The notes under the pieces are model-generated. The model was not told the DNA's origin, did no database searches, and saw only the letters and a program-made list of their open reading frames with translations. Positions 1 through 64,000 of a stretch of DNA of 64,000 bases are shown in pieces. Origin of the DNA: Blautia sp. GTDB taxonomy: Bacteria; Bacillota; Clostridia; Lachnospirales; Lachnospiraceae. The DNA is taken from positions 29,810 through 93,809 of the forward strand of contig JAMPAC010000006.1 in NCBI GenBank assembly GCA_023667395.1, read 5' to 3'. The translations under genes were made by a program, and so were the position numbers. Each line of letters begins with the position of its first letter. Position 1 is the stretch's first letter.

Positions 1-976
1 GTTCCGAAACGAAAGTATGAATATGGGACTTTTGCAGGGTTTCCAGCATAAATTCCAGTATCTTCCTTTCATCATATCCAAATTCATTTTTATTAATCCA
101 GATCACATCGGATTCCCGGCGGAACCAGGTAAGCTGTCTCTTGGCAAAGTGCCTGGTGTCGCGTTTCAGGATTTCCACCGCCTGGTCATAGGTGTACTCT
201 CCCTCCAGATACGCCAGGATTTCTTTGTAACCCAGCCCCTGCATGGAGACCATGCCCCTGTGGCAGCCCATCTGGCGCAGGTTTTCCACTTCCGCTACCA
301 GGCCATTTTCCAACATTTCGTCTATGCGCTGTTCGATGCGCTCGTAGAGCCGCTCCCGCAGGTCGCTTAACACAAAATAGCAGGAGTTGTAGGCGCTCGG
401 TTTTTGCCGCTCCTGTTCGTTGTGCAGGGAGATCCTCTGTCCGGTCTGTCTGTGGTATTCCAGCGCCCGTATGGTGCGCTTGACATTGTTGGGGTGGATG
501 GCCTTTGCGGCTTCCGGGTCCGCCTCAAGGAGCATTTCGTGAAGCTTTTCCGCGCCCTCCCTGGCGGCCAGTTTTTCCAGATAAATGCGGTATTCGCCGT
601 CCTCTTCGTTTTCCGTAAAATCGATGTCACGCAGGATGGCCTGGATATAGAATCCGGTTCCCCCGGTGACAATGGGGATGTGTCCCCGGCCATAGATTTC
701 TGGCAGGATTTTTTTGCATCTTTCCTGAAAGGTAACCACGTTAAATGCTTCCCAGGGCTCCAGGATATCGATCATGTGGTGGGGGACGCCCCGCATTTCC
801 TCCGGGGCGATCTTCGCCGAGCCGATGTCCATGTGCCTGTAGACCTGCATGGAATCGGCGGAGATGATCTCCCCTCCCACGGCCTCCGCCAGCGCCAGGG
901 AAAGCCTGGTCTTTCCCACCGCCGTGGGGCCGGTCAGGACGATCATGGGGGGCTTTATGTATTTCTGGTCAAACAT
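1..976 (-). CDS. miaA: tRNA dimethylallyltransferase MiaA (C-terminus cut by window edge)
   Basis: Transfers a dimethylallyl group to N6 of A37 in tRNAs reading UNN codons, making the i6A that MiaB (encoded at 13.8-15.2 kb) then methylthiolates. The frame starts MFDQKYIKPP and shows the P-loop GPTAVGKT near residue 16, the SADSMQVYRHMDIGSAK segment, and VTGGTGFYIQAI, all diagnostic of MiaA. The ATG at 974-976 has an AGGAAG ribosome site just upstream. About 325 codons are visible and the frame runs off position 1 with no stop, so only the extreme C-terminus is missing. It is the last gene of a mutS-mutL-miaA series on minus; two hairpins (1014-1102) separate it from mutL. Confidence 0.95.
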   Translation of the reverse strand, partial: MFDQKYIKPPMIVLTGPTAVGKTRLSLALAEAVGGEIISADSMQVYRHMDIGSAKIAPEEMRGVPHHMIDILEPWEAFNVVTFQERCKKILPEIYGRGHIPIVTGGTGFYIQAILRDIDFTENEEDGEYRIYLEKLAAREGAEKLHEMLLEADPEAAKAIHPNNVKRTIRALEYHRQTGQRISLHNEQERQKPSAYNSCYFVLSDLRERLYERIEQRIDEMLENGLVAEVENLRQMGCHRGMVSMQGLGYKEILAYLEGEYTYDQAVEILKRDTRHFAKRQLTWFRRESDVIWINKNEFGYDERKILEFMLETLQKSHIHTFVSE

Positions 977-1013
977 GATATATACTTCCTTTCGAACCTC
1001 TCGGAATCAGGAT

Positions 1014-1102
1014 GAAGAATGCCCGGTTTTTGGGCATTCTTCGAGGCGGAACATAGATTTTCTTAGGCGGCGTCTTTTGACGCTTTAGAAAATCTTTCCG
1101 CC
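1014..1102 (-). repeat. Two-hairpin structured element, copy 1 (mutL-miaA intergenic)
   Basis: Reading minus, a long stem-loop begins directly after the mutL stop codon: outer stem GGCGGAA/TTCCGCC, core AGATTTTCT/AGAAAATCT with a three-base bulge (ATG) on the 3' side, inner stem GCGTC/GACGC. A second hairpin follows (1014-1042), GAAGAATGCCC/GGGCATTCTTC. The same architecture, with different outer and inner stems that still pair, occurs at 11361-11445. No clear U-run follows, so it may be an mRNA 3'-end or processing structure rather than a simple terminator. Confidence 0.75.
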
Positions 1103-1104
1103 TT

Positions 1105-3471
1105 TCACACGATTCTCTTAAACTTCCTGTCCATCTCCGCTTTCGTCATGGTGACGATGGTGGGTCTGCCGTGGGGGCAGTTGTAGGGGTTCTCCAGCGT
1201 CAGCAGTTCGTCGATCAGCGCCTCCGCCTCCGCAAGGCTGAGCAGGTTATTTCCCTTCACCGCCGCCTTGCAGGACATGGAGGCGATCTTCTCTTCTATG
1301 ACGCGGATATTGCCGAATGCAGTCCCGGCGGAAAGCTGGTCCAGCACCTCCAGGAACATTTCCCGCTCGTTGCAGCCGTAGAGATCCACGGGCACACTGC
1401 GCAGCGCGTACTCGCTGCCGCCAAAAGATTCTACCTCAAACCCCAGGGAGGCGAACACCTCCATGCTTTCCTTTAACACGGTCTCCTCCTGTCCGGTCAG
1501 GCTGACGATCACAGGCGGCATCAAGGTCTGGGAAACCACGTTTTTCTCATGATACTGTTTCATGAGCCGCTCGTAGTTTACTTTTTCATGGGCGGCGTGC
1601 TGGTCGATCATCATCAGTTTTTCCTCAAACTGTATCAGCCAGTAGGTCTCAAAGACCTGTCCGATGATCCGGAAACGGGAACGGTTGTCCACGGTAAGGA
1701 TCTTCTCCTCGAACAGGTTCAGCTGTGAGGCTGTGGTGGGGTCTGCCTGCGGCTGCGTTGATGGCGAAAATGACTGTCCCGATCCGTCTGCCGGATTTGG
1801 CGACCGCATGGTCTTCTCCCGGGACTGATCGGAAATCCGGTTCTCCGCGTCCATTCGCCCCGGGTAAAGTCCTCGTTCCCCACCTCCTGTCGATTTTACG
1901 CCCTGCTCTATATCTTCCGGCAATTCCGACGTCTCTGAAAAGAAGTCGTCCACTTCCGTTTCCGGCGCACTGCCCGACAATTCCTGACGCTCCGACGGAA
2001 TTCCGCCTGTACCACCCCTGTCTGACAGATCGGATGCGGACGCTGTCACTACGTTCCCTGCTGGTTTGCCGGGCGCCGTCATGACTCCGTTTTCTGCTGC
2101 GCCGACAGGCGCCGTTTCTGCAGCATCCCCTGAACTATCCGCCGCAGATGCAGGCTGTCCCGATGCCCCCGGAATATTTGTCGGAAACCCTGATTTTGCC
2201 GTGTTTTCTGTCATTTTCTGCGTAAAACCGCTTCTTTCATCCGGCTTTTCCGACATTTTCACCCTTTTCCAGACAGGATTCTGCATAAAATCCTGCATTT
2301 GCGGGTTCTGCAGCCTCTCCGCCGCCACCGCCTTATACCTGGTTTCTTCCTCCAGGCGGTAGCTTCCCGCACGGTTCCGCTCAAAGGGCTCCGGCGTGTG
2401 CTCCGCCTGAACCGCTTTCCGCTCCGCCTCCGCTGCGGCCTTTAATTCCCTGTCGCTTTCCAGGGAAGCCTCCGGTATCATCTCCCTGCCGCGCAGGGCG
2501 TCCCTCACCGTTTCCATCAGGTAATTGCTGAACGCGATCGGGTTGCTGAAACGCACATCCATCTTGGTGGGATGCACATTCACATCCACCCTGTCCGTAT
2601 CCATGGTGATGTGCAGGACGCAGAGGGGGAATTTGTGCTGCATCAGGTATTCCTTGTAGCCTTCTTCCACGGAGCGGGCCACCACGCTGCTGCGGATGAA
2701 CCTGCCGTTGATGAAATAAATCTCAAAATTGCGGTTGGAGCGCACCAGCACAGGTTTTCCCAGATATCCCTCCACATGAATGCCGTCCTTTTCCATCTGC
2801 ACCGGCACAAGGGAGGCCGCCACGTCCCGGCCGTAAATGCGGTAGATGACCTCTTTTAAATCCCCGTTTCCCGAGGTGTGGAACTTCATCTGGCTTCCCA
2901 CCAGCAGCTTAAAGGAAATGTCCGGCCTGGAGAGCGCCAGATGCTCCATCAGATCCACAATATATCCGCCCTCCGTGGCGGGCTGTTTCAAAAATTTTCT
3001 CCGCACGGGCGTGTTGAAAAAGAGGTTCCGCACCAGAAAGGTAGTTCCCTCCGGCGCGCCTACCTCCTCAAAGCCGGTCTCCCTTGCGCCCTCTAACAGG
3101 ATGCGGCTGCCTGCCACGCTGTCCGCGGTCTTGGTGATGACCTCCACCCTGGCCACCGCCGCGATGCTGGAGAGAGCCTCCCCCCGAAACCCCAGGCTGG
3201 AAATCCTGGTCAGGTCGGAGGCGTCCGTTATCTTGCTGGTGGCATGACGCAGAAACGCGGTGCGAAGCTGTTCCCGCTCCATTCCCGCGCCGTTATCCGT
3301 CACACGGATCAGTTCGATCCCGCCCTCCTTTATTTCCACCGTGACCGCCGAAGCCCCGGCGTCGATGGCATTTTCCACCAACTCCTTGACCACGCTGGAG
3401 GGGCGTTCCACCACCTCGCCGGCCGCGATCTTGTCTATGGTCTCCGAATCCAGAACATGTATCTGCGCCAT
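1105..3471 (-). CDS. mutL: DNA mismatch repair protein MutL (endonuclease type)
   Basis: Couples MutS mismatch recognition to strand incision. The N-terminal GHKL ATPase shows ENAIDAGA, DNGAGM, RHATSKI and GFRGEAL within the first 100 residues. Residues about 340-590 are a long variable linker rich in Ser, Gly and Glu. The C-terminal domain carries the metal-dependent nicking motif DQHAAHEKVNYE and the accompanying SCKAAVKGNN and CPHGRPT motifs, as in Gram-positive MutL that works without MutH. At 788 aa it is longer than usual because of the linker. It lies 150 bp downstream of mutS, same strand, so probably co-transcribed. Confidence 0.97.
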   Translation of the reverse strand: MAQIHVLDSETIDKIAAGEVVERPSSVVKELVENAIDAGASAVTVEIKEGGIELIRVTDNGAGMEREQLRTAFLRHATSKITDASDLTRISSLGFRGEALSSIAAVARVEVITKTADSVAGSRILLEGARETGFEEVGAPEGTTFLVRNLFFNTPVRRKFLKQPATEGGYIVDLMEHLALSRPDISFKLLVGSQMKFHTSGNGDLKEVIYRIYGRDVAASLVPVQMEKDGIHVEGYLGKPVLVRSNRNFEIYFINGRFIRSSVVARSVEEGYKEYLMQHKFPLCVLHITMDTDRVDVNVHPTKMDVRFSNPIAFSNYLMETVRDALRGREMIPEASLESDRELKAAAEAERKAVQAEHTPEPFERNRAGSYRLEEETRYKAVAAERLQNPQMQDFMQNPVWKRVKMSEKPDERSGFTQKMTENTAKSGFPTNIPGASGQPASAADSSGDAAETAPVGAAENGVMTAPGKPAGNVVTASASDLSDRGGTGGIPSERQELSGSAPETEVDDFFSETSELPEDIEQGVKSTGGGERGLYPGRMDAENRISDQSREKTMRSPNPADGSGQSFSPSTQPQADPTTASQLNLFEEKILTVDNRSRFRIIGQVFETYWLIQFEEKLMMIDQHAAHEKVNYERLMKQYHEKNVVSQTLMPPVIVSLTGQEETVLKESMEVFASLGFEVESFGGSEYALRSVPVDLYGCNEREMFLEVLDQLSAGTAFGNIRVIEEKIASMSCKAAVKGNNLLSLAEAEALIDELLTLENPYNCPHGRPTIVTMTKAEMDRKFKRIV

Positions 3472-3621
3472 ATTGTCCTCTCTTTACTTTCTCTTTTTCC
3501 AACGGGGTGTCACTATGCCGTCAAATCGCAGTTGCGCTCACAGGCCGCGGGATGTCAGGCACATACAGTCAGGCGTCTCACCATGAATGATATTTCATTT
3601 CTTTCTTCAACACCCATTACA

Positions 3622-6315
3622 TCAATGCTGCACTTCCGTGCCATTCCAGCGGTTCTTCAACTTATTCTGGAGCCGATACAGCGCATTCAACGCGTCGATG
3701 GGCGCCATGGTATTGATCTCCAACTCCATCAGTTCCTTTATCACATCCTCATCCGTCACCGTGTCAAAAAGTGACATCTGTGCCAGATCCACTTCATCCA
3801 GTTTAGGCTGCTTCTTAGGTCTGCCCTCACCTTTCACATCAACGGAAATGCTCTGCACCTTCTCCGTGATATCGTTATCGCTAAGCTGCTCCGCAATCTC
3901 TTTCGCCCTGTCGATAACCATATCCGGCACCCCCGCCAGTTTTGCCACCTGGATGCCGTAACTGCGGTCGGCCCCGCCCTTGATGATCTTTCTTAAGAAG
4001 ATGATATCGTCCCCGCACTCCTTCACTGCAATGCAGTAATTGTTCACATTGCTCATCTTGCCTTCCAGTTCCGTCAGTTCATGATAGTGAGTGGCAAAAA
4101 GGGTCTTTGCGCCCAGCAGCTTCCGGTTGCTGATATGCTCGATCACCGCCCAGGCAATGCTCAGGCCGTCAAAAGTGGAAGTTCCCCGCCCAATCTCGTC
4201 CAGGATCAGCAGGCTGTCTGCGGTGGCGTTCCGCAGGATATTGGCCACCTCGTTCATCTCCACCATAAAGGTGGACTGACCGCTGGCCAGGTCGTCGGAA
4301 GCCCCCACCCGGGTGAAAATCCTGTCCACAATGCCGATATTGGCGCTCTTTGCAGGCACAAAGCAGCCGATCTGGGCCATCAGCACGATCAGCGCCGTCT
4401 GCCGCATGTAAGTGGATTTCCCCGCCATGTTGGGGCCCGTGATGATGCTGATACAATGGCTGCTGTTGTCCAGGAAGGTATCGTTGGCAATAAAAAGGTC
4501 GTTGGTGATCATCTGCTCCACCACCGGATGCCGTCCGTCCCTGATATCGATGATCCCCTTGCCGTTCAGCTTCGGCCTCACATAATGATTCCGCTCCGCC
4601 ACCAGGGAAAGGGAGGCGTACACATCCAACTTCGCAATGGCCTTTGCGGTCTTCTGGATCCGTTCCAGTTCCATGGCGATGGACTCCCTGATCTTGCAGA
4701 ATAAGTCGTACTCCAGCGCGGTCAGCTTGTCCTCCGCGTTTAAGATGGTATCTTCCAGTTCTTTCAGGCGGGGGGTGGTATAACGCTCCGCATTGGCAAG
4801 GGTCTGCTTGCGGATATAATCCTCCGGCACCATATCCTTGTAGGAATTGGTGACTTCAAAATAGTAGCCGAAAACTTTGTTAAATTTTATTTTCAGGTTC
4901 TTAATGCCCGTGCGCTCCCTGTCCTGCTCCTCCAGTTCCGCCAGCCACTGCTTTCCGTCGCGCTTGGCGCTCCTCAACATATCCACGGTCTCATCAAACC
5001 CGTCCTTTATCATGCCGCCCTCGCGGATGGTGATGGGCGGATCCTCCTCTATGGAGGCCCGGATCAGCTGAAAAATATCCTCCAGACTGTCAATATCCGC
5101 ATCGATCCCTTTCAGTTCCTCTTTTGTAAACTCCCTCAGAACCGTTTTGATATGAGGAAGCATCTCAAGGGAATTGCGGAAAGCGATGAAATCCCTTGGA
5201 TTGGCCGTTTTATAGGTCACCTTGCTGAGCAGCCGCTCCAGATCGTAGACAGGGTTCATGTACTCCCTGATCTCGTCCCTGGACACGCTGTCCTGATTCA
5301 GTTCCTCGATGGCGTCCAGACGCTTCTCCATCTCCTCTTTGTCGATCAGGGGCTGCTCGAGCATGCTCCGCAGCAGTCTGCCCCCCATGGCCGTGCGGGT
5401 CTTGTCCAGGACCCATAAAAGGGAACCCCGCTTCTGCTTTTCCCGGAGGGTTTCCGTCAGTTCCAGGTTACGCCTGGTGGAACTGTCCAGCAGCATGTAT
5501 TTGCTGGTCAAATAGGGGTAAATATGGGTAAAATGCTCCAGATCCGTCTTCTGGGTCTCATGGAGATACTGCAGCAGCGCCCCCGCCGCAAGGATCCCCA
5601 CCGGAAATTCCTCAATTCCCAGCCCCATCAGCGTATTGACCTTAAAATGCTTTAACAGCACCCTCTTACAGCCCTCGTCGTCAAAAAGATGGGGCTCCAG
5701 CGCGTTGACGGAAATGTGATACCTGCCCCGCAGTTCCTCCACCTCAAAGCCGCTGACCAGGAACGCTTCGTTGCAGATGATCTCCGATGGCTCATATTTC
5801 ATCAGTTCGTCGTTCAGCTTCCGCAGGTCATCCACCTCTGTCAGGTAATAGTCGCCGGTGGTCACGTCCGCCACGGAAATGCCGATCTTTGTCGGGGTGT
5901 AGGTGATGCACATAAGGAAATTGTTCTTGGATTCCTCCAGGGCCTGCACATTCAGGTTTGTCCCGGGGGTGACGATCCGCACCACGTCCCTCTTTACCAG
6001 CCCCTTTGCCAGCCTGGGATCCTCCATCTGTTCACAGATGGCGACCTTATATCCCCTGTTGACCAGTTTGGTCAGATAGCCTTCCACCGCATGATAGGGA
6101 ACCCCGCACATGGGCGCCCGCTCCTCCAGCCCGCAGGCCTTACCGGTGAGCGTAAGTTCCAGTTCCTTCGTGACGATCAGGGCGTCGTCAAAGAACATTT
6201 CATAAAAATCGCCCAGACGGTAAAAAAGGATACAATCCGGATATTGTTTTTTTGTCTCCATGTACTGCTGCATCATGGGGGTAAGGTCTTCCACTGGAAT
6301 CCGCTGTTCCGGCAT
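3622..6315 (-). CDS. mutS: DNA mismatch repair protein MutS
   Basis: Recognises mismatches and small loops in newly replicated DNA and recruits MutL. The mismatch-contacting Phe-X-Glu motif lies in GDFYEMF near residue 40. The Walker A GPNMAGKSTYMRQ (about residue 625), the Walker B region LILDEIGRGTSTFDG and the C-terminal helix-turn-helix dimer region are all present. At 897 aa it has the normal MutS1 length. First gene of the mutS-mutL-miaA series. The leader region contains an inverted repeat (AAGGCAAATGC/GCATTTGCCTT, about 6342-6376), which may terminate upstream transcription. Confidence 0.98.
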   Translation of the reverse strand: MPEQRIPVEDLTPMMQQYMETKKQYPDCILFYRLGDFYEMFFDDALIVTKELELTLTGKACGLEERAPMCGVPYHAVEGYLTKLVNRGYKVAICEQMEDPRLAKGLVKRDVVRIVTPGTNLNVQALEESKNNFLMCITYTPTKIGISVADVTTGDYYLTEVDDLRKLNDELMKYEPSEIICNEAFLVSGFEVEELRGRYHISVNALEPHLFDDEGCKRVLLKHFKVNTLMGLGIEEFPVGILAAGALLQYLHETQKTDLEHFTHIYPYLTSKYMLLDSSTRRNLELTETLREKQKRGSLLWVLDKTRTAMGGRLLRSMLEQPLIDKEEMEKRLDAIEELNQDSVSRDEIREYMNPVYDLERLLSKVTYKTANPRDFIAFRNSLEMLPHIKTVLREFTKEELKGIDADIDSLEDIFQLIRASIEEDPPITIREGGMIKDGFDETVDMLRSAKRDGKQWLAELEEQDRERTGIKNLKIKFNKVFGYYFEVTNSYKDMVPEDYIRKQTLANAERYTTPRLKELEDTILNAEDKLTALEYDLFCKIRESIAMELERIQKTAKAIAKLDVYASLSLVAERNHYVRPKLNGKGIIDIRDGRHPVVEQMITNDLFIANDTFLDNSSHCISIITGPNMAGKSTYMRQTALIVLMAQIGCFVPAKSANIGIVDRIFTRVGASDDLASGQSTFMVEMNEVANILRNATADSLLILDEIGRGTSTFDGLSIAWAVIEHISNRKLLGAKTLFATHYHELTELEGKMSNVNNYCIAVKECGDDIIFLRKIIKGGADRSYGIQVAKLAGVPDMVIDRAKEIAEQLSDNDITEKVQSISVDVKGEGRPKKQPKLDEVDLAQMSLFDTVTDEDVIKELMELEINTMAPIDALNALYRLQNKLKNRWNGTEVQH

Positions 6316-6471
6316 CTTTGGTACACTCCTGTTCTAAATTTAAAGGCAAATGCACAACGTTTTGCGCATTTGCCTTAATTTTACCACAAAATATTGTGTT
6401 TGTAAATCGGCGGGGGTTTTAAAATTTTCTTATCTGCTCGTAAATGCTCCATCCTCACGGTGGTAACAATG

Positions 6472-6727
6472 TCAGAACAGATCACTGTGACTTCCTGTCC
6501 TTGTCAGATACAATATAATATCTTTTTCTCTAAGTTCATAGACCAGTAACCAATCTGGCGTGATATGTCACTCCCTGCATCCGGAATAATCACCTGATAA
6601 TCCATGATCCTTATACTTTGGCGGAAGTACTTTTCCCTCTATCAACAGCCGAATGACTTCTTCCAGAAGCCTGATATCATATCCTCTGCGAACAACCCTT
6701 TTATAATCTTTTTAAAGAGCGCACCAT
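6472..6727 (-). pseudogene. YafQ-family mRNA interferase toxin, disrupted
   Basis: Sits immediately 3' of the RelB/DinJ antitoxin gene, where the toxin normally lies. One frame reads KDYKRVVRRGYD, then LPPKYKDHGLSGDYSGCRE, stop, then HITPDWLLVYEL and LTRTGSHSDLF, which is a full YafQ body. Two lesions break it. First, the only start (ATG 6725-6727) is out of frame with the body across an A-run and reaches a stop after eight codons. Second, a TGA at 6568-6570 replaces the residue before HITPDW, usually Cys in the family. The catalytic His/Asp region is otherwise preserved, so decay looks recent. Selenocysteine is not a good explanation because the frameshift is independent. Confidence 0.85.
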
Positions 6728-6729
6728 AC

Positions 6730-7011
6730 CTAATCGTCCGCATTCAGATCCTCCATCAGTTCTTCTACCGTATTAAAAGGGCGGCTTAAATGCCTGCGCT
6801 CCCTGACATCCTTAATTGCCTGCCTGGTTTCCTCGTTATATTTTTCCATGCCTGCCCTTGTCACCTTAAAGGGAATACACTGCTCTCTTAAGGCTTGCTT
6901 CACAAACATAATAACAGCATTGGAAAAACTTAAACCAAAATCAGCAAATAATTCATCCGCTTCTTGTTTCAATTCTTTATCCATTCTCAATGTTACATTT
7001 GTACTTTCCAT
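6730..7011 (-). CDS. RelB/DinJ-family antitoxin (orphan, toxin broken)
   Basis: A 93-aa protein with the ribbon-helix-helix start MESTNVTLRMDKELKQEADELFADFGLSFSNAVIM typical of DinJ/RelB antitoxins, which bind DNA as dimers and wrap the toxin with their C-terminal half. The C-terminal part contains the recurrent RPFNTVEELMEDL-type tail. The ATG follows AGGAGG with eight-base spacing. A consensus promoter and a palindrome lie upstream (7036-7082), fitting autoregulation. Its downstream toxin is a pseudogene, so today this is probably a free-standing repressor or anti-addiction antitoxin. Confidence 0.9.
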   Translation of the reverse strand: MESTNVTLRMDKELKQEADELFADFGLSFSNAVIMFVKQALREQCIPFKVTRAGMEKYNEETRQAIKDVRERRHLSRPFNTVEELMEDLNADD

Positions 7012-7035
7012 GCATAATACCTCCTTTCTCGTAAC

Positions 7036-7082
7036 ATTATAAGCATTTGCACATCATTTGTCAAATATACTATGTGCAAATG
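7036..7082 (-). promoter_or_regulatory. Promoter and palindromic operator of the DinJ-like antitoxin
   Basis: On minus there is a perfect TTGACA (-35, complement of 7059-7064), a 17-base spacer and a perfect TATAAT (-10, complement of 7036-7041). A 10-bp perfect inverted repeat, CATTTGCACA at 7044-7053 and TGTGCAAATG at 7073-7082, straddles the -35 region. The placement fits an operator for the ribbon-helix-helix antitoxin encoded just downstream; that link is inferred. Confidence 0.75.
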
Positions 7083-7173
7083 AATCCTTTTCAGCAACAA
7101 TTCACATTTTTTAGGGTGGCTATCTAAAATATTACTATCAACCATTTCTTAAATTTTCACGTTCATTTTGTTA

Positions 7174-7632
7174 TTACAATTTATATTCTTTCAGGAAATC
7201 GATATATTTTTCCTCGTTTTTTTCCTCTGCCCAGTATTCTATAGTATCTAATACATATTTTTGATTCCCTATATCCGATTCTTTCAGTTCTTCCATAAAA
7301 ATATTTTTAAATTGAGGATACCAGTAAATGAAAATCCGCAGTATCTCCAGAAAACATTCCTCAGCCTTTTCTTCCTGTAGAATCCTGATATGCGCAATGA
7401 TGTTCCTGGCTGCATCCCTGGGAGTATGCTCAACAATCCTGCAGATCACCTCTGTCACAAATTCATTTTGTTCACATGTAAGCGCCCTGTCGTAGTATAG
7501 TCTCATAATATCGGGTATATCTTCAACGGCTGCTTCCTTTTCTATGCCACTGCAAAATTGATTCATGATATATACGCCTTCCGGCTCCTTTTTCGCCTCA
7601 TACGCATTTCTATATTCCATTTCCCTGTTCAT
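7174..7632 (-). CDS. Hypothetical all-helical protein, possibly Imm30-like immunity protein
   Basis: A 152-aa soluble, acidic, mostly helical protein with no signal peptide or membrane segment. The stretch from about residue 70 (HTPRDAARNIIAHI...LEILRIF) resembles HEAT-like or Imm30-type immunity proteins of polymorphic toxin systems; this is a weak family impression only. The start ATG has AGGAAAGG about ten bases upstream. No toxin gene accompanies it. It sits alone between the DinJ-like antitoxin and a GNAT gene, in a run of accessory genes. Confidence 0.5.
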   Translation of the reverse strand: MNREMEYRNAYEAKKEPEGVYIMNQFCSGIEKEAAVEDIPDIMRLYYDRALTCEQNEFVTEVICRIVEHTPRDAARNIIAHIRILQEEKAEECFLEILRIFIYWYPQFKNIFMEELKESDIGNQKYVLDTIEYWAEEKNEEKYIDFLKEYKL

Positions 7633-7763
7633 AAATATAGACCTTTCCTTTTCATCAGAGCAGCTGGTAAATTCAGCACTGATAGTATCATCGTAAAAGA
7701 TATAAGCGAAAAGGAGACCTGAAATGCTGAAACAGCAATTTTGTCCGCCCTCTAAATCTGATT

Positions 7764-8288
7764 TTACTCCAAATCCATTGTGTAAAATTTTGCCTTGAAT
7801 GTTTGAGTGCCATCAAGTTTTGTATATTCCCCATAATGGTCAAATTTCAATCCACATTTTTCCATAACTTTTCCTGAACGGGGATTATCTACTGCGTGGT
7901 CTGAACATATCTTTTTTATGCCGAGTTTTCTGTATGCAAATTCGATAATAGCTTTCATAGCTTCCGTGCAATATCCTTCGTGCCAATAATCATAATGAAG
8001 ATTATATCCTATACCCCAATAATCTTTCATTTGTGCATTGGGACCTATACCCCCTGTTCCGATTACTTTATTTTCTTCTTTCAAAACAAATGCCCAATTC
8101 CACTCTTTTTCGTCAACAAGCGTGGAATTTATCCAGTCTATGATTTGACCGATATCAGAATATGTGGAATATGCCATATACTTTGTAACTCTTTCATCAC
8201 TGTTCCAACTGAAACAGGCTTCTGCATCATCAAGTGTTATAGGACGCAAAATCAACCTGTCTGTTTCAATGATTGGTTCCTTGGACAT
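7764..8288 (-). CDS. GNAT N-acetyltransferase, RimJ/RimL type
   Basis: A 174-aa acetyl-CoA-dependent acetyltransferase. It opens with the typical ETDRLILRPITLDDAEACF of the Acetyltransf_3 group. The acetyl-CoA region (IGYNLHYDYWHEGYCTEAMKAI) and the C-terminal NPRSGKVMEKCGLKF are as in RimJ/RimL relatives. Substrate not predictable: ribosomal protein N-terminus or small molecule. The ATG at 8286-8288 is preferred over an in-frame TTG five codons upstream because GGAGG sits eight bases before it. Confidence 0.88.
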   Translation of the reverse strand: MSKEPIIETDRLILRPITLDDAEACFSWNSDERVTKYMAYSTYSDIGQIIDWINSTLVDEKEWNWAFVLKEENKVIGTGGIGPNAQMKDYWGIGYNLHYDYWHEGYCTEAMKAIIEFAYRKLGIKKICSDHAVDNPRSGKVMEKCGLKFDHYGEYTKLDGTQTFKAKFYTMDLE

Positions 8289-8360
8289 TATCAATTCCTC
8301 CAATGCTTTGTAATTTTTCTTAATTCGACCATTGTGAGTCCTTTTCCACTATATAGCATC

Positions 8361-8517
8361 GTAACAGTTCAGACAGGGCACTGAACTGTTACGAGAATGC
8401 ACACAAAACGCAAAAAATGCATTTTGGCGCCCACAAGTCTCGCAAAATTGCCGGGCGATTACAATCGCCCTGGGAATGCAATTTTGACTTCGCGGGAGGG
8501 GCTGTCTGAATTGTTAC
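8361..8517 (+). repeat. MITE-like structured repeat, copy 1
   Basis: A 157-bp element bounded by near-perfect terminal inverted repeats, GTAACAGTTCAGACAG at the left and its complement (one mismatch) at the right. Inside are three hairpins: AACAGTTCAG/CTGAACTGTT directly at the left end, AAAACGC/GCATTTT, and CAAAATTG/CAATTTTG with a GC-rich apical extension. A second copy in inverse orientation lies at 27960-28099. It encodes no protein. The left end can pair either with the adjacent internal copy of its complement or with the far right end. Confidence 0.8.
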
Positions 8518-8557
8518 ATATCATCTATAACAACTCTGAAAAATGTCTCTGGTACAG

Positions 8558-8586
8558 TTGACAATGTATCTCCACTTTGTTACAAT
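8558..8586 (+). promoter_or_regulatory. Plus-strand promoter of the predicted antisense RNA
   Basis: TTGACA at 8558-8563, a 17-base spacer, and TACAAT at 8581-8586: close to consensus. No plus-strand protein gene follows. Transcription from here runs into the 3' end of the small hydrophobic minus-strand ORF and ends at the shared hairpin at 8643-8682. Confidence 0.75.
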
Positions 8587-8592
8587 ATCCAT

Positions 8593-8684
8593 AGAAAAGG
8601 TGCTACCGTATAGCAACGGTTCGCCTCAGTTATTGGTTAATCAAAAAAGCAACCTACTTTAGCGAGTGGCGGTTGCTTTTTTGA
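8593..8684 (+). ncRNA. Predicted antisense antitoxin RNA
   Basis: Roughly 90 nt, inferred from the strong promoter at 8558 and the bidirectional terminator. The last 40 nt are complementary to the 3' end of the toxin mRNA, including its last ten codons. Near its 5' end it carries CGGTTCGCCT (8617-8626). The same ten bases occur in the 5' leader of the opposing toxin mRNA (complement of 8877-8886). Convergent short RNAs sharing a terminator are the layout of type I toxin-antitoxin loci such as par/Fst and TxpA/RatA. Ends are estimates. Confidence 0.55.
8643..8682. terminator. Bidirectional terminator shared by toxin mRNA and antisense RNA
   Basis: Twelve-base perfect stem AAAAAAGCAACC/GGTTGCTTTTTT with a 16-base loop. 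It has T-runs on both strands and so can terminate transcription in both directions. The toxin reading frame enters the stem and stops inside the loop side, at 8654-8656. Confidence 0.85.
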
Positions 8685-8794
8685 TGTCTATCATCTGTCT
8701 TTTTAATGGATGACTGTATGATACTGATAATGGTGACAACAATACTGATGATTGTCACCACAATACCAACAACACCCACGGCAAGTTCAAGCAT
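8654..8794 (-). CDS. Small hydrophobic peptide, candidate type I toxin
   Basis: A 46-residue ORF: MLELAVGVVGIVVTIIS, a repeat of IVVTIISI, then a charged tail KKTDDRHQKSNRHSLK. One membrane helix plus a basic C-terminus encoded in the terminator stem is the hallmark of Fst/TxpA/holin-like type I toxins. An eight-codon leader ORF (MENEGKGT, ATG at 8820-8822) with a strong GGGAGGTGG site ends in TAA one base before the toxin ATG, suggesting translational coupling. An in-frame alternative ATG lies at 8813-8815 (53 aa). No homologue can be named from sequence alone. Confidence 0.7.
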   Translation of the reverse strand: MLELAVGVVGIVVTIISIVVTIISIIQSSIKKTDDRHQKSNRHSLK

Positions 8795-8913
8795 CTTATG
8801 TACCTTTCCCTTCATTTTCCATTATATACCACCTCCCAGGTACTGGAAGTTCTCAAAATGTACTCATTTTGGCGAAAGGCGAACCGCACACCATTTTGGT
8901 AACACCCATGACT

Positions 8914-8942
8914 ATTATACCAGAGTGCAGCCTGTCTGCCAA
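8914..8942 (-). promoter_or_regulatory. Promoter of the candidate type I toxin mRNA
   Basis: On minus: TTGGCA (complement of 8937-8942), 17-base spacer, TATAAT (complement of 8914-8919). The predicted leader of about 85 nt contains small hairpins (ACCAAAATGGT; AAAATGAGTACATTTT) ahead of the leader-ORF ribosome site. Confidence 0.7.
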
Positions 8943-8966
8943 TATCAATAATGGGAAAAATGGCGT

Positions 8967-8992
8967 GGGAAACGCTTTTATCAGCGTTTCCC
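8967..8992 (-). terminator. Probable terminator downstream of the SulP transporter gene
   Basis: Nine-base perfect stem GGGAAACGC/GCGTTTCCC located 9 bp past the SulP stop codon on minus, followed by a short T-rich tract. Confidence 0.6.
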
Positions 8993-9000
8993 TAAAGCGA

Positions 9001-10659
9001 TCAGAAATTCTTTACACACTCCTCCGCCCGCCGCAACGCGTCATCGATGTGGGAACAGAAATTCTCCTCCCCCACCTTTTCCACAAAGCCCGCCTTCTGC
9101 ATCACGCGCAGGGGCTGTTCGTTGACGTGGGACAGCACCAGATGGATCTTCTTCCGCTGGCACTCCGCATACATTTCCTCCAGGTTATGCATGGCGGTGG
9201 CGTCAATGGCGGAAACGCCCCTCATGCGCAGGATCAGGCATCTTGTCTTCTCGTTTAGGGAAATGGTCAGAAGCTTGTCCGCCGCGCCGAAGAACAGCGG
9301 CCCGCTGATCTCATATACCCTGGTATCTGCGGGAACTTCTCTTAAAGAAAGGCTGTCCGGATCATCCTCGTCGTCTATGTACTTCCAACCCTCCACCTCG
9401 GTCACGTCGCTCATACGCTTCATGAACAGCAGCGCCGCCATCAGCATGCCCACTTCGATTGCCACCACCAGGTCGAATACAACCGTCAGCAGAAATGTCA
9501 CCACCAGTACAGCGATATCGCTCTTGGGGGATGTTTTGCACAGATAGACGAACTTCCGCCAGCCGCACATATTGTAGGCCACCATGAACAGGATCGCCGC
9601 AATGGTGGGCATGGGGATCAGCGCCGCGTAGGGCATCAGCACCACCAGGATCAACAGCAGCACCACCGCGTGCACCATACCCGCAATGGGGGTGCGTCCG
9701 CCGTTCTTGATATTGGCGGCAGTCCTTGCGATAGCGCCTGTGGCGGGGATTCCGCCGAACAGCGCCGACACCATATTGCCCGCGCCCTGGGCCACCAGCT
9801 CCATGTTGGAGCGGTGCCTGCTGTTCACCATGCTGTCCGCCACCACGCAGGAAAGCAGGGACTCGATGGCCGCCAGGATGGCGATGGTAAAGGCGTCGGG
9901 AAGCACGTTCCGCACCGTCTCCATGCTGAAGGCGGGCAGGGAGACGGTGGGCAGTTTATTGGAAATCTCGTACAGATCCCCGATGGTATCCACCTTCATC
10001 TTCAGGCCGCTGACCATGGCGATCCCCGCCAGCACCGCGATCAGGGAAGGGGGAATCTTCTTGCAGAAACCGGGCAGGTAAGGCCACAGGATCAGAACCG
10101 CCAGGCAGACCGCGCCCACGATCAGAGCCTGCCAGTTGATGGTACCGATAAAGGCGAACACCGCCTTTAATTTATCCATGGTTTCGATCAAAGGCTCCTC
10201 CGTCACCACTTTCAGTCCCAGAAAATCTTTGATCTGGCCGATAAAGATGGTCACGGCGATACCCGCCGTAAAGCCGGTGGTGATGGTGTAGGGAATGAAC
10301 TTGATCAGGCTGCCCAGCCGCAGCAGACCCATCAGGATCAGGATTACGCCTGCCAGCAGCGTGGCGATCACAAGTCCCTCGAAGCCGTTTTTCGCCACGA
10401 TCCCCGCCACAATGGTGGCAAAGGCCGCCGTGGGTCCGGCAATCTGTACCCGGCTGCCCCCTAAAAAGGAGATCACAAAGCCTGCGGTGATGGCGGTGTA
10501 GATACCCTTTTCCGGGGTGACGCCGGATGCCAGCGCCAGCGCGATGGACAGGGGCAGCGCAATGATGGCCACAATGATACCTGCCACCACATCCTTGATG
10601 AACTGCTCTTTCGTGTAAGTCTTCATGACTGAAAAAAGCTTTGGTTTTAATTTTTCCAT
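9001..10659 (-). CDS. SulP-family anion transporter with STAS domain
   Basis: A 552-aa inner-membrane permease of the SLC26/SulP family, moving sulfate, bicarbonate or other anions. About residues 20-420 form the multi-helix core, with the family signature VAGIIVAIIALPLSIALALASGV at the first helix and GGIPATGAIARTAANIKNGGRTPIAG later. Residues about 440-545 are a cytoplasmic STAS domain (DTRVYEISGPLFFGAADKL, RGVSAIDATAMHNLEEM). GGAGGAG precedes the ATG. No cysteine biosynthesis or carbonic anhydrase genes are adjacent, so the substrate is unassigned. Confidence 0.93.
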   Translation of the reverse strand: MEKLKPKLFSVMKTYTKEQFIKDVVAGIIVAIIALPLSIALALASGVTPEKGIYTAITAGFVISFLGGSRVQIAGPTAAFATIVAGIVAKNGFEGLVIATLLAGVILILMGLLRLGSLIKFIPYTITTGFTAGIAVTIFIGQIKDFLGLKVVTEEPLIETMDKLKAVFAFIGTINWQALIVGAVCLAVLILWPYLPGFCKKIPPSLIAVLAGIAMVSGLKMKVDTIGDLYEISNKLPTVSLPAFSMETVRNVLPDAFTIAILAAIESLLSCVVADSMVNSRHRSNMELVAQGAGNMVSALFGGIPATGAIARTAANIKNGGRTPIAGMVHAVVLLLILVVLMPYAALIPMPTIAAILFMVAYNMCGWRKFVYLCKTSPKSDIAVLVVTFLLTVVFDLVVAIEVGMLMAALLFMKRMSDVTEVEGWKYIDDEDDPDSLSLREVPADTRVYEISGPLFFGAADKLLTISLNEKTRCLILRMRGVSAIDATAMHNLEEMYAECQRKKIHLVLSHVNEQPLRVMQKAGFVEKVGEENFCSHIDDALRRAEECVKNF

Positions 10660-10746
10660 TGATAGTTCTCCTCCCGACCCGAATCCTTTTCCGGGCTTCT
10701 CCCTCTTTGTGTTTTACTCCTTATTTGGAACAGTGCTCCTGTTACC

Positions 10747-11169
10747 CTAAACCGAACTATCAAACACCCCCAGGAATTTAAAATAGCCAAAGGTTTCATT
10801 TTGTACTTCTTTGACCGGGCCATCATAGTTCATTCTATCCAAAATGATGATCGCATTATAGGTTCTGTCCAACCCATCGGGATACATCCTCTTCAGCGCA
10901 TCAATATCAAAAATTGCCGCATCTTTGACAAGTTCATCTATCTGGCTGGTCAAATTCTTCTGTAATACCATAACGGCAAAATCCTCATCATAGGTATTGA
11001 TGCCAAAGTCAACCCCCATTTCAAAACCTATACAGTCATCAAGCAGGAGTTCATAATCCTTTTCCCAGTATTGTTCAAACAGCTCCTGGGACTTACAAAC
11101 GCCGACAAAAACGGAACAAAGGTTCTCATCGGTGCTGTAACAAACATTTAACTGTTCCACTTCTCTCAT
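10747..11169 (-). CDS. Imm22-like immunity protein (orphan)
   Basis: A 140-aa soluble acidic protein. The segment SVFVGVCKSQELFEQYWEKD followed by FGINTYDEDFAVMV matches the general pattern of Imm22 immunity proteins (aromatic strand, YxxxxY, then YDxDF). Members protect against nuclease-type polymorphic toxins. No toxin gene is adjacent, so this is an orphan. The ATG at 11167-11169 is chosen because AAGGAGG precedes it by seven bases; a longer in-frame start 14 codons upstream lacks a ribosome site. Confidence 0.6.
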   Translation of the reverse strand: MREVEQLNVCYSTDENLCSVFVGVCKSQELFEQYWEKDYELLLDDCIGFEMGVDFGINTYDEDFAVMVLQKNLTSQIDELVKDAAIFDIDALKRMYPDGLDRTYNAIIILDRMNYDGPVKEVQNETFGYFKFLGVFDSSV

Positions 11170-11233
11170 ATTGTCTGCCTCCTTATCATATTTCGATTTA
11201 CTAAGTTTCAAGGTGTTCTTTCACACCAACTCC

Positions 11234-11376
11234 CATGCCGCCTCCGGCGGCACAAACAATTGATGAACCATCGCAAGACTGGAAGAATCCGCTTTGCACA
11301 CTTCCAAACATGCCGCCTCCGGCGGCACAAACAATCAATCCATGAACCAGTGCAAGACTGGAAGAATCCGCTCTGC
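11234..11376. repeat. Two-copy tandem repeat with GCCGCC palindromes
   Basis: Two imperfect copies, starting at 11234 and 11309, of a unit of about 65 bp. Each begins with the palindrome CATGCCGCCTCCGGCGGCA, continues with CACAAACAAT, ATGAACCA and GCAAGACTGGAAGAATCC, and ends in CGCTYTGC. The second copy runs directly into the two-hairpin element at 11361-11445. Related palindromes occur at 21039-21057 (inside a gene) and about 49431-49448. No protein is encoded. Confidence 0.8.
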
Positions 11377-11445
11377 GGATTCTTCCCGGAATGACTTAGA
11401 TTTTCTTAGGTTGTGTACTTTACAACCTTAGAAAATCTTCATTCC
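11361..11445 (-). repeat. Two-hairpin structured element, copy 2
   Basis: Starts just after the stop codon of the gene ending at 11448. On minus the first stem is GGAATGA/TCATTCC (outer), AGATTTTCT/AGAAAATCT (core, identical to the copy at 1014-1102) with a three-base bulge AAG, and GGTTGT/ACAACC (inner). The second hairpin is GAAGAATCCG/CGGATTCTTC. Outer and inner stems differ from copy 1 in both arms, so pairing is kept while sequence changes. Confidence 0.75.
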
Positions 11446-11447
11446 GT

Positions 11448-13145
11448 TCACACTTTGCCCTGCAGTTCCACAAACACAGGCTCATGGCGCACCGCAGGCA
11501 GGAACTTTTCCAGTAGATCCGAGAGCCGCAGCCGGATGCTGGAAGTATTCATGCAGGGGTGGCAGCCGAACCATTCCCCGTCCAGCACGTCCTTATCCAC
11601 CAACAACTGTACCTGATTATCCGTATCGTTCATCAGCCCCATGACGCTGACGGACCCCGGCGTGATATGTAAGAACTGCTCCATATACACGGCCTCCCCG
11701 AAAGACAGCCGGGAACTGTTAATCTGCTTTGACAACTCTTTCGTCTTGAATTTCTTATCCCCCGGCATCATCAGCAGATAAAATTTCGTCTTCTGCTGGT
11801 TGCGCAGGAACAGATTCTTGCAGATCACCGCGTCCAGCGTCTCGTCGATGGCCCTGCACATTTCCATGGTGTTGGCCTCAAAGTGGTCGATCCGCTGAAA
11901 ATCGATTCCCAGCTTCCCCAGCAGTTCATACACCGCCAACTCCCTCTCCCTGCGCCAGTTCCCGCCTGTGGGAGCGCCCTGCGCCATGTTCAGGCTGATG
12001 GGCACGGGCTTTAAGGCGCCGTCATACCAACCCGCCATCCCCTGACGTTTCACATAAAATCTGTCTCCCGCCCGGTCGATGAGGGACAGCTGCTCCCCCG
12101 CTTCCACGGAAAGCTTTCCGTCACTGTAATTCTCGCTGTGCAGCCTTTTATCGCTCCAGGTGCGGATCCATTTGGAAGGCAGTGTGACGATCTGTCCGGA
12201 ACCTTTGCGCCGGTATTTCCCCCACTCGCCCTTCTCTTCCAGCAATTCCACCTCGCTGTCAAAATAATTGATGTAAACTGTTGCAGGCGCCCCCGCCTGC
12301 GGCTCAAGAGCCGTATACAGCGGGAAATCATCATGGCTTGTCCATCTGATATCCGGCTTGTCGGTAAAGCAGTCGGAAAGAATAAGGCCGTTTAACTGCC
12401 CCGCCTTTTTTAACCCGCAGCCGCCATCGATGCAGAAAATATTCCTCTCCCGATCAAGCAGCGGGCTGCCGTCCTCCCTGTCCTTCCGATAGAGCCACAC
12501 GGGCCAGTGCCCTGTGACCACGGTATAATTGTCAAAAGAGTATCCCTGCTCCCAGAAAGCATCGTTTTTCAGATATGGATAAGCGTCTGTCCCCTCCAGC
12601 GCGGCAAGATCCTCCGTGGGCACTCCGCCGTGGACGAAAAGGTATCTCCCCGCCGTCAGTATGGTGGGACGGCTCCGCAAAAAATCCAGTTCCTCCCCAA
12701 ACCGCTCCCGGAGCCTCTGCATATATCCCGGCACGTTCTCCGCCGTGACCTGTCCCACGCTGACGCCCAGATCCGCCAGCATCTCCTGAAACAGGCTGTT
12801 TCCCCAATGGTTTTCCATCCATTGCAGATATTCTATAAAACGTTCTTCCACTTCCGGCGTATCGTCAAAGAGTTTCTGCACCTTTGCCATATCCACATTT
12901 CCCATGGAGACATAGACCGGATGGCGCCTGCACAGATCCATGACATACTGCACTACCCGCAGGCTCTCAGGTCCTTTGTCGATCAGGTCGCCCACGATCA
13001 CAAGGATATCGTCCCCGTCATATTCCATTTTTTTCAGCAGCTGCACCAGCCAGTCCAGATGTCCGTGGATATCGCTGACCACCAGGAGCCGCTGCCCCGG
13101 CTTCGCAGGGATATTTTCTATGGTTGTCTTGATGGTTTCCGTCAT
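11448..13145 (-). CDS. Metallophosphoesterase fused to a ProX-type tRNA-editing domain
   Basis: A 565-aa two-domain protein. Residues about 15-250 are a calcineurin-like phosphoesterase with DIHGHLDW, GDLIDKGP, a GNVD in place of the usual GNHE, LFVHGGVP and VVTGHWP; relatives include PrpE and ApaH-type enzymes acting on dinucleotides or phosphoproteins. A middle segment (about 260-375) is unassigned. Residues about 385-560 match ProX/YbaK-like deacylases, which clear alanine from mischarged tRNA-Pro (FKTKELSKQINSSRLSF, LHITPGSVSVMGLMNDTDNQVQLLVD, WFGCHPCMNTSSIRL). I know these as separate proteins; the fusion seems unusual. A structured element follows its stop. Confidence 0.85.
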   Translation of the reverse strand: MTETIKTTIENIPAKPGQRLLVVSDIHGHLDWLVQLLKKMEYDGDDILVIVGDLIDKGPESLRVVQYVMDLCRRHPVYVSMGNVDMAKVQKLFDDTPEVEERFIEYLQWMENHWGNSLFQEMLADLGVSVGQVTAENVPGYMQRLRERFGEELDFLRSRPTILTAGRYLFVHGGVPTEDLAALEGTDAYPYLKNDAFWEQGYSFDNYTVVTGHWPVWLYRKDREDGSPLLDRERNIFCIDGGCGLKKAGQLNGLILSDCFTDKPDIRWTSHDDFPLYTALEPQAGAPATVYINYFDSEVELLEEKGEWGKYRRKGSGQIVTLPSKWIRTWSDKRLHSENYSDGKLSVEAGEQLSLIDRAGDRFYVKRQGMAGWYDGALKPVPISLNMAQGAPTGGNWRRERELAVYELLGKLGIDFQRIDHFEANTMEMCRAIDETLDAVICKNLFLRNQQKTKFYLLMMPGDKKFKTKELSKQINSSRLSFGEAVYMEQFLHITPGSVSVMGLMNDTDNQVQLLVDKDVLDGEWFGCHPCMNTSSIRLRLSDLLEKFLPAVRHEPVFVELQGKV

Positions 13146-13241
13146 GCCTTTTTTTATCTCCCCTTTTCAGAAAAGTGTTCCCTCTGCTATTTCTCCAAAA
13201 TTCCATACATATTCATACATTTCCTGGTTTTCTATGCAACT

Positions 13242-13718
13242 CTATAAACTGGAAGTTGCCTGTTTCATTAAATATAAGTTATATTCGTAAAAATCGCCTT
13301 GATATTCTTCCTTTTTCCTAAGCAATAACTCATTAAAACCCAATGAATGATAAATATGATGTGCTATAAAATTATCATCTTCTATCCCTATTGTAAATTC
13401 GGAATAGCCTTTTTCTTTCAGTATCTCTATGACTTCTTTTATGAGATATTTACCGTAACCCTTGCCCTGATAGTTTTGATGTATTCTAAATGCGAATAGA
13501 TATGCTCGCGTTCCTCGTACAGCAAAATTATTATCATCGGATTGATACCTTGTGTGAAGTTCACCAATCAGTTTAGAGTCATTTGACAAAGCAAAAATAT
13601 CGATAATATTATTTTGTATTTCATCAGTGCATTTAGTTATCATTTCATCAATATCATTGTAATTATATAGTTCAGTCAGTCGATGTAACTCCTGTACATC
13701 CAGTGTAGTAACATTCAT
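13242..13718 (-). CDS. GNAT N-acetyltransferase
   Basis: A 158-aa acetyltransferase with a clear acetyl-CoA binding motif, FRIHQNYQGKGYGKYLIKE, and the C-terminal HHIYHSLGFNEL signature. Substrate unknown. The ATG at 13716-13718 (MNVTTLD) follows a GGGGGATT ribosome site; the frame stays open 29 codons further upstream but with no supporting site. It lies 41 bp downstream of miaB on the same strand. Confidence 0.85.
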   Translation of the reverse strand: MNVTTLDVQELHRLTELYNYNDIDEMITKCTDEIQNNIIDIFALSNDSKLIGELHTRYQSDDNNFAVRGTRAYLFAFRIHQNYQGKGYGKYLIKEVIEILKEKGYSEFTIGIEDDNFIAHHIYHSLGFNELLLRKKEEYQGDFYEYNLYLMKQATSSL

Positions 13719-13759
13719 TGCAATCCCCCAAATCCCCGATCTACATACTTGATCATCAT

Positions 13760-15220
13760 TTATTTGCCTGTTGCTTCGTGCCCTATGTAATAAAACCCAC
13801 AGCACTCGTCCAGGGACACATTTACCAGCTTCCCGACCAGGGACGCGCCCCCCGGGAGATGGACAATGGTATTGTTGGAAAGCCTGCCCTTGACCATGGA
13901 ACTGTCGTTCTCATTCACTTCCTCGATCAACGCCTCCATGACCCGCCCCTGGTATTTCGCGGTCTGCTCCCTGGCCGTATCCTGCACCAGCTTCAGCAGC
14001 CTGTCAAAGCCCTTTTTCGCCTGTTCTTCCGGCACCTGGTCCTCCATTGCCGCAGCGGGAGTCCCCGTCCTTTTGGAATAGATAAAGGTAAAGGCATTGT
14101 CATATTTCACGGTGCGCACCACGTCCAGGGTCTCCTCCAGGTCGTTTTCCGTCTCCCCGGGAAATCCCACGATGATATCCGTGGTAATGGCAATGTCGGG
14201 AATCTCCCGGCGTATCTTCAGCGCCAGTTCCACATACTGCTCTTTTGTATAACGGCGGTTCATGCGGGTGAGGATCCTGGTGGAGCCGGACTGTAAGGGC
14301 AGATGCAGGTGGCGGCAAATCTTTTTGGACTCTTTCATCACCTGGATCAGTTCGTCGGACAAGTCCTTGGGGTGGGAAGTCATAAAGCGGATCCGCTTCA
14401 GTCCCTCTATCTTCTCCACCTCTTTGAGCAGCTGCGCGAAAGTCATGGGCTCCGCCAGATTTTTCCCATAGGAATTCACATTCTGTCCCAGCAGCATGAC
14501 CTCCACCACGCCGTCCTGAACCAGCTTCTCAATCTCCCGGATGATGTCCCTGGGCTCCCTGCTGCGCTCCCGCCCCCGGACGTAGGGCACGATACAGTAG
14601 CTGCAGAAATTATTGCAGCCGAACATAATATTGATGCCGGATTTAAAGGGATATTTCCGCTCTATGGGCAGATCCTCCACGATCTTGTCCGTGTCCTGCC
14701 AGATATCGATGATCATGCCGTTATTTTCATTTTCATATACGGTGTACAGCAGTTCCGCAAACTTGAAGAGATTGTGTGTTCCGAAGATCAGGTTCACGAA
14801 AGGATAGCTTTTTTTCAGCTTCTCGATGACGGCGGGTTCCTGCATCATACAGCCGCAGAGGGCAATCTTCATATCCGGGTTCTTCCGCTTATGGCCGTTT
14901 AATTCTCCCAGCCTGCCGTAGACTTTCTGGTTGGCGTTGTCCCGGACGGTGCAGGTGTTAAGGATCACAAAGTCGGCGTTCTCGCTGTCCGTGATCTCAT
15001 AGCCTGCCTGCCGCAAAATGCCCGTCAGTTTCTCGGAGTCCTTTGCGTTCATCTGACAGCCCATATTGAGAACAAAGGCTTGGGGTAAGCGGCCATTTTT
15101 TTGTTCAAAGTCTTTTACCCACTCCCGGCATTTTGCCAGATAGTAGTATTGACGGGCTGGTTCCTCTGTTGGCGGCTGTAAGTTTAAATTTATGTTACCT
15201 AAATCAATCTCATTATACAT
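13760..15220 (-). CDS. miaB: tRNA-2-methylthio-N6-dimethylallyladenosine synthase MiaB
   Basis: Radical SAM methylthiotransferase that converts i6A37 to ms2i6A37, acting after MiaA. The UPF0004 domain shows MGCQMNAKDSEKL with Cys55 as first ligand of the auxiliary iron-sulfur cluster. The radical SAM motif GCNNFCSYCIVPYVRGRERSR is near residue 200, and a TRAM domain ends the protein. Length 486 aa is slightly long at the N-terminus, as in clostridial MiaB. Upstream on the same strand lie toxin-antitoxin modules interleaved with stranded miaB 5' fragments, each ending at the codon for Cys55, so the present 5' end may have been replaced by recombination. Confidence 0.97.
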   Translation of the reverse strand: MYNEIDLGNINLNLQPPTEEPARQYYYLAKCREWVKDFEQKNGRLPQAFVLNMGCQMNAKDSEKLTGILRQAGYEITDSENADFVILNTCTVRDNANQKVYGRLGELNGHKRKNPDMKIALCGCMMQEPAVIEKLKKSYPFVNLIFGTHNLFKFAELLYTVYENENNGMIIDIWQDTDKIVEDLPIERKYPFKSGINIMFGCNNFCSYCIVPYVRGRERSREPRDIIREIEKLVQDGVVEVMLLGQNVNSYGKNLAEPMTFAQLLKEVEKIEGLKRIRFMTSHPKDLSDELIQVMKESKKICRHLHLPLQSGSTRILTRMNRRYTKEQYVELALKIRREIPDIAITTDIIVGFPGETENDLEETLDVVRTVKYDNAFTFIYSKRTGTPAAAMEDQVPEEQAKKGFDRLLKLVQDTAREQTAKYQGRVMEALIEEVNENDSSMVKGRLSNNTIVHLPGGASLVGKLVNVSLDECCGFYYIGHEATGK

Positions 15221-15253
15221 TTCTTTTAGCCTTCTTCATAATCTGTCCTTTTA

Positions 15254-15466
15254 TCAATCCCAATTGATTTCCTCATGAGAAACGGTTTCACCATTCCTGA
15301 TTTCAGCATCAGCATCCTCCAATTCTTTTTTTTCTGTCATAGTTAATTTTGTAAAATCCGGATCCCATGCCAGCACTAGCTTTTTGATGAATTCAAGAGC
15401 AAAATTTTGTTCACTCTCCGGTAAAATTTCCATAAGATTTATTGCTTCCCTCGTTATCGTACTCAT
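15254..15466 (-). CDS. Antitoxin of RelE-type module 1
   Basis: A 70-aa acidic protein, MSTITREAINLMEILPESEQ, ending NGETVSHEEINWD. The ending is shared with the antitoxin at 15918 (NGTISHEAINWD), so both belong to one family of small antitoxins paired with RelE/ParE-fold toxins. It follows its toxin gene, the reverse of the classical relBE order. The ATG at 15464-15466 has AAGGAGC seven bases upstream; a longer start overlapping the toxin stop is less likely. miaB starts 33 bp downstream and may be co-transcribed. Confidence 0.8.
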   Translation of the reverse strand: MSTITREAINLMEILPESEQNFALEFIKKLVLAWDPDFTKLTMTEKKELEDADAEIRNGETVSHEEINWD

Positions 15467-15489
15467 AACCTGCTCCTTTCCAAATAAAA

Positions 15490-15750
15490 TCATTTATAAA
15501 TATCGCCTCTTGAATCTACATTGATTATATATAAAATTTCTATTCTTTCATCAGAAATGATAGTATAAATTATTCTGTATTTGCCGATTCTGAGCCTTTT
15601 TCGTCCATCTGAATAGCCTGGAAGCGCTTTGATATCTCCTTTCGGCGGCTGCGCTGTCAATCCCTCAATCCCGGCTTTAATCCTCTGCTTTGTCGGCCTA
15701 TCCAACGCAGAAATGTATTTTGCGGCTTTTTTACTATATTCAATTGTCAA
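15490..15750 (-). CDS. RelE/ParE-superfamily toxin 1
   Basis: An 86-aa basic protein, MTIEYSKKAAKYISALDRPTKQRIKAGIEGL, then GDIKALPGYSDGRKRLRIGKYRIIY and a C-terminal IEILYIINVDSRGDIYK: the RelE fold with its conserved Arg-rich strand and final Arg/Tyr region, consistent with ribosome-dependent mRNA cleavage. It initiates at TTG (complement of 15748-15750) with AAGGAGTG upstream; no ATG is in frame. Its leader shares a conserved 45-bp junction segment with the leader of toxin 2. Confidence 0.88.
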   Translation of the reverse strand: MTIEYSKKAAKYISALDRPTKQRIKAGIEGLTAQPPKGDIKALPGYSDGRKRLRIGKYRIIYTIISDERIEILYIINVDSRGDIYK

Positions 15751-15830
15751 ATTATCATCACACTCCTTTTTATCAGATGCCGTCTGTATTTATCAACACT
15801 TTTGGGATTCTTTTTTACTCGCACGAACGG

Positions 15831-15898
15831 ACAGCCCCTATTGAGAACAAAGGCTTTGGGTAAGCGGCCATTTTTTCGTTCAAAGTCTTTTACCCACT
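15831..15898 (-). pseudogene. Stranded fragment of miaB 5' coding region (R1)
   Basis: Sixty-eight bases matching 15056-15123 inside miaB with only about five differences, same orientation. It translates as KNGRLPKAFVLNRGC, against KNGRLPQAFVLNMGC in the intact protein. The match stops exactly after GGCTGT, the codon pair Gly54-Cys55; then CCGTTCGTGCGAG begins the leader of toxin 1. The first miaB codons are missing, and the fragment starts 17 bp after the stop of antitoxin 2. It has no start codon and should be non-functional. Confidence 0.9.
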
Positions 15899-15917
15899 TT
15901 TTCCCTTCTATCGGTTC

Positions 15918-16109
15918 TCAATCCCAGTTTATCGCTTCATGCGATATGGTTCCATTCACTATCCTGTCTTCTCGTCCAGCTCTTAATGCCTCTAATTCTT
16001 CTGGTTCAGGAACCACTTCCGGTACGAATTTGACTATTACTCTATACAAAGTATCAATATCCTTTTCAGGAACCAACTCTATCAAATTTTTTAACATCTC
16101 TTTACTCAT
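15918..16109 (-). CDS. Antitoxin of RelE-type module 2
   Basis: A 63-aa acidic protein, MSKEMLKNLIELVPEKDIDTLYRVIVKFVPE..., ending DRIVNGTISHEAINWD like the antitoxin of module 1. It lies 16 bp downstream of its toxin gene. The N-terminal part differs clearly from module 1, so the two pairs are diverged relatives rather than a recent duplication. A miaB fragment follows its stop codon. Confidence 0.8.
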   Translation of the reverse strand: MSKEMLKNLIELVPEKDIDTLYRVIVKFVPEVVPEPEELEALRAGREDRIVNGTISHEAINWD

Positions 16110-16125
16110 GTTTTATCACCTATCC

Positions 16126-16365
16126 CTATAATCTTTTATATGCCTGTCCTCTTGGAATAATATTGTCAATATATATTATATCATCTTCTATGGAAAACAA
16201 CACTCTTAAATCTCCGACTCTCAATCGGTATCCATTATCTATTCCCTGCAATTTTTTAATATCTCCAAAAGGTATTTTTTCAATTGCTTCTTTGAGACGT
16301 TTCTTCGTTGATTTATCGACCGCATTAATATATTTTACTGAATTTTTACTGTATTCAATTTTCAA
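16126..16365 (-). CDS. RelE/ParE-superfamily toxin 2
   Basis: A 79-aa basic protein, MKIEYSKNSVKYINAVDKSTKKRLKEAIEKI, then GDIKKLQGIDNGYRLRVGDLRVLF and IDNIIPRGQAYKRL, clearly homologous to toxin 1 over its whole length. It also begins at a TTG codon (complement of 16363-16365) behind AAAGGAG. Probably a ribosome-dependent mRNA interferase neutralised by the downstream protein. Confidence 0.88.
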   Translation of the reverse strand: MKIEYSKNSVKYINAVDKSTKKRLKEAIEKIPFGDIKKLQGIDNGYRLRVGDLRVLFSIEDDIIYIDNIIPRGQAYKRL

Positions 16366-16420
16366 TAATTTTTTCTCCTTTTCAGCAACTTTTCGGAATC
16401 CTGTTTACTCACACGAACGG

Positions 16421-16527
16421 ACAGCCGAACGCGGTGATGCAGGCGGTTGGAACGCGGTCGTTTTTCTGTGCGCGTGAACCCACTCCCGGCATTTTGCCAT
16501 ATAGTAGTATTGTCCGGCGGGTTCTTG
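16421..16527 (-). pseudogene. Stranded fragment of a divergent miaB 5' region (R2)
   Basis: Reading minus it encodes EPAGQYYYMAKCREWV (intact miaB: EPARQYYYLAKCREWV). After a short scrambled stretch it continues in another frame as KNDRVPTACITAFGC. The coding match stops after GGCTGT, the same point as R1 and R3, followed by CCGTTCGTGTGAG and the leader of toxin 2. Sequence is far from the local miaB but still MiaB-like, so it comes from a different miaB allele. It begins 16 bp after the brnA stop codon. Confidence 0.85.
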
Positions 16528-16542
16528 ATTTTATCCTTTTCC

Positions 16543-16758
16543 TTATCTCCATTCCAACTGAAGCTTTCTCTTGGATGCCACACAATCGGACAGATACAAA
16601 TTAATCAGCGTCTGATAAGGTATCCCCAGGCTTTCCGACTGACTTTTGAAATACTCTATGGTTTCTCCGTCAATATTGATGGTAATCTGCTTCTTTACCC
16701 TATTGGAATATGGATTTTTTCTTGGATTCAGATTTTCGATATCATATTCTTCTCTCAT
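16543..16758 (-). CDS. brnA: BrnA-type antitoxin
   Basis: A 71-aa ribbon-helix-helix-like protein, MREEYDIENLNPRKNPY, then KKQITINIDGETIEYFKSQSESLGIPYQTLINLYLSDCV, as in BrnA antitoxins, which bind and repress their own promoter with BrnT. It follows the toxin gene with a five-base gap. The ATG at 16756-16758 is preferred over an in-frame TTG four codons earlier that overlaps the brnT stop. Confidence 0.88.
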   Translation of the reverse strand: MREEYDIENLNPRKNPYSNRVKKQITINIDGETIEYFKSQSESLGIPYQTLINLYLSDCVASKRKLQLEWR

Positions 16759-16763
16759 TGTCC

Positions 16764-17054
16764 TTACCAACCTTTCTGATAAAATTCTTTCTCCTTTTTC
16801 GTCGCTTCTCTTGCAGAAATGATTCTGATCGTACTATCCCCATCTCTGTAACAATGACTCACAATACATATTCCTTTTGTCCCGGTTATTCCTATGATGA
16901 GAAATCTTTCCTCCTCATAAGAATGGTCTGGGTCATCAAACAGAATTGCATTTTCATCACCAAATACATCCCTTGCCTCTTCAAAGGATATGCCATGTTT
17001 CTTCTTGTTCGTTTCATTCTTGTTGTCATCCCATATAAAACGCAATTTATTCAT
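16764..17054 (-). CDS. brnT: BrnT-type ribonuclease toxin
   Basis: A 96-aa RelE-fold toxin, MNKLRFIWDDNKNETNKKKHGISFEEARDVFGDE, then RFLIIGITGTKGICIVSHCYRDGDSTIRIISAREATKKEKEFY. The KHGISFEEA motif and the IRIISAREA motif with catalytic Arg are diagnostic of BrnT. First gene of the brnTA pair. Its upstream region begins directly at a miaB fragment junction (17161). Confidence 0.93.
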   Translation of the reverse strand: MNKLRFIWDDNKNETNKKKHGISFEEARDVFGDENAILFDDPDHSYEEERFLIIGITGTKGICIVSHCYRDGDSTIRIISAREATKKEKEFYQKGW

Positions 17055-17160
17055 AAATACATTATACCTATTTTCTAATTATTAAGCAACATTTCCCTTT
17101 TTTATAGTCACCTATGGCAGAATCATAATTTCCAAAAATCTGTGCTGCAAAAAACATAGG

Positions 17161-17240
17161 ACAGCCGAACGCGGTGACGCAGGCGGTTGGAACGCGGCCG
17201 TTTATCTTCTGTTTCGTCGGTGTCCAGTGCAGAAATCCGA
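17161..17240 (-). pseudogene. Chimeric relic: relE-toxin fragment joined to miaB fragment (R3)
   Basis: Reading minus from 17240, the sequence encodes ISALD then, after a one-base shift, PTKQKIN, matching ISALDRPTKQRIK of RelE toxin 1. It then passes directly into GRVPTACVTAFGC, a MiaB-like segment nearly identical in DNA to R2 (two differences in about 45 bases). It ends after GGCTGT at 17161, as R1 and R2 do. Most of the toxin, all of the antitoxin and the start of the miaB part are deleted. Confidence 0.75.
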
Positions 17241-17247
17241 ATCCTGT

Positions 17248-17622
17248 TTACTCGCACGGACGGACGCTTTCCGTCCACAGAGAATGCATAAATTCAAGTT
17301 GAAGGTTTTTTAACTCTTTCATCCTTTCAGCGATCATGCTTAAATACGTTTCGTCTGTATAGCCCTTTTGTTTTTCTTCATCGGAACATCTTTTAAAACC
17401 GGACAATATATTGATAACGGATGGTATATTGAGCATAAAATAGCGCACAAAGACTTTTGGATAATAATCTTCATCTTTATAATCTTTCATTACCTCTCTG
17501 ACTATCTTTTTCATTCGGATAAAGGACTGCTCATTCCACTCGCCTGCATTTGTGCGGATGTACGTGAATAATTCTTCATCAGATGCGTTATATTTATGAA
17601 AATTTTGTAAGCTTTCTTTCAT
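17248..17622 (-). CDS. Hypothetical protein upstream of the toxin-antitoxin array
   Basis: A 124-aa soluble, mainly helical protein without recognisable domain (MKESLQNFHKYNASDEELFTYIRTN...). Its ATG overlaps the pepT stop by four bases, so translation is probably coupled. The final residues VRPCE and the stop are encoded by CGTCCGTGCGAGTAA, which is the junction segment found upstream of toxins 1 and 2. The natural C-terminus may therefore have been replaced when the array formed. Function unknown; an immunity protein is one possibility. Confidence 0.55.
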   Translation of the reverse strand: MKESLQNFHKYNASDEELFTYIRTNAGEWNEQSFIRMKKIVREVMKDYKDEDYYPKVFVRYFMLNIPSVINILSGFKRCSDEEKQKGYTDETYLSMIAERMKELKNLQLEFMHSLWTESVRPCE

Positions 17623-18869
17623 GCTTTTTCCTTTTCTTGTTCCCCATACCTCTCCGCCAGCCTCACCAACAGTTCCGTAACCTTATCCATGTACTGGACG
17701 CAGGCGTATTCAAAGCGGCTGTGGCAGTTTGCGCCGCCGGTGCAGAGGTTCGGGCAGGGAAGCCCCATGAAGGAAAGCCGCGCGCCGTCGGTGCCGCCCC
17801 TGACAGGCGTTATCATGGGCTCTGTCCCCATCTCCCGCAGGATATCCGAAGCGTTTTTCATCAGATGCCCATGGTCTTTCAGGACCTCTTTCATGTTGTA
17901 ATAGGAATCTCTCACCTCGGCCACAACTGTTCCCTGGCCGTATTTTTCATTTAAGAAGTCGGCGCATTTTTGGAACATTGCTTTCTTCTGCTCGAACAGT
18001 TCCCTGCTGTGGTCCCTGATGATATAGTCCGCGACTGTTTTTTCCACATTCCCTGAAATCTGGTCCAGATGGAAGAAGCCCTCGTACCCCTCCGTATATA
18101 TGGGATTCTGGAACACGGGCAGCAGGCCCTGGAATTCCTGCGCCACCAGGATGGAATTGATCATTTTGCCTTTCGCGCCGCCGGGATGCACGCTGCGCCC
18201 ATGGACCGTGAGCCTGCCGGAGGCCGCGTTAAAGGTCTCGTTCTCCAGTTCTCCCCATCCGCCGCCATCCACCGTGTAGGCGAAATCCGCCCCGAACAGC
18301 TTTACGTCAAAATGATCCGCGCCCTCCCCGATCTCCTCATCGGGAGTGAAGCCTACCCGGATCTTGCCGTGTTTTACTTCGGGATGATGCAGCAGATATT
18401 CGCAGGCTCCCATGATCTCCGCGATACCCGCCTTATCGTCCGAGCCAAGGAGCGTAGTGCCGTCGGTGACGATGAGATCATACCCTTTCAGCTTTTTGAT
18501 CTCCGGAAAGTCCGCCGTGGAAAGCACGATCTGTTCCGCCTCGTTCAGCAGGATATCTTCCCCGTCATAATTTTCCACAATGCGGGGCTTCACGCCCGTG
18601 TCCGTCACCGCCGGGGAAGTGTCCATGTGGGCGATAAATCCCAGCACAGGCGCGTCCTCACAGCCCTGGGATGCCGGGATGGAAGCATAAAGGTAGCAGT
18701 GCTCCTGATCATATGTGATCTCCACTGCCCCCATCTCCTTAAGCTGACGCTCCAGAAGCCGCGCCAGGTCGTGCTGCTTCGCCGTGCTGGGTGTGGTCCC
18801 GGTGGTCTCGTCGGACTGGGTGTCTATGACCACATATTGCAAAAAATTCTCAATGGTTTTTGATAACAT
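17619..18869 (-). CDS. pepT: Peptidase T (tripeptide aminopeptidase)
   Basis: A 416-aa cytosolic M20B zinc aminopeptidase releasing the N-terminal residue of tripeptides. Metal-site motifs are visible: GFIAHMDTSPAV, GTTLLGSDDKAGIAEI, GFTPDEEIGEGADHF and, in the dimerisation lobe, RSVHPGGAKGKM. C-terminal TPVRGGTDGARLSFMGLPCPNLCTGG completes the family pattern. Normal length. It overlaps the hypothetical gene at 17248-17622 by four bases. Confidence 0.97.
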   Translation of the reverse strand: MLSKTIENFLQYVVIDTQSDETTGTTPSTAKQHDLARLLERQLKEMGAVEITYDQEHCYLYASIPASQGCEDAPVLGFIAHMDTSPAVTDTGVKPRIVENYDGEDILLNEAEQIVLSTADFPEIKKLKGYDLIVTDGTTLLGSDDKAGIAEIMGACEYLLHHPEVKHGKIRVGFTPDEEIGEGADHFDVKLFGADFAYTVDGGGWGELENETFNAASGRLTVHGRSVHPGGAKGKMINSILVAQEFQGLLPVFQNPIYTEGYEGFFHLDQISGNVEKTVADYIIRDHSRELFEQKKAMFQKCADFLNEKYGQGTVVAEVRDSYYNMKEVLKDHGHLMKNASDILREMGTEPMITPVRGGTDGARLSFMGLPCPNLCTGGANCHSRFEYACVQYMDKVTELLVRLAERYGEQEKEKA

Positions 18870-18890
18870 GATATTTGCCCTCTTTCTGTG

Positions 18891-19742
18891 TCAACATTTT
18901 ACCATGTTTCCGAAATTCCTACAATTCTTTTCAGAAACAATCTGACTGCTTAACGCCGCCAACACATCCGAAACTGTCATTTGGAGGCTGTCCGGAATTT
19001 CTTTTCTTGCAGGAAGTATTGCAAAAACCTTCTTCCCGGTCCCTGTCTCTGCGGCAAACTGCGGCGGCCTGATCTCAAGCGCCTTGCAAACCATCCTTTC
19101 AAAAGAAGAATAATTAACCGTATCCACAGTTCCTACATGGAAAATTCCGCACAGGTCATGATCAAGCACATATCCGGCATATTCCCCGATCTGTTTCGCG
19201 GGCGTTACATTTATGGTGTAGTCGGGGTAAGTAGGGTGCGGTTCCTCGCTGCAGCTGTGCAGTTTTAACTGCTGCACCCTTGGACAGTCGGCCGCCCAGA
19301 CAGCCGCCAGCCGGAAGATGATCAACTGTTTTCCAAGCAGGTTCCCCAGCATAATCTCGCAATCACGCTTGAAGCCACCATACCCCGACCCCGGTATTGG
19401 CACATCGCTTTCCGTCCATGGCCTGGACAGATCGCCGTCAAATACATTTGCTGTGGATACATACAGTAAACGGCGCTTTTTTTCAGCTATCCACTCGGCT
19501 AACTTTCTGTGAAATTCCATTTGGGCCTGATAATCTCCCCGAATGGAAGAAACTACAATTTCCGGATCCTCGCAGAATAATATTTCCATCAGTTTGTCCG
19601 GCTCTTCCGCTGCCAGCTGATATCCGTTTTCCGGGGTGTGGTGCCCCGCTGTGGGCACGATTTGACAGCAGTCGCCCAGCCCCCCGGCAATTGCCTGCCC
19701 TACCAGGCTGCTGCCCCCGATCACCAAAACTTTTCTTTTCAT
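18891..19742 (-). CDS. RmlD-like NAD(P)-dependent sugar reductase / epimerase
   Basis: A 283-aa extended short-chain dehydrogenase. The Rossmann glycine motif GGSSLVGQAIAGGL is at residues 9-22; VVSSIRGDYQ and LLYVSTANVFDGD follow, and GSGYGGFKRDCEIM provides the catalytic Tyr and Lys. The layout matches dTDP-4-dehydrorhamnose reductase (RmlD) relatives, but no other rhamnose genes are near, so the substrate is open. Confidence 0.8.
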   Translation of the reverse strand: MKRKVLVIGGSSLVGQAIAGGLGDCCQIVPTAGHHTPENGYQLAAEEPDKLMEILFCEDPEIVVSSIRGDYQAQMEFHRKLAEWIAEKKRRLLYVSTANVFDGDLSRPWTESDVPIPGSGYGGFKRDCEIMLGNLLGKQLIIFRLAAVWAADCPRVQQLKLHSCSEEPHPTYPDYTINVTPAKQIGEYAGYVLDHDLCGIFHVGTVDTVNYSSFERMVCKALEIRPPQFAAETGTGKKVFAILPARKEIPDSLQMTVSDVLAALSSQIVSEKNCRNFGNMVKC

Positions 19743-19865
19743 TTGACCATCCTCACCAGATTATTGTTTTACGCTTTTTCAAGTACAACCTGACTTTCAC
19801 TTGTTGTCAAATAGATACTGCACGTCTGCATCCGCCCCAAATGACGAATACATCATTTTTCATCT

Positions 19866-21101
19866 TTAGTCCGCCCTGGTATTAGAGACGAACAAGTAAC
19901 CATCTTTGACTTTCTGTAACGTAACTTCCCACCGTTCCTCATCACTCTCTTTGGTATAATCAATTCTAAGCCGGCCGTCCGGCTCCCAATAACCGGAGAG
20001 CACCGTGCAATACTCATAATTTGTATCCCCGGCAATCACATAATAACTGTCGTATTCCTCCAGGTAATAGAAATCGTCCAACCCTTTTCTTTGGGTATCA
20101 TCCAGCCCGATCCCCAGTCTTTCCCGCAGAAAGTTTTCCATCTCATCCCTCGACACTTTCACGATGTCCAAATCAGGAGCCGCACTGTCCAACTCTGTCA
20201 GCAGGCTCAATTCTTTTTCGGAAATCTGACTTGTTGTACCGCTTATGCCATTATAGAAAAGCTGGAACAGGTTGATCTCGCCAGGAGCCGTATATTCGCT
20301 GGACAGCAGCATATTATTCATGATATCCGCCTGGCTGTTAAAGAATCCCTTATTGAATCCGATAATTTCACTTTCCGTAAGGGCATTTGAATTTTCCGAT
20401 AACTGCTCCGTAGTAAACTTTCCGAGTTCCTGATCCCACGTCAATACGGCTGTTATATCCGAAGCGCCTGTCAATTCTCTTTCGGAGGTAACGAGCATCG
20501 TATCACCGGCCAAAAAATAGAAACAGCCTTCCCCAAACAGCCCTAATTCCTCGACCGGCGTTTCCGCCCATTGTCCGTCCTCAATGCAAAAGTACATAAC
20601 ATTCTGTGTCGATATTCCCTGATAGGTGGACCAAGCAGAAATTATTATCCTGTCCTGTCCGCTGTTCATGGGCAGACTTGATACCCACACCTCGTCTGCG
20701 GGAATCTCGTCATATGCCGCCACGTCCATAGACCCAGCATCCAAAATAATAACTGCTCTCCTGTCAAGCCCGCCAACATGGGGCGTATTTAATATCCTGC
20801 AGACCACAAGCGCCTCTTTTGTCTCAGGCTTTGAAAAAGAGCCATAAAACACCTGGTCTATAACGACATCCGATGCCGTTACAACATCTCCGGACTCATC
20901 ATTTTCCAACACTGTTCCTACAATCCTGCTATCCAATCCGGATAATGGATTGGTATCGTCTGCCCCTGCTGATTCTGCACAGCCAGACATAAAAAGCGTC
21001 CCTGCAAGCATTGCTGCAAATACATATTTACACCCCCATGCCCGCCTCCGGCGGGCACTCATTTCAATATTTGGAAGTTTACTTCCAAACTTTTTCCTCA
21101 T
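19866..21101 (-). CDS. Lipoprotein of unknown function with palindrome-encoded N-region
   Basis: A 411-aa secreted lipoprotein. The lipobox LFMSGC places the lipidated Cys near residue 39, after the hydrophobic stretch YVFAAMLAGTLFMSG. The mature part starts AESAGADD, is acidic and has no domain I recognise. The ATG at 21099-21101 follows GGAGGAG. The n-region is unusually long because it contains two DNA palindromes: TTGGAAGTTTACTTCCAA (21071-21088) and TGCCCGCCTCCGGCGGGCA (21039-21057), the latter encoding SARRRRAWG. The second resembles the repeat palindromes at 11.2 kb and 49.4 kb. Confidence 0.75.
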   Translation of the reverse strand: MRKKFGSKLPNIEMSARRRRAWGCKYVFAAMLAGTLFMSGCAESAGADDTNPLSGLDSRIVGTVLENDESGDVVTASDVVIDQVFYGSFSKPETKEALVVCRILNTPHVGGLDRRAVIILDAGSMDVAAYDEIPADEVWVSSLPMNSGQDRIIISAWSTYQGISTQNVMYFCIEDGQWAETPVEELGLFGEGCFYFLAGDTMLVTSERELTGASDITAVLTWDQELGKFTTEQLSENSNALTESEIIGFNKGFFNSQADIMNNMLLSSEYTAPGEINLFQLFYNGISGTTSQISEKELSLLTELDSAAPDLDIVKVSRDEMENFLRERLGIGLDDTQRKGLDDFYYLEEYDSYYVIAGDTNYEYCTVLSGYWEPDGRLRIDYTKESDEERWEVTLQKVKDGYLFVSNTRAD

Positions 21102-21409
21102 AACATTCTCCTCCTGATTTTTATCGCCTTTTATCGGCACGTTTTGATGTGCCAAAATTATCTGGATCATGGTATTATGCAAACATTGTACATGGTACAT
21201 AAACAGCAGTTTTCATGCACACACACTTTGCACAGGATCGGCGGCTCCTGCCGAGACTATTTTACCACATCTTCCTACATAACTCTATCAGATTTTCTTT
21301 TGCCTTTTTGATACCCTGTTACTAAATATCATTTCGTCACATTTCCATGGTCATGCCGTAACCTCTGTGCTATAATGATATTCAACCTACATGAATCAGG
21401 GAGGCTTAT
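21102..21409. other. Divergent intergenic region
   Basis: About 300 bp between the minus-strand lipoprotein gene and the plus-strand methyltransferase gene. A TATAAT at 21371-21376 lies about 35 bp before the methyltransferase ATG and could be its -10 box; no good -35 is seen. A short hairpin, GCGGCTCCTGCCG, lies near 21240-21254. I see nothing else. Confidence 0.4.
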
Positions 21410-22081
21410 ATGACCGGAAAATTATTTTGTCAGGCAATCATAAAATTCATAACGGGCGTCCTGATCGTTGGCGCTCTTCTGTTCTTGCCTGCAGGAACCT
21501 TTGCCTATTGGCAGGCCTGGCTTCTATTGGCAGCGCTCTTTTTTCCCATGTTTTTCGCCGGTATTGTTATGATGCTTAAAGATCCGGAATTACTGCAGAA
21601 AAGACTGAATGCCAATGAGAAGGAAACGGAACAGAAACAGGTCATAGCGCTTTCCGGCATCATGTTCCTGGCAGCGTTCATGATTGCAGGGCTGAACATC
21701 CGGTTTGGCTGGCTGATACTGCCAGCATGGCTTTCTTATACAGCCGCCATCATCTTCCTGGCCGCCTATGTCCTCTATGCGGAAGTCCTCAGGGAAAACA
21801 GGTATCTCTCAAGGACAGTAGAGGTGCAGGAAGACCAGAAAGTGATCGACACCGGATTGTACGGAATCGTCAGACACCCCATGTATACGGCGACGCTGTT
21901 TCTTTTCCTCTCCATGCCGCTTATTCTGGGTTCCGTGTTCTCATTTTTGATCCTGTTGCTTTACATTCCGATCATACGAAAGAGAATCCAGAATGAAGAA
22001 AAGGTGCTGGAACAGGGACTAAAAGGATATCTTGAATATGAAAAAAAGGTAAAATACAGGATGATATCTTATATTTGGTAG
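21410..22081 (+). CDS. Isoprenylcysteine carboxyl methyltransferase (ICMT)-family membrane protein
   Basis: A 223-aa integral membrane protein with about five hydrophobic helices. The C-terminal half has the ICMT/PEMT signature: GLYGIVRHPMYTATLFLFLSMPLILGS, where RHPMY contributes to SAM and substrate binding, followed by a conserved Glu-rich C-terminal segment (RIQNEEKVLEQGLKGYLEYEKKVKYR). Bacterial members are SAM-dependent methyltransferases or lipid-modifying enzymes of mostly unknown substrate. Start supported by AGGGAGG. One of only three plus-strand genes. Confidence 0.85.
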   Translation: MTGKLFCQAIIKFITGVLIVGALLFLPAGTFAYWQAWLLLAALFFPMFFAGIVMMLKDPELLQKRLNANEKETEQKQVIALSGIMFLAAFMIAGLNIRFGWLILPAWLSYTAAIIFLAAYVLYAEVLRENRYLSRTVEVQEDQKVIDTGLYGIVRHPMYTATLFLFLSMPLILGSVFSFLILLLYIPIIRKRIQNEEKVLEQGLKGYLEYEKKVKYRMISYIW

Positions 22082-22145
22082 GCAGACCACATCCTGATCA
22101 TAAGGTCGGGTAGACCTAAAAATAATAGAAAGGAATCAGCAGACG

Positions 22146-22727
22146 ATGGAAAAATTTTGTTTTGAAATTCCCAGCATCGCCAGAAAAGAAGACGCCATAA
22201 CATTCATAAATGAATTTTACGAGTTCAAGTCCGAAATAAGCGGCTCCGGGGGATTACATAAATTCCTGGATGACTATGAAGGCTGGCTGGACAAACTGCA
22301 AAGAGATCAGGCCAGAACAGTCAGCGAAAAAAGAGTACCGTCAAGAACTTACTTCCTGGTCAGGAAAAATGATAACAAAATCATCGGTATGACCAATATA
22401 AGATTAGCCCTGAACGAGACCCTGAAAAAACGCGGAGGACATATCGGCTACAGCATCAGACCCACGGAAAGAGGAAAAGGATATAATAAGATAAACCTGT
22501 ACTCAGGCCTGAAAGTATGCCAGGAACACAACATCCCTAAAGTCCTGATGGATGCGGACCAATCCAATCCCGCCTCATGGAAAACAATGGAAGCCTTAGG
22601 CGGCATAAAAACAAGAGAATACCTTGACGAAGAAAACGCCCGCAACATCGTCAAAGCCTACGCGATCGACGTAAATAAAAGCCTGCGCGATTATTCCGCC
22701 ATCTACGAGCCCATGCTGGAGCAATGA
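22146..22727 (+). CDS. GNAT N-acetyltransferase
   Basis: A 193-aa acetyltransferase. Core motifs: SRTYFLVRKNDNKIIGMTNIRLALN (strands 2-4), GGHIGYSIRPTERGKGYNKINLYSGL (acetyl-CoA loop) and MDADQSNPASWKTMEALGG (C-terminal motif). The loop reads RGKGY-N-K rather than the more usual R-G-K-G-Y-A/G-T. Substrate unknown. It follows the ICMT-like gene by 64 bp on plus and ends just before a hairpin. Confidence 0.87.
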   Translation: MEKFCFEIPSIARKEDAITFINEFYEFKSEISGSGGLHKFLDDYEGWLDKLQRDQARTVSEKRVPSRTYFLVRKNDNKIIGMTNIRLALNETLKKRGGHIGYSIRPTERGKGYNKINLYSGLKVCQEHNIPKVLMDADQSNPASWKTMEALGGIKTREYLDEENARNIVKAYAIDVNKSLRDYSAIYEPMLEQ

Positions 22728-22729
22728 AA

Positions 22730-22755
22730 TTCCCCGCAGCTTGCTGCGGGGAATT
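22730..22755 (+). terminator. Probable terminator after the plus-strand pair
   Basis: Perfect stem of about 12 bp, AATTCCCCGCAGC/GCTGCGGGGAATT, immediately after the GNAT stop codon. The following tract (AAACCCTTCTTTAG) is only moderately T-rich. Confidence 0.65.
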
Positions 22756-23170
22756 AAACCCTTCTTTAGATTAAAACCAGAAAAGCACAAAAATGAATAA
22801 AAAGTTTCAAAACAAACCAAATAGCATAAACACCTCCCCCAAAAATGCCACAAATCCTGCAAATCACCCCAACATCCGCCCCAATCCTCCACCCCACCAT
22901 TCGGAATACAGCCCCTCCGTGGTAAGATATTCCTCCTCCAGTCCACATATTCCCCCCATGTTCGGAATACAGGCATCAGGGCGGCGGGACTATCTGCTGT
23001 GGCGTGAGCGAGATGTGGAGAGGAGACTCAGGCAAGGGGAGCCGGCTGGCGAGCATTGCCGCGCATTGAGGCTCCTCGCAACGCCCATCGAGCCGTCACA
23101 GCAGATAGTCCCGCCGCCCTGATGCCGTCCCATTCCGCCCCCATCCCCCATTCCATCCCATTCCGCCACA
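22756..23170. other. Non-coding, strand-skewed intergenic region
   Basis: Convergent gap between the GNAT gene and the symporter gene. The plus strand is strongly A/C-rich (G/T-rich on minus) apart from the inverted repeat at 22972-23126. TTCGGAATACAG occurs twice (about 22903 and 22961). A 60-codon minus-strand frame (22766-22948) with a hydrophobic C-terminus exists, but its Gly/Trp-rich composition follows from the base skew, so I do not call it a gene. Confidence 0.55.
22972..23126. repeat. Long inverted repeat, 30-bp perfect arms
   Basis: Arms of 30 bases at 22972-23001 and 23097-23126, beginning GGCATCAGGGCGGCGGGACT and ending at CTGTG, perfectly complementary, around a loop of about 95 bp that itself can pair (GAGGAG near 23019 with CTCCTC near 23072). 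It encodes no protein. It could be a MITE-like insertion or a stable RNA/cruciform structure; no obvious target-site duplication flanks it. Confidence 0.8.
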
Positions 23171-24616
23171 TCATCCCCCATACTCCCGTATCCTCCCGCA
23201 CACCCCTCCCGACAGCCAGAGCACGCAGATCAGGTTCGGCACCGCCATCAGCGCATTACAGATATCCGACAGGTTCCACACCACCTCCAGCGAGCACACG
23301 CATCCCACGAACGCCATCAGCGCATACACAAAGCGGTACCAGATATTATAAGCCACCTTCCCCCTCATCAAAAACTCAAACGCCCTCTCCCCCTGATACG
23401 CCCAGCCTGCAATGGTGGCAAAGGCAAACAGCACAATACTGACGCTGATGAACTTCTCCCCCCAGTCCCCCAGCGTGCTCTGAAACGCCGCAAGGGTCAG
23501 CGCCGTCCCGGTCAAGGGATTCCCTTTCGCGTCCGTCATGCCAAATGTCCCCGATACCGCCAGCGCCAGCCCGGTCAGGGAACACATCACCACCGTGTCC
23601 AAAAACACCCCCGTCATGCTGATATACCCCTGCTTCACGGGATCCTCCGTATCCGCCGCAGCGGCGGAGATCCCTGCGGCGCCCAGCCCGGCCTCATTGG
23701 AAAAGATTCCCCTGGAAACGCCCCAGCGCAGGGACTGTCCCGCAGAAACCAGTACCGTGCCGAACAATCCGCCGGACACCGCCCGGGGACAAAACGCCGC
23801 CGTCAGGATCCCTCCCAGGGCAAGAGGCAGGTTCTGCCAGTGGGTCACGATCACTGCAACCGTCCCCAGCAGGTAAAAGATTCCCATAAAAGGCACCATC
23901 AACCGAGTCAGTTTCGCAATGTGACCGATCCCGCCCAACACGATCAGGATCGTCAGCACCGTCACTGCCAGGGCCGTGGCCGCCCTGGGCACCTGAAAGG
24001 TAACATACAAGGCGTCCGCAATGGAATTTGCCTGGGTCATGTTTCCCATGCCAAAGGAAGCAAAAACCGCAAACAGCGCAAAAAGAAATCCCAGTATCCT
24101 CCCCGGCAGCTTTCCCGGAAGCGCGGCCGCCATGGTATACATGGGACCTCCCACCGTCTGCCCCGCTTCGTTTTTGCCTCGATATGTAACGGATAAGGTG
24201 CTCTCCACCAGCTTCGTGGCCATGCCGATGAGGCTGGCCGCCACCATCCAGAACAAGGCTCCCGGCCCGCCCAGCGCCATGGCCGTGGCAACCCCTATGA
24301 TATTTCCCGTCCCCATGGTGGCAGCCAGTTCCGTGGTCAGGGAGGAGAGAGCCGATATCTGGCCGGAGGAAGCGGAACGCTTCCGCGCGCGCCGGGACGG
24401 CCTCCGTCCTGACGGCGTCGGCTCTTTCCCCTGTGCGGCAGGCCTTTGCTTCTCCCTGCCCAGCGCACAGGCAAAGGCAAATTTCAGGTTTTTAAGAGGC
24501 AGGAACCGCAGCCTGACCATCAGGTAGATTCCCGTTCCCAGCAGCAGGAACAACAGCCACGGCCCCCACACAAGATCGTCAATCTTCCTGATCCACTCTT
24601 CGATCTTCAATATCAT
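23171..24616 (-). CDS. Alanine/glycine:cation symporter (AGCS family)
   Basis: A 481-aa sodium- or proton-coupled amino-acid permease. Family signatures: LAATMGTGNIIGVATAMALGGPGALFWM, YRGKNEAGQTVGGPMYTMA and RGIFSNEAGLGAAGISAA. About ten membrane helices. The loop after the first helices carries a basic, low-complexity insert of roughly 25 residues (QRPAAQGKEPTPSGRRPSRR) encoded over two DNA palindromes at 24372-24386 and 24395-24409. The ribosome site is buried in a hairpin (24621-24662), suggesting translational control. Confidence 0.93.
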   Translation of the reverse strand: MILKIEEWIRKIDDLVWGPWLLFLLLGTGIYLMVRLRFLPLKNLKFAFACALGREKQRPAAQGKEPTPSGRRPSRRARKRSASSGQISALSSLTTELAATMGTGNIIGVATAMALGGPGALFWMVAASLIGMATKLVESTLSVTYRGKNEAGQTVGGPMYTMAAALPGKLPGRILGFLFALFAVFASFGMGNMTQANSIADALYVTFQVPRAATALAVTVLTILIVLGGIGHIAKLTRLMVPFMGIFYLLGTVAVIVTHWQNLPLALGGILTAAFCPRAVSGGLFGTVLVSAGQSLRWGVSRGIFSNEAGLGAAGISAAAADTEDPVKQGYISMTGVFLDTVVMCSLTGLALAVSGTFGMTDAKGNPLTGTALTLAAFQSTLGDWGEKFISVSIVLFAFATIAGWAYQGERAFEFLMRGKVAYNIWYRFVYALMAFVGCVCSLEVVWNLSDICNALMAVPNLICVLWLSGGVCGRIREYGG

Positions 24617-24620
24617 AAAA

Positions 24621-24662
24621 CCTCTGTCCTGATATATTATTAAAAATATATCGGTACAGAGG
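24621..24662 (-). promoter_or_regulatory. Hairpin that occludes the symporter ribosome site, or terminator
   Basis: On minus, CCTCTGTACCGATATATT pairs with AATATATCAGGACAGAGG (18 positions, two mismatches) around a six-base loop. The 3' arm ends in AGAGG, the only plausible ribosome site for the symporter, four bases (TTTT) before its ATG. The upstream gene ends six bases before the hairpin. It could therefore terminate that operon, or sequester the symporter start when read through. Confidence 0.65.
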
Positions 24663-24667
24663 CTTAA

Positions 24668-25744
24668 TTATTCCTGTGATTGCGATTCTTCCTCCGCCTG
24701 GAATTCCGGGATCAATTCATAGATCGCCGGAAAACCTACGGTAATATTGCGGATTTTCCATGGATAATAAACGGACTCGGGCATCTGCATCCGGAAGATC
24801 AGGCGTCCCTCCCCATAGGGAAACGTGTATTCCAGCCTGTTTCCGCCATCCCATACCAGCATTGTGGGGTGGATCCGCAAAAAATCCAGCCACTGTTCTT
24901 CCTCCTCATCCGCAACCCCAAGCTTTAACCTGAGTTCAGAAAGCGCTGCATCACCGATTTCCATCCCGGCGAAATCCGTCGTATATCCATAGATACTCCC
25001 GACGGCGTTGTAATACAGATCATAATATTGAAAGAAATCCGATTCCGTCAGGCCGCTGTAAAGATACGCAAGTATCATCCACCCATCCTCATCCAGGATA
25101 TCTTCCGCAGTGGCGCCTAGAAATTCTTCCAGGCTGTGCTCACTGTAAGAATACTCCGGAATGGTTGCGCCCGTATCCGCCTGCAGTCCGTACAGTTCCC
25201 CCGTATTCGCTTCCACCAGCAGCTTATAAGTTCCTATGGACTCGTCGGAATTTTCCAGTTCAATGTACCACAGGATAAAATTCACGCCCCTGGCGTAATC
25301 GTCGCTGTAGATCACATACTGTTTCCATGCAGTGACCTGGCACTGAAAGATCCTGTCCGTGACCAGCCCCGCTTCCAGCAGCGCCAAGATGCGGTCATTG
25401 TACAATCCGTTATCCGAATACAGGAAATCCTGCAGTTCGGCCATATCTGTCAGTTCCTCCGACGCCACATAATAATGGGTGCTCCCGTCCTGGTTTTCCG
25501 CAAAATTGATCATCCGCCGGTAAAAAGAGGATTCATAGTTGGTGCTCAAAACAGCCACATCCACGTTTTCCCGCTCCTCCAGCACCGTGTCGCTGCACCG
25601 CATGCTGTCCTGGATGCCAAAGAGCCATCCCGGACTGAAAAAAGCCATGCCCACCAGGGCTGTGAGCGCCAGTATGGACACGGCGTAAACCTTTCTGGTC
25701 CGGGGCTTATTCCTACGCCTGTTTTGCTTTCTTTTTCCGCTCAT
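24668..25744 (-). CDS. Membrane-anchored extracytoplasmic protein linked to the two-component system
   Basis: A 358-aa protein with a basic N-terminus (MSGKRKQNRRRNKPRTRK), one membrane helix (about residues 19-42, YAVSILALTALVGMAFFSPGWLF) and a large acidic outside domain rich in Tyr, Asp and Glu. No known domain recognised. Its start overlaps the 3' end of the histidine kinase gene by 32 bp, so it is translated with that operon. It could be an accessory sensor or the regulated output; neither can be decided here. Confidence 0.75.
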   Translation of the reverse strand: MSGKRKQNRRRNKPRTRKVYAVSILALTALVGMAFFSPGWLFGIQDSMRCSDTVLEERENVDVAVLSTNYESSFYRRMINFAENQDGSTHYYVASEELTDMAELQDFLYSDNGLYNDRILALLEAGLVTDRIFQCQVTAWKQYVIYSDDYARGVNFILWYIELENSDESIGTYKLLVEANTGELYGLQADTGATIPEYSYSEHSLEEFLGATAEDILDEDGWMILAYLYSGLTESDFFQYYDLYYNAVGSIYGYTTDFAGMEIGDAALSELRLKLGVADEEEEQWLDFLRIHPTMLVWDGGNRLEYTFPYGEGRLIFRMQMPESVYYPWKIRNITVGFPAIYELIPEFQAEEESQSQE

Positions 25745-27194
25745 CCGTTCTTTCCTTCTTCGGCAATACCGCCGGAAACACTACCTTCATGACCGTTCCC
25801 TCGCCCAGTTTGCTGTCGATCTTCAGCACCCCGTCGTGCAGCTTGATGATCTTATGGCACAGCGCCATGCCAATCCCCGCGCCGCCCTCCCTGCGGGAGC
25901 GGGACTTGTCCACCATGTAGAACGCCTCCGTGATGCGGCTGATCTCCTCCTGCGGAATGCCTCGTCCGTTGTCCACCACCTTGATCTCATACCTGCCGTC
26001 TTCCAGATTTTTCCCCTTCAGCCAGATAAACCCGCGCTCCCCCTTATCCATGGCTTTCGCCGCGTTATCCAGCAGATTGTATAGCAGGGACAGCAACAGT
26101 TCCATATCCCCCAGGATCATGCCCTTATCCATATCCACTTTTCCATGGATATTTTTCTGCGCCCAGATGGGCCGCACGGTAGCCCTGATATTCTCCTCCA
26201 GAAGCTTTGTCTGGATCGGTCTGTTTTCCAGGGGATTCTTGTCCATGCTAACCAGTTCCAGCAGCTTATACGACAGGCTCTCCAGGCGTTTTCCCTGGCT
26301 GTAGATGTAGAAAGTGGCCTCCGCCCGCTCCTCCTCCGATATCTTCATGGAATTCATCATATCCGCGTAACCGATGATGGAAGTCAGCGGCGTCTTCAGT
26401 TCATGGGCAAAGGCGGCCGTGAAATCCTCTTTCTGCTTTGCCTCCAGCGCTTTCGCCTCCGCCTGCTCCACCAGCCTGTCCGCCATGCGGTTAAAATTCC
26501 GCGCCAGTTCCCCGATCTCGTCCCCGCTCTTGTTGGAAGAACGCAGTTCCATCCGCCCGTCCGCGATCTGCTTGGCCACCCGGTCCAGGCTGCGGATGGG
26601 TCTGGTGATATATCTGGACAGCCCATAAATACCGATGCTGCCCACCGCCAGCAGGCCAAGGAGCGCAGTGCGGTACTGCCGCAGCAGATTCTGACGGTTC
26701 TCATAGATCGGCGTCAGTTCCCGGCACAGACCCAGATACAGGGGATTCTGCGCCGCAGTGGTGACCGTGACCGTGAACATATAGTAGGCGTCCTCAAATC
26801 TCCTGATGCAATAGCCGTATGTGTTCCCCGCCCTTGCCATGGAATCCGCCAGACTGCCGATCTCCCCGTCAAATCCTCCCCTGACCGCGTAATCCTCCCC
26901 GGCGAAATAAGAGCCGTCCTCCTTAAGCACAAAAAGGCGGCTGCCATCCCGCTCCACGCTGTCCGTGATGCTGTCCAGGGTCCGGCTGACCGCGTAATCC
27001 CCGCCGAATTCCTCCATGGAACGGTAGCCCATCTCAAACAGAAAGGCGAACATCCTGCTCTCGCTGTTCCCCCTTTCGATCTCCTTGTCGAGAAGCTGTG
27101 AAAAATTGGAGGAGAGCAGCCAGCTTCCGAAAGCCATGAAGATCACGGTCAATAATGCAGTTGTGGCAAGAAACAGCTTGTCTGAAAATCTCAT
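25713..27194 (-). CDS. Sensor histidine kinase
   Basis: A 493-aa membrane kinase. TM1 about 7-29, an outside sensor region of about 130 residues, TM2 about 170-190, HAMP (RYITRPIRSLDRVAKQIADGRM), then HisKA with the phospho-acceptor in FAHELKTPLTSIIGY near residue 263. The HATPase domain has NLLDNAAKAM, VDNGRGIP and GGAGIGMAL. The start overlaps the response regulator stop by four bases (ATGA), so expression is coupled. Signal unknown. Confidence 0.95.
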   Translation of the reverse strand: MRFSDKLFLATTALLTVIFMAFGSWLLSSNFSQLLDKEIERGNSESRMFAFLFEMGYRSMEEFGGDYAVSRTLDSITDSVERDGSRLFVLKEDGSYFAGEDYAVRGGFDGEIGSLADSMARAGNTYGYCIRRFEDAYYMFTVTVTTAAQNPLYLGLCRELTPIYENRQNLLRQYRTALLGLLAVGSIGIYGLSRYITRPIRSLDRVAKQIADGRMELRSSNKSGDEIGELARNFNRMADRLVEQAEAKALEAKQKEDFTAAFAHELKTPLTSIIGYADMMNSMKISEEERAEATFYIYSQGKRLESLSYKLLELVSMDKNPLENRPIQTKLLEENIRATVRPIWAQKNIHGKVDMDKGMILGDMELLLSLLYNLLDNAAKAMDKGERGFIWLKGKNLEDGRYEIKVVDNGRGIPQEEISRITEAFYMVDKSRSRREGGAGIGMALCHKIIKLHDGVLKIDSKLGEGTVMKVVFPAVLPKKERTDERKKKAKQA

Positions 27195-27847
27195 TCTGCC
27201 TCCAGGCGGTAACCTACCTTATATACTGCGGAAATCTCGTTGTCCCAGTTCAGCTTCTTTTTCAGCCTCTGGATATGCAGGTCCACGGTCCTGCTCTGCC
27301 CCATATATTCCCCGCCCCAGACCGTCTCGTAGATGGTCTCGCGGTACAGCGCGATATTGCGGTTCCTGGCAAGCAGAAGCAGCAGGTCGAATTCCTTCAT
27401 GGTGAGGGGAATCTGCTCCCCGTCCCTGGTGACGGCCCGGGAAGCGGTGTCGATGACGATGTCGAAGACTTCCATCACGCTCTCCGTCTTGTGATACCTG
27501 CGCAGGACGGCCTCCACCCTGGCCAGCAGTTCCACGATCTCAAAGGGCTTGGTGAGGTAATCGTCCGCCCCCATCCTCAGCCCTTTCACTTTATTTTCCG
27601 TAGTCCCCAGCGCTGTCAGGAAGATCACCGGCAGTTCCAGCGTCCTGGCGTAGTCCATCAGTTCATAACCGTTGATCCCCGGAAGCATCACATCCAGCAG
27701 CACCAGGTCCGGTTTCTCCTTTTCCATACAGTCTGCGGCGGTTTCCCCGTCCGCCGCCCAGATACAGTTATAGCCCGCCCTCCGCAGATTCATTTTGATC
27801 AGATTGGCGATAGGCTCCTCATCCTCCGCGATCAAAATCTTTAACAT
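27191..27847 (-). CDS. OmpR/PhoB-family response regulator
   Basis: A 218-aa regulator. Receiver domain with acidic pocket (IAEDEEP), phospho-acceptor Asp in DLVLLDVMLPGINGYE near residue 52, and conserved Lys in TKPFE. The C-terminal winged helix (about 125-215) includes MKEFDLLLLLARN and SRTVDLHIQRLKKKL. First gene of a three-gene operon with the kinase and the membrane-anchored protein. The MITE-like repeat copy 2 sits in its upstream region. Confidence 0.95.
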   Translation of the reverse strand: MLKILIAEDEEPIANLIKMNLRRAGYNCIWAADGETAADCMEKEKPDLVLLDVMLPGINGYELMDYARTLELPVIFLTALGTTENKVKGLRMGADDYLTKPFEIVELLARVEAVLRRYHKTESVMEVFDIVIDTASRAVTRDGEQIPLTMKEFDLLLLLARNRNIALYRETIYETVWGGEYMGQSRTVDLHIQRLKKKLNWDNEISAVYKVGYRLEAE

Positions 27848-27959
27848 CCTGTTCCCCCATTTCCGTCGGTTTATCCGGAACCGGTATTATCCTGAAAATA
27901 TGTCTGATCCCGAACAATCCTATTCTGTACCATTTTTGTATCGGTTTTGTATCATCCGA

Positions 27960-28099
27960 GCAACAGTTCAAACAGCTCTTTCCGCGAAGTCAAAATTGTG
28001 TCCCTATACAATTTTGCGAGACTTGTGAGCGCCAAAACGCATTTTTTTGCGTTTTGTGTGCATTCTCGTAACAGTTCAGTGTCCTGTCTGAACTGTTAC
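27960..28099 (-). repeat. MITE-like structured repeat, copy 2
   Basis: A 140-bp element, inverse orientation to the copy at 8361-8517 and alignable over its whole length. Its ends are GTAACAGTTCAGACAG and a slightly diverged complement. The AAAACGC/GCGTTTT hairpin is perfect here. The third hairpin keeps CAAAATTG/CAATTTTG but has an unrelated, shorter apical part. It lies between recQ and the response regulator gene; both this copy and copy 1 have TCATC close to their outer borders. Confidence 0.8.
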
Positions 28100-28131
28100 T
28101 CATCCAACCCGCGGACGCCGCCATATTTTCC

Positions 28132-30045
28132 CTATCCAAAATAATATTTTCCTTTCACACCGCCGGTAAATTCCTTTATCCTGTCTATAAAACGCTCCCC
28201 GTATTTCTCATATTTATGTTCGCCCACTCCGGTGACGCGCAGCATCTCCGCCCTGGTAAAGGGAAGCCGTACGCACATATCCACCAGCGTCTTGTCGGAA
28301 AAGACGATGTAGGGCGGAACGGCCTCCTCCCTTGCAATTTCCGTGCGCAGGGCACGCAGGGCGTCGAAGCATTCCAGTCCTTTGGAATTCAGGATATCCG
28401 ACCTGCGGCTGTTTTTCCGTGTGCGGGAGCCTTCCTTCTCAGAACCGCCAGAGCCGTCCGCGCCGGAACCGCCTTTCTGCCCGGACGCATTGGCCTGCAG
28501 CGGTATCTTCATCGTAACCTCTCTTCCGCCGTCCGCCACCTCCGCCGCCAGGGGCGTCAGTTTTAACAGCGCGTACTTATCCTTAGTCTGGCAGAGGATA
28601 CCGTCCTGAAGAAGCTTCTGGATCAGCTTTTTGATCTCCGCTTCCCGCATCTTATTTAAGGCGCCAAAGGAGGCGTAGCGGTTTACCCTGTATTCCCGCA
28701 GCTTGGCGGTTTCCCCGCCCATCAGCGTCCCGGTCACCACGTTGATGCCGAAACGCCCGCCCTGCTCCCTGATACACCGGATCACAGCCCAGGCTTCCTC
28801 CGTCATGTTTTTCTCCGTATATTCCCTGCTGCAGTTGGAACAGTTGCCGCAGTCCTCGCCCTTTTCCCCGAAATACCGGAGGATGTAACGCCGCAGGCAG
28901 TCCGTGGTGGTGCAGTAGACAGTCATGATCCGCAGCCGCTCCTCGTCCCGCTCGCGGATCGCCTGCAGTTCCTCTTGGTCAAAAGTTTCCTCTTTCTGCT
29001 CCTTATTCTCGATCAGGAACCGGTTCACCATCACATCCTGGGGCGAATACAGCAGGATGCATTCCGACGGCTCCCCGTCCCTGCCCGCGCGTCCCGCCTC
29101 CTGATAATAGTTCTCCATGCTCTGGGGCATGTTATAGTGGATCACATAACGCACATTGGACTTGTCGATCCCCATGCCGAAGGCGTTGGTGGCCACCATC
29201 ACAGGCTTCCTGTCATAGATGAAATCGTCCTGGTTACATTTGCGCTCTTCCGCCGACAGACCCGCGTGATACCTGGTCACGGGCAGATCCAGCCGACACA
29301 GCATTTCATGCACCTGCTCCACATTCTTCCGGGTGGCGCAGTAGATGATGCCGCTGTCGCCGCCATGCCCCAGCACATAATCCGCCAGGAAAGCGCTCCT
29401 GCGTTTCGGGGTCTCCACGCCGAAATAGAGGTTTTTCCTGTCAAATCCGGTCACAAGGATCTCCGGATCCTGCAGTCCCAGGACGCAGATGATATCCTCC
29501 TTTACCGCTCCCGTGGCCGTGGCCGTGAACGCGCTGATCACAGGCCGCAGGGGCAGCTGTTCCACAAAGCGGACGATTTTCAGATAGCTGGGTCTAAAAT
29601 CCTGTCCCCACTGGGAAATGCAGTGAGCCTCGTCCACGGCCACCATGCTGATCTCCACATTCCGCGCAAACCACAGGAAAGAGGATGTCTCCAGGCGTTC
29701 CGGCGCCACATAGATAATCTTGTACTGCCCTGCCGCAGCCAGCTGCAGAGCCTTTGCTATTTGGTTTTCCGTCAGGGAACTGTTGATATAGGCCGCATGG
29801 ATGCCTGCGTGATTCAGAGCCTGAACCTGATCCTTCATCAGGGAGATCAGAGGAGAAATGACCAGCGTGATCCCGGGAAGCATCAGCGCGGGAACCTGAT
29901 AACATATGGACTTCCCCGCCCCGGTGGGCATGATCCCCAGCACATCCCTGCCGCTTAGGATACTGTCCGTGAGAAGTTCCTGCCCCTCCCGGAACGCGTC
30001 ATATCCGAAGTATTTTTTCAGTATTGCGTATTTATCCATCCGCAT
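28132..30045 (-). CDS. recQ: ATP-dependent DNA helicase RecQ
   Basis: A 637-aa 3'-5' helicase for recombination and fork repair. Helicase motifs: PTGAGKSICYQVPAL (Walker A), DEAHCISQWGQDFRPSY (Walker B and aromatic loop), FTATAT and QEAGRAGRDG. The RQC region has the zinc cysteines in DCLRRYILRYFGEKGEDCGNCSNC. A basic linker (about 515-545) precedes the C-terminal HRDC domain. It lies 18 bp after hisIE and is probably co-transcribed with the histidine genes. Confidence 0.96.
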   Translation of the reverse strand: MRMDKYAILKKYFGYDAFREGQELLTDSILSGRDVLGIMPTGAGKSICYQVPALMLPGITLVISPLISLMKDQVQALNHAGIHAAYINSSLTENQIAKALQLAAAGQYKIIYVAPERLETSSFLWFARNVEISMVAVDEAHCISQWGQDFRPSYLKIVRFVEQLPLRPVISAFTATATGAVKEDIICVLGLQDPEILVTGFDRKNLYFGVETPKRRSAFLADYVLGHGGDSGIIYCATRKNVEQVHEMLCRLDLPVTRYHAGLSAEERKCNQDDFIYDRKPVMVATNAFGMGIDKSNVRYVIHYNMPQSMENYYQEAGRAGRDGEPSECILLYSPQDVMVNRFLIENKEQKEETFDQEELQAIRERDEERLRIMTVYCTTTDCLRRYILRYFGEKGEDCGNCSNCSREYTEKNMTEEAWAVIRCIREQGGRFGINVVTGTLMGGETAKLREYRVNRYASFGALNKMREAEIKKLIQKLLQDGILCQTKDKYALLKLTPLAAEVADGGREVTMKIPLQANASGQKGGSGADGSGGSEKEGSRTRKNSRRSDILNSKGLECFDALRALRTEIAREEAVPPYIVFSDKTLVDMCVRLPFTRAEMLRVTGVGEHKYEKYGERFIDRIKEFTGGVKGKYYFG

Positions 30046-30063
30046 TCTCCTTTTATTGCGGTT

Positions 30064-31350
30064 TTATCTGTTGGCCAGTTCCGTGGTGATTTCTTCCCAG
30101 GTAATGTCCTTTTCCGCCATCAACACCATCATATGGTACAAAAAGTCGCTGATCTCGTATTTGATCTCGTTGGGATTGGGATTCTTGGCGGCAATGACGA
30201 TCTCTGTGGCCTCCTCGCCAAGCTTCTTTAAGATCTTGTCGATGCCCTTGTCAAACAGGTAATTGGTGTAGGAGCCCTCCTTGGGATGCACCCTGCGGTC
30301 TTTGATCACGTCGAACACTTCCTCAAACACCTGAAGGGGATTGCTGCTCTCCTCATAATCTTTCTTTGTGATCTCGTTGAAAAAGCAGCTTCTTGCCCCT
30401 GTGTGGCATGCCGCGCCCACCTGGGAAACCTTTGCCAGGATGGTGTCCATGTCGCAGTCTGCAGTGAGACTTTTCACATACTGATAATGGCCGCTGGTGG
30501 CGCCCTTTAACCAGAGTTCCTTGCGGCTGCGGCTGAAATAGGTCATTTTGCCGGTGCTTATGGTCTGCTCATAGGCCTCCTGGTTCATGTAGGCCACCAT
30601 CAGTACCTCCAGCGTGCGGTAATCCTGCACCACCACGGGCACCATGCCGTCGCTGTTTTGCTTCAAGTCAGCCCACCGGTAAGCCGCCTCGAACGTCTCC
30701 ACCTGTATGCCGTTCTCCCTGCAGAGACCTTTCAGGGACAGGATCTCCCTGTAATTGTCATTGATGGTGTTGCCCGTGACGCCGCACACATTGTCGCAGG
30801 CAAATATTTCCATCAGTTTGTTCAGCGCGATCCGGTTGATCTGCACATAAAAAGGCAGCCCGGTGATCTCCTGTGTCCTGCGGATCTGGTGCGGGTTCAT
30901 CAGCACCATGGCGGAAACATATTTTTCAACCAGATCCTTATTTGCGTCGATCACTTGGGGATCGTTATAACTCACCAATATTTTATCCCTGCCGAATTTC
31001 AGCGAGACCTCCTCGGTGATGGCAATATTGCCCTCTTTCTCATAATCCAGGATCGCTTTCCTGCAGCCCGCATAGAGAAGCTTCTTCACATCCTCCATGC
31101 GCCTGATATTGCCCGCGCCGATCACATCCACTTCCGAAGCTTCGCAGATCTCCTTGATCAGGTCAAGAGCCGCCTCATGCTCCCCGTCTCCCTCCGACAG
31201 GTCGAAAACGATCAGTTCATCGGCGTTATGCTCATTGTAGAGATGCACAAGGCGCAGGGGATCCGTCTCCACAACGGAAGTGTCGGTAAGGCTCCTTACC
31301 GCGTGTTCATGATATAGATAGATACAGGGCACAAATTTTTTCGTTATCAT
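30064..31350 (-). CDS. hisIE: HisIE with an N-terminal degenerate HisF-like barrel
   Basis: A 428-aa protein combining phosphoribosyl-AMP cyclohydrolase (HisI, about 220-325, with SLTADCDMDTILAKVSQ and GAACHTGARSCFF) and phosphoribosyl-ATP pyrophosphatase (HisE, about 330-428, with LGEEATEIVIAAKN). The first 215 residues are a HisA/HisF-type barrel (MITKKFVPCIYL, LYNEHNADELIVFDL). The catalytic Asp of HisF (PCLDV) is replaced (PCIYL), so this part is likely structural or regulatory rather than a cyclase. Last histidine gene of the cluster. Confidence 0.92.
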   Translation of the reverse strand: MITKKFVPCIYLYHEHAVRSLTDTSVVETDPLRLVHLYNEHNADELIVFDLSEGDGEHEAALDLIKEICEASEVDVIGAGNIRRMEDVKKLLYAGCRKAILDYEKEGNIAITEEVSLKFGRDKILVSYNDPQVIDANKDLVEKYVSAMVLMNPHQIRRTQEITGLPFYVQINRIALNKLMEIFACDNVCGVTGNTINDNYREILSLKGLCRENGIQVETFEAAYRWADLKQNSDGMVPVVVQDYRTLEVLMVAYMNQEAYEQTISTGKMTYFSRSRKELWLKGATSGHYQYVKSLTADCDMDTILAKVSQVGAACHTGARSCFFNEITKKDYEESSNPLQVFEEVFDVIKDRRVHPKEGSYTNYLFDKGIDKILKKLGEEATEIVIAAKNPNPNEIKYEISDFLYHMMVLMAEKDITWEEITTELANR

Positions 31351-31377
31351 ATGCAGTCACACCTTTCACAGCCTTTT

Positions 31378-31965
31378 TTACAGGCTTCCCTTTGTACTGA
31401 GCACATCCGTGATGCGGGGATCCAATCCAACGGCCTGATCCAAAGCTTTCGCAAAGGCCTTGAACATGGCTTCCGTCATGTGATGCGCGTTGATGCCGTC
31501 CAACATCTTAATATGCAGATTCATACCGGCGCTGTAGGAGACGGCGTAGAAGAATTCCCGCACCAGTTCGGTATCCAGCCCGCCCACACGCTCCGCCGGG
31601 AAAGTACAGTCAAAATTCAGATACGGCCTGCCGCAGAGATCTACCGCGCAGAGTGCCAGCGCATCATCCATGGGCAGGATGAAAGAGCCGTAGCGGCGGA
31701 TGCCCTTCTTGTCCCCCACCGCCCGGGCGATGGCCTGTCCCAACACAATCCCCGTATCCTCCACAGTATGATGCCCGTCCACATGCAGGTCGCCCTTTAC
31801 ATTACATGTTAGGTCAAAGAATCCGTGCCGGGAAAATCCCTCCAGCATGTGGTCAAAGAAACCAATGCCCGTGGAGATCTCCGATATCCCCGTGCCGTCC
31901 AGACCCAGGGTCAGGGAAATATCCGTCTCTTTCGTTTTACGTTCTATTGTCGCTGTCCGTGCCAT
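31378..31965 (-). CDS. hisB: Imidazoleglycerol-phosphate dehydratase HisB
   Basis: A 195-aa monofunctional enzyme (no phosphatase domain) for the sixth histidine step. Manganese-binding motifs FFDHMLEGFSRHGFFDL, HVDGHHTVEDTGI and NAHHMTEAMFKAF are intact. Normal length. Its leader contains a palindrome (AGTTCCTGC/GCAGGAACT) and the shared sequence GGAACTGGAATAGGAGG, in which the final AGGAGG is the ribosome site. Confidence 0.97.
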   Translation of the reverse strand: MARTATIERKTKETDISLTLGLDGTGISEISTGIGFFDHMLEGFSRHGFFDLTCNVKGDLHVDGHHTVEDTGIVLGQAIARAVGDKKGIRRYGSFILPMDDALALCAVDLCGRPYLNFDCTFPAERVGGLDTELVREFFYAVSYSAGMNLHIKMLDGINAHHMTEAMFKAFAKALDQAVGLDPRITDVLSTKGSL

Positions 31966-32030
31966 GTTTTGCCTCCTATTCCAGTTCCTGCTTGCAGGAA
32001 CTTATTCCGCTCTCTGCACTTCAGTGCCTG

Positions 32031-33320
32031 TTACTCAAACCTGACCTTGATGCTGTTGGCGTGGGCTGTCAGGCTCTCGCTCTCCGCAAAGGTCTCGATA
32101 TCCGTATGTACTTTCTCCAACGCTTCCCTGGAATAGGAAATGATGCTAGTCTTTTTGATGAAATCGTCCACGTTTACCGGGGAGAAGAACTTCGCCGTCC
32201 CGTTGGTGGGAAGGATGTGGTCGGGTCCCGCAAAGTAATCCCCCAGCGGCTCGGAAGAATATTCTCCCAGAAAGATTGCCCCTGCGTTGCGGACTTTGGT
32301 CATCACTTCAAAGGGATTGGCCGTCAGGATCTCCAGATGCTCGGACGCAATCTCGTTTACCGCCTCCAGGGCGTCCCCCATGTTCTCCGCCACAAGGATA
32401 TATCCGTAATTGTCCAGTGACTGCTGTATGATATCCTTTCGGGAAAGTTCGCTGACAAACGCATCCACTTCCGCAGAAACTTTCCGCGCCAGTTCCTCCG
32501 AGGTAGTGATCAGGATGGCGCTTGCCATCTCGTCATGCTCCGCCTGGGACAGCAGGTCAGCCGCCACATAGCGGGGATTTGCCGTCTCGTCCGCAAGCAC
32601 CAGGATCTCGCTGGGACCCGCGATGGAATCGATGCTCACATAGCCGTACACCGCTTTCTTCGCCAGCGCCACGAAAATATTTCCCGGACCCGCGATCTTG
32701 TCCACCTTGGGGATGGATTCGGTGCCGAACGCCATGGCCGCAATGGCCTGTGCGCCCCCTACCTTATAAATGGTATCCACACCAGCGATATCCGCTGCCA
32801 CCAGCGTCCCGGGATTGACCCTGCCGTCCGCACCGGGAGGAGTGGTGACGATAATCTCATCCACGCCCGCCACCTTTGCGGGAATCACATTCATCAGCAC
32901 GCTGGAGGGATATGCCGCCTTTCCGCCGGGCACATAGACGCCGGCTTTGGCAATGGCGGTAATCTTCATGCCAAGGATGGTTCCGTCCTCCTTTGCGTCG
33001 AACCAGCTGTTGCGCAGCTGCCTGGAGTGGAACACGCGGATATTTTCCGCCGCTCTCCTGATCACACCCACAAGTTCGTCGTCCAGCTTTTCGTAGGCCT
33101 CTTCGATCTCCTCTCTCGTCACCCTGATATTATCCGCATTCAGGGCAAATTTGTCAAATTGCATGGTATACTCAAAAACCGCCTCATCCCGCCGGGCACG
33201 CACATTATTTATGATCTCATTTACGGTCTTCTCATATTCCATGTAATTATTGGGACTTCTCTTTAACAGGTTGTCGAGAATATCCTTTTTTGTCTTGTCT
33301 GTAAGGTTTACGATCCTCAT
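32031..33320 (-). CDS. hisD: Histidinol dehydrogenase HisD
   Basis: A 429-aa zinc, NAD-dependent enzyme oxidising histidinol to histidine. Typical segments: [65 protein letters not shown] and [15 protein letters not shown]. The ATG at 33318-33320 has AAAGG seven bases upstream; the open frame extends 36 codons further upstream but without matching the family. Preceded by a promoter and a short terminated leader RNA. Confidence 0.97.
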
Positions 33321-33463
33321 TTTTCTGCCTTTCTTTCTGATTATATTTAATATGCTTCTTGATCCGATCTGTTCTGTTTCAGGTTCGGCGCCTGTCACAT
33401 AGCACAGTATAACATAAATCGCTTCCAAATAGAAATGATTTATGAGATAAAATTACCTGAAAC

Positions 33464-33559
33464 AAAAACGCCTGCCAGAGAATAGTTTCCCTGACAAGCG
33501 TGGATCAGACTTTCGTCTCATATCATAGACATTGTACCAGATACTACAGCAAATGTCAA
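33464..33559 (-). ncRNA. Promoter and short terminated RNA between the MCP gene and hisD
   Basis: On minus: TTGACA (complement of 33554-33559), 17-base spacer, TACAAT (complement of 33531-33536). The expected transcript of about 60 nt contains AGACGAAAGTCT (a GAAA tetraloop hairpin). It ends in a classic terminator: a 14-bp stem with a few G-U pairs, CGCTTGTCAGGGAA/TTCTCTGGCAGGCG, then TTTTTG. About 145 bp remain before hisD. It is either an independent small RNA or an attenuator for hisD-hisB-hisIE; I see no histidine-codon leader peptide. Confidence 0.6.
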
Positions 33560-33568
33560 AATATTATT

Positions 33569-35599
33569 CTATTCATTTCGATACTTGAATCTGCCAACCA
33601 GGTCTTTCAGCATATCAGCCTGCCTTGACAGTTCCTCGGATGCCGCAGCGCTTTCCTCGGAAGTCGCGGAATTGGATTCCACCACATCGGCAATCTGACT
33701 GATCCCATCGGAAATCTGGGATGCTGCCATCGCCTGATCCTCGGATGCAACCGCGATCTCCTCCATGGATTCATTTACTACCTTGGCATTATCCACAACG
33801 GTAAGCAGGGAATTTGCGGTAGCGTTGGCAAAACGGATTCCTTCCTCCACTGCCAGGATCGCGTTCTGGATCAGATCCTTTGTATTCCTTGCAGCTTCCG
33901 AACTCTGATCCGCCAGCGCGCTGACCTGGGTCGCAACCACTCCGAATCCCTTTCCGTGCTCTCCTGCCCTTGCCGCCTCAATGGAAGCGTTCAGGGCCAG
34001 CAGGGCGGTCTGGTCAGCCACATCCTCGATACTGCTGATGATTACCGCGATCTTGTCCGAAGTCTCCCTGATCTTGTCCATGGCTTCCGTATTATTCTTC
34101 ATCTGTTCGTTGCTTTCCAGCACGCGGGTATTCATATCCGCAACGATAGCCCTTGTCTTCTCCGCATTCTGGGCGTTTACAGTGATCTTCTCAGAGATAT
34201 CCGCAATGGTGGCCGTCAGTTCTTCCACTGCGCTGGCCTGGTCAGTAGCGCCCTCCGCCAGCTGCATTGCAGCGCCGGAGAGATCCTCCGCGCCCCTCTG
34301 GACGCTCTTGGCATTATTGTCAATATCGCGCATTGCAGCGCTTAAGGAGGCGACGATTCCCCGGAAAGAACGGCTGATCTCCGCGAAATCTCCCTTGTAA
34401 TCCTCGTCTATGGTGATCATGAAATTGCCGTCCGACAATTCCGCAAGGTGGGTGTCGATGTCATTTATTACGTCTTTCAGGTCCTGGACTGTCTGTGAAA
34501 GGCTGTTCATCAGCGTGGCCGTCTCGTCATTTACCTCAGGCGTAGGCGTATCGGTATGGAGATCGCCCTCCGCCAGCAGTCCCAGTCTCTTTACCACAAC
34601 GGTAATGGGATGCACGATCTTTTTGCCCAGAACAACGCCGCTTCTGACGCCGTATACAGTAAAGGCAACCACGAAAAGCACGGTCAGCACCAGGGACAGG
34701 AAAAACATGCCCAAAAACTCATTCCGCACTGCGGCTACACCGATGCTCCATCCGTCCGTGCCCGGAACCGGCGAATAAGCCACCACCTTTGTCACTCCGT
34801 TGTAGGAATAGGTTCCCGTTCCGTCCGCACCCGTGATCATCTCCTTACAGATCTCGCTGTATTTCCTGAGTTTCCGGTTGGTATCGCCAAGATGTATACT
34901 GTCTTCCACGCCTACCAGGGAGGAATCCAGATCCGCGATGGTGATTCCGTTGGAGTCCAGCATGAACGCTGTGCCGCCCTCACCCACTTTGATGGAGCGC
35001 ATGATATCGTTCAGGGATTCCCCGTCAGGTACATAGACCACCGCGCCCACGGGGGTAGTGCCGGGGATGCCGCCCTCCCACAGAGGAGCTGCCACGGCAT
35101 AGGATACCTCTTTTGTGACGTCGCTGTACGCTGGTGTGGAAATGGCGGTATTGCCTTTCATGGCCTCCGCGAAAAAGGGCCTGTCAGACAGATCCGCTCC
35201 CGAGATCACGTCCACGCCGCTGCTGTCCAGCAGGAATCCCGTTTCAAAATTGTGATCCGCAATCCTCTGATCCAGGATGGCCGCTTTATCTTCCACTGAC
35301 CTGTCTGGATCGGCCAGGCGGGCGATGCTTCCTGTTTCATAAGCGATCGCAACATACTCCTGCAGCGCGGCAGCCACATAATTAGCCGCTACCTCCGAGG
35401 TATTGTTGATGGTTTCGGAAACCGCGTTTATGGATGAATTATAGCTTAAAATGGAAGTGATCACCCCCAGCACGATACAGCAGATCATGATAGTACTCGC
35501 AAAGCTTGAAGAAATCTTTTTTTCGATACTGACGAATCCGCCGTCCTGTCTTCCGCCCATTCGTTTCTTTTGTGATGTGTTACTGTTCTCTTTTTGCAT
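33569..35599 (-). CDS. Methyl-accepting chemotaxis protein
   Basis: A 676-aa chemoreceptor. TM1 (TIMICCIVLGVITSILSY), a large outside dCache-like sensor (about 70-315), TM2 (FFLSLVLTVLFVVAFTVYGV), HAMP, and the signalling domain with the conserved hairpin tip EDVADQTALLALNASIEAARAGEHGKGFGVVA. The ligand is not predictable. Start ATG 35597-35599 follows GGGGGAA; the frame upstream lacks a site. It interrupts the histidine cluster between hisG and hisD. It is a stand-alone receptor; no che or flagellar genes are in the window. Confidence 0.93.
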   Translation of the reverse strand: MQKENSNTSQKKRMGGRQDGGFVSIEKKISSSFASTIMICCIVLGVITSILSYNSSINAVSETINNTSEVAANYVAAALQEYVAIAYETGSIARLADPDRSVEDKAAILDQRIADHNFETGFLLDSSGVDVISGADLSDRPFFAEAMKGNTAISTPAYSDVTKEVSYAVAAPLWEGGIPGTTPVGAVVYVPDGESLNDIMRSIKVGEGGTAFMLDSNGITIADLDSSLVGVEDSIHLGDTNRKLRKYSEICKEMITGADGTGTYSYNGVTKVVAYSPVPGTDGWSIGVAAVRNEFLGMFFLSLVLTVLFVVAFTVYGVRSGVVLGKKIVHPITVVVKRLGLLAEGDLHTDTPTPEVNDETATLMNSLSQTVQDLKDVINDIDTHLAELSDGNFMITIDEDYKGDFAEISRSFRGIVASLSAAMRDIDNNAKSVQRGAEDLSGAAMQLAEGATDQASAVEELTATIADISEKITVNAQNAEKTRAIVADMNTRVLESNEQMKNNTEAMDKIRETSDKIAVIISSIEDVADQTALLALNASIEAARAGEHGKGFGVVATQVSALADQSSEAARNTKDLIQNAILAVEEGIRFANATANSLLTVVDNAKVVNESMEEIAVASEDQAMAASQISDGISQIADVVESNSATSEESAAASEELSRQADMLKDLVGRFKYRNE

Positions 35600-35919
35600 A
35601 AGCTTCCCCCATTCCTGGCAACTCCAATGAAATTTCCCTGTGACTGAGACCTTCGCGATTGCAGCGGAGTTATATTGCATGCTTTTTTTGAAAAGCTGAA
35701 ACCGCTATACAATGCGTGTGTTACCAGTTATAGCTAGGACAGTAACATTTTCATATCCGGCAGTATCCGTTTTTCATATTTAGTTTATTCCCGAAGCGCC
35801 AAAATTTTTCTAAACCCATTATAGCACTAATAGGACAAATTTACTACATATTTTTTTTAATTGTTTTAAAAATTTATGGAACAGTTGTAACAGTTCAGCC
35901 TCGATGGGGTCCGGCTCCC
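35600..35919 (-). promoter_or_regulatory. Long leader and promoter of the chemoreceptor gene
   Basis: An extended -10 promoter, TGCTATAAT (TATAAT is the complement of 35818-35823), predicts a leader of roughly 215 nt with a TGTTAC/GTAACA hairpin. GCCGGATAT further downstream resembles a flagellar sigma -10 with one extra base, but spacing to TAAA is poor. The leader does not match the c-di-GMP riboswitch consensus I know. TGTAACAGTTCAG at 35886-35898 matches the end of the MITE-like repeats. Confidence 0.45.
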
Positions 35920-36567
35920 CTATTGCAACTGCCCCCGCAGCCTGTTCACCAGATCCTTGATCCGCTCCGTCTCCATCTGCATGCTGACGGGGTTCACGAT
36001 CATCCGGGCGGACAGGGGGCAGACCTCCTCCAGCACCCCAAGGCCGTTTTCTTTCAGGGTGGATCCCGTCTCCACAATATCCACGATCACGTCGGACAGT
36101 TCCACCAGCGGCCCCAGTTCCACGGAGCCGTTCAGCTTGATGATATCCACGGTCTGATGCTTCTTATTATAGAAGTAATCCTTTGCAATATTGGGATATT
36201 TGCTGGCCACCCGGATCCGCTCGTGATGCTGCAGCAGTTCCCTGGCGGAATCCGGCCCGCAGACGCACATCCGGCATTTCCCATAGCCTAAGTCAAGCAC
36301 CTCATACACATTCCTGTTCTCCTCCAGGATGGTGTCCCTGCCCACAATGCCGATGTCCGCCGCGCCGTACTCCACATAGGTGGGCACGTCCGGCCCCTTT
36401 GCCAGGAAGAACCGCAGTTTCAATTCCTTGTTGACAAAGATCAGTTTCCGGGAGCCCTTGTCTTTCATCTCCTCGCAGGTGATCCCGATCTCCTCGAATA
36501 ATTCCATGGTCTTATCCGCCAGCCTGCCCTTGCCCAGGGCAAAGGTCAGGTATCTGTCCTCATTCAT
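35920..36567 (-). CDS. hisG: ATP phosphoribosyltransferase HisG (short form)
   Basis: A 215-aa catalytic subunit for the first committed step of histidine synthesis. LTFALGKGRLADKTMELFEE, YGAADIGIVGRDTILEE and the PRPP loop DIVETGSTLKENGL are clear. It lacks the C-terminal regulatory domain of the long form, as expected because hisZ lies just upstream; the two proteins form a hetero-octamer in which HisZ mediates histidine feedback. Confidence 0.97.
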   Translation of the reverse strand: MNEDRYLTFALGKGRLADKTMELFEEIGITCEEMKDKGSRKLIFVNKELKLRFFLAKGPDVPTYVEYGAADIGIVGRDTILEENRNVYEVLDLGYGKCRMCVCGPDSARELLQHHERIRVASKYPNIAKDYFYNKKHQTVDIIKLNGSVELGPLVELSDVIVDIVETGSTLKENGLGVLEEVCPLSARMIVNPVSMQMETERIKDLVNRLRGQLQ

Positions 36568-36673
36568 TTTATATCGTTTCCCTTCTATTCCTTTTATGCT
36601 TTCAACTTATTTATGAGTTTGCTTCCAACCGTATATAGTCAGGCGCTGGCGTAACCCCCTCCATCGGAGTGCG

Positions 36674-37786
36674 CTAGCCTTTTCTGACCAGGATGGCGGC
36701 AACATTCTCCCCGCGCAGCCGCTGGGCTTCCGCCAGCTTCTCCTCATAATCATTCTCATCATAATAAATTGTCCTGGCAGCCTCTTCCAGCGGAATCTCA
36801 ACCCTCTGCCTGGAAAGGGCTTCCATGATGCTGTCAATGACCACGCAGAATCCCACCGCAGGCGCCTCCTTGCCGAAATGCTTCAGCAGATGGTCGTACC
36901 TGCCGCCTTTCACCACGGCCTCGCCCACGCCGTAGGTATAGGCCTTGAAAATGACGCCGGTGTAATAATGATATTTGCTCAGCATCCCCAGGTCAAAGGA
37001 GATATACTCGGCCACGCCGTAGGCCTTCAGCACCTCATACAGCTTCTCAAGCCTCTCGATGGCCGCCAGGGAGCGGGCGTTGCCTGCCATCTTCCTGGCC
37101 TCCGGGAGGGAACACATGTTGCCGAACATATCCGCCACTTTCAACAGCTTCCCCTGGTAGGGTTCCAACACATTCCTCTCAGACAACAGTTCCTGGGCCG
37201 CGAAATAGTTTTTCCCGGAGATGCATTCCCGCAGATCCAGTTCCGTCTCCTCGTCCAGACCCGCCTCCTCGCAGAGTCCCTTAAAGTACTCCACCTGTCC
37301 GATGCTCACCTGGAACCGCTTTAACCCCGCGTTCAGAAGCGTTTCCACCACCAGGCTGATCATCTCCCCGTCCGCCTCCACCGATGGCTCGTTGATCAGT
37401 TCCGCCCCCATCTGGGTCACTTCCTTCAACTTTCCCTGCAAGTTGGAAGTATTGTTAAAGGTGTTTCCCATGTAGCTGAACCGTAAGGGCACCTGCTCCT
37501 CGCAGAAATACTTGGCGGCGCAGCGGGCGATGGAGGGGGTGAAATCAGGGCGCAGCACAAGGGTGTTGTTCTCCTTGTCAAAAAATTTATATAATTCCCT
37601 GCTGGGCGTGGTTCCTACCTCCTTGGAAAAGACGTCGAAAAATTCAAACGCAGGGGTCTGGATATCCTGATAGCCGTAGAGATGCAGCTTTTCATGGATC
37701 CTGCGTTCCACATATAGTTTCTGCTCGTATTCTTTTCCGTAAATATCCCTGACGCCCTCGGGGGTATGTAACAGTTTTTTACTCAT
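36674..37786 (-). CDS. hisZ: ATP phosphoribosyltransferase regulatory subunit HisZ
   Basis: A 370-aa histidyl-tRNA synthetase-like protein: LLHTPEGVRDIYGKE at the start, FEFFDVFSKEVG, and motif-2-like VLRPDFTPSIAR. The class II anticodon domain is absent and the length fits HisZ rather than HisRS. It is followed after 106 bp by hisG. The upstream region has no T-box features that I can see, but contains the palindrome CTGAACTGTTCAG at about 37809. Confidence 0.93.
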   Translation of the reverse strand: MSKKLLHTPEGVRDIYGKEYEQKLYVERRIHEKLHLYGYQDIQTPAFEFFDVFSKEVGTTPSRELYKFFDKENNTLVLRPDFTPSIARCAAKYFCEEQVPLRFSYMGNTFNNTSNLQGKLKEVTQMGAELINEPSVEADGEMISLVVETLLNAGLKRFQVSIGQVEYFKGLCEEAGLDEETELDLRECISGKNYFAAQELLSERNVLEPYQGKLLKVADMFGNMCSLPEARKMAGNARSLAAIERLEKLYEVLKAYGVAEYISFDLGMLSKYHYYTGVIFKAYTYGVGEAVVKGGRYDHLLKHFGKEAPAVGFCVVIDSIMEALSRQRVEIPLEEAARTIYYDENDYEEKLAEAQRLRGENVAAILVRKG

Positions 37787-37881
37787 AGATTCCTCCCGTT
37801 ATGAAAAGCTGAACTGTTCAGAGCCAGGCAAACGCCGAAGAAACAGGCAATATTTTCGAGGCTGGTTCTGGATTTTTTATA

Positions 37882-38328
37882 TTACAAATGTGCCTGAATG
37901 CATCGCACGGGGATTCCAAGTATCCCCTGGATATGGGATAAACACTCCTGACCGGGTGCATCCGCCGGATTCAGAATGTCAAATTCAACGCAGGAAAATC
38001 CGCATGGAAAATGATATCGCAGATCATTCAGGGTACTGCTTCCGCCACAGCAGGGCAATGTTACGGACAACTCCGTAAAACGGTTCTTCCACGCCGCGTC
38101 CATCGCAGCGCCCCACCACTCGAAATCTATCGCCGCGCCGCATACAGGGCACGCTATCTTTTCCAGATTACTGCCACAGTCAATGAAAACCGGCGTATCA
38201 TGAGTTTTTACATCCATTCTTTCTGCCCTGATTTCAGTCTGCAGATAATTCACAATCCTGTCAGCCTTTTGCCTGTCCATATGATAACAGGGATCGGCTG
38301 GAATCATCCTAATTATGTAGTCTGACAT
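37882..38328 (-). CDS. Hypothetical zinc-ribbon-like protein
   Basis: A 148-aa soluble protein. CPVCG near residue 73 and PCCGG near residue 107 could form a four-Cys zinc site; the C-terminus has additional Cys and His residues. No family recognised. The ATG at 38326-38328 follows GAGGG six bases upstream. It stands alone between hisZ and recU; an immunity or small housekeeping protein are both possible. Confidence 0.6.
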   Translation of the reverse strand: MSDYIIRMIPADPCYHMDRQKADRIVNYLQTEIRAERMDVKTHDTPVFIDCGSNLEKIACPVCGAAIDFEWWGAAMDAAWKNRFTELSVTLPCCGGSSTLNDLRYHFPCGFSCVEFDILNPADAPGQECLSHIQGILGIPVRCIQAHL

Positions 38329-38432
38329 AAGATCCCTCACAGATCATTGGTGTTTTAATGTTGTAACGCGTTACCATGGCAAAGAAACAAACTCCATGTA
38401 GTATAACGAATTTCTTTTCCGCTGTCAAGGCT

Positions 38433-38966
38433 TCATTCCCTGTCCTCCAGGTCTTTCTGCAGCATATCCAGATAGGGCACCAGGATGCCGTGTTTCCTGG
38501 GAAGGATGTAAGCAGGGTTCAGTTCCTCATAACGGAAGCTTTTCCGTCCGCCCTCCTGCGCCCGGTTCCAGAAAAACAGCAGCATCTCCAGGGGCAGATA
38601 ATACATCACATCCTTATGGGTATAGTAGATCAGGAAAAAGGCGATGCCCCCCTGTTTTTCAAAGTTTTCCATGAATTTTACCTGATGCGCATGGATATTC
38701 TGCAGGGAAAAGGTATCCACCGCGCACTCCTTTGCGTCGAAACACACCGGGATGCCCTGCACCGCCCCGATATAATCCACCGTGCTCTTCTGCTCGAAAT
38801 AGGCCAGGGTGATCTGCCTGTTTTCCTTGTTGATCCTGATCGGGGTGATGGGGGTGGGAATCTTCTGGATCAGGGCCAGCCCCGCTTCCTCATATTTTTC
38901 ATTTGTACGGTTTATCATATCCTCCAGAGTGGAACCCCGCAGTCCTCTGGAATTCCAGGTTGCCAT
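38433..38966 (-). CDS. recU: RecU-type Holliday junction resolvase
   Basis: A 177-aa PD-(D/E)XK nuclease resembling Gram-positive RecU. RGSTLEDMINRTNEKYEEAG, then KIPTPITPIRINKENRQI, YFEQKSTVDYIGAVQGIPVCFDAKEC (catalytic Asp and Glu-Lys-type residues), and NIHAHQVKFMENFEKQGGIAFFLI match the family order. It is shorter at the N-terminus than B. subtilis RecU. Expected to cleave four-way junctions in recombination and chromosome segregation. Confidence 0.88.
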   Translation of the reverse strand: MATWNSRGLRGSTLEDMINRTNEKYEEAGLALIQKIPTPITPIRINKENRQITLAYFEQKSTVDYIGAVQGIPVCFDAKECAVDTFSLQNIHAHQVKFMENFEKQGGIAFFLIYYTHKDVMYYLPLEMLLFFWNRAQEGGRKSFRYEELNPAYILPRKHGILVPYLDMLQKDLEDRE

Positions 38967-39016
38967 TGTATGATTCCTCTTTCTTTTTCAAAATGTTTCC
39001 CGCCGGATCTGCTGCC

Positions 39017-40213
39017 TCAGATCGCTCCTCCCCTTTTGGGAAAATGCAACGCCGCCCTTACCGCCGCAAACTCCCCCGGTTCCGGCGCAAGGAATTCACG
39101 TCCGCTGAGGGAAACGCCCGCGCCGTCCGTTATCTTGGGGAAAACAACGCGGTAGGCGTGCAGCAGCTGGTAGCTCAGACCATATTCCTGCTTCCACCAG
39201 CGGTTGATCTTATCTTTGCCGTATTTGAAGTCCCCCACCAACGGATGCCCCATACTGGCCAGATGGGCACGGATCTGGTGGGGTTTCCCTGTGATCAGTT
39301 CGACTTCCAAATAAGTATAGCCGTTCTTGATGCCAAGCGGGGTATAGCGCGTTTCGATGTAATCCTGTTTCTGCCCAAAAGATGACTTGGAGCCAGCTTG
39401 CGGTTTACACTGTTTCGCCACAGATACCCTGTTGGTCTTCTCGTCCTTGGACAGGTATCCCCGAATCTGTCCCGCCTCCCTTAATTCGCCTGCGCAGATG
39501 GTATGGTAAAATTTTCGCACTTTTCTCTCCCTGATGCACTGGCTTAAGAATTGCAGCCCTGTCAGCGACTTCCCGCATAACACGATACCGCTGGTATTGC
39601 GGTCAAGGCGGTTGCAGACAGAGGGGTGGAACGTACGGAGTTCCGCCGCCAGCCCCGGATCCTTCTGCAGCAGATAGCCGATCAGCCATTCATTCAGACT
39701 GCTGTCCTCCGGTTTTGCCTTCTGGGTCAGGATCCCGGCGGGCTTATCCAGGAACAGGAAATGTTCATCCTCATAGATGACCTGAACGCCCTTTAACAGA
39801 CGGTATGCTTTCTGGTATTCTGAACATCTGACCGCCCACATGCCGTCATGTTCCGATTTGATAAATGCATCTGACCGGCGTTTCGGAGCCGCTGACAAGT
39901 TCCCGAAAGTTTCCGTTGACGCATCCGCATTTTCGAAATCATTCGAGAAATGATCAGGAACCGCAGGCCTTATTTCCGCCTGTTCCATTGATAGCCCTGA
40001 AAATTTCTCAAAGGTCTCCGGTGAGAAGAAAAAGCTGACCAGATCCCCCTCTTTCAGCTTCTCGGAGCCCTCCGCTTTCCTGCCGTTCAGAGTGATATTT
40101 TTTTTGCGCAGCATTTTGTAGAGAAATCCCGTGCCCGCGTTGGGCAGGTATTTATGCAAAAATTTGTCCAGGCGCTGCCCCGCCTGATTGCTTCCTATGG
40201 TTGTTGACTGCAT
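39017..40213 (-). CDS. RluA-family 23S rRNA pseudouridine synthase
   Basis: A 398-aa protein. N-terminal S4 RNA-binding domain (GQRLDKFLHKYLPNAGTGFLYKML) then the RluA catalytic core with NRLDRNTSGIVLCGKS (catalytic Asp) and ELITGKPHQIRAHLASMGHPLVGD. Between them is a longer than usual linker (about residues 85-140). By layout it is RluC/RluD-like, modifying uridines in 23S rRNA; the exact position is not assignable. Confidence 0.93.
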   Translation of the reverse strand: MQSTTIGSNQAGQRLDKFLHKYLPNAGTGFLYKMLRKKNITLNGRKAEGSEKLKEGDLVSFFFSPETFEKFSGLSMEQAEIRPAVPDHFSNDFENADASTETFGNLSAAPKRRSDAFIKSEHDGMWAVRCSEYQKAYRLLKGVQVIYEDEHFLFLDKPAGILTQKAKPEDSSLNEWLIGYLLQKDPGLAAELRTFHPSVCNRLDRNTSGIVLCGKSLTGLQFLSQCIRERKVRKFYHTICAGELREAGQIRGYLSKDEKTNRVSVAKQCKPQAGSKSSFGQKQDYIETRYTPLGIKNGYTYLEVELITGKPHQIRAHLASMGHPLVGDFKYGKDKINRWWKQEYGLSYQLLHAYRVVFPKITDGAGVSLSGREFLAPEPGEFAAVRAALHFPKRGGAI

Positions 40214-40222
40214 GATCTCCCC

Positions 40223-40807
40223 CTACAAAACGACGCTCTTCAAGGTCGCCATAACCGCCTCTGTCCTGCCCTCGTCCGCTTCCAGTTCTTTCATCTGCTC
40301 CAGCCGTTCCGTATATTTCTTCAGATCCGTAAAGACCTTTACCGTCACATCTTTCAGACCGTCCATTTTCAGGATATGGTCAATATGCCTGTAAAAATCA
40401 TTCTCCGGAAAATCCGGCTTCTCGGCATAGCCGCAGACCGTATTCCCCTGGACTGCCATATGGCTGACCACATAATTTTTCTGATAAGAGGTAAACACCA
40501 TATCGTACAGGCAGCGCAGTCCCCGGCAATGCTTCTCAATCCCGGCCGCCGCATCCGCGCCGCAGCTTTTGAACCGCAGGAACATGATGACGCTGACCGC
40601 GCTCTTGCTGGCAGGCAGACAGCCTAAGACCGCCACCACTGTCAGCAGGTTTGTCTTCCGCCCCGTCTGGATATACCCCGCCGCAAACAGGGAAATGGAA
40701 ATCCCGAAATAGAGCAGCGTCCGGATGATCTCATATTTTTTCTGGGTGTTGATATAATTTTTTGTGCCTTTGTATTTCTCTGCGGAAAATATCCTCATCA
40801 ACTGCAT
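40223..40807 (-). CDS. Hypothetical protein with two membrane segments
   Basis: A 194-aa protein. Two hydrophobic segments near residues 28-46 (IIRTLLYFGISISLFAAGY) and 53-75 form a hairpin, followed by a soluble C-terminal domain of about 110 residues. No family recognised with confidence. Its upstream region carries GCGGAACTGGAATA, the leader sequence also found before rsmD and (in part) hisB. Nine bases separate its stop from the RluA-type gene start. Confidence 0.7.
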   Translation of the reverse strand: MQLMRIFSAEKYKGTKNYINTQKKYEIIRTLLYFGISISLFAAGYIQTGRKTNLLTVVAVLGCLPASKSAVSVIMFLRFKSCGADAAAGIEKHCRGLRCLYDMVFTSYQKNYVVSHMAVQGNTVCGYAEKPDFPENDFYRHIDHILKMDGLKDVTVKVFTDLKKYTERLEQMKELEADEGRTEAVMATLKSVVL

Positions 40808-40921
40808 GCTTACAACCCTTTCTGTTTTCTTTATTCCAGTTCCGCATCCCCCCGCATCATGCCGTCTTTGGCAGAGTCATTTCCGGCCGCGGAGTTCGTG
40901 CGTCCGCAAATGCTCTGGGCA

Positions 40922-41698
40922 TCATGCGGGAGAATGCTGTTTTAAATATCTCATGGCCTTGAAGATCAGGTCGTGGGGAACCGTCTTGGCAAGGCACTGG
41001 AAGTATTTGATGGGCAGGCTGCACACGGACATGGTGCGCTTGTAATAGGAATCTTTCAGCGCCAGCGCCACCACCCTGTCCGGGCTTACCATGGTATACT
41101 TCTTGATGGAAAGGGTGGTTCCCGTTTTCTCCGCAATGTCAAAAAAGGGCGTGTCCACGGGGCCGGGGCAGACGCTGGTGACATAGATCCCGGCGTCCTT
41201 AAGTTCCTCTCCCAGCGCCCTGGAAAAGCTTAGCACGTACGCCTTTGTGGCCGCGTAGACCGCAAAGTCCGGCTGGGGCAGGAAAGCCGCGCTGGACGCC
41301 ATCTGGATAATGCGGCTGTTCCTGCGCATATAAGGGATCATGCGGTGGGTCATGGCGGTCAGCGCCTCGCAGTTCAAGCGCACCATCTCCTGCGCCGTTA
41401 CCCGCTCCTGCTCGCTGAAAGGCCCCATGACGCCGAATCCCGCCGCGTTGATCAGAATCCTTACGGTGGCATTTTTCTCGATCAGCAGATCCTCCAGGAC
41501 ATCCAGCTTTTTCTCGTCCGTGATATCCATGGCGATCACCCTTGTCTTGTGCTCCAGCACTTTCGCCACTTCCTCCAGATGCTCCCTGCTCCTGGCAATC
41601 AGCCAGAATTCATCGATGGAAACGAAATAATTGTCCATCTGCATGGCAAATTCCATGCCGATTCCTGAGGACGCTCCTGTGATAATTGCAACATTCAT
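40922..41698 (-). CDS. Short-chain dehydrogenase/reductase
   Basis: A 258-aa classical SDR. NAD(P) motif TGASSGIGMEFA at the N-terminus, NAAGFGVMG, and catalytic YAATKAYV with an upstream Ser-rich strand (IQMASSAAFLPQPDFAVYAATK). It lacks the Asp typical of NAD preference after strand 2. The sequence resembles DltE/YqjQ-like short SDRs; substrate unknown. A 115-bp palindromic gap separates it from the next gene. Confidence 0.9.
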   Translation of the reverse strand: MNVAIITGASSGIGMEFAMQMDNYFVSIDEFWLIARSREHLEEVAKVLEHKTRVIAMDITDEKKLDVLEDLLIEKNATVRILINAAGFGVMGPFSEQERVTAQEMVRLNCEALTAMTHRMIPYMRRNSRIIQMASSAAFLPQPDFAVYAATKAYVLSFSRALGEELKDAGIYVTSVCPGPVDTPFFDIAEKTGTTLSIKKYTMVSPDRVVALALKDSYYKRTMSVCSLPIKYFQCLAKTVPHDLIFKAMRYLKQHSPA

Positions 41699-41723
41699 GT
41701 GTTTTTCCTTCCTTTCTATTCAA

Positions 41724-42278
41724 CTATTCGACTTTTAGATCATGCTCTGGCGGAGATTTCATATCCATCGTACAAAATCTGTATTTTTCCCTGTGTTCAT
41801 AAGCTTTCGGACAGATGTAAGCGCCGTTTACCGTTTTTGCAGACTGTTTCCTGACTATCTTTTTCAGTTCATCATACAACATTTTCGAGGTACTGTCATC
41901 ATAATGTACTGTACTGATTTCTGTAGGGAAAATGGTGTTTTCCTGATAAATCCCGTTAAAATCTATCAGAATACACGCTGTATTTTCTGCCATTAATGTA
42001 CTATATCTTGTCTTATATTGTTTATTTTCTCCATTGTACTGATATGCTTTCCATAAACATTCTATCTCTTCAGGAAAAATAAACATCTGCATATTACCGT
42101 TGTGGGACCCCCTGAAATTAACGCCCAGATTTTCCATATCCATAATACTGCCATAGGAAATCTCACCTGTGTCAGAGTAAGCTGGCACATAGTATATTTT
42201 TAATTTGCTCTGATATTCCTGGAATACGGTTTGCAAATCTTCTTTTTCCGCGTAGAAACGGAATCTTCTTGTTTTCAT
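41724..42278 (-). CDS. Hypothetical protein (MKTRRFRFY type)
   Basis: A 184-aa soluble protein without recognised domain. The ATG at 42276-42278 follows an AAAGGG site within the 3' end of the YgiQ gene; an upstream open frame of 51 codons is a shadow of that gene. The aromatic, charged composition and orphan position are reminiscent of immunity proteins, but nothing specific can be said. Confidence 0.65.
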   Translation of the reverse strand: MKTRRFRFYAEKEDLQTVFQEYQSKLKIYYVPAYSDTGEISYGSIMDMENLGVNFRGSHNGNMQMFIFPEEIECLWKAYQYNGENKQYKTRYSTLMAENTACILIDFNGIYQENTIFPTEISTVHYDDSTSKMLYDELKKIVRKQSAKTVNGAYICPKAYEHREKYRFCTMDMKSPPEHDLKVE

Positions 42279-42282
42279 AGAA

Positions 42283-44307
42283 TTACCCTTTTTTCTTATG
42301 CACATTCTGTATGGTTTTCCGCTTCCGCTGCGTTCCGCCTCCCTGTTGCATCTGGTTTCCGGATCTTCCGGCGGCATTCGGATGTTTGCTGCGGTTCGCC
42401 GCTTTGCCGTCCGCGCCCCTGCTCCAGCCATCCCGTTTCACTGTCCTGCTGTCCCTGCCTCTCCCGCCCCTGTCCGCCGTCTTCTCCTGCCCCGTCTTCC
42501 GGGGACGGATCAGGCACTTCTGATCGAACCCGATGAGATCCGTCCTGCCCGCCTTGGTCAGCGCCTCATGGACCAGGTCATAATTCTTCGGGTTACGGTA
42601 TTGTATCAACGCCCGCTGCATCGCTTTCTCGTGGGGATTGCGGCACACATACACCGGCTGCATATCCCTGGGGTCCAGCCCCGTATAGTACATGACCGTG
42701 GACATGGTGGAGGGCGTGGGGTAAAAGTCCTGCACCTGCTCCGGCATATAGCCCAGGTCCCGCAGGTACTCCGCCAGTTCAACGGCCTCCTTCAAGGTGG
42801 AGCCGGGATGGGAGGACATCAGGTAAGGCACCAGGAACTGATTTTTGCCCATCTGGGCGTTCAGCTTTTTATACTTTGCCACAAAACGCTCGTAGACCGC
42901 GTTCTCCGGCTTTCCCATCCTGCGCAGCACCGCGTCGGAAATATGCTCCGGCGCCACTTTCAGCTGCCCGCTCACATGGTGCTCCACCAGCTCCCTGAAA
43001 AAGGTATCGTCCTGATCCGCCAGCAGATAGTCAAAGCGGATGCCGGAGCGCACAAAGACCTTTTTCACCCCCGGAAGCGCCCTGAGTTTCCGCAGCAGTT
43101 CCAGATAGTCGCTGTGATCCACGTACAGATTCTTACAGGGCGAGGGGAACAGGCACTGTTTGTTCTTGCAGACGCCGTAAGTCAGCTGTTTCTCACAGGA
43201 GGGATGCCGGAAATTGGCCGTGGGACCTCCCACATCATGGATATAGCCCTTAAAATCCGGATCCCTGACCAGCAGTTCCGCCTCCCTGAGGATAGACTCA
43301 TGGCTTCTGGTCTGCACCGTCCTGCCCTGATGGAAAGTCAGCGCGCAGAAACTGCATCCCCCGAAGCACCCCCGGTTGCTGATCAGGGAAAATTTGATCT
43401 CCGCAATGGCAGGGACACCGCCCTTTTCCTCATAGGAGGGATGATAGGTGCGCGTGTAGGGCAGCGCGTAGACATCATCCATCTCCTGTCTGGTCAGGGG
43501 CGGTTGGGGCGGATTCTGCACCACATAGACCCCGTTGGGATATTTTTCCACCAGGACTTTGCCGTTGCAGAAATCCGTATTTTCATTCTGGATGGCAAAG
43601 CTTCTGGCATACAGGGATTTGTCCGCCTTCATCTCCTCATAGGAGGGCAGTTCCATGGCGTCATAGATTCCCGAAATATCCTTTGTGCGGTAGACCGTCC
43701 CCGGAATAAAGGTGATATCCGACACCGCGATACCGCTGGCCAGGGCGTCCGCGATCTCCACGATGGACTTCTCCCCCATCCCGTAGGAAATGAGATCCGC
43801 CTGGCTGTCCAGCAGCAGGGAGCGCTTAAAGCTGTCCGTCCAGTAATCATAATGGGCCATTCGGCGCAGGCTGGCCTCGATGCCGCCGATGATCAGGGGC
43901 ACATCCTTATAGGTCCTGCGAATCAGGTTCCCATAGACCGCCGTGGCATGGTCGGGCCGTTTCCCCATCTCCCCGCCGGGGGTAAAGGCGTCCGTGGAAC
44001 GCCTCTTTTTCGAGACGGAATAATGATTCACGCAGCTGTCCATATTTCCCGCAGAGATCAAAAACCCCAGCCTGGGACGTCCCAGCAGGGTAATGCTGTC
44101 GTCCCTTTTCCAGTCGGGCTGCGAGAGGATCCCCACCGTATACCCGTGTGCCTGTAAGATACGGCTGATGACGGCGTGGCCGAAAGAGGGATGATCCACA
44201 TAGGCGTCCCCGATCACATACACAAAGTCAAGCTGCTCTATTCCCCGCTCCCGCATGTCCTCAGGAGATATGGGCAAAAATCCCTCACTGTTCTTCAAAG
44301 AATCCAT
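42283..44307 (-). CDS. YgiQ-family radical SAM protein
   Basis: A 674-aa protein of unknown reaction. N-terminal B12-binding-like/UPF0313 part ([24 protein letters not shown]), then radical SAM motif [20 protein letters not shown] with CxxxCxx[21 protein letters not shown] and the C-terminal conserved region ([22 protein letters not shown]). The last 60 residues are a disordered basic Gly/Arg/Gln-rich tail. The start overlaps the HAD gene at 44285 by 23 bp. Confidence 0.92.
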
Positions 44308-44950
44308 AATAATCCTCTATATAATAATCCGCAAGCTGCTTTTTTTCTTCCCTGTTGGGAATGGAAAAATCATCCTCCACGGCGCAGACTCTCATGCCCG
44401 CGTTTTTCCCGGCCTGGATGCCGGGTATGATATCCTCGAACACCAGACAGCGCCCGCAATCCGCGTTCAGCCCTTTTGCCACCGCAAGATAAATGTCCGG
44501 CGAGGGCTTCCCACGCTCCACCTCGCTGCCCGTGACGATGCAGGTAAAATAATTCTTTAAATGATGCACCGCCGCGATGTTTTCCACCAGTTCCCTGGAA
44601 TTGCTGGTGGCAATGCCAAGCTTGATGCCCCGCTCACTGCACCCCTTTAAAAATCCGGGAATCCCCGGCTTTAACGGCACCTCGTGCATATATTTGTCCC
44701 AGGCCATCTCATTCCAGGTACGTTTGATCTCCTCCAGGGGATCCGGGATGGGGAAATGTTCCTTAAAATAAACCGCTGTCTCATGGAAACTCATGCCCGC
44801 TATCTCAGACTGCAGATCCGGCGGCAGTCCGACCCCGAACCGTCCCAGATACTCGATATCTATCTCATGCCATATCCACATGGAATCCACCAGGGAACCA
44901 TCCATATCGAAGATGACCGCGTCTATCTCCTTTAACATTTCAGCTTTCAT
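44285..44950 (-). CDS. HAD-superfamily phosphatase / phosphoglucomutase-like
   Basis: A 221-aa hydrolase with motif [15 protein letters not shown] (nucleophile and general acid Asp), motif [10 protein letters not shown], Lys in [11 protein letters not shown] and motif [18 protein letters not shown]. The helical cap between motifs I and II is as in beta-phosphoglucomutase-like enzymes (subfamily IA). Substrate unknown. It starts within the last codons of the RsuA-type gene (11-bp overlap) behind GGAGGAG. Confidence 0.93.
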
Positions 44951-45638
44951 GTAACTCTCTCTCCTCCTGTATGGTCAGCGGCCGGTAATCTCCCGGCGCC
45001 AGTCCCTCGTCCAGTCCGATCTTCCCGAAACGTATCCTTTTTAACGCGGTGACCTGGTTTCCCACCGCCTGCAGCATCCGCTTGACCTGATGGTACTTTC
45101 CCTCCTGTATGGTCAGACGGATGATATGCTCCGACACTACCTCCACCCTGGCCGGTAAGGTCGGCTCTTTCTCCCCGATATCCACGCCCTGCTCCAGCCG
45201 CCTGATATCCTCCTCAGACAAGGCATGATCCACATTGACCTGATAGGTCTTGTCCACATGCCTTTTCGGGGAAAGGAGCCGGTGCGCCAGTTCCCCGTCG
45301 TTGGTCAGAATCAGCAGCCCCTCCGTGTCCTTGTCCAGCCTGCCCACGGGGAAAAGATCCTTTCTCCCCTCCGCCGAAAGCAGTTCCACCACCGTGCCCG
45401 CAGTGTTGTCCCGGGTGGCGGAGACAACGCCCCTGGGCTTGTTGAGCATGTAGTAGACATACCTTTGATAAGTCAGTATTTTCCCCTGAAAGGCCACCTG
45501 GTCCCGATGTTCCTCGATTTTTTGATCCGCCGACCGTATCACCTGGCCGTTGACGGACACAAATCCCTTTTTGATATAATCCTTTACCTGGCTGCGGCTG
45601 CCCATATTCAGTTCGCACAAATACCTGTCAAGACGCAT
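44940..45638 (-). CDS. rsuA: RsuA-family 16S rRNA pseudouridine synthase
   Basis: A 232-aa enzyme: S4 domain (MRLDRYLCELNMGSRSQVKDYIKKG), KPRGVVSATRD, catalytic GRLDKDTEGLLILTNDG, and EGKYHQVKRMLQAVGNQVTALKRI. By layout RsuA-like (pseudouridine 516 of 16S rRNA in E. coli), although RluB/E/F share these motifs. First of a rsuA-HAD-ygiQ run with overlapping genes. Confidence 0.92.
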   Translation of the reverse strand: MRLDRYLCELNMGSRSQVKDYIKKGFVSVNGQVIRSADQKIEEHRDQVAFQGKILTYQRYVYYMLNKPRGVVSATRDNTAGTVVELLSAEGRKDLFPVGRLDKDTEGLLILTNDGELAHRLLSPKRHVDKTYQVNVDHALSEEDIRRLEQGVDIGEKEPTLPARVEVVSEHIIRLTIQEGKYHQVKRMLQAVGNQVTALKRIRFGKIGLDEGLAPGDYRPLTIQEERELHES

Positions 45639-45700
45639 AAAACCTCACAAAACACACATATACAAGGATAGGAGCAATCAGAAAAAGGAGCCTGTCCCGT

Positions 45701-46873
45701 TTGTACGATACAAAGTCCAATCAATCCAATTCATCCGCGCCCAAAGCGCATGTGAAAAAACTGCCCCTGCCCCGATTACTGGGCGCCATTTTATTTTTCA
45801 TATTTACCGCCTGTATCCTGACCCACTCGGAACTCAGCTTAAGCTATGCCTCGCTGGGGCTTAGGCTGTGGCTGGATAAAATGATCCCCTCCCTGCTTCC
45901 CTTTATGATCCTGTCCGGGATCGTGATCCGGCTGGGACTGACGGAAAATATCGCCTCTTTCGTCTATCCCCTGATCCGTCCCCTCTACCGTGTCCGCAAA
46001 AACGTCTGCTACTGCATGATGCTTGGTTTTCTCTGCGGGTTCCCAATGGGGGCAAGGGTGGTGGCGGATCTCTATTCCCGGGGGCAGCTTACCAGGGATG
46101 AGGGCGAATATCTGCTGTGCTTCTGTAATAATATCGGCCCGGTCTATTATTGCAGTTTTGTGCTGCCTCTCCTGCACAGGGAACTGACTGCGCCCTATCT
46201 CTTTGGCATGTATGGGATTCCCGCCCTGTACGGGATATTCCTGCGTTATACCCGGTATCGCTGCCTGGGGGATCTGTTTTCTGGGCGAACGATCACGAGT
46301 GAACTGCGCATCTGCGGGAAACCGCTTCCTGAGCGAACGGTCACAGGCGAACTGCGTATCTGCGGGAAACCGGGCTTTTGCAGACCACCGGCGTCTCACA
46401 GCCGTGCAGGCCTGCACAGGCAGCTGAATTTCCATGACAGATCACAGAATAGTCTCATTGCCTGTGAAAACAGCCATAAGTCCCTCGTCCGCAGGGGAGA
46501 ACGCCTGCTCTCCGAAACGGATCAGGCCATCGGCGCCGCCATCCGCAGCATCCTGACATTGGGGGGCTATATGATCCTGTTCAACCTGCTGAACCTGCTC
46601 CCCCATGTGCTGTGGGGAAAACAGATTCCCCTGCCCGCGCCGCTGTTTGAGATCACCGGCGGCTTAAGCATGCTGCAGGCGCAGGCGCCGCTGTACAGCC
46701 TGCTGGCGCTGTCTTTCGGCGGGTTCTCCTGCATCGCCCAGACCTACAGCTGTATCAGGGACACGGATCTCTCCATTGTGGATTACATGATACATAAAGT
46801 CATCCTGACGCTGTTAAACGCGCTGTTCTACCTCTGCTGGTTCCTGCTGTCACCCAGTTCCTTTCTCCGCTGA
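45701..46873 (+). CDS. YlbJ-like membrane protein with nucleoside-recognition (Gate) domain
   Basis: A 390-aa multi-pass membrane protein related to sporulation protein YlbJ (SLGLRLWLDKMIPSLLPFMILSGI, GFLCGFPMGARVVADLYSRGQL, FCNNIGPVYYCSFVLP). The start is TTG behind AAGGAG; no ATG is in frame before the first helix. A loop of about 85 residues (about 185-270) holds a 48-bp tandem duplication (46283-46378, ERTVTGELRICGKP twice), not typical of the family. Its 3' end overlaps the convergent amidase gene by 46 bp. Confidence 0.85.
   Translation: MYDTKSNQSNSSAPKAHVKKLPLPRLLGAILFFIFTACILTHSELSLSYASLGLRLWLDKMIPSLLPFMILSGIVIRLGLTENIASFVYPLIRPLYRVRKNVCYCMMLGFLCGFPMGARVVADLYSRGQLTRDEGEYLLCFCNNIGPVYYCSFVLPLLHRELTAPYLFGMYGIPALYGIFLRYTRYRCLGDLFSGRTITSELRICGKPLPERTVTGELRICGKPGFCRPPASHSRAGLHRQLNFHDRSQNSLIACENSHKSLVRRGERLLSETDQAIGAAIRSILTLGGYMILFNLLNLLPHVLWGKQIPLPAPLFEITGGLSMLQAQAPLYSLLALSFGGFSCIAQTYSCIRDTDLSIVDYMIHKVILTLLNALFYLCWFLLSPSSFLR
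46283..46378 (+). repeat. 48-bp tandem duplication inside the YlbJ-like gene
   Basis: Two adjacent 48-bp units, each containing CGAACG, TCAC, then GAACTGCGYATCTGCGGGAA and ACCG, keep the reading frame and duplicate a 16-residue segment. Units differ at several positions, so the duplication is not very recent. Confidence 0.85.
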
Positions 46874-48210
46874 CGGCGGCGTCTCCGGCGTCTCCGGTAG
46901 GTAATGAACTGCGATATGAAAAATACAATGAACAAAAGCACCACAAATACAAGGCACAGCTTTAAGAAAGTCAATATGCTGACTTCCTGTTCCTCCTCCA
47001 CGCTCTCTGAAAGCGCAGGCCGGAACGTGGTGGTGCCGGGAAGCTCTTTTGTCTCAGACTCCGCCTCCGGATCCCCCGACGCGGAAGGTTCCTGGTTTTC
47101 CAGGGAAGCCTGAGCGCTTTCCTCCGGCTCCTCCGCTGCCCTTTGGGGCACTTTCAACGGATTGCTCTCTGTGTAAAGGTCGTAGGGATTGTAAGCGCGC
47201 AGTACGATCTCCGGCGTTATGTCTGCGGGAATTTTCAGTTCCAATTGAAAAGAATCTGTGTATGCGCCTGTCAGGGTATCGCAGCCGGGCCAGATCTCCC
47301 TCCTGCCAAAGGTCGCTCCCCCATCCAGGCTGTAACTGTAATACATCAAAGGCGAGTCATAATCCGCAGCGGTCACATTGACAGTGAGCGCTCCCTCGCC
47401 GTCATACTCCGATGCCAGGGAGATCTCGCAGAAATCCGGTTCCGTATCGTCATTTCTGGTAAGGCTGTTTAAGGAGGTTGCGCTGGCCTCTATCAAAGGA
47501 TGGGCGGAATAATCCACCCCCAACTCACTGCTGGAGAGCCCGAAATACCTTGCCACCGCCGTGGCGTCCGCAATGCCGAAAGTCACCAGGTCTTCGTCCG
47601 AATCGCAGTAAGAAGTATCCCTGTCGTTATCCACATGGCAGTGCTCGATAATCAGCGCCGGGAACCCCAATGCCACAGATTCCCTGATGATGCCATAGTA
47701 ATCGCCATCGTCCCCCAGCCTGGTCTTCACCCCCCGGATCAGAAGTCCCATTTCCTTTGCCTGCGTGAGGAATTCATAGCCGAACTGGAGCCCGTAGCCG
47801 TTGTAGGGGGACACGGAGGACACCCACACTTCGGAGCCGAACAGTTCGTGGTTTGCCGATGCGTTATAATGGATGCTGAACATAAAATCGGCATCCACGC
47901 TGGCGGCGAATTCCGCCCGCTCTTTCAAAGACATTTTCACATCTTCCGTCCTGGTAAGGTAAACCTCCACGCCGTCATATCTGAGCAGTTCATTGTACAT
48001 CGCCATGGCGGTGGTCATAGTCATGAATTTTTCTTCATGGTTATTTTCAAGCGTCCCCCTGTTATCCCCTCCGTGTCCCGGATCGATCACGATCACAAGC
48101 TTATCGCCTGTATCCTGCAGTCTGTCGGCCGCTTCCGCTTTTAAAGGGCACAGGAGCAACAGGGCAATGGCGGCAAGCACGGTAAACCGTTGAAAGATTT
48201 TATTGTTCAT
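46828..48210 (-). CDS. N-acetylmuramoyl-L-alanine amidase, membrane-anchored
   Basis: A 460-aa cell-wall hydrolase cutting between N-acetylmuramic acid and L-Ala. Signal sequence at residues 1-27. The Amidase_3 domain has zinc ligands in VIDPGHGGDNRGTLENNHEEK and SIHYNASANHELFGSE, and the late Glu/His in IIEHCHVDN. Residues about 270-355 look like a beta-rich module, then an acidic linker, one membrane helix near 420-440 (LKLCLVFVVLLFIVFFISQF) and a very basic tail. So it is tethered at both ends or at the C-terminus after cleavage. Confidence 0.92.
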   Translation of the reverse strand: MNNKIFQRFTVLAAIALLLLCPLKAEAADRLQDTGDKLVIVIDPGHGGDNRGTLENNHEEKFMTMTTAMAMYNELLRYDGVEVYLTRTEDVKMSLKERAEFAASVDADFMFSIHYNASANHELFGSEVWVSSVSPYNGYGLQFGYEFLTQAKEMGLLIRGVKTRLGDDGDYYGIIRESVALGFPALIIEHCHVDNDRDTSYCDSDEDLVTFGIADATAVARYFGLSSSELGVDYSAHPLIEASATSLNSLTRNDDTEPDFCEISLASEYDGEGALTVNVTAADYDSPLMYYSYSLDGGATFGRREIWPGCDTLTGAYTDSFQLELKIPADITPEIVLRAYNPYDLYTESNPLKVPQRAAEEPEESAQASLENQEPSASGDPEAESETKELPGTTTFRPALSESVEEEQEVSILTFLKLCLVFVVLLFIVFFISQFITYRRRRRRRRQRRKELGDSRNQQR

Positions 48211-48276
48211 AGCGCTCCTTATTGATAAAGAACCAGCTTCCTTGCGAAAACCGGTTCCTCACTTTCTGTTTTGAAA

Positions 48277-48870
48277 TTACATCAGGTCGATCCCGCCGCC
48301 TCCGGCAGCGCCCACGGAATCGTCCAGGTCGTCCATGGGCTGCAGGGCCTGCCTGTTGGACTGTATCACTTCTTTGTACTGATTCAGGGAATGCAGCAGG
48401 CTGTCGTAATGATTGCTGACTGTCTGGATGGCGGAAAGGATCAGCGTTTCCAGTCCTGCCAGCTGATCCTCGGTATACCGGGCGGCCTGTATTTTCAGTT
48501 CGTTTGCCTCCATGGTCGCCTTATCCAGGATGTCCTGCGCCTGCTTGGATGCCATGGATACCACTTCATTTGCCTGGGCATAGGCCTGCTGCATGATCTC
48601 GTGCTCGCTGATCAGTTCATTGGTCTTCACATTGGTCTCATTGATCAGCGCCTCCGCTTTCGCCCTGGCATCGTTCAGGATCGCCTCTTTATTGCTGATG
48701 ATCTTCTGGTAGCGCTTGATTTCATCCGGAGTCTTCATCCGCAGTTCACGCAGCAGTTCGTCGATCTCGTCCTTATTGACAATAATCTCCGTGTTGGACA
48801 TAAACTTCGGTTTACAACTCTCGATGTATTCTTCTAATTCGTCAATTAATTGTTCAATTCTGCTGCTCAT
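48277..48870 (-). CDS. Coiled-coil protein (often annotated ATPase-like) next to coaD
   Basis: A 197-aa largely coiled-coil protein: MSSRIEQLIDELEEYIESCKP, then a long Ala/Glu/Gln-rich helix (DARAKAEALINETNVKTNELISEHEIMQQAYAQANEV) like V-type ATPase subunit H or DivIVA-type coiled coils, and a Gly-rich C-terminus. Proteins of this kind occur beside coaD in Lachnospiraceae; the function is not known to me. It starts 10 bp after the coaD stop. Confidence 0.8.
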   Translation of the reverse strand: MSSRIEQLIDELEEYIESCKPKFMSNTEIIVNKDEIDELLRELRMKTPDEIKRYQKIISNKEAILNDARAKAEALINETNVKTNELISEHEIMQQAYAQANEVVSMASKQAQDILDKATMEANELKIQAARYTEDQLAGLETLILSAIQTVSNHYDSLLHSLNQYKEVIQSNRQALQPMDDLDDSVGAAGGGGIDLM

Positions 48871-48880
48871 TCCACTCTCC

Positions 48881-49369
48881 TCACCTTTTGATCTGATATT
48901 TGTCATAAATCAAATCAGCCACAAAATCGGGAACACACTGGCTGATATCGCCGCCAAAGCAGGCAATCTCCTTCACGCTGGAGGAGCTGAGATAGGCATA
49001 TTCCAGGCTGGTTGTCAGGAACATGGTATCCAGCTTCCCCTTGGAAAGCAGACGGTTGGTCTGGGCAATCTGCAGTTCATATTCAAAATCCGTGATCGCA
49101 CGCAGCCCCCTCACCGCCACATGGAGATTGTTTTCAGCGGCATAATTGATCAGCAGGCCGCTGAAACTGTCCACCTGCACATTGGGGATATCCTTTGTAG
49201 CCTCCTCCAATATCTTAACACGTTCCTCCACAGAAAACAACGGTGTCTTCACCTTATTATTCAAAACGCTGACAATCAGGACGTCAAAAATCTCCGACGC
49301 CCGCCTGATGATGTCCAGATGGCCGAATGTAACCGGATCAAAACTTCCGGGATAAACCGCTCTCTTCAT
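48881..49369 (-). CDS. coaD: Phosphopantetheine adenylyltransferase CoaD
   Basis: A 162-aa enzyme making dephospho-CoA from 4'-phosphopantetheine and [24 protein letters not shown] holds the TxGH-like nucleotide motif, and [18 protein letters not shown] is the C-terminal signature. The ATG at 49367-49369 follows GGAGG; the open frame continues upstream without family match. Together with rsmD upstream this is the usual Firmicutes rsmD-coaD order. Confidence 0.97.
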
Positions 49370-49430
49370 GCTAACCTCCATGATCCCGCTGAAAAATGCC
49401 GTTTCAGGGCATCCTTCCCACACTTACCCC

Positions 49431-49448
49431 ATGCCGCCTACGGCGGCG
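49431..49448. repeat. REP-like palindrome between rsmD and coaD
   Basis: CATGCCGCCTACGGCGGCG, flanked by CCC and GATGGG that extend the stem, matches the palindromes of the 11.2-kb tandem repeat except at the apex (TA for TC). A weaker hairpin, GGTTGG/CCAACC, follows at about 49470-49491. Confidence 0.65.
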
Positions 49449-49483
49449 CGATGGGATGGAACTGAAATGGTTGGGCACACATT

Positions 49484-50044
49484 TTAGCCAACCGTTCCCT
49501 CTTTTCGGATGAACAGATGTTTATTTGTTCTGTACTTCTTGTCCTTTTGTACGGTGTATCCCATTGCCTCCAGATAAGAAAAATCCGTATCCCGCGCGGC
49601 TTCCACCACGATCAGGGTATCCTCCGTGACATAGCGCATGTTCCGCAGCAGCGACAGGACATTTTTCTCATATCCGCTCTGGTAGGGCGGATCCATGAAG
49701 ATCACATCCACTTCTTTCTCGTTGATGCCGGACAGGCCGCTGAACACATCCTGCTTTAATACTATAGCACGGTCCTCCATTTTCGTAAATGACAGATTTT
49801 GCCGGATGCAGGAAATCGCTTTCGACGCATTGTCAATAAAATACGCTTTCTCGGCGCCCCGGCTCAGCGCCTCGATGCCGATCCCGCCGCTGCCGCTGAA
49901 CAGATCCACGAAGACGGCTCCCGGCACGTAGGTCTGCAGCATGTTAAATAAGGTTTCCTTGATCCGGTCGGTGGTGGGTCTGGTGTCCATCCCCTCCGGC
50001 GTTTTCAGGGGAAGGCTTCTGGCTGTTCCTGCAATCACTCTCAT
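49484..50044 (-). CDS. rsmD: 16S rRNA (guanine966-N2)-methyltransferase RsmD
   Basis: A 186-aa SAM-dependent methyltransferase. MRVIAGTARSLPLKTPEGMDTRPTTDRIKE, the SAM loop FVDLFSGSGGIGIEALSRGA and the catalytic DPPY in DVIFMDPPYQSGYE are intact. Its leader includes GCGGAACTGGAATAGGAGG as ribosome site and, further upstream, a composite hairpin (GGAAAGGTT/AACCTTTCC, about 50094-50143). Confidence 0.97.
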   Translation of the reverse strand: MRVIAGTARSLPLKTPEGMDTRPTTDRIKETLFNMLQTYVPGAVFVDLFSGSGGIGIEALSRGAEKAYFIDNASKAISCIRQNLSFTKMEDRAIVLKQDVFSGLSGINEKEVDVIFMDPPYQSGYEKNVLSLLRNMRYVTEDTLIVVEAARDTDFSYLEAMGYTVQKDKKYRTNKHLFIRKEGTVG

Positions 50045-50159
50045 AGTAACCTCCTATTCCAGTTCCGCTTCTCCACTACAGCGCCCATGGCAGCGGAAAG
50101 GTTGTTCTGCCGCGTTTGCGTCTGAAAACCTTTCCGGGCGCTTCCGTTCCGAAGCTGTT

Positions 50160-52400
50160 TTAGGCGCGGATTTTGGTTCCCTTGCCGTCACGTTTGGCAA
50201 GCTTTAAGTCGTTCAGGGTAATGTGCTTCTCTTTGTAAACAATTTCCTCATTATCAATGACTTTGGTATAATATGCCGCTTCCACGGCGTCCTTTGCGCC
50301 CAACTTCATGCCCCGGACGCCGATGGCTCCCTTTTTCTTCTCGGGAATCTCCTCAATTAAGAAACGCAGGAAATAACCCTCTTTCGTCTGCAGGATGATA
50401 TTGCGCTGCTCCAGCAGCGTGGTGACGCTGACCACGCTGTCCCCCTCGGCAAGCTTTGTGGCCGCCACGGTACGCTTTGCCACGTCGAACTCCCCGCCGT
50501 CCACGATCTTCATCATGGACTGGGCGGTGACAAACACAAGCTGGCGCAGGTTCAGGTCTGTCTGGCTGGCAATGTAGACAATATCCTCTTTCTCGGAATT
50601 GAAATTGCTGACATTATCTATGGGCGTGCCCTTGTCACGGAATTTCCCGAAAGGCAGATCCATGACCTTGATGGTGTGCAGCTGCCCCGTATTGGTAAAG
50701 AGACAGACCTTTCCGGTATTTTTGCAGGCGACCACAAATTTATTTTCGCTGTCGGCGGCCTCCCTGTTTCTCTCGTAAGTGGGCATATCGATAACCTTTG
50801 CATAGCCGAAGCGGTCCATAAGGAAGATCACTTCCATCTCTTCCATTTCCTTTTCCTTATAGACTGCTTCCTCCGCGTTCTCTATGACGGTTCTGCGTTT
50901 TCTTCCATATTCTTTTCTGTATCCGTCCAGTTCGTTCATGATGACCTGGGCCATGGAATCCCGACGGTCCAGGATGTCCTCATAGCGGTAAATGTTGGCC
51001 ATGGTCTCCTCGTGCTCATTGATCAGCGCCTCGATCTCCAGGCCGATCAGCTTGTACAGGCGCATCTCCAGGATGGCGTTGGCCTGCTTCTCCGTAAACA
51101 TCAGCTGGGTGGCCATGATTTTGGATTCCTTGGTCTTGAACTTGATGCCGTCAGTTTTTCCCTCCACCAGACAGGCCTTCGCCATGGCACGGTCTTTGGA
51201 GCCCCGCAGGATCTCGATGATCAGGTCGATCACGTTGCAGGCCTTGATCAGTCCCTCCTGAACCTCCTTTTTCTCCAGTTCTTTTGCCAGAAGATTGGTA
51301 TATTTCCTGGTGGCGATCTCAAACTGGAAGTCCACGTTTGCCTTGATGATGGCTTTCAGCCCCATGGTCTCCGGCCTGCCATTGTAAATGGCAAGCATGT
51401 TGACGCCGAACGTATCCTCCAGCCTGGTCTTCTTGTAAAGCAGGTTCACGAAGTTTTCCGGATCCGCGTCCCTGCGCAGTTCGATCACAATGCGGATGCC
51501 CTCCTTGGAGGACTGATTGGAAATATCCACAATGTCCTGGGTCTTCTTCGTCTCCGAAAGCGCCGCCACATCGGACAGGAACTTGGAGATATTGGCGCCG
51601 ATCATGGTGTAGGGGATCTCCGTGATGACCACGTTGGTCTTGCCGCCCTTGATCTTCTCAAATTCCACCTTGCCCCGGAGTTTGATCTTGCCTGTGCCCG
51701 TCTCGTAGATATTCAGCAGTTCATCCTTGTTGGTAACGATGCCGCCAGTGGGGAAATCCGGGCCTTTCAGATGGCGCATCAGTTCCCTGGTGGTGATGTT
51801 TTCATCCAGCATATAGGCTTTTACGGCGTCGATCACCTCGTTCAGGTTATGGGGCGGGGTGCTGGTGGTCATGCCCACAGCGATCCCCTCGGAACCGTTC
51901 ACCAGAAAGTTGGGGATCTTCACGGGCAGGACTTCCGGCTCCTTCTCCGTCTCGTCAAAATTGGGCATGAAATCCACCACGTCTTTATCCAGGTCTCCCA
52001 GAAAGGCCTCCTGGGTCACCTTCTGGAGTCTGGCCTCGGTGTAACGCATGGCAGCTGCGCCGTCCCCCTCGATATTGCCGAAATTGCCGTGGCCGTCCAC
52101 AAGGGGCATCCCCTTCTTGAAATCCTGGCTCATGACCACCAGCGCGTCATAGATGGAACTGTCCCCGTGGGGATGGTATTTACCCATGGTATCGCCCACG
52201 ATACGGGCGCTCTTACGGTAAGGTCTGTCATAGCGGATGCCCAGTTCGTGCATATCGTAGAGGGTCCGGCGCTGCACCGGTTTTAAGCCGTCCCGAACGT
52301 CCGGCAGGGCCCTGGCGATGATGACACTCATGGCATAATCTATAAAGGATTTCTGCATCTCCTCAGAGTATTCTGTTTTGATGATTCTGTTATCGTCCAT
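50160..52400 (-). CDS. parC: Type II DNA topoisomerase subunit A (ParC-like)
   Basis: A 746-aa DNA-cleaving subunit. The catalytic Tyr is Tyr120 in GAAAMRYTEARL; the quinolone region reads KYHPHGDSSIYDALV with the sensitive-type Ser and Asp. The C-terminal blades are short and I find no canonical GyrA box (QRRGGKG), which favours topoisomerase IV (decatenation) over gyrase. Its partner subunit is encoded at 53716-55638, with a SUKH-like gene and a winged-helix fragment between them. Confidence 0.88.
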   Translation of the reverse strand: MDDNRIIKTEYSEEMQKSFIDYAMSVIIARALPDVRDGLKPVQRRTLYDMHELGIRYDRPYRKSARIVGDTMGKYHPHGDSSIYDALVVMSQDFKKGMPLVDGHGNFGNIEGDGAAAMRYTEARLQKVTQEAFLGDLDKDVVDFMPNFDETEKEPEVLPVKIPNFLVNGSEGIAVGMTTSTPPHNLNEVIDAVKAYMLDENITTRELMRHLKGPDFPTGGIVTNKDELLNIYETGTGKIKLRGKVEFEKIKGGKTNVVITEIPYTMIGANISKFLSDVAALSETKKTQDIVDISNQSSKEGIRIVIELRRDADPENFVNLLYKKTRLEDTFGVNMLAIYNGRPETMGLKAIIKANVDFQFEIATRKYTNLLAKELEKKEVQEGLIKACNVIDLIIEILRGSKDRAMAKACLVEGKTDGIKFKTKESKIMATQLMFTEKQANAILEMRLYKLIGLEIEALINEHEETMANIYRYEDILDRRDSMAQVIMNELDGYRKEYGRKRRTVIENAEEAVYKEKEMEEMEVIFLMDRFGYAKVIDMPTYERNREAADSENKFVVACKNTGKVCLFTNTGQLHTIKVMDLPFGKFRDKGTPIDNVSNFNSEKEDIVYIASQTDLNLRQLVFVTAQSMMKIVDGGEFDVAKRTVAATKLAEGDSVVSVTTLLEQRNIILQTKEGYFLRFLIEEIPEKKKGAIGVRGMKLGAKDAVEAAYYTKVIDNEEIVYKEKHITLNDLKLAKRDGKGTKIRA

Positions 52401-52406
52401 TTGTTT

Positions 52407-52620
52407 TTACCTTTCCACACGCACTACGATCCATTTTCCTGTCTTTTTGGCTCCTTCACGCCGGACATATCCTGCTTCCGTCAGCCTTTTCAGGATACGC
52501 TGAACCTGCCTTCTTGTGAGCCCTGTCGCGTTTGACATCATATTCTGGGACATATTCGGACTTTGAGCAAGCAGGTTTATGATTTTTTGCTCATTTTCAT
52601 TTAAAGCACCTGCAGTTTCC
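52407..52620 (-). pseudogene. Winged-helix fragment without a clear start codon
   Basis: An open frame encoding ENEQKIINLLAQSPNMSQN, then GLTRRQVQRILKRLTEAGYV and a basic KKTGKWIVV end: a good winged helix like the C-terminus of AlbA_2/Schlafen-type or Fic-associated regulators. Its N-terminal part runs into the preceding gene in another frame with no ATG, GTG or TTG. The first ATG (52551-52553) would cut helix 1. It ends eight bases before the parC ATG. Most likely a decayed remnant; a short 48-aa product is possible. Confidence 0.6.
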
Positions 52621-53584
52621 GCAGAAATCCCTCCATGCTTTCCGCCAGGATGCCATGGGGATTCTTCTCATACTTTTCATAATGGCCGTATCCCAGATCC
52701 ACCCATTCCACCGCTCCGGTCCGGTTGTCGATGACAATCGTGATATTGCCTATGTTGGTGGAAAAGTATCCTATGTACACGCGCTGTCCGAAATCGTTTC
52801 CCCCGGTCCATAGATAAAAATGTTCCCGGATCAGCCTGGCTGCACTCTTTTCACTGACGCAGGGCAATAACCGGATCTCCGTATTTCCCCTGATTTTCTG
52901 AAAAGCAAACCATGTGTCAAAACGCTTATTCCCAATGGGAACAGTAAAATCCTTTTCCGGCAGGACGACCGTTCCCACCACCGTGGGCGCAAACACCCTG
53001 GAATAAAAATCTTTCACGCTTTCATGCAGTGCAAATCCCAGAAGCAGTTCCGCCCTCTCAAAGTCAGGCTCCACACTGCCCCGGCCCACGGATAAATACT
53101 CCCTGAGGGTAACGTTTGCCTCGCAGATGGTTCCGGAACGCGGTTCCCCGCCGCATCCGTCCGGACCGTTTTGAAACAGTTCGCGGTAAATGGCGTCAGC
53201 CCGCGGAATGTCCTTTTTTGCCGGGGGCTTTTCCATGCTGCCCAGATCCGGGAACTGCCTGCGTAAATCGTCCGGCATGATCGCCCATAATCTATGAGCC
53301 TTTGGCACAAATTCCTCCAGGGGCATACTGTCATAAATATCTTCCAGTTTTTTACAGATAACCTCCGGCAGGTTCTGTCCGCCATACTTCTGTGGGTCGC
53401 TCCGATAGTTTGCATCCAACTCAATACGGGTCTTTTTCAAATTGGTCGAAATAAATTCCAGTTCCAGCAGGAACTCATCCTCCGGATTCTCCAGAAAATA
53501 TTGGTTCAGGGTATTTTCATAACTGTTTTCCGGCTGAAATCCTGCCATCTCGAACAGGAGCGATATCAACAGGTCTTTCCACAT
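52601..53584 (-). CDS. Hypothetical protein with SUKH-like C-terminus
   Basis: About 327 aa from the chosen ATG (53582-53584; another in-frame ATG four codons upstream is equally possible). No signal peptide. The last 60 residues (VYIGYFSTNIGNITIVIDNRTGAVEWVDLGYG) resemble the SMI1/KNR4 (SUKH) fold of immunity proteins, where a similar strand pair precedes the final aromatic. The N-terminal 200 residues are unassigned. The gene separates the two topoisomerase subunit genes, an unusual place for an accessory gene. Confidence 0.6.
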   Translation of the reverse strand: MWKDLLISLLFEMAGFQPENSYENTLNQYFLENPEDEFLLELEFISTNLKKTRIELDANYRSDPQKYGGQNLPEVICKKLEDIYDSMPLEEFVPKAHRLWAIMPDDLRRQFPDLGSMEKPPAKKDIPRADAIYRELFQNGPDGCGGEPRSGTICEANVTLREYLSVGRGSVEPDFERAELLLGFALHESVKDFYSRVFAPTVVGTVVLPEKDFTVPIGNKRFDTWFAFQKIRGNTEIRLLPCVSEKSAARLIREHFYLWTGGNDFGQRVYIGYFSTNIGNITIVIDNRTGAVEWVDLGYGHYEKYEKNPHGILAESMEGFLRKLQVL

Positions 53585-53715
53585 ACTGATAACCATGCCT
53601 TTCCGCAGCCTGCGAATCCCTGACAACAAAAAGCGGAAGCTTTGTGGCGTATGCAAGCCGCAGGCACAATATTTGTCAGACGGATTTATCCATCTGTTTT
53701 ATCTTCTCCTTAACG

Positions 53716-55638
53716 TCACACATCCAACTCCGCTTCCTGGGCGTGCTTGTAGATAAACGCCTTGCGGGGAGGGACTTCCGTGCCCATGAGCAGTTCCGTC
53801 ATCTCGGAGGCCATGCGGGCGTCCTCGATCTCCACCAGCTTCATGCGGCGGGTCTCCGGGTCAAGGGTGGTCTCCCACAGCTGCTGGGCGTCCATCTCGC
53901 CGAGACCCTTGTACCGCTGCAGGGTAAAGGGACCCTTGTGGCTCTTCCGGTATTTCTCCAGCGCCTTATCGTCATAGAGGTACTCTTCCTTCCCCTTGCT
54001 GGGCATGGCTTTATACAGGGGCGGCATGGCGATGTAGACATGCCCCTCGAAGATCAGTTCCGGCATGAAACGGTAGAACAGAGTTAAAAGCAGGGTGGAA
54101 ATGTGGGCGCCGTCCACATCCGCATCCGCCATGATGATGATCTTGTCATAACGCAGCTTTGAAATGTCAAAATCGTTGCCGTAACCCTCCGAGAAGCCGC
54201 ACCCGAAGGCGTTGATCATGGTCTTGATCTCGGCGTTGGCAAGCACTTTGTCAATACTGGCCTTTTCCACGTTCAAAATCTTGCCCCGGATGGGCAGGAT
54301 GGCCTGATACATCCGGTTCCTGGCGGTCTTGGCGCTGCCTCCTGCGGAATCTCCCTCCACAATGAAGATCTCGCACTTGGAGGGATCCTTGGACTCGCAG
54401 TTTGCCAGCTTTCCGTTGGAATCAAAGGAAAACTTCTGCCTGGTCAGCATGTTGGTCTTGGCGCGTTCCTCCGTCTTACGGATCTTGGCAGCCTTTTCCG
54501 CGCAGGAAATGATATTTTTCAGCGTCTCCAGGTTCCGGTCGAAAAAGCGTGTGATCTCCTCCCCCGTCACCTTGCTGACCACCTTCGCGGCGTCCTGGTT
54601 GTCCAGCTTTGTCTTGGTCTGCCCCTCAAACCGGGGATCCGGGTGCTTGATGGACACCACCGCCGTCATGCCGTTGCGCACATCGGCGCCGGTGAAATTC
54701 ACATCTTTCTCTTTCAGGATGCCCAGTTCCCGGGCGTATGTGTTGATCACATTTGTGAACATGGTCTTAAAGCCAGTCAGATGCGTACCGCCTTCGGAAT
54801 TGTAGATATTATTGCAGAAGCCCAGCACATTTTCATGGAACTCATTGATATACTGGAACGCCACTTCCACGGAGATCCCCTCGCTCTCGCCGTTAAAGTA
54901 GATCACATCATGCACGGCTTCCTGGGATTTGTTCATATCCTTGATGTAACCCACAATGCCCTCCGGCTCGTTGTAGGTGATCTTTTCCGGCGTTTCTTTC
55001 CGCTTGTCCTGGAAAATGATGGTCAGGTTGGGATTTAAATAGGCTGTCTCATGGAGACGGCTCTTTACGTCGTCCTCCTTGAAACAGGTCTTGTCGAAGA
55101 TCGTGTCATCCGGCAGGAAATTGATGGTGGTGCCGGATTCCCTGGTCTTCCCCTTGACGGGCAGCAGGCCGTCCACCAGTTCCACCACGGGATTTCCCCG
55201 CTCATAGGAATCCTCATAGATGAAGCCGCCGGTCTTGACCCGAACGGTCAACCGCGTGGAAAGCGCATTCACCACGGAAGAACCCACGCCGTGCAGGCCG
55301 CCGCTGGTCTTGTATGCGGAATTATCAAACTTCCCCCCTGCGTGCAGGGTGGTAAATACCAGGCGCTCCGCGCTCATGCCCTTTTCATGCATTCCCACGG
55401 GGATGCCCCTTCCGTTGTCGGATATGGTGGCGGAACCGTCCGCCTCCAGCGTGACGGTGATGGTATCACAAAAGCCCGCCAGGTGCTCGTCCACGGAATT
55501 GTCCACGATCTCATATATCAAATGGTTCAGTCCCTTTGTGGAAACGCTCCCGATGTACATGCCGGGGCGCTTCCGCACTGCCTCCAGCCCCTCCAGCACC
55601 GTAATGCTGGAGGCGCCATAATCACTTGCTTTCGCCAT
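53716..55638 (-). CDS. parE: Type II DNA topoisomerase subunit B (ParE/GyrB-like)
   Basis: A 640-aa ATPase subunit: LEGLEAVRKRPGMYIGS, ISDNGRGIPVGMHEKG, GGLHGVGSSVVNALS, and the TOPRIM motifs EGDSAGGSAKTARNR and DADVDGAHI. The C-terminal QRYKGLGEMDAQQLWETT is universal. ParE and GyrB are hard to tell apart; pairing with a ParC-like subunit suggests topoisomerase IV. ATG 55636-55638 follows AAGGAG; a further 70 open codons upstream are non-coding. Confidence 0.9.
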   Translation of the reverse strand: MAKASDYGASSITVLEGLEAVRKRPGMYIGSVSTKGLNHLIYEIVDNSVDEHLAGFCDTITVTLEADGSATISDNGRGIPVGMHEKGMSAERLVFTTLHAGGKFDNSAYKTSGGLHGVGSSVVNALSTRLTVRVKTGGFIYEDSYERGNPVVELVDGLLPVKGKTRESGTTINFLPDDTIFDKTCFKEDDVKSRLHETAYLNPNLTIIFQDKRKETPEKITYNEPEGIVGYIKDMNKSQEAVHDVIYFNGESEGISVEVAFQYINEFHENVLGFCNNIYNSEGGTHLTGFKTMFTNVINTYARELGILKEKDVNFTGADVRNGMTAVVSIKHPDPRFEGQTKTKLDNQDAAKVVSKVTGEEITRFFDRNLETLKNIISCAEKAAKIRKTEERAKTNMLTRQKFSFDSNGKLANCESKDPSKCEIFIVEGDSAGGSAKTARNRMYQAILPIRGKILNVEKASIDKVLANAEIKTMINAFGCGFSEGYGNDFDISKLRYDKIIIMADADVDGAHISTLLLTLFYRFMPELIFEGHVYIAMPPLYKAMPSKGKEEYLYDDKALEKYRKSHKGPFTLQRYKGLGEMDAQQLWETTLDPETRRMKLVEIEDARMASEMTELLMGTEVPPRKAFIYKHAQEAELDV

Positions 55639-55705
55639 TGGAATGATTCTCCTTACTGTTTGGTACTTATGGCCATTCGGCCGCTGACTGTCTCGAATAA
55701 GGATA

Positions 55706-55734
55706 ATTGTACCATAAAAATTTTGATTTGTAAA
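55706..55734 (-). promoter_or_regulatory. Promoter of the parE-like gene
   Basis: On minus: TTTACA (complement of 55729-55734), a 17-base AT-rich spacer, TACAAT (complement of 55706-55711), about 70 bp before the ATG. Confidence 0.65.
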
Positions 55735-55880
55735 AGGGAAAACCAAAAGAATGTTCGATTGTTGTAACAGTTTGGGCATGATGGTGGCTGGCGGTTTGTG
55801 GGTTTGCAGGTAAGGGGACGGCGGAGGCGTGCTGTCCCTATTCTGCATATCATCAGGCGGCCCGGCATTTACCCCCGCCC

Positions 55881-56759
55881 CTATTTCATCAAATCCACCG
55901 TCAATTCCGAGAATATTCCCGAAATACTGATCTCATTTTCACTGTCCGCAGCATTTCCACACTCCGTCGGTTTTCCGTCTTTCACATAATAAACATTACA
56001 TTTTCTGCCCTTATTTATCACATTTACCATATTTTCCTCGGGAATATGGACGACCGCTTTCGCTTTCCACTGGTTCACATCCAGTCTGCCCGTGATCCGA
56101 TCGACCGTGATCTCATAATCCGTCTTTGCCGTGAATTCCAGGCTCCCGCTGCTGTCCGAGATCAGGATTTGCTCCGCGTCGCCGTCATATTCCAGACGGT
56201 TCAGGTGAAGATTCCTGATCGCAAGCAGTTTAACGCTGGCAGCGATCTCGCAGCTGTCAGAATATTTAGCCGGAAGAAGGATCTCAACCGTCAGCGCCTC
56301 CTCCGCTTCATAGCGGCTCAGCTTATCCTTGTTGAGACAGTCCACGTCAAGCCTGTTTTTTCTCTCATCCAGCCTGATCTTAAACATAGAATCCAGATTC
56401 GCCAGGGTTTCGGAGGACAGCCTGATATGCAGCTTCTCATCGTCGCCCGATGACAGCAGGATCGAAGCCGCGCTGCCAATATTGATGTCAAAATGTTTCT
56501 CACAGTCAATGTCGTAGATTGTTTCGCTGGTATACACAGGCGTTTCCGGGGCGGATTTTGTGACCGAATCCGTAAGCAGTTCGTCAAGCGTCGTCTTAAA
56601 GATTTCCGCTATGATCACCATATTTTCCACATCCGGAAGACCCTTTCCGGTCTCCCATTTCGTGATGGCCTGCCTGGAGACGCCGATCTTCTCGGCAAGC
56701 TGCTCCTGCGAGATACCCTCTTTTTTACGTATTTCCTTTAATTTTTCTGAAAAATTCAT
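55881..56759 (-). CDS. XRE-family regulator with DUF4097-like domain
   Basis: A 292-aa protein. The N-terminal helix-turn-helix is EGISQEQLAEKIGVSRQAITKWETGKGLPDVENM. From about residue 100 onward is a repetitive beta-strand region of the DUF4097/adhesin-like type (ILLPAKYSDSCEIAASVKLLAIRNLHLNRLEYDGDAEQILISDSSG). Such one-component regulators often accompany ABC exporters; here it is 13 bp downstream of the permease gene, so it probably controls that operon, perhaps in response to membrane or peptide stress. Confidence 0.88.
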   Translation of the reverse strand: MNFSEKLKEIRKKEGISQEQLAEKIGVSRQAITKWETGKGLPDVENMVIIAEIFKTTLDELLTDSVTKSAPETPVYTSETIYDIDCEKHFDINIGSAASILLSSGDDEKLHIRLSSETLANLDSMFKIRLDERKNRLDVDCLNKDKLSRYEAEEALTVEILLPAKYSDSCEIAASVKLLAIRNLHLNRLEYDGDAEQILISDSSGSLEFTAKTDYEITVDRITGRLDVNQWKAKAVVHIPEENMVNVINKGRKCNVYYVKDGKPTECGNAADSENEISISGIFSELTVDLMK

Positions 56760-56772
56760 AACGAAACCTCCT

Positions 56773-59004
56773 TCAATCCTTTAAAAGTGAATATGCGGTA
56801 ATCTTTTTGATCGGCGCGGAGAGAAGCACGATGACCGCAAATGCCACAGCGGTGAATGCGACGGCCAATACAAACAATATCCAGACCGATACTTCAAAAT
56901 GATTCTTCACAGCGCCAATCAGGGAAAAAATGGTCCTGTTGATGGCGGGAAGATACCACAGCCCGGCTATGGCGGAAATCACCGACGCCGCAGCCACAAC
57001 GGGGACAAACCCCAGCGCTGTCTGCACGGTAAGCTGCCCGTTTGTGTAGCCGATCGCTTTATAAATGCCGAATTCCTGCCTGCGCCTGCTGATCATGGAA
57101 TGGATGATCACATACATCACAAGCAGCACCATCAGGACAGAGATCACAAACAGGACGACCACAATGACCGAAACAATACCCGCATACATCATCCTGCCGT
57201 TTTCACTCATCTGCTCAAAATTGACGGATGACCTGATGAGTGCATCGTGGTCTTCTTCATACTCGGTTATGAACGCAGCGGCATCTTGACCGGTCAGGTA
57301 AACATTGACCGAATCCGTTTTCCCGCCGATCTTTTCGTAGCCCTTGCCTGTCAGCTGACATACCGCCCCGGCGTTATTCACGCTTTGGATATAGCCGGTC
57401 ACAAGGTAAGCCGCCGATTCGGAGCCCACGGTTATCTCTATCTCGCTGCCCATGGGGTAAGCGTCCGAAATTGCGTTCCCTACGGCGATTTCATTCTCTT
57501 CCACGGGGCTGCGGCCCTCATAACAGATATCGTTTGTCACTTTTGAAAAATCCCCGCACACAAACGCAGTGAGACTTCCATCCTCATAGCTTACAGGCAC
57601 GGACGCATATTCCAGGACAAGCCCTACCCTGTTGTCGTTTTGGAGAAGTTCCTCAAGTTCCGCCATTTTCCCATCTTCCGCCGTGAAAATAACGGACGGC
57701 AATTCCTCTGAAAGCGTATTCATGAAATTGTCCGGCCTGACATTCACATTGTACAGGAGTGTCCCCGCAAAAGAAAGCAGCACCATGATGCCAAATGAAA
57801 CGACAAATAGTAAGACGCTCTGTCCCGCCGATCCGTCCCCTGTGATGCCTCTTATGGCGTTTATGGGCTCCAGTTTATGTATTTTCCCCGCCGACAGCCA
57901 GGAAAAAAGCAGGATTGCGGATGTCAGCGCCAGCGTGACGATCAGGCAAGCCAGGCTGTCAAAAACAGGCGTATAGGAGAATCCCGACTGGATCGCCAGA
58001 ATCCATGCCACGAAAGGCAGGACCGCATAAGACAGGGCTGTCCCGGCCACTGTGGCAAGCACGCCTGTAAATACATAGGGCATCACTGCGGAAGCAATGA
58101 TCATGCGGCTGGTGTAGCCAATCGCTTTCAATACCCCCATCTGCGCCAGTTCGTCCTCGATCGCGCTTTTGATCCGAAAGTTACTGAGGAAAATGCTCAC
58201 CACAAGTATGATGGCGGCAAGCGCCAGGAATATCACGATAAGCAGGGTACAGACCATTGTCCTGGTCTGCCGGGAAGTATCCCTGTCACTGATCTTCAAT
58301 AACGCGATTCCATCCTCCCTCAACAGTTCAGAGATGGTATTGCTGATCTCGTTCAAGTCGGCGCCGTCGGTTGTCCTTATGGAATATTCCGCAATGACAC
58401 GATCGCTGTATTCCCGGGCAAAGTCCTCATAGACATCCTCAGGGAAATATCCGCCGATCACCCCGGTACCGTAATTGCCATACTGCATTTCCAGCACGAT
58501 CCCGCCGATATCATAGGTACGCTCCTCGCCGTCCATGGAATAAGTAATCTTTCCGCCCTCCGCGAAACCGCCCAATTCTTTCATATACATGGGAATATAG
58601 ACGGAGCCGCCGCTTTCCCCGGATCGTTCCGTGACCTCCAGCAGGTTCAGCGTCCTTTCCTCATCCAGGTCATAAAAAACCGTATTCATATCAAAATCGG
58701 ATCCTGCAAATTCACGGACGGTTACCGGGAGGAATACCCCGCCATGCCTTTCCGCAAAGGATACCCCATCCATTTCTTCCACCTCCGCAAGCAGGTTTTC
58801 ATGATCCTGCACCTGCGGAATGATAAAATTGATATCCGCCGTGTCAAGCCGCTCAAACAGGCTGTCGTAAGCGTCAAATGTCTGGAAAGCAAGCACAAGG
58901 GCAATATTGACGATGAACGCGGTGAGACAGATGAACACCCCGAAAGAGAGATACTGTCCTTTCGCTTTCTTCAGGTTGTGCAGGATCAGCGTGAATAATT
59001 TCAT
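56773..59004 (-). CDS. ABC transporter permease, FtsX/MacB-like, two FtsX domains
   Basis: A 743-aa membrane protein. One helix near the N-terminus (GQYLSFGVFICLTAFIVNIALVLAF), a large outside domain, a first FtsX domain (about 260-400), a further outside domain and a second FtsX domain at the end (MISRRRQEFGIYKAIGYTN). ExtraTM organisation is like peptide or lipid exporters and BceB/MacB relatives. The ATG at 59002-59004 follows GGGGTGG and lies one base from the ATPase stop, so the two are translated together. Confidence 0.92.
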   Translation of the reverse strand: MKLFTLILHNLKKAKGQYLSFGVFICLTAFIVNIALVLAFQTFDAYDSLFERLDTADINFIIPQVQDHENLLAEVEEMDGVSFAERHGGVFLPVTVREFAGSDFDMNTVFYDLDEERTLNLLEVTERSGESGGSVYIPMYMKELGGFAEGGKITYSMDGEERTYDIGGIVLEMQYGNYGTGVIGGYFPEDVYEDFAREYSDRVIAEYSIRTTDGADLNEISNTISELLREDGIALLKISDRDTSRQTRTMVCTLLIVIFLALAAIILVVSIFLSNFRIKSAIEDELAQMGVLKAIGYTSRMIIASAVMPYVFTGVLATVAGTALSYAVLPFVAWILAIQSGFSYTPVFDSLACLIVTLALTSAILLFSWLSAGKIHKLEPINAIRGITGDGSAGQSVLLFVVSFGIMVLLSFAGTLLYNVNVRPDNFMNTLSEELPSVIFTAEDGKMAELEELLQNDNRVGLVLEYASVPVSYEDGSLTAFVCGDFSKVTNDICYEGRSPVEENEIAVGNAISDAYPMGSEIEITVGSESAAYLVTGYIQSVNNAGAVCQLTGKGYEKIGGKTDSVNVYLTGQDAAAFITEYEEDHDALIRSSVNFEQMSENGRMMYAGIVSVIVVVLFVISVLMVLLVMYVIIHSMISRRRQEFGIYKAIGYTNGQLTVQTALGFVPVVAAASVISAIAGLWYLPAINRTIFSLIGAVKNHFEVSVWILFVLAVAFTAVAFAVIVLLSAPIKKITAYSLLKD

Positions 59005-59005
59005 A

Positions 59006-59767
59006 TCACCACCCCATTTCCTGAATGAATCTGTCAAGTTTTTCCGTTCTCCCGGTATCATCTTTCCCGAATTTCCCCAGGTCGCACTCGCCGAATATCT
59101 TTCCGTCCCTGATGTAAATGACACGGTTTCCCCGCAGGGCCGATTTCTTGTCGTGGGTCACCATGACGATGCTCTGCCCCTTGTCGTGAAGCGCCGTGAA
59201 AACATCCAGGACCGCCGCCGAATTTGCGGAGTTCAAAGCGCCCGTGGGCTCGTCCGCAAAGAGCACGTTGGGACGGTTGATCACCGCCCGGACAATGCCC
59301 GCCCTCTGGGCTTCGCCTCCTGAGATCTGGGCGGATGTTTTTCTCCATGTTTTTTCAGGGATGTTTACCAGGGAAAACAGTTCCTTTGCGCGGTTTCTGA
59401 TGTCTTCCCTGTCCCTGCTCGTCAGTACCCCCGCCGTGACCACATTATCCATCAGGCTCATCCTGTCGATCAGGTAGATCTGCTGGAACACGAATCCGCA
59501 CTGCTTCCGCCGGAACACGGCTAACCTGTCATTATTTAATCTGGTGATGTCCGTCCCGTCAAAGTCGATCTCCCCGCCGTCCGGCTGGTCCATCCCGGAA
59601 AGGGAATACATCAGGGTGGACTTGCCCGCCCCCGACGATCCCATGATGACGGTAAAATCCCCCCTGTAAATGTCAATATTCAGGTCGGAATAAATGACCT
59701 GGATATTCTCGCCTTTGCCAAAGGCCTTTTTTAAATGTCTTGCAGATATGACTGTCTGCCTGCCCAT
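59006..59767 (-). CDS. ABC transporter ATP-binding protein, LolD/MacB type
   Basis: A 253-aa ATPase: Walker A GSSGAGKSTLMYSLSG, Q-loop FVFQQIYLIDRMSLMDNV, signature ISGGEAQRAGI, Walker B VLFADEPTGALNS, H-loop VTHD. The length of the helical region and PTGALNS loop are those of the MacB/LolD/Bce group. First gene of an ATPase-permease-XRE operon. ATG 59765-59767 behind AAAGGCGG. Confidence 0.94.
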   Translation of the reverse strand: MGRQTVISARHLKKAFGKGENIQVIYSDLNIDIYRGDFTVIMGSSGAGKSTLMYSLSGMDQPDGGEIDFDGTDITRLNNDRLAVFRRKQCGFVFQQIYLIDRMSLMDNVVTAGVLTSRDREDIRNRAKELFSLVNIPEKTWRKTSAQISGGEAQRAGIVRAVINRPNVLFADEPTGALNSANSAAVLDVFTALHDKGQSIVMVTHDKKSALRGNRVIYIRDGKIFGECDLGKFGKDDTGRTEKLDRFIQEMGW

Positions 59768-59894
59768 AATACAACCGCCTTTCTTTTTATGATGTGACCA
59801 CCATACTGAAAAAGCTGCCGTTGCACCACCAACAGTTGTATCCATATTGCATTTTTTATGCTACTTTCCGTTGCATTCCCCGGGCAGCGGCCAT

Positions 59895-60773
59895 TTACTC
59901 ACATTTCACGCCTCTTAACACCATCGTCAGTGACGTGCTTGTATCCCACTGCTTTACTCCCGCATTGTAAAGTTCCATGCGCTTATCATACCTCTGCCCG
60001 ATCTGTCTCTTCATCTCGCGCACTTCCTCCGCGCTTACCACGCCGGGAGCGGCACGGAGCAGGGAATCCGCCGCGTCGATGCCTGTCTGGCGGTGGGCAT
60101 CCATCATTGCGTATGCCAGTTCCCTGGAATTTCGGGGATTGTCGGGAGTGAGATTGACCACTGCATAATCAGTGGAAACCTGACGGAAGCCATATTTTTC
60201 CATGGCGCAGGGCAGTTCGCTTTCACTCATGGCATACTGTCCCACGCCGTACCTGCTGTTGATATCCTGATACAAGGCATCCACCCTTGCCCATACTTCT
60301 TTTTCCAGACTGCTCTGCTCCGCAACACAGTCCGACGTTATAGTGATTCCCCGTCTGGCGGACAACACAAGGCAGACGCCGCCCGGCTTCAGCACCCGGA
60401 ACTGTTCCCCAAAAAATGCGGACGGCTCCACATGCTCCTGCACCGTGTTTGAAATGGTCACGTCAAAAGAAGCATCCGCAAAAGGCAGCGCGGCGGCATC
60501 AGCCTCCATAAACTTCAGGCCGGGAGCCTGCTGCGCGGCAAACCGGATAAAGGCGCTGTCCCTGTCCGTTCCCACAATCTCCGCATCGGGATACCAGCGG
60601 GCAAGAGCCTGGGTCAGCGCGCCGGGGCCGCATCCGATCTCCAGGATCCGCTTCCTGCCTGCAATGTCAAAGGCATCCATGTACGCTTGCCTGTATTCGT
60701 CGGAAAACCGCAGCATCCGGGATAAATACAGGGTTCCTGTGTTCTGTACATAGTCGGACCAGATCGTGTTCAT
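59895..60773 (-). CDS. Class I SAM-dependent methyltransferase
   Basis: A 292-aa methyltransferase with motif I RILEIGCGPGALTQAL, AEIVGTDRD, FMEADAAALPFADASFDVTISNTVQEHVEP and the post-motif LKPGGVCLVL: the UbiE/Methyltransf_11 layout. Substrate unknown. Its start codon overlaps the upstream exonuclease stop by four bases. Confidence 0.9.
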   Translation of the reverse strand: MNTIWSDYVQNTGTLYLSRMLRFSDEYRQAYMDAFDIAGRKRILEIGCGPGALTQALARWYPDAEIVGTDRDSAFIRFAAQQAPGLKFMEADAAALPFADASFDVTISNTVQEHVEPSAFFGEQFRVLKPGGVCLVLSARRGITITSDCVAEQSSLEKEVWARVDALYQDINSRYGVGQYAMSESELPCAMEKYGFRQVSTDYAVVNLTPDNPRNSRELAYAMMDAHRQTGIDAADSLLRAAPGVVSAEEVREMKRQIGQRYDKRMELYNAGVKQWDTSTSLTMVLRGVKCE

Positions 60774-61360
60774 TTGCCGCCTCCTCTGTTGCCGCGCTTC
60801 TTATCCGGAATCAGTGCAATCTCATATACGCTGATCTCATGCCCCAGCAGCCGCATGATCTCCAGTTCATCCATGGCATCCATCACCGCGTTATGGGTCT
60901 CGCTGTAGCGCCTGTCCTTACAGAGCATCCGCAGCACTTCCTCAACGCCGTATCCCCACTTCATTCTGCCTGTCTTATAGCATTCCGCGGTATCCGGTAT
61001 GGCGGGATTATACTGGCGGTATGCCGCCAGGCGCATGATATCATACCACTTATATTTGGAATATTCCGGCAGGTGGTTCCTGTCAAAGGACGCATTATAG
61101 GCGAAAAGCTTCCGCACCTCATAAGATTTCAGCCACTCCCTGATCTCCTTTAGCGCCTGCTTTCTGTCCGTGACGCGGGCTGTTTTGTCATCCAGCCGCA
61201 ATTCATGGGAATACATCCCGCCCACCCTGTATTCCGGGTCTATGATGTAATATACCGAGTCCATTTTATCTTTTGTCCCTGAATCGGCAACCACCACGCC
61301 TATCGACATTACCCGGTCGTTCCAGTTTGTTTCCGTATCGATCACCGCAAATTTATCCAT
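60770..61360 (-). CDS. DEDDh 3'-5' exonuclease-like protein
   Basis: A 196-aa nuclease of the DnaQ/RNase T superfamily: AVIDTETNWNDRVMSIG (Asp, Glu), LFAYNASFDRNHLPEY (second Asp) and RRYSETHNAVMDAMDELEIM (His, last Asp). Stand-alone, without polymerase. It could degrade RNA or DNA ends. The ATG at 61358-61360 follows AAGGAAC. Confidence 0.85.
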   Translation of the reverse strand: MDKFAVIDTETNWNDRVMSIGVVVADSGTKDKMDSVYYIIDPEYRVGGMYSHELRLDDKTARVTDRKQALKEIREWLKSYEVRKLFAYNASFDRNHLPEYSKYKWYDIMRLAAYRQYNPAIPDTAECYKTGRMKWGYGVEEVLRMLCKDRRYSETHNAVMDAMDELEIMRLLGHEISVYEIALIPDKKRGNRGGGK

Positions 61361-61439
61361 GGTATGTTCCTTCTGCCCTGTCCGTTTCACACAGGCATCC
61401 TGTTTCTATCCTTGATATAAGTTGTACTTTATAATTTTA

Positions 61440-63146
61440 TTACCCTGAAACAACCCTGCAGCTTTTTTTATGACACGCGATCCCATACCTGTATATGGTC
61501 TTCATGCCGTCATTTATAAGTATTTCCTCATATTTCTTTTCCTGGATCTGATTTAGCGCCTTATGACACGCCTCGTCAAACCGGGCATTTTCAGCATATT
61601 TCAATTCTATGACAATGCCGATTCCGTCCTCTTCCACCTCCGCCGTAATATCACTGTAGCCATCCCCTGCCTCAGCGTTGGAAGCGATATTCCAACCGTC
61701 CATATGACTGAAAAGCCCTAACAGGATACCGTGGTAAAAATTTTCTTTCATGCCGCTCCTGACACTTGTGTCACGGACGCTGATGGTCTTCTTCAGATAT
61801 GCATTAAATCCTGCCTCAATAGCAGGTACATCATTTTCCTGAAACGCCTTGCAGAAATCCTTTATTTTTTCGCCGTCTTTTGCCGTTTCCTCCTGAAACC
61901 ACTGGCGGATCTGTTCCACAAATACCCATCGGATCTCCCGGTTGGGAATCATAAGACCGATCGTACCGTTGTCGTCCCCGTCCTCCCTTTCACACCGGGT
62001 CAGGTAGCCTGTTGTAAAAAGCATGCTCCACATATGCTCCAGGTCGGAATCCAGATCCCTGTATGTCAATTCCTGCCGTATTTTCTTTTGAACGCTTCCC
62101 CCGTCTATTAACTGCTCGATTTCATTGCGGGTACTCGATTTCGCCCTGCCCAAAAACTTCCTGATAATTTCATTGCTGCTGGTATTTACCCAATAATTCT
62201 GCGGTTTCACGGATGGATTCATCCGAAGCGCATGGCAGTAGCTTATCACATCCCAGGGACAATAGATCTCCGCATCGCCAAACCGGTAACCGTCATACCA
62301 TTCCCTTATCATCCCATACTTTTCTGTCCAACCATAATACGCCAGCATCTTTCGGACTTCCCCGTCTGTGAAACCAAAATACTCATCATATTGCGCGTCC
62401 TGTACGGTATACACGCTGAAATTATTCATTCCTGTAAAGATGCTTTCTTTTGATATTCTAAGACAGCCTGTCAGCACTGCAAAACACAAGCTGTCATTCG
62501 TCTTAAGCGCCTGCCCGAACATTCCTTTGATCAGGGACACCATGTCATCATAATATCCTGACTGATATGCCTTATCCAGGGGCACGTCATATTCGTCAAT
62601 CAATATAATGGCGCTCTGCCCGTAATGCCTGTGCAATAATTGTGATAAAATCAAAAGGCTGTCCTGCAGAATTTCATCCGCCATCACAAAAAGCCCTTCG
62701 TCATTTACCCTGGTCAATGCCTTGAATTGTTTCTGCTCGATCTCCGTCAACCTGTCGCTCTGCGCAAGGAACAGAAACCTGGAGGCTTCTTTTCCCATGA
62801 TCCTGCGGAGCATTCCCTTTGCCTCGTCCATGTTTCTGCCGTTGACATCTTTTAAACTGATGGAAATAACAGGAAAATTTCCCATGTATTTATCACAGAG
62901 TTCTCTTTCTTCAGATATTGCAAGCCCGTCAAAAAGCGTACTGTCACATCCGTATTCAAAAAAGTATTTCAGCATGCTCATATTCAACGTCTTTCCAAAA
63001 CGTCTGGGCCGCGTGAACAAATTCACATACGCCCTGTTGTTCAGAAGATCCCTGATCAGTCCTGTTTTATCGATATAATAGAATCCGTCCCTGCGTATTC
63101 TTGCAAAATTCTCGATTCCCATGGGAAGTCCCAATTTGGTCTCCAT
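61440..63146 (-). CDS. AAA-ATPase-like / PD-(D/E)XK nuclease-like protein (DUF1703 type)
   Basis: A 568-aa protein of the group with an N-terminal AAA-ATPase-like domain, MGIENFARIRRDGFYYIDKT, LFTRPRRFGKTLNMSMLKYF (Walker A), LIDEYDVPLDKAY (Walker B), and a C-terminal PD-(D/E)XK fold (DGYSDITAEVEEDGIGIVIELKYAEN, catalytic Asp and Glu-Leu-Lys). These are multi-copy in Bacteroides and Clostridia; suspected roles are in mobile-element or defence biology but remain unproven. Here a single, intact copy. Confidence 0.9.
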   Translation of the reverse strand: METKLGLPMGIENFARIRRDGFYYIDKTGLIRDLLNNRAYVNLFTRPRRFGKTLNMSMLKYFFEYGCDSTLFDGLAISEERELCDKYMGNFPVISISLKDVNGRNMDEAKGMLRRIMGKEASRFLFLAQSDRLTEIEQKQFKALTRVNDEGLFVMADEILQDSLLILSQLLHRHYGQSAIILIDEYDVPLDKAYQSGYYDDMVSLIKGMFGQALKTNDSLCFAVLTGCLRISKESIFTGMNNFSVYTVQDAQYDEYFGFTDGEVRKMLAYYGWTEKYGMIREWYDGYRFGDAEIYCPWDVISYCHALRMNPSVKPQNYWVNTSSNEIIRKFLGRAKSSTRNEIEQLIDGGSVQKKIRQELTYRDLDSDLEHMWSMLFTTGYLTRCEREDGDDNGTIGLMIPNREIRWVFVEQIRQWFQEETAKDGEKIKDFCKAFQENDVPAIEAGFNAYLKKTISVRDTSVRSGMKENFYHGILLGLFSHMDGWNIASNAEAGDGYSDITAEVEEDGIGIVIELKYAENARFDEACHKALNQIQEKKYEEILINDGMKTIYRYGIACHKKSCRVVSG

Positions 63147-63161
63147 CCAATACCTCTTTTC

Positions 63162-63389
63162 TTATCCCCGCAGCACAGCTTTCAGCACATCCCGCACTTC
63201 CCCCGCAGGCTTTTCCCTTGACGTTTCGCCATGCCGCAGACGTTTCGTGCCGCTGTTCTCAAAATGGTTGACTTCCACCGCCACTTCACCGCATTCCTCC
63301 AGCAGTCTTGTCATGATCTCATATGGAGAATTTCCATCCGGGAATCGTCTGTTCATTCCCTGTGCCATGAGTAACGCTTTATCCAACAT
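63162..63389 (-). CDS. MazG-like protein, short
   Basis: A 75-aa protein, MNRRFPDGNSPYEIMTRLLEECGEVAVEVNHFENSGTKRLRHGE, then EKPAGEVRDVLKAVL. The EE..E and E..D pattern is that of MazG-like nucleotide pyrophosphohydrolases, but members are about 100 aa; the last helix is missing because the frame stops 15 bp before the next gene. Possibly truncated, possibly a non-functional remnant. Confidence 0.6.
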   Translation of the reverse strand: MLDKALLMAQGMNRRFPDGNSPYEIMTRLLEECGEVAVEVNHFENSGTKRLRHGETSREKPAGEVRDVLKAVLRG

Positions 63390-63403
63390 ATTTCTACCTC
63401 CAA

Positions 63404-63922
63404 TTACGGCAACTCATGTATGACATTGAAAAGAATTTCCAGATTCCTTTTCAAATCCCCTGTTATCTCCATACGATGCCCTACATCCGGTTCAATATGG
63501 TACTTTATATTTTCTTTCTCACATACCTCTTTCAGCAGTTCTGGATCCAGATATCTGTCTTTTTCTCCTGCAGCGATCAAAAGAATATTATTTTTATTGT
63601 TAATATATGGGATGGTATCTTTCAGAGGGGTGAAAAGAACCAGTGACGCAGGAAGTTCATACTTTTCCTTGATGGCGCATGCCACTACCGTTCCCATGCT
63701 CTTGGCCACAAAGACAATATCCTCATATTCGCCAAAAGGAATGGAACGTATTTTCTTTTCGGCATTTTCATATAATGCCTCAAACGTTGTGTCCCCGGAA
63801 TCAGGGGGACTGATAAACACCTTTTCATATCCCGCGTCTTCAAAATGTTTCGCGGAAAAATACAAAAGAGGGATTTCACATCCCCTGACGCCCGGAAAAG
63901 AAAGGACTATTTTTTTGCCCAT
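63404..63922 (-). CDS. Alpha/beta hydrolase
   Basis: A 172-aa small hydrolase. MGKKIVLSFPGVRGCEIPLLYFSAKHF, nucleophile elbow VAKSMGTVVACA (Ser in AKSMG, so one alanine in place of the usual Gly), acidic residue in AAGEKDRYLDP and His in PDVGHRMEI. Resembles alpha/beta hydrolases of the DUF/RbbA-like short group. ATG 63920-63922 behind GAGG. Confidence 0.82.
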   Translation of the reverse strand: MGKKIVLSFPGVRGCEIPLLYFSAKHFEDAGYEKVFISPPDSGDTTFEALYENAEKKIRSIPFGEYEDIVFVAKSMGTVVACAIKEKYELPASLVLFTPLKDTIPYINNKNNILLIAAGEKDRYLDPELLKEVCEKENIKYHIEPDVGHRMEITGDLKRNLEILFNVIHELP

Positions 63923-63926
63923 AATT

Positions 63927-64000
63927 TCAGACCTCGATCTTCTTACAGCACGCGAACGCCAGCGCGCCGGGGCCGATGTGGCAGGCAACACTGAGGGAAA
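63927..64000 (-). CDS. DegV-family fatty-acid-binding protein, C-terminal end only
   Basis: The last 24 codons, reading SLSVACHIGPGALAFACC then a basic tail and TGA (complement of 63927-63929). HIGPGALAFA is the conserved C-terminal motif of DegV/FakB proteins (HVGPGALG). The rest lies beyond the window. Five bases (AATT and context) separate its stop from the hydrolase gene start. Confidence 0.75.
   Translation of the reverse strand, partial: SLSVACHIGPGALAFACCKKIEV

What the first reader, a model, noticed from the sequence alone, without database searches (positions are those of the whole stretch)
15056..17265. Cassette-like array: toxin-antitoxin modules interleaved with miaB 5' fragments, all broken at one codon
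Upstream of intact miaB lie three complete TA modules (RelE-type 1, RelE-type 2, BrnTA). Between them are stranded pieces of miaB 5' coding sequence in the same orientation (R1 15831-15898, R2 16421-16527, R3 17161-17205). All three end exactly after GGCTGT (Gly54-Cys55, the first Fe-S ligand) and are followed by CC. The spacings between successive GGCTGT sites are 775, 590 and 740 bp, so each unit is [CC...TA...miaB 5' end through GGCTGT]. R1 is about 93-95% identical to local miaB, R2 and R3 belong to another allele (KNDRVPTACITAFGC against KNGRLPQAFVLNMGC). Inference: TA cassettes travel with a replacement miaB 5' end and insert at one site in miaB, restoring the gene and leaving the old 5' end upstream. 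No recombinase is present locally.
Basis: partly seen in the sequence, partly recalled or inferred. Interest (0 to 1): 0.88.

Follow-up and report, generated by a model that had tools for sequence, protein, structure and literature searches.

The report
Tiny mobile cassettes rebuilding miaB
A row of very small mobile gene cassettes, here carrying toxin-antitoxin pairs, appears to have inserted one after another at a single point in a gut bacterium's tRNA-modification gene miaB, each bringing a spare front end that repairs the gene; a family of phages that uses the same spot and carries an integrase is a likely helper.

Summary
In detail: three stranded miaB 5' pieces, all stopping at codon 55 (GGCTGT), alternate with three toxin-antitoxin modules. 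I read eleven left junctions at this codon in nine genomes. For one carrier, a sister genome holds the empty site: the carrier's old 5' end joined to its miaB body aligns there without a gap, while its new 5' end is foreign. Cargo is 96-98% identical among three hosts whose miaB bodies are 70-72% identical. Elements with one clade of large serine recombinase use the same site: 3 of 3 strong matches in 138 genus genomes; 27 of 34 viral contigs carry a miaB 5' end. Cassette left ends resemble that clade's att half-site, including the separate BrnTA end. Best reading: integrase-less cassettes that use a phage serine integrase in trans, rebuild miaB and stack. Against: 0 of 20 carriers tested encode this integrase; new 5' ends diverge more than cargo, so homologous exchange also acts. 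No excision or activity was tested.

The parts
13760..15220 (-). intact miaB (486 aa), target and anchor of the array; the canonical MiaB model TIGR01574 matches from residue 49
   Evidence: ORF; Pfam; NCBIfam
15056..15220 (-). miaB codons 1-55, read as brought by the last cassette (allele ...KNGRLPQAFVLNMGC)
   Evidence: identity to sisters changes at codon 55/56:
15254..15493 (-). RelB1-like antitoxin (cassette 1 cargo), 33 bp between its stop and the miaB ATG
   Evidence: ORF; no family hit; named from position beside the toxin and 90% copy in G415
15490..15750 (-). RelE/ParE-type toxin 1 (cassette 1 cargo)
   Evidence: Pfam PF05016 5e-9; phrog_1213
15804..15831 (-). left end of cassette 1 (CCGTTCGTGCGAGTAAAAAAGAATCCC), att-half-site-like
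15831..15898 (-). R1: stranded miaB 5' end = right end of cassette 2; 38/40 to the window's miaB
15918..16109 (-). RelB2-like antitoxin (cassette 2)
   Evidence: ORF; no family hit; relatives just upstream of miaB in L037 and L174
16126..16365 (-). RelE-type toxin 2 (cassette 2), TTG start
   Evidence: (just below cut-off); 97% copy upstream of miaB in G370
16389..16421 (-). left end of cassette 2 (CCGTTCGTGTGAGTAAACAGGATTCCGAAAAG)
   Evidence: same pattern in other genomes
16421..16527 (-). R2: stranded miaB 5' end = right end of cassette 3; sister-type allele
16543..16770 (-). BrnA antitoxin (cassette 3)
   Evidence: Pfam PF14384 1e-7
16764..17054 (-). BrnT toxin (cassette 3)
   Evidence: Pfam PF04365 9.6e-29
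17126..17161 (-). left end of the BrnTA cassette, a different sequence that also scores like the att half-site
17161..17205 (-). R3: stranded miaB 5' end, sister-type allele
17206..17236 (-). RelE1-like scrap, read as part of a decayed fourth cassette
   Evidence: sequence reading
17238..17265 (-). third copy of the left end (decayed fourth cassette)
17248..17622 (-). orf124, unknown; also between pepT and the first cassette in G415
   Evidence: no family above cut-off
17619..18869 (-). pepT, native upstream neighbour of miaB (50 bp from miaB in the empty site of G379)

Best explanation
The locus is a stack of very small, integrase-less integrative cassettes. Each is about 0.6-0.8 kb: a left att half-site, one gene or one toxin-antitoxin pair, and codons 1-55 of a miaB with its own start signals. 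As a circle, a cassette would recombine between the TG of codon 55 (GGC TG|T) in miaB and the same TG at its own join. The result is that the old 5' end is left upstream as a dead piece ending at GGCTGT, the cargo follows, and miaB is rebuilt with the cassette's 5' end. Repeating this at the rebuilt site gives an array, newest unit nearest miaB. The enzyme is most likely a phage large serine recombinase of the clade that integrates whole phage-like elements at this same point, acting in trans. Shown: the anatomy, the precise insertion in one carrier, spread between species, the elements with the recombinase and their junctions. Inferred: the circle, the exact crossover base, the order of insertion, the enzyme and its action in trans. 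Homologous recombination between duplicated 5' ends probably also shuffles or duplicates units.
For: Eleven left junctions at codon 55 in nine genomes: R1-R3, G280, G413 and G367, Lachnoclostridium, Faecalicatena, Sporofaciens musculi (with a one-base indel) and Roseburia records and G425. In five carriers compared pairwise, the 150 bp before the junction are 51-72% identical, cargo 79-98% and bodies 69-75% (ten pairs). Empty site: L186 old 5' + body aligns without a gap to G444's miaB; the new 5' is 27/60. G379 has the uninterrupted pepT-miaB order. The strict left-end pattern occurs only beside miaB 5' ends: 6 of 6 records in genome contigs; in 138 genus genomes the looser pattern is at miaB in 7 of 8 (the eighth, G349, looks like chance). 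Spacing from the end of the cargo match to the miaB start: 35-37 bp in five TA loci, 70-72 bp in eight single-gene loci (L060 and L061 have 88-89). Elements with one LSR clade at the same point: G232, G303, G404, G365; 27 of 34 viral contigs. Cassette left ends score like that clade's half-site at the same distance from TG: shuffle p 0.0007-0.03 in 8 of 8, native miaB bodies 0.88-0.94 in 3 of 3.
Against: 0 of 20 cassette carriers tested hold the LSR clade at E<=1e-80, while the control G232 matched. New 5' ends of L185, L186 and G413 are only 75-80% identical although their cargo is 96-98%, so cargo and 5' end do not always move as one block. In G413 (53/60), G367 (56/60), L188 (49/49) and window R1/miaB (57/60) old and new ends are nearly the same allele, which local duplication or homologous recombination would also give. 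A TG-centred dyad in the rebuilt att site reaches p<0.05 in only 4 of 8. In the half-site test seven of the eight ends are related by descent, the positions were chosen after looking at one cassette type, and all score well below the clade's own sites (-0.5 to 5.9 against a mean of 11.6, which is not held out). G347 breaks at codon 46, and G281 joins to a truncated relB. No circle or activity was observed.
Confidence: 0.66

Rival explanations
1. Homologous recombination alone: cassettes spread as DNA with miaB flanks, and circles or tandem copies form by RecA exchange between duplicated miaB 5' ends (Campbell-type), so the codon-55 junction is just inherited from one ancestral accident.
For: Old and new 5' ends nearly identical in G413 (53/60), G367 (56/60), L188 (49/49) and R1/miaB (57/60), and intermediate in G281 (50/60), R3/R2 (44/60) and G280 (40/60); the same left-end junction recurs; new 5' ends diverge faster than cargo.
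Against: In L185 and L186 the old and new ends share only 26/60 and 24/60, and R2/R1 28/60, too little for an easy crossover there, yet the insertion in L186 is exact and loses nothing. The BrnTA unit has a different left end at the same point. Phage-like elements with an integrase use the same point.
Confidence: 0.2
2. Each unit is the scar of a separate miaB prophage that decayed by deletion, keeping only an accessory gene and the gene-restoring 5' end.
For: miaB elements with the right architecture exist; G348 seems, by eye, to keep a phage-type 5' end without the phage; RelE-type cargo matches a phage 'moron' family.
Against: The single-gene cassette has nearly the same size (815-832 bp in five carriers) and 96-98% identity in three hosts, so the small form itself moved. 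I recognised no phage structural or integrase gene in the units read. No relative of the single-gene cargo was found in viral contigs by the pattern-based search, and the phage records gave 1 match at 56%.
Confidence: 0.2
3. An ordinary local tandem duplication of TA plus the start of miaB, with no mobility.
For: R1/miaB (57/60) and, over the last 49 bp, R3/R2 are similar pairs.
Against: Different cargo types, different miaB alleles within the array, cargo shared between genera, and empty sites in relatives.
Confidence: 0.03

Closest known systems
dusA-specific genomic islands and prophages (Farrugia et al. 2015, PMC4482086; outline with abstract, two results sections and one passage seen)
   Same: Insert near the 5' end of a tRNA-modification gene and replace its 5' end with their own, probably keeping it functional; short att repeats. 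The paper also mentions a MiaB-like gene (rimO) as a reported target of a mobile element.
   Different: They are large and carry their own tyrosine integrase; here the units are under 1 kb, carry no integrase and stack; the candidate enzyme is a serine recombinase.
Site-specific large serine recombinases (LSRs) of prophages/ICEs (Durrant et al. 2022, PMC10083194; passages found by term)
   Same: Resolvase + recombinase + zinc-ribbon integrase using one conserved site in a coding gene.
   Different: 'MiaB' and 'methylthiotransferase' do not occur in that paper's main text (supplements not seen). The cassettes lack the LSR gene.
Integron gene cassettes (recalled, no call)
   Same: Short mobile units of one or two genes, often TA, joined in arrays next to one anchor.
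   Different: No integron integrase noticed; the recombination point is in a host gene's coding sequence and each unit carries the host gene's front end.
Phage satellites such as PICI or P4 (recalled, no call)
   Same: Depend on a helper phage.
   Different: Known ones carry their own integrase and regulators; these have only cargo and ends.

Membership tests
miaB-targeting LSR prophage | stranded miaB 5' end joined at codon 55, and rebuilt miaB at the other end | tested here: met
miaB-targeting LSR prophage | LSR gene near the stranded end | tested here: not met
   none among ORFs of 50 aa or more between pepT and miaB; clade absent from G000 at the cut-offs used
miaB-targeting LSR prophage | att half-site of the LSR clade next to the junction | tested here: inconclusive
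   above shuffles in 8 of 8 cassette ends but well below the clade's own sites (-0.5 to 5.9 vs mean 11.6); positions chosen partly after looking; 20 of 30 sites used, 9 near-duplicates and L257 dropped
dusA-type 5'-replacing island | replacement of the target gene's 5' end by element sequence | tested here: met
dusA-type 5'-replacing island | tyrosine integrase in the element | tested here: not met
   ORFs and Pfam of the array
Integron cassette array | IntI integrase and attI/attC sites | not tested
   no model for IntI or attC was run
Type II toxin-antitoxin cargo | toxin and antitoxin homologous to RelE/ParE or BrnTA | tested here: met
   for RelE1, RelE2, BrnT, BrnA; RelB1 and RelB2 have no family hit
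Type II toxin-antitoxin cargo | toxicity and neutralisation | not testable with these tools
   -

The most novel reading that the evidence does not exclude
A new class of mobile unit: sub-kilobase, integrase-less gene cassettes, each carrying a replacement front end for a conserved host gene, that use a phage serine integrase in trans to enter one dinucleotide of miaB and stack into arrays, an integron-like system built on a host gene. A homologue of the single-gene cargo sits at the recQ 3' end between 103-bp repeats of that end in another genus, so the format may not be limited to miaB.
Probability: 0.53. Interest if true: 0.87.

Novelty: new variant of a known kind. Interest (0 to 1): 0.78.

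Why it matters
It would show that a bare att site, a cargo gene and the front end of a target gene suffice for spread between species when a phage supplies the integrase, and would explain how toxin-antitoxin pairs pile up beside housekeeping genes. The stranded 5' ends form a readable record of successive insertions, and the miaB-specific LSR clade is a defined enzyme set with a conserved site.

Tried and rejected
Dispersed repeat: the own genome matches the R2 region only here, and 1 of 138 genus genomes, the own one, has the R2/R3 pattern with up to 3 mismatches. A first 27-base left-end pattern in 299 family genomes found only G000; a pattern based on several cassettes worked better. Plasmids: no match for R2 DNA or cargo. 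Viral contigs: no left-end pattern and no confirmed cargo relative. I first thought the left end was miaB codons 56-66 with indels; it fits an att half-site better, but a faint miaB-like resemblance (GGATTCCGAAAAG) remains unexplained. Faecalibacterium phage FP_Brigit has an LSR at 38% identity; its two record ends gave no convincing miaB 5' end (best tblastn E 6e-4, 33% over 39 aa). The more distant LSRs (about 550 bits) of G344, G339, G391 and G324 looked like a correlation, since the first three are cassette carriers, but in the three distinct loci read they lie beside a queA-like gene, not miaB, and no miaB N-terminus was found there. AlphaFold model of the single-gene cargo: mean pLDDT 41, not used. 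Repeats flanking cargo homologues: of L198-L227 (30 loci; L208 and L225 gave no line) only L206 shows a clear gene-end repeat; L198 and L200 are miaB cassettes; L204 and L226 gave other hits.
Full report
What is there. miaB (13760-15220, minus strand) is preceded by RelE1/RelB1, R1, RelE2/RelB2, R2, BrnT/BrnA, R3, a RelE1-like scrap, a third copy of a left-end sequence, orf124 and pepT. R1, R2 and R3 all stop at GGCTGT of codon 55; spacings 775, 590 and 740. The own genome matches the R2 region at this locus only.

Ancestral state. In 44 of 99 loci read, a pepT match ends within 300 bp of miaB; in 53 of 99 one was found in the stretch held, several stretches being cut by contig ends. The sister G379 has pepT, 50 bp, miaB. 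Its miaB is about 71% identical to the window's over codons 1-55 and about 86% after, the switch lying at codon 55/56. The nearer sister G415 has pepT, orf124, a left end, RelE2/RelB2, RelB1 and miaB. Window vs G415: 17/33 in codons 45-55, 125/165 in codons 1-55, 171/184 after; control pair G415 vs G379: 131/165 and 153/184. R3 and R2 match G415's miaB end (36/40, 34/40), R1 the window's (38/40). So the stranded pieces look like former miaB front ends.

Other carriers. A profile of miaB codons 10-58 searched in 138 genus and 299 family genomes found second, stranded ends (the family list was cut). A strict left-end pattern hit six records in genome contigs, all beside a miaB 5' end: Lachnoclostridium, Faecalicatena, Sporofaciens musculi WCA-9-b2 and Roseburia records, plus two that are G413 and G367 (in the Roseburia record and G367's the contig ends inside the new 5' end). 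They carry a 174-aa single-gene cassette (a broken copy in G413, a shifted end in L186). Its relative in L028 has no Pfam, NCBIfam or PHROG match. In 290 family genomes 67 have homologues; the three at 369 bits or more (G280, G253, G262) all lie directly upstream of miaB; the other listed ones score below 275 bits, and of these only partial copies in G111 and G281 were seen at miaB. Of 93 genus loci examined 16 show cassette cargo or its tail upstream of miaB (several loci are cut by contig ends; G367 and G425 are outside this set).

Precision. In L186 the old end plus body aligns without a gap to the intact miaB of G444: upstream 102/120, body 105/120, but the new end 59/120 and 27/60. Old and new ends differ strongly in L185 (26/60), L186 (24/60) and R2/R1 (28/60); L187's 22/60 is depressed by an indel (71% in a gapped comparison); G280 40/60, R3/R2 44/60 and G281 50/60 are in between; G413, G367, L188 and R1/miaB are nearly alike. 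So a second route, homologous exchange or transfer between close relatives, must exist. Cargo 96-98% versus body 70-72% in the L185/L186/G413 trio, with new ends at 75-80%, points the same way: cargo moves, and front ends are also reshuffled.

The integrase. Phage-like elements separate the stranded and rebuilt ends in G232 (51 kb) and G303 (34 kb); in G404 the two ends are on different contigs, and in G365 only the stranded end was seen. Each has a large serine recombinase within about 1.3 kb of the stranded end. Pfam domains were run on three of the four; the phage nature was judged from ORFs by eye. The four are 52-59% identical to the first. In the genus only G404, G303 and G365 match at about 1100 bits, all at miaB; four further genomes match at about 550 bits elsewhere. 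Of 34 viral contigs with LSR relatives (L228-L261; L262, a weak match, left out), 27 carry a miaB 5' end; with 60-codon queries the best match ends at codons 56-60, with full-length MiaB two matches run to 64 and 70. I place the crossover at TG of codon 55; the elements' two ends share a slightly longer stretch, so this is inference. Cassette left ends carry an AGATT-like motif at the same distance from TG as those sites; 8 of 8 beat shuffles (p 0.0007-0.03), native miaB does not (3 of 3, p 0.88-0.94). Seven of the eight are related by descent; the BrnTA end, not used to choose the positions, has p 0.0007. The model was built from 20 of 30 sites (9 near-duplicates and the divergent L257 dropped), and all cassette ends stay below the clade's own sites. 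A TG-centred dyad has p<0.05 in 4 of 8 rebuilt sites. But 0 of 20 cassette carriers tested hold the clade, so the enzyme would have to come from passing phages, or be another one.

Why miaB tolerates it. The curated MiaB model matches from residue 49: the replaced part is mostly an extension outside that model, and the Fe-S ligand Cys55 (role recalled) is restored at the junction.

Literature. Searches for miaB with serine integrase/attB, integration site/prophage, TA/Lachnospiraceae, and methylthiotransferase/attachment site/serine recombinase listed no paper that appears, from title and abstract, to describe this (open-licence PMC papers only); broader searches were seen as listings. dusA islands are the nearest precedent found.

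Noticed in passing
L206:1271-2300 (G149): A homologue of the single-gene cargo sits at the 3' end of a recQ-like gene (named by eye), flanked by a 103-bp direct repeat (95%) of that end: the same layout at another gene.
   Followed up: partly
L194, L196, L197 (G339, G324, G391): More distant relatives of the miaB LSRs lie beside a queA-like gene (named by eye), another tRNA-modification gene.
   Followed up: partly
L169 (G399) near 2960-3005; L143 (G057) contig end: An assembly gap or contig end falls at miaB codons 55-60, as if reads disagree at the att site.
   Followed up: no
L167 (G348): miaB front end that by eye resembles G303's element end although pepT and miaB have no element between them.
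   Followed up: no
L248: Viral contig whose miaB 5' end beside the LSR has the cassette-type allele (KNGRLPKSFVLNMGC), as if the phage entered a cassette-rebuilt miaB.
   Followed up: no
window 17248-17622: orf124, unknown protein between pepT and the oldest cassette, shared with G415.
   Followed up: partly
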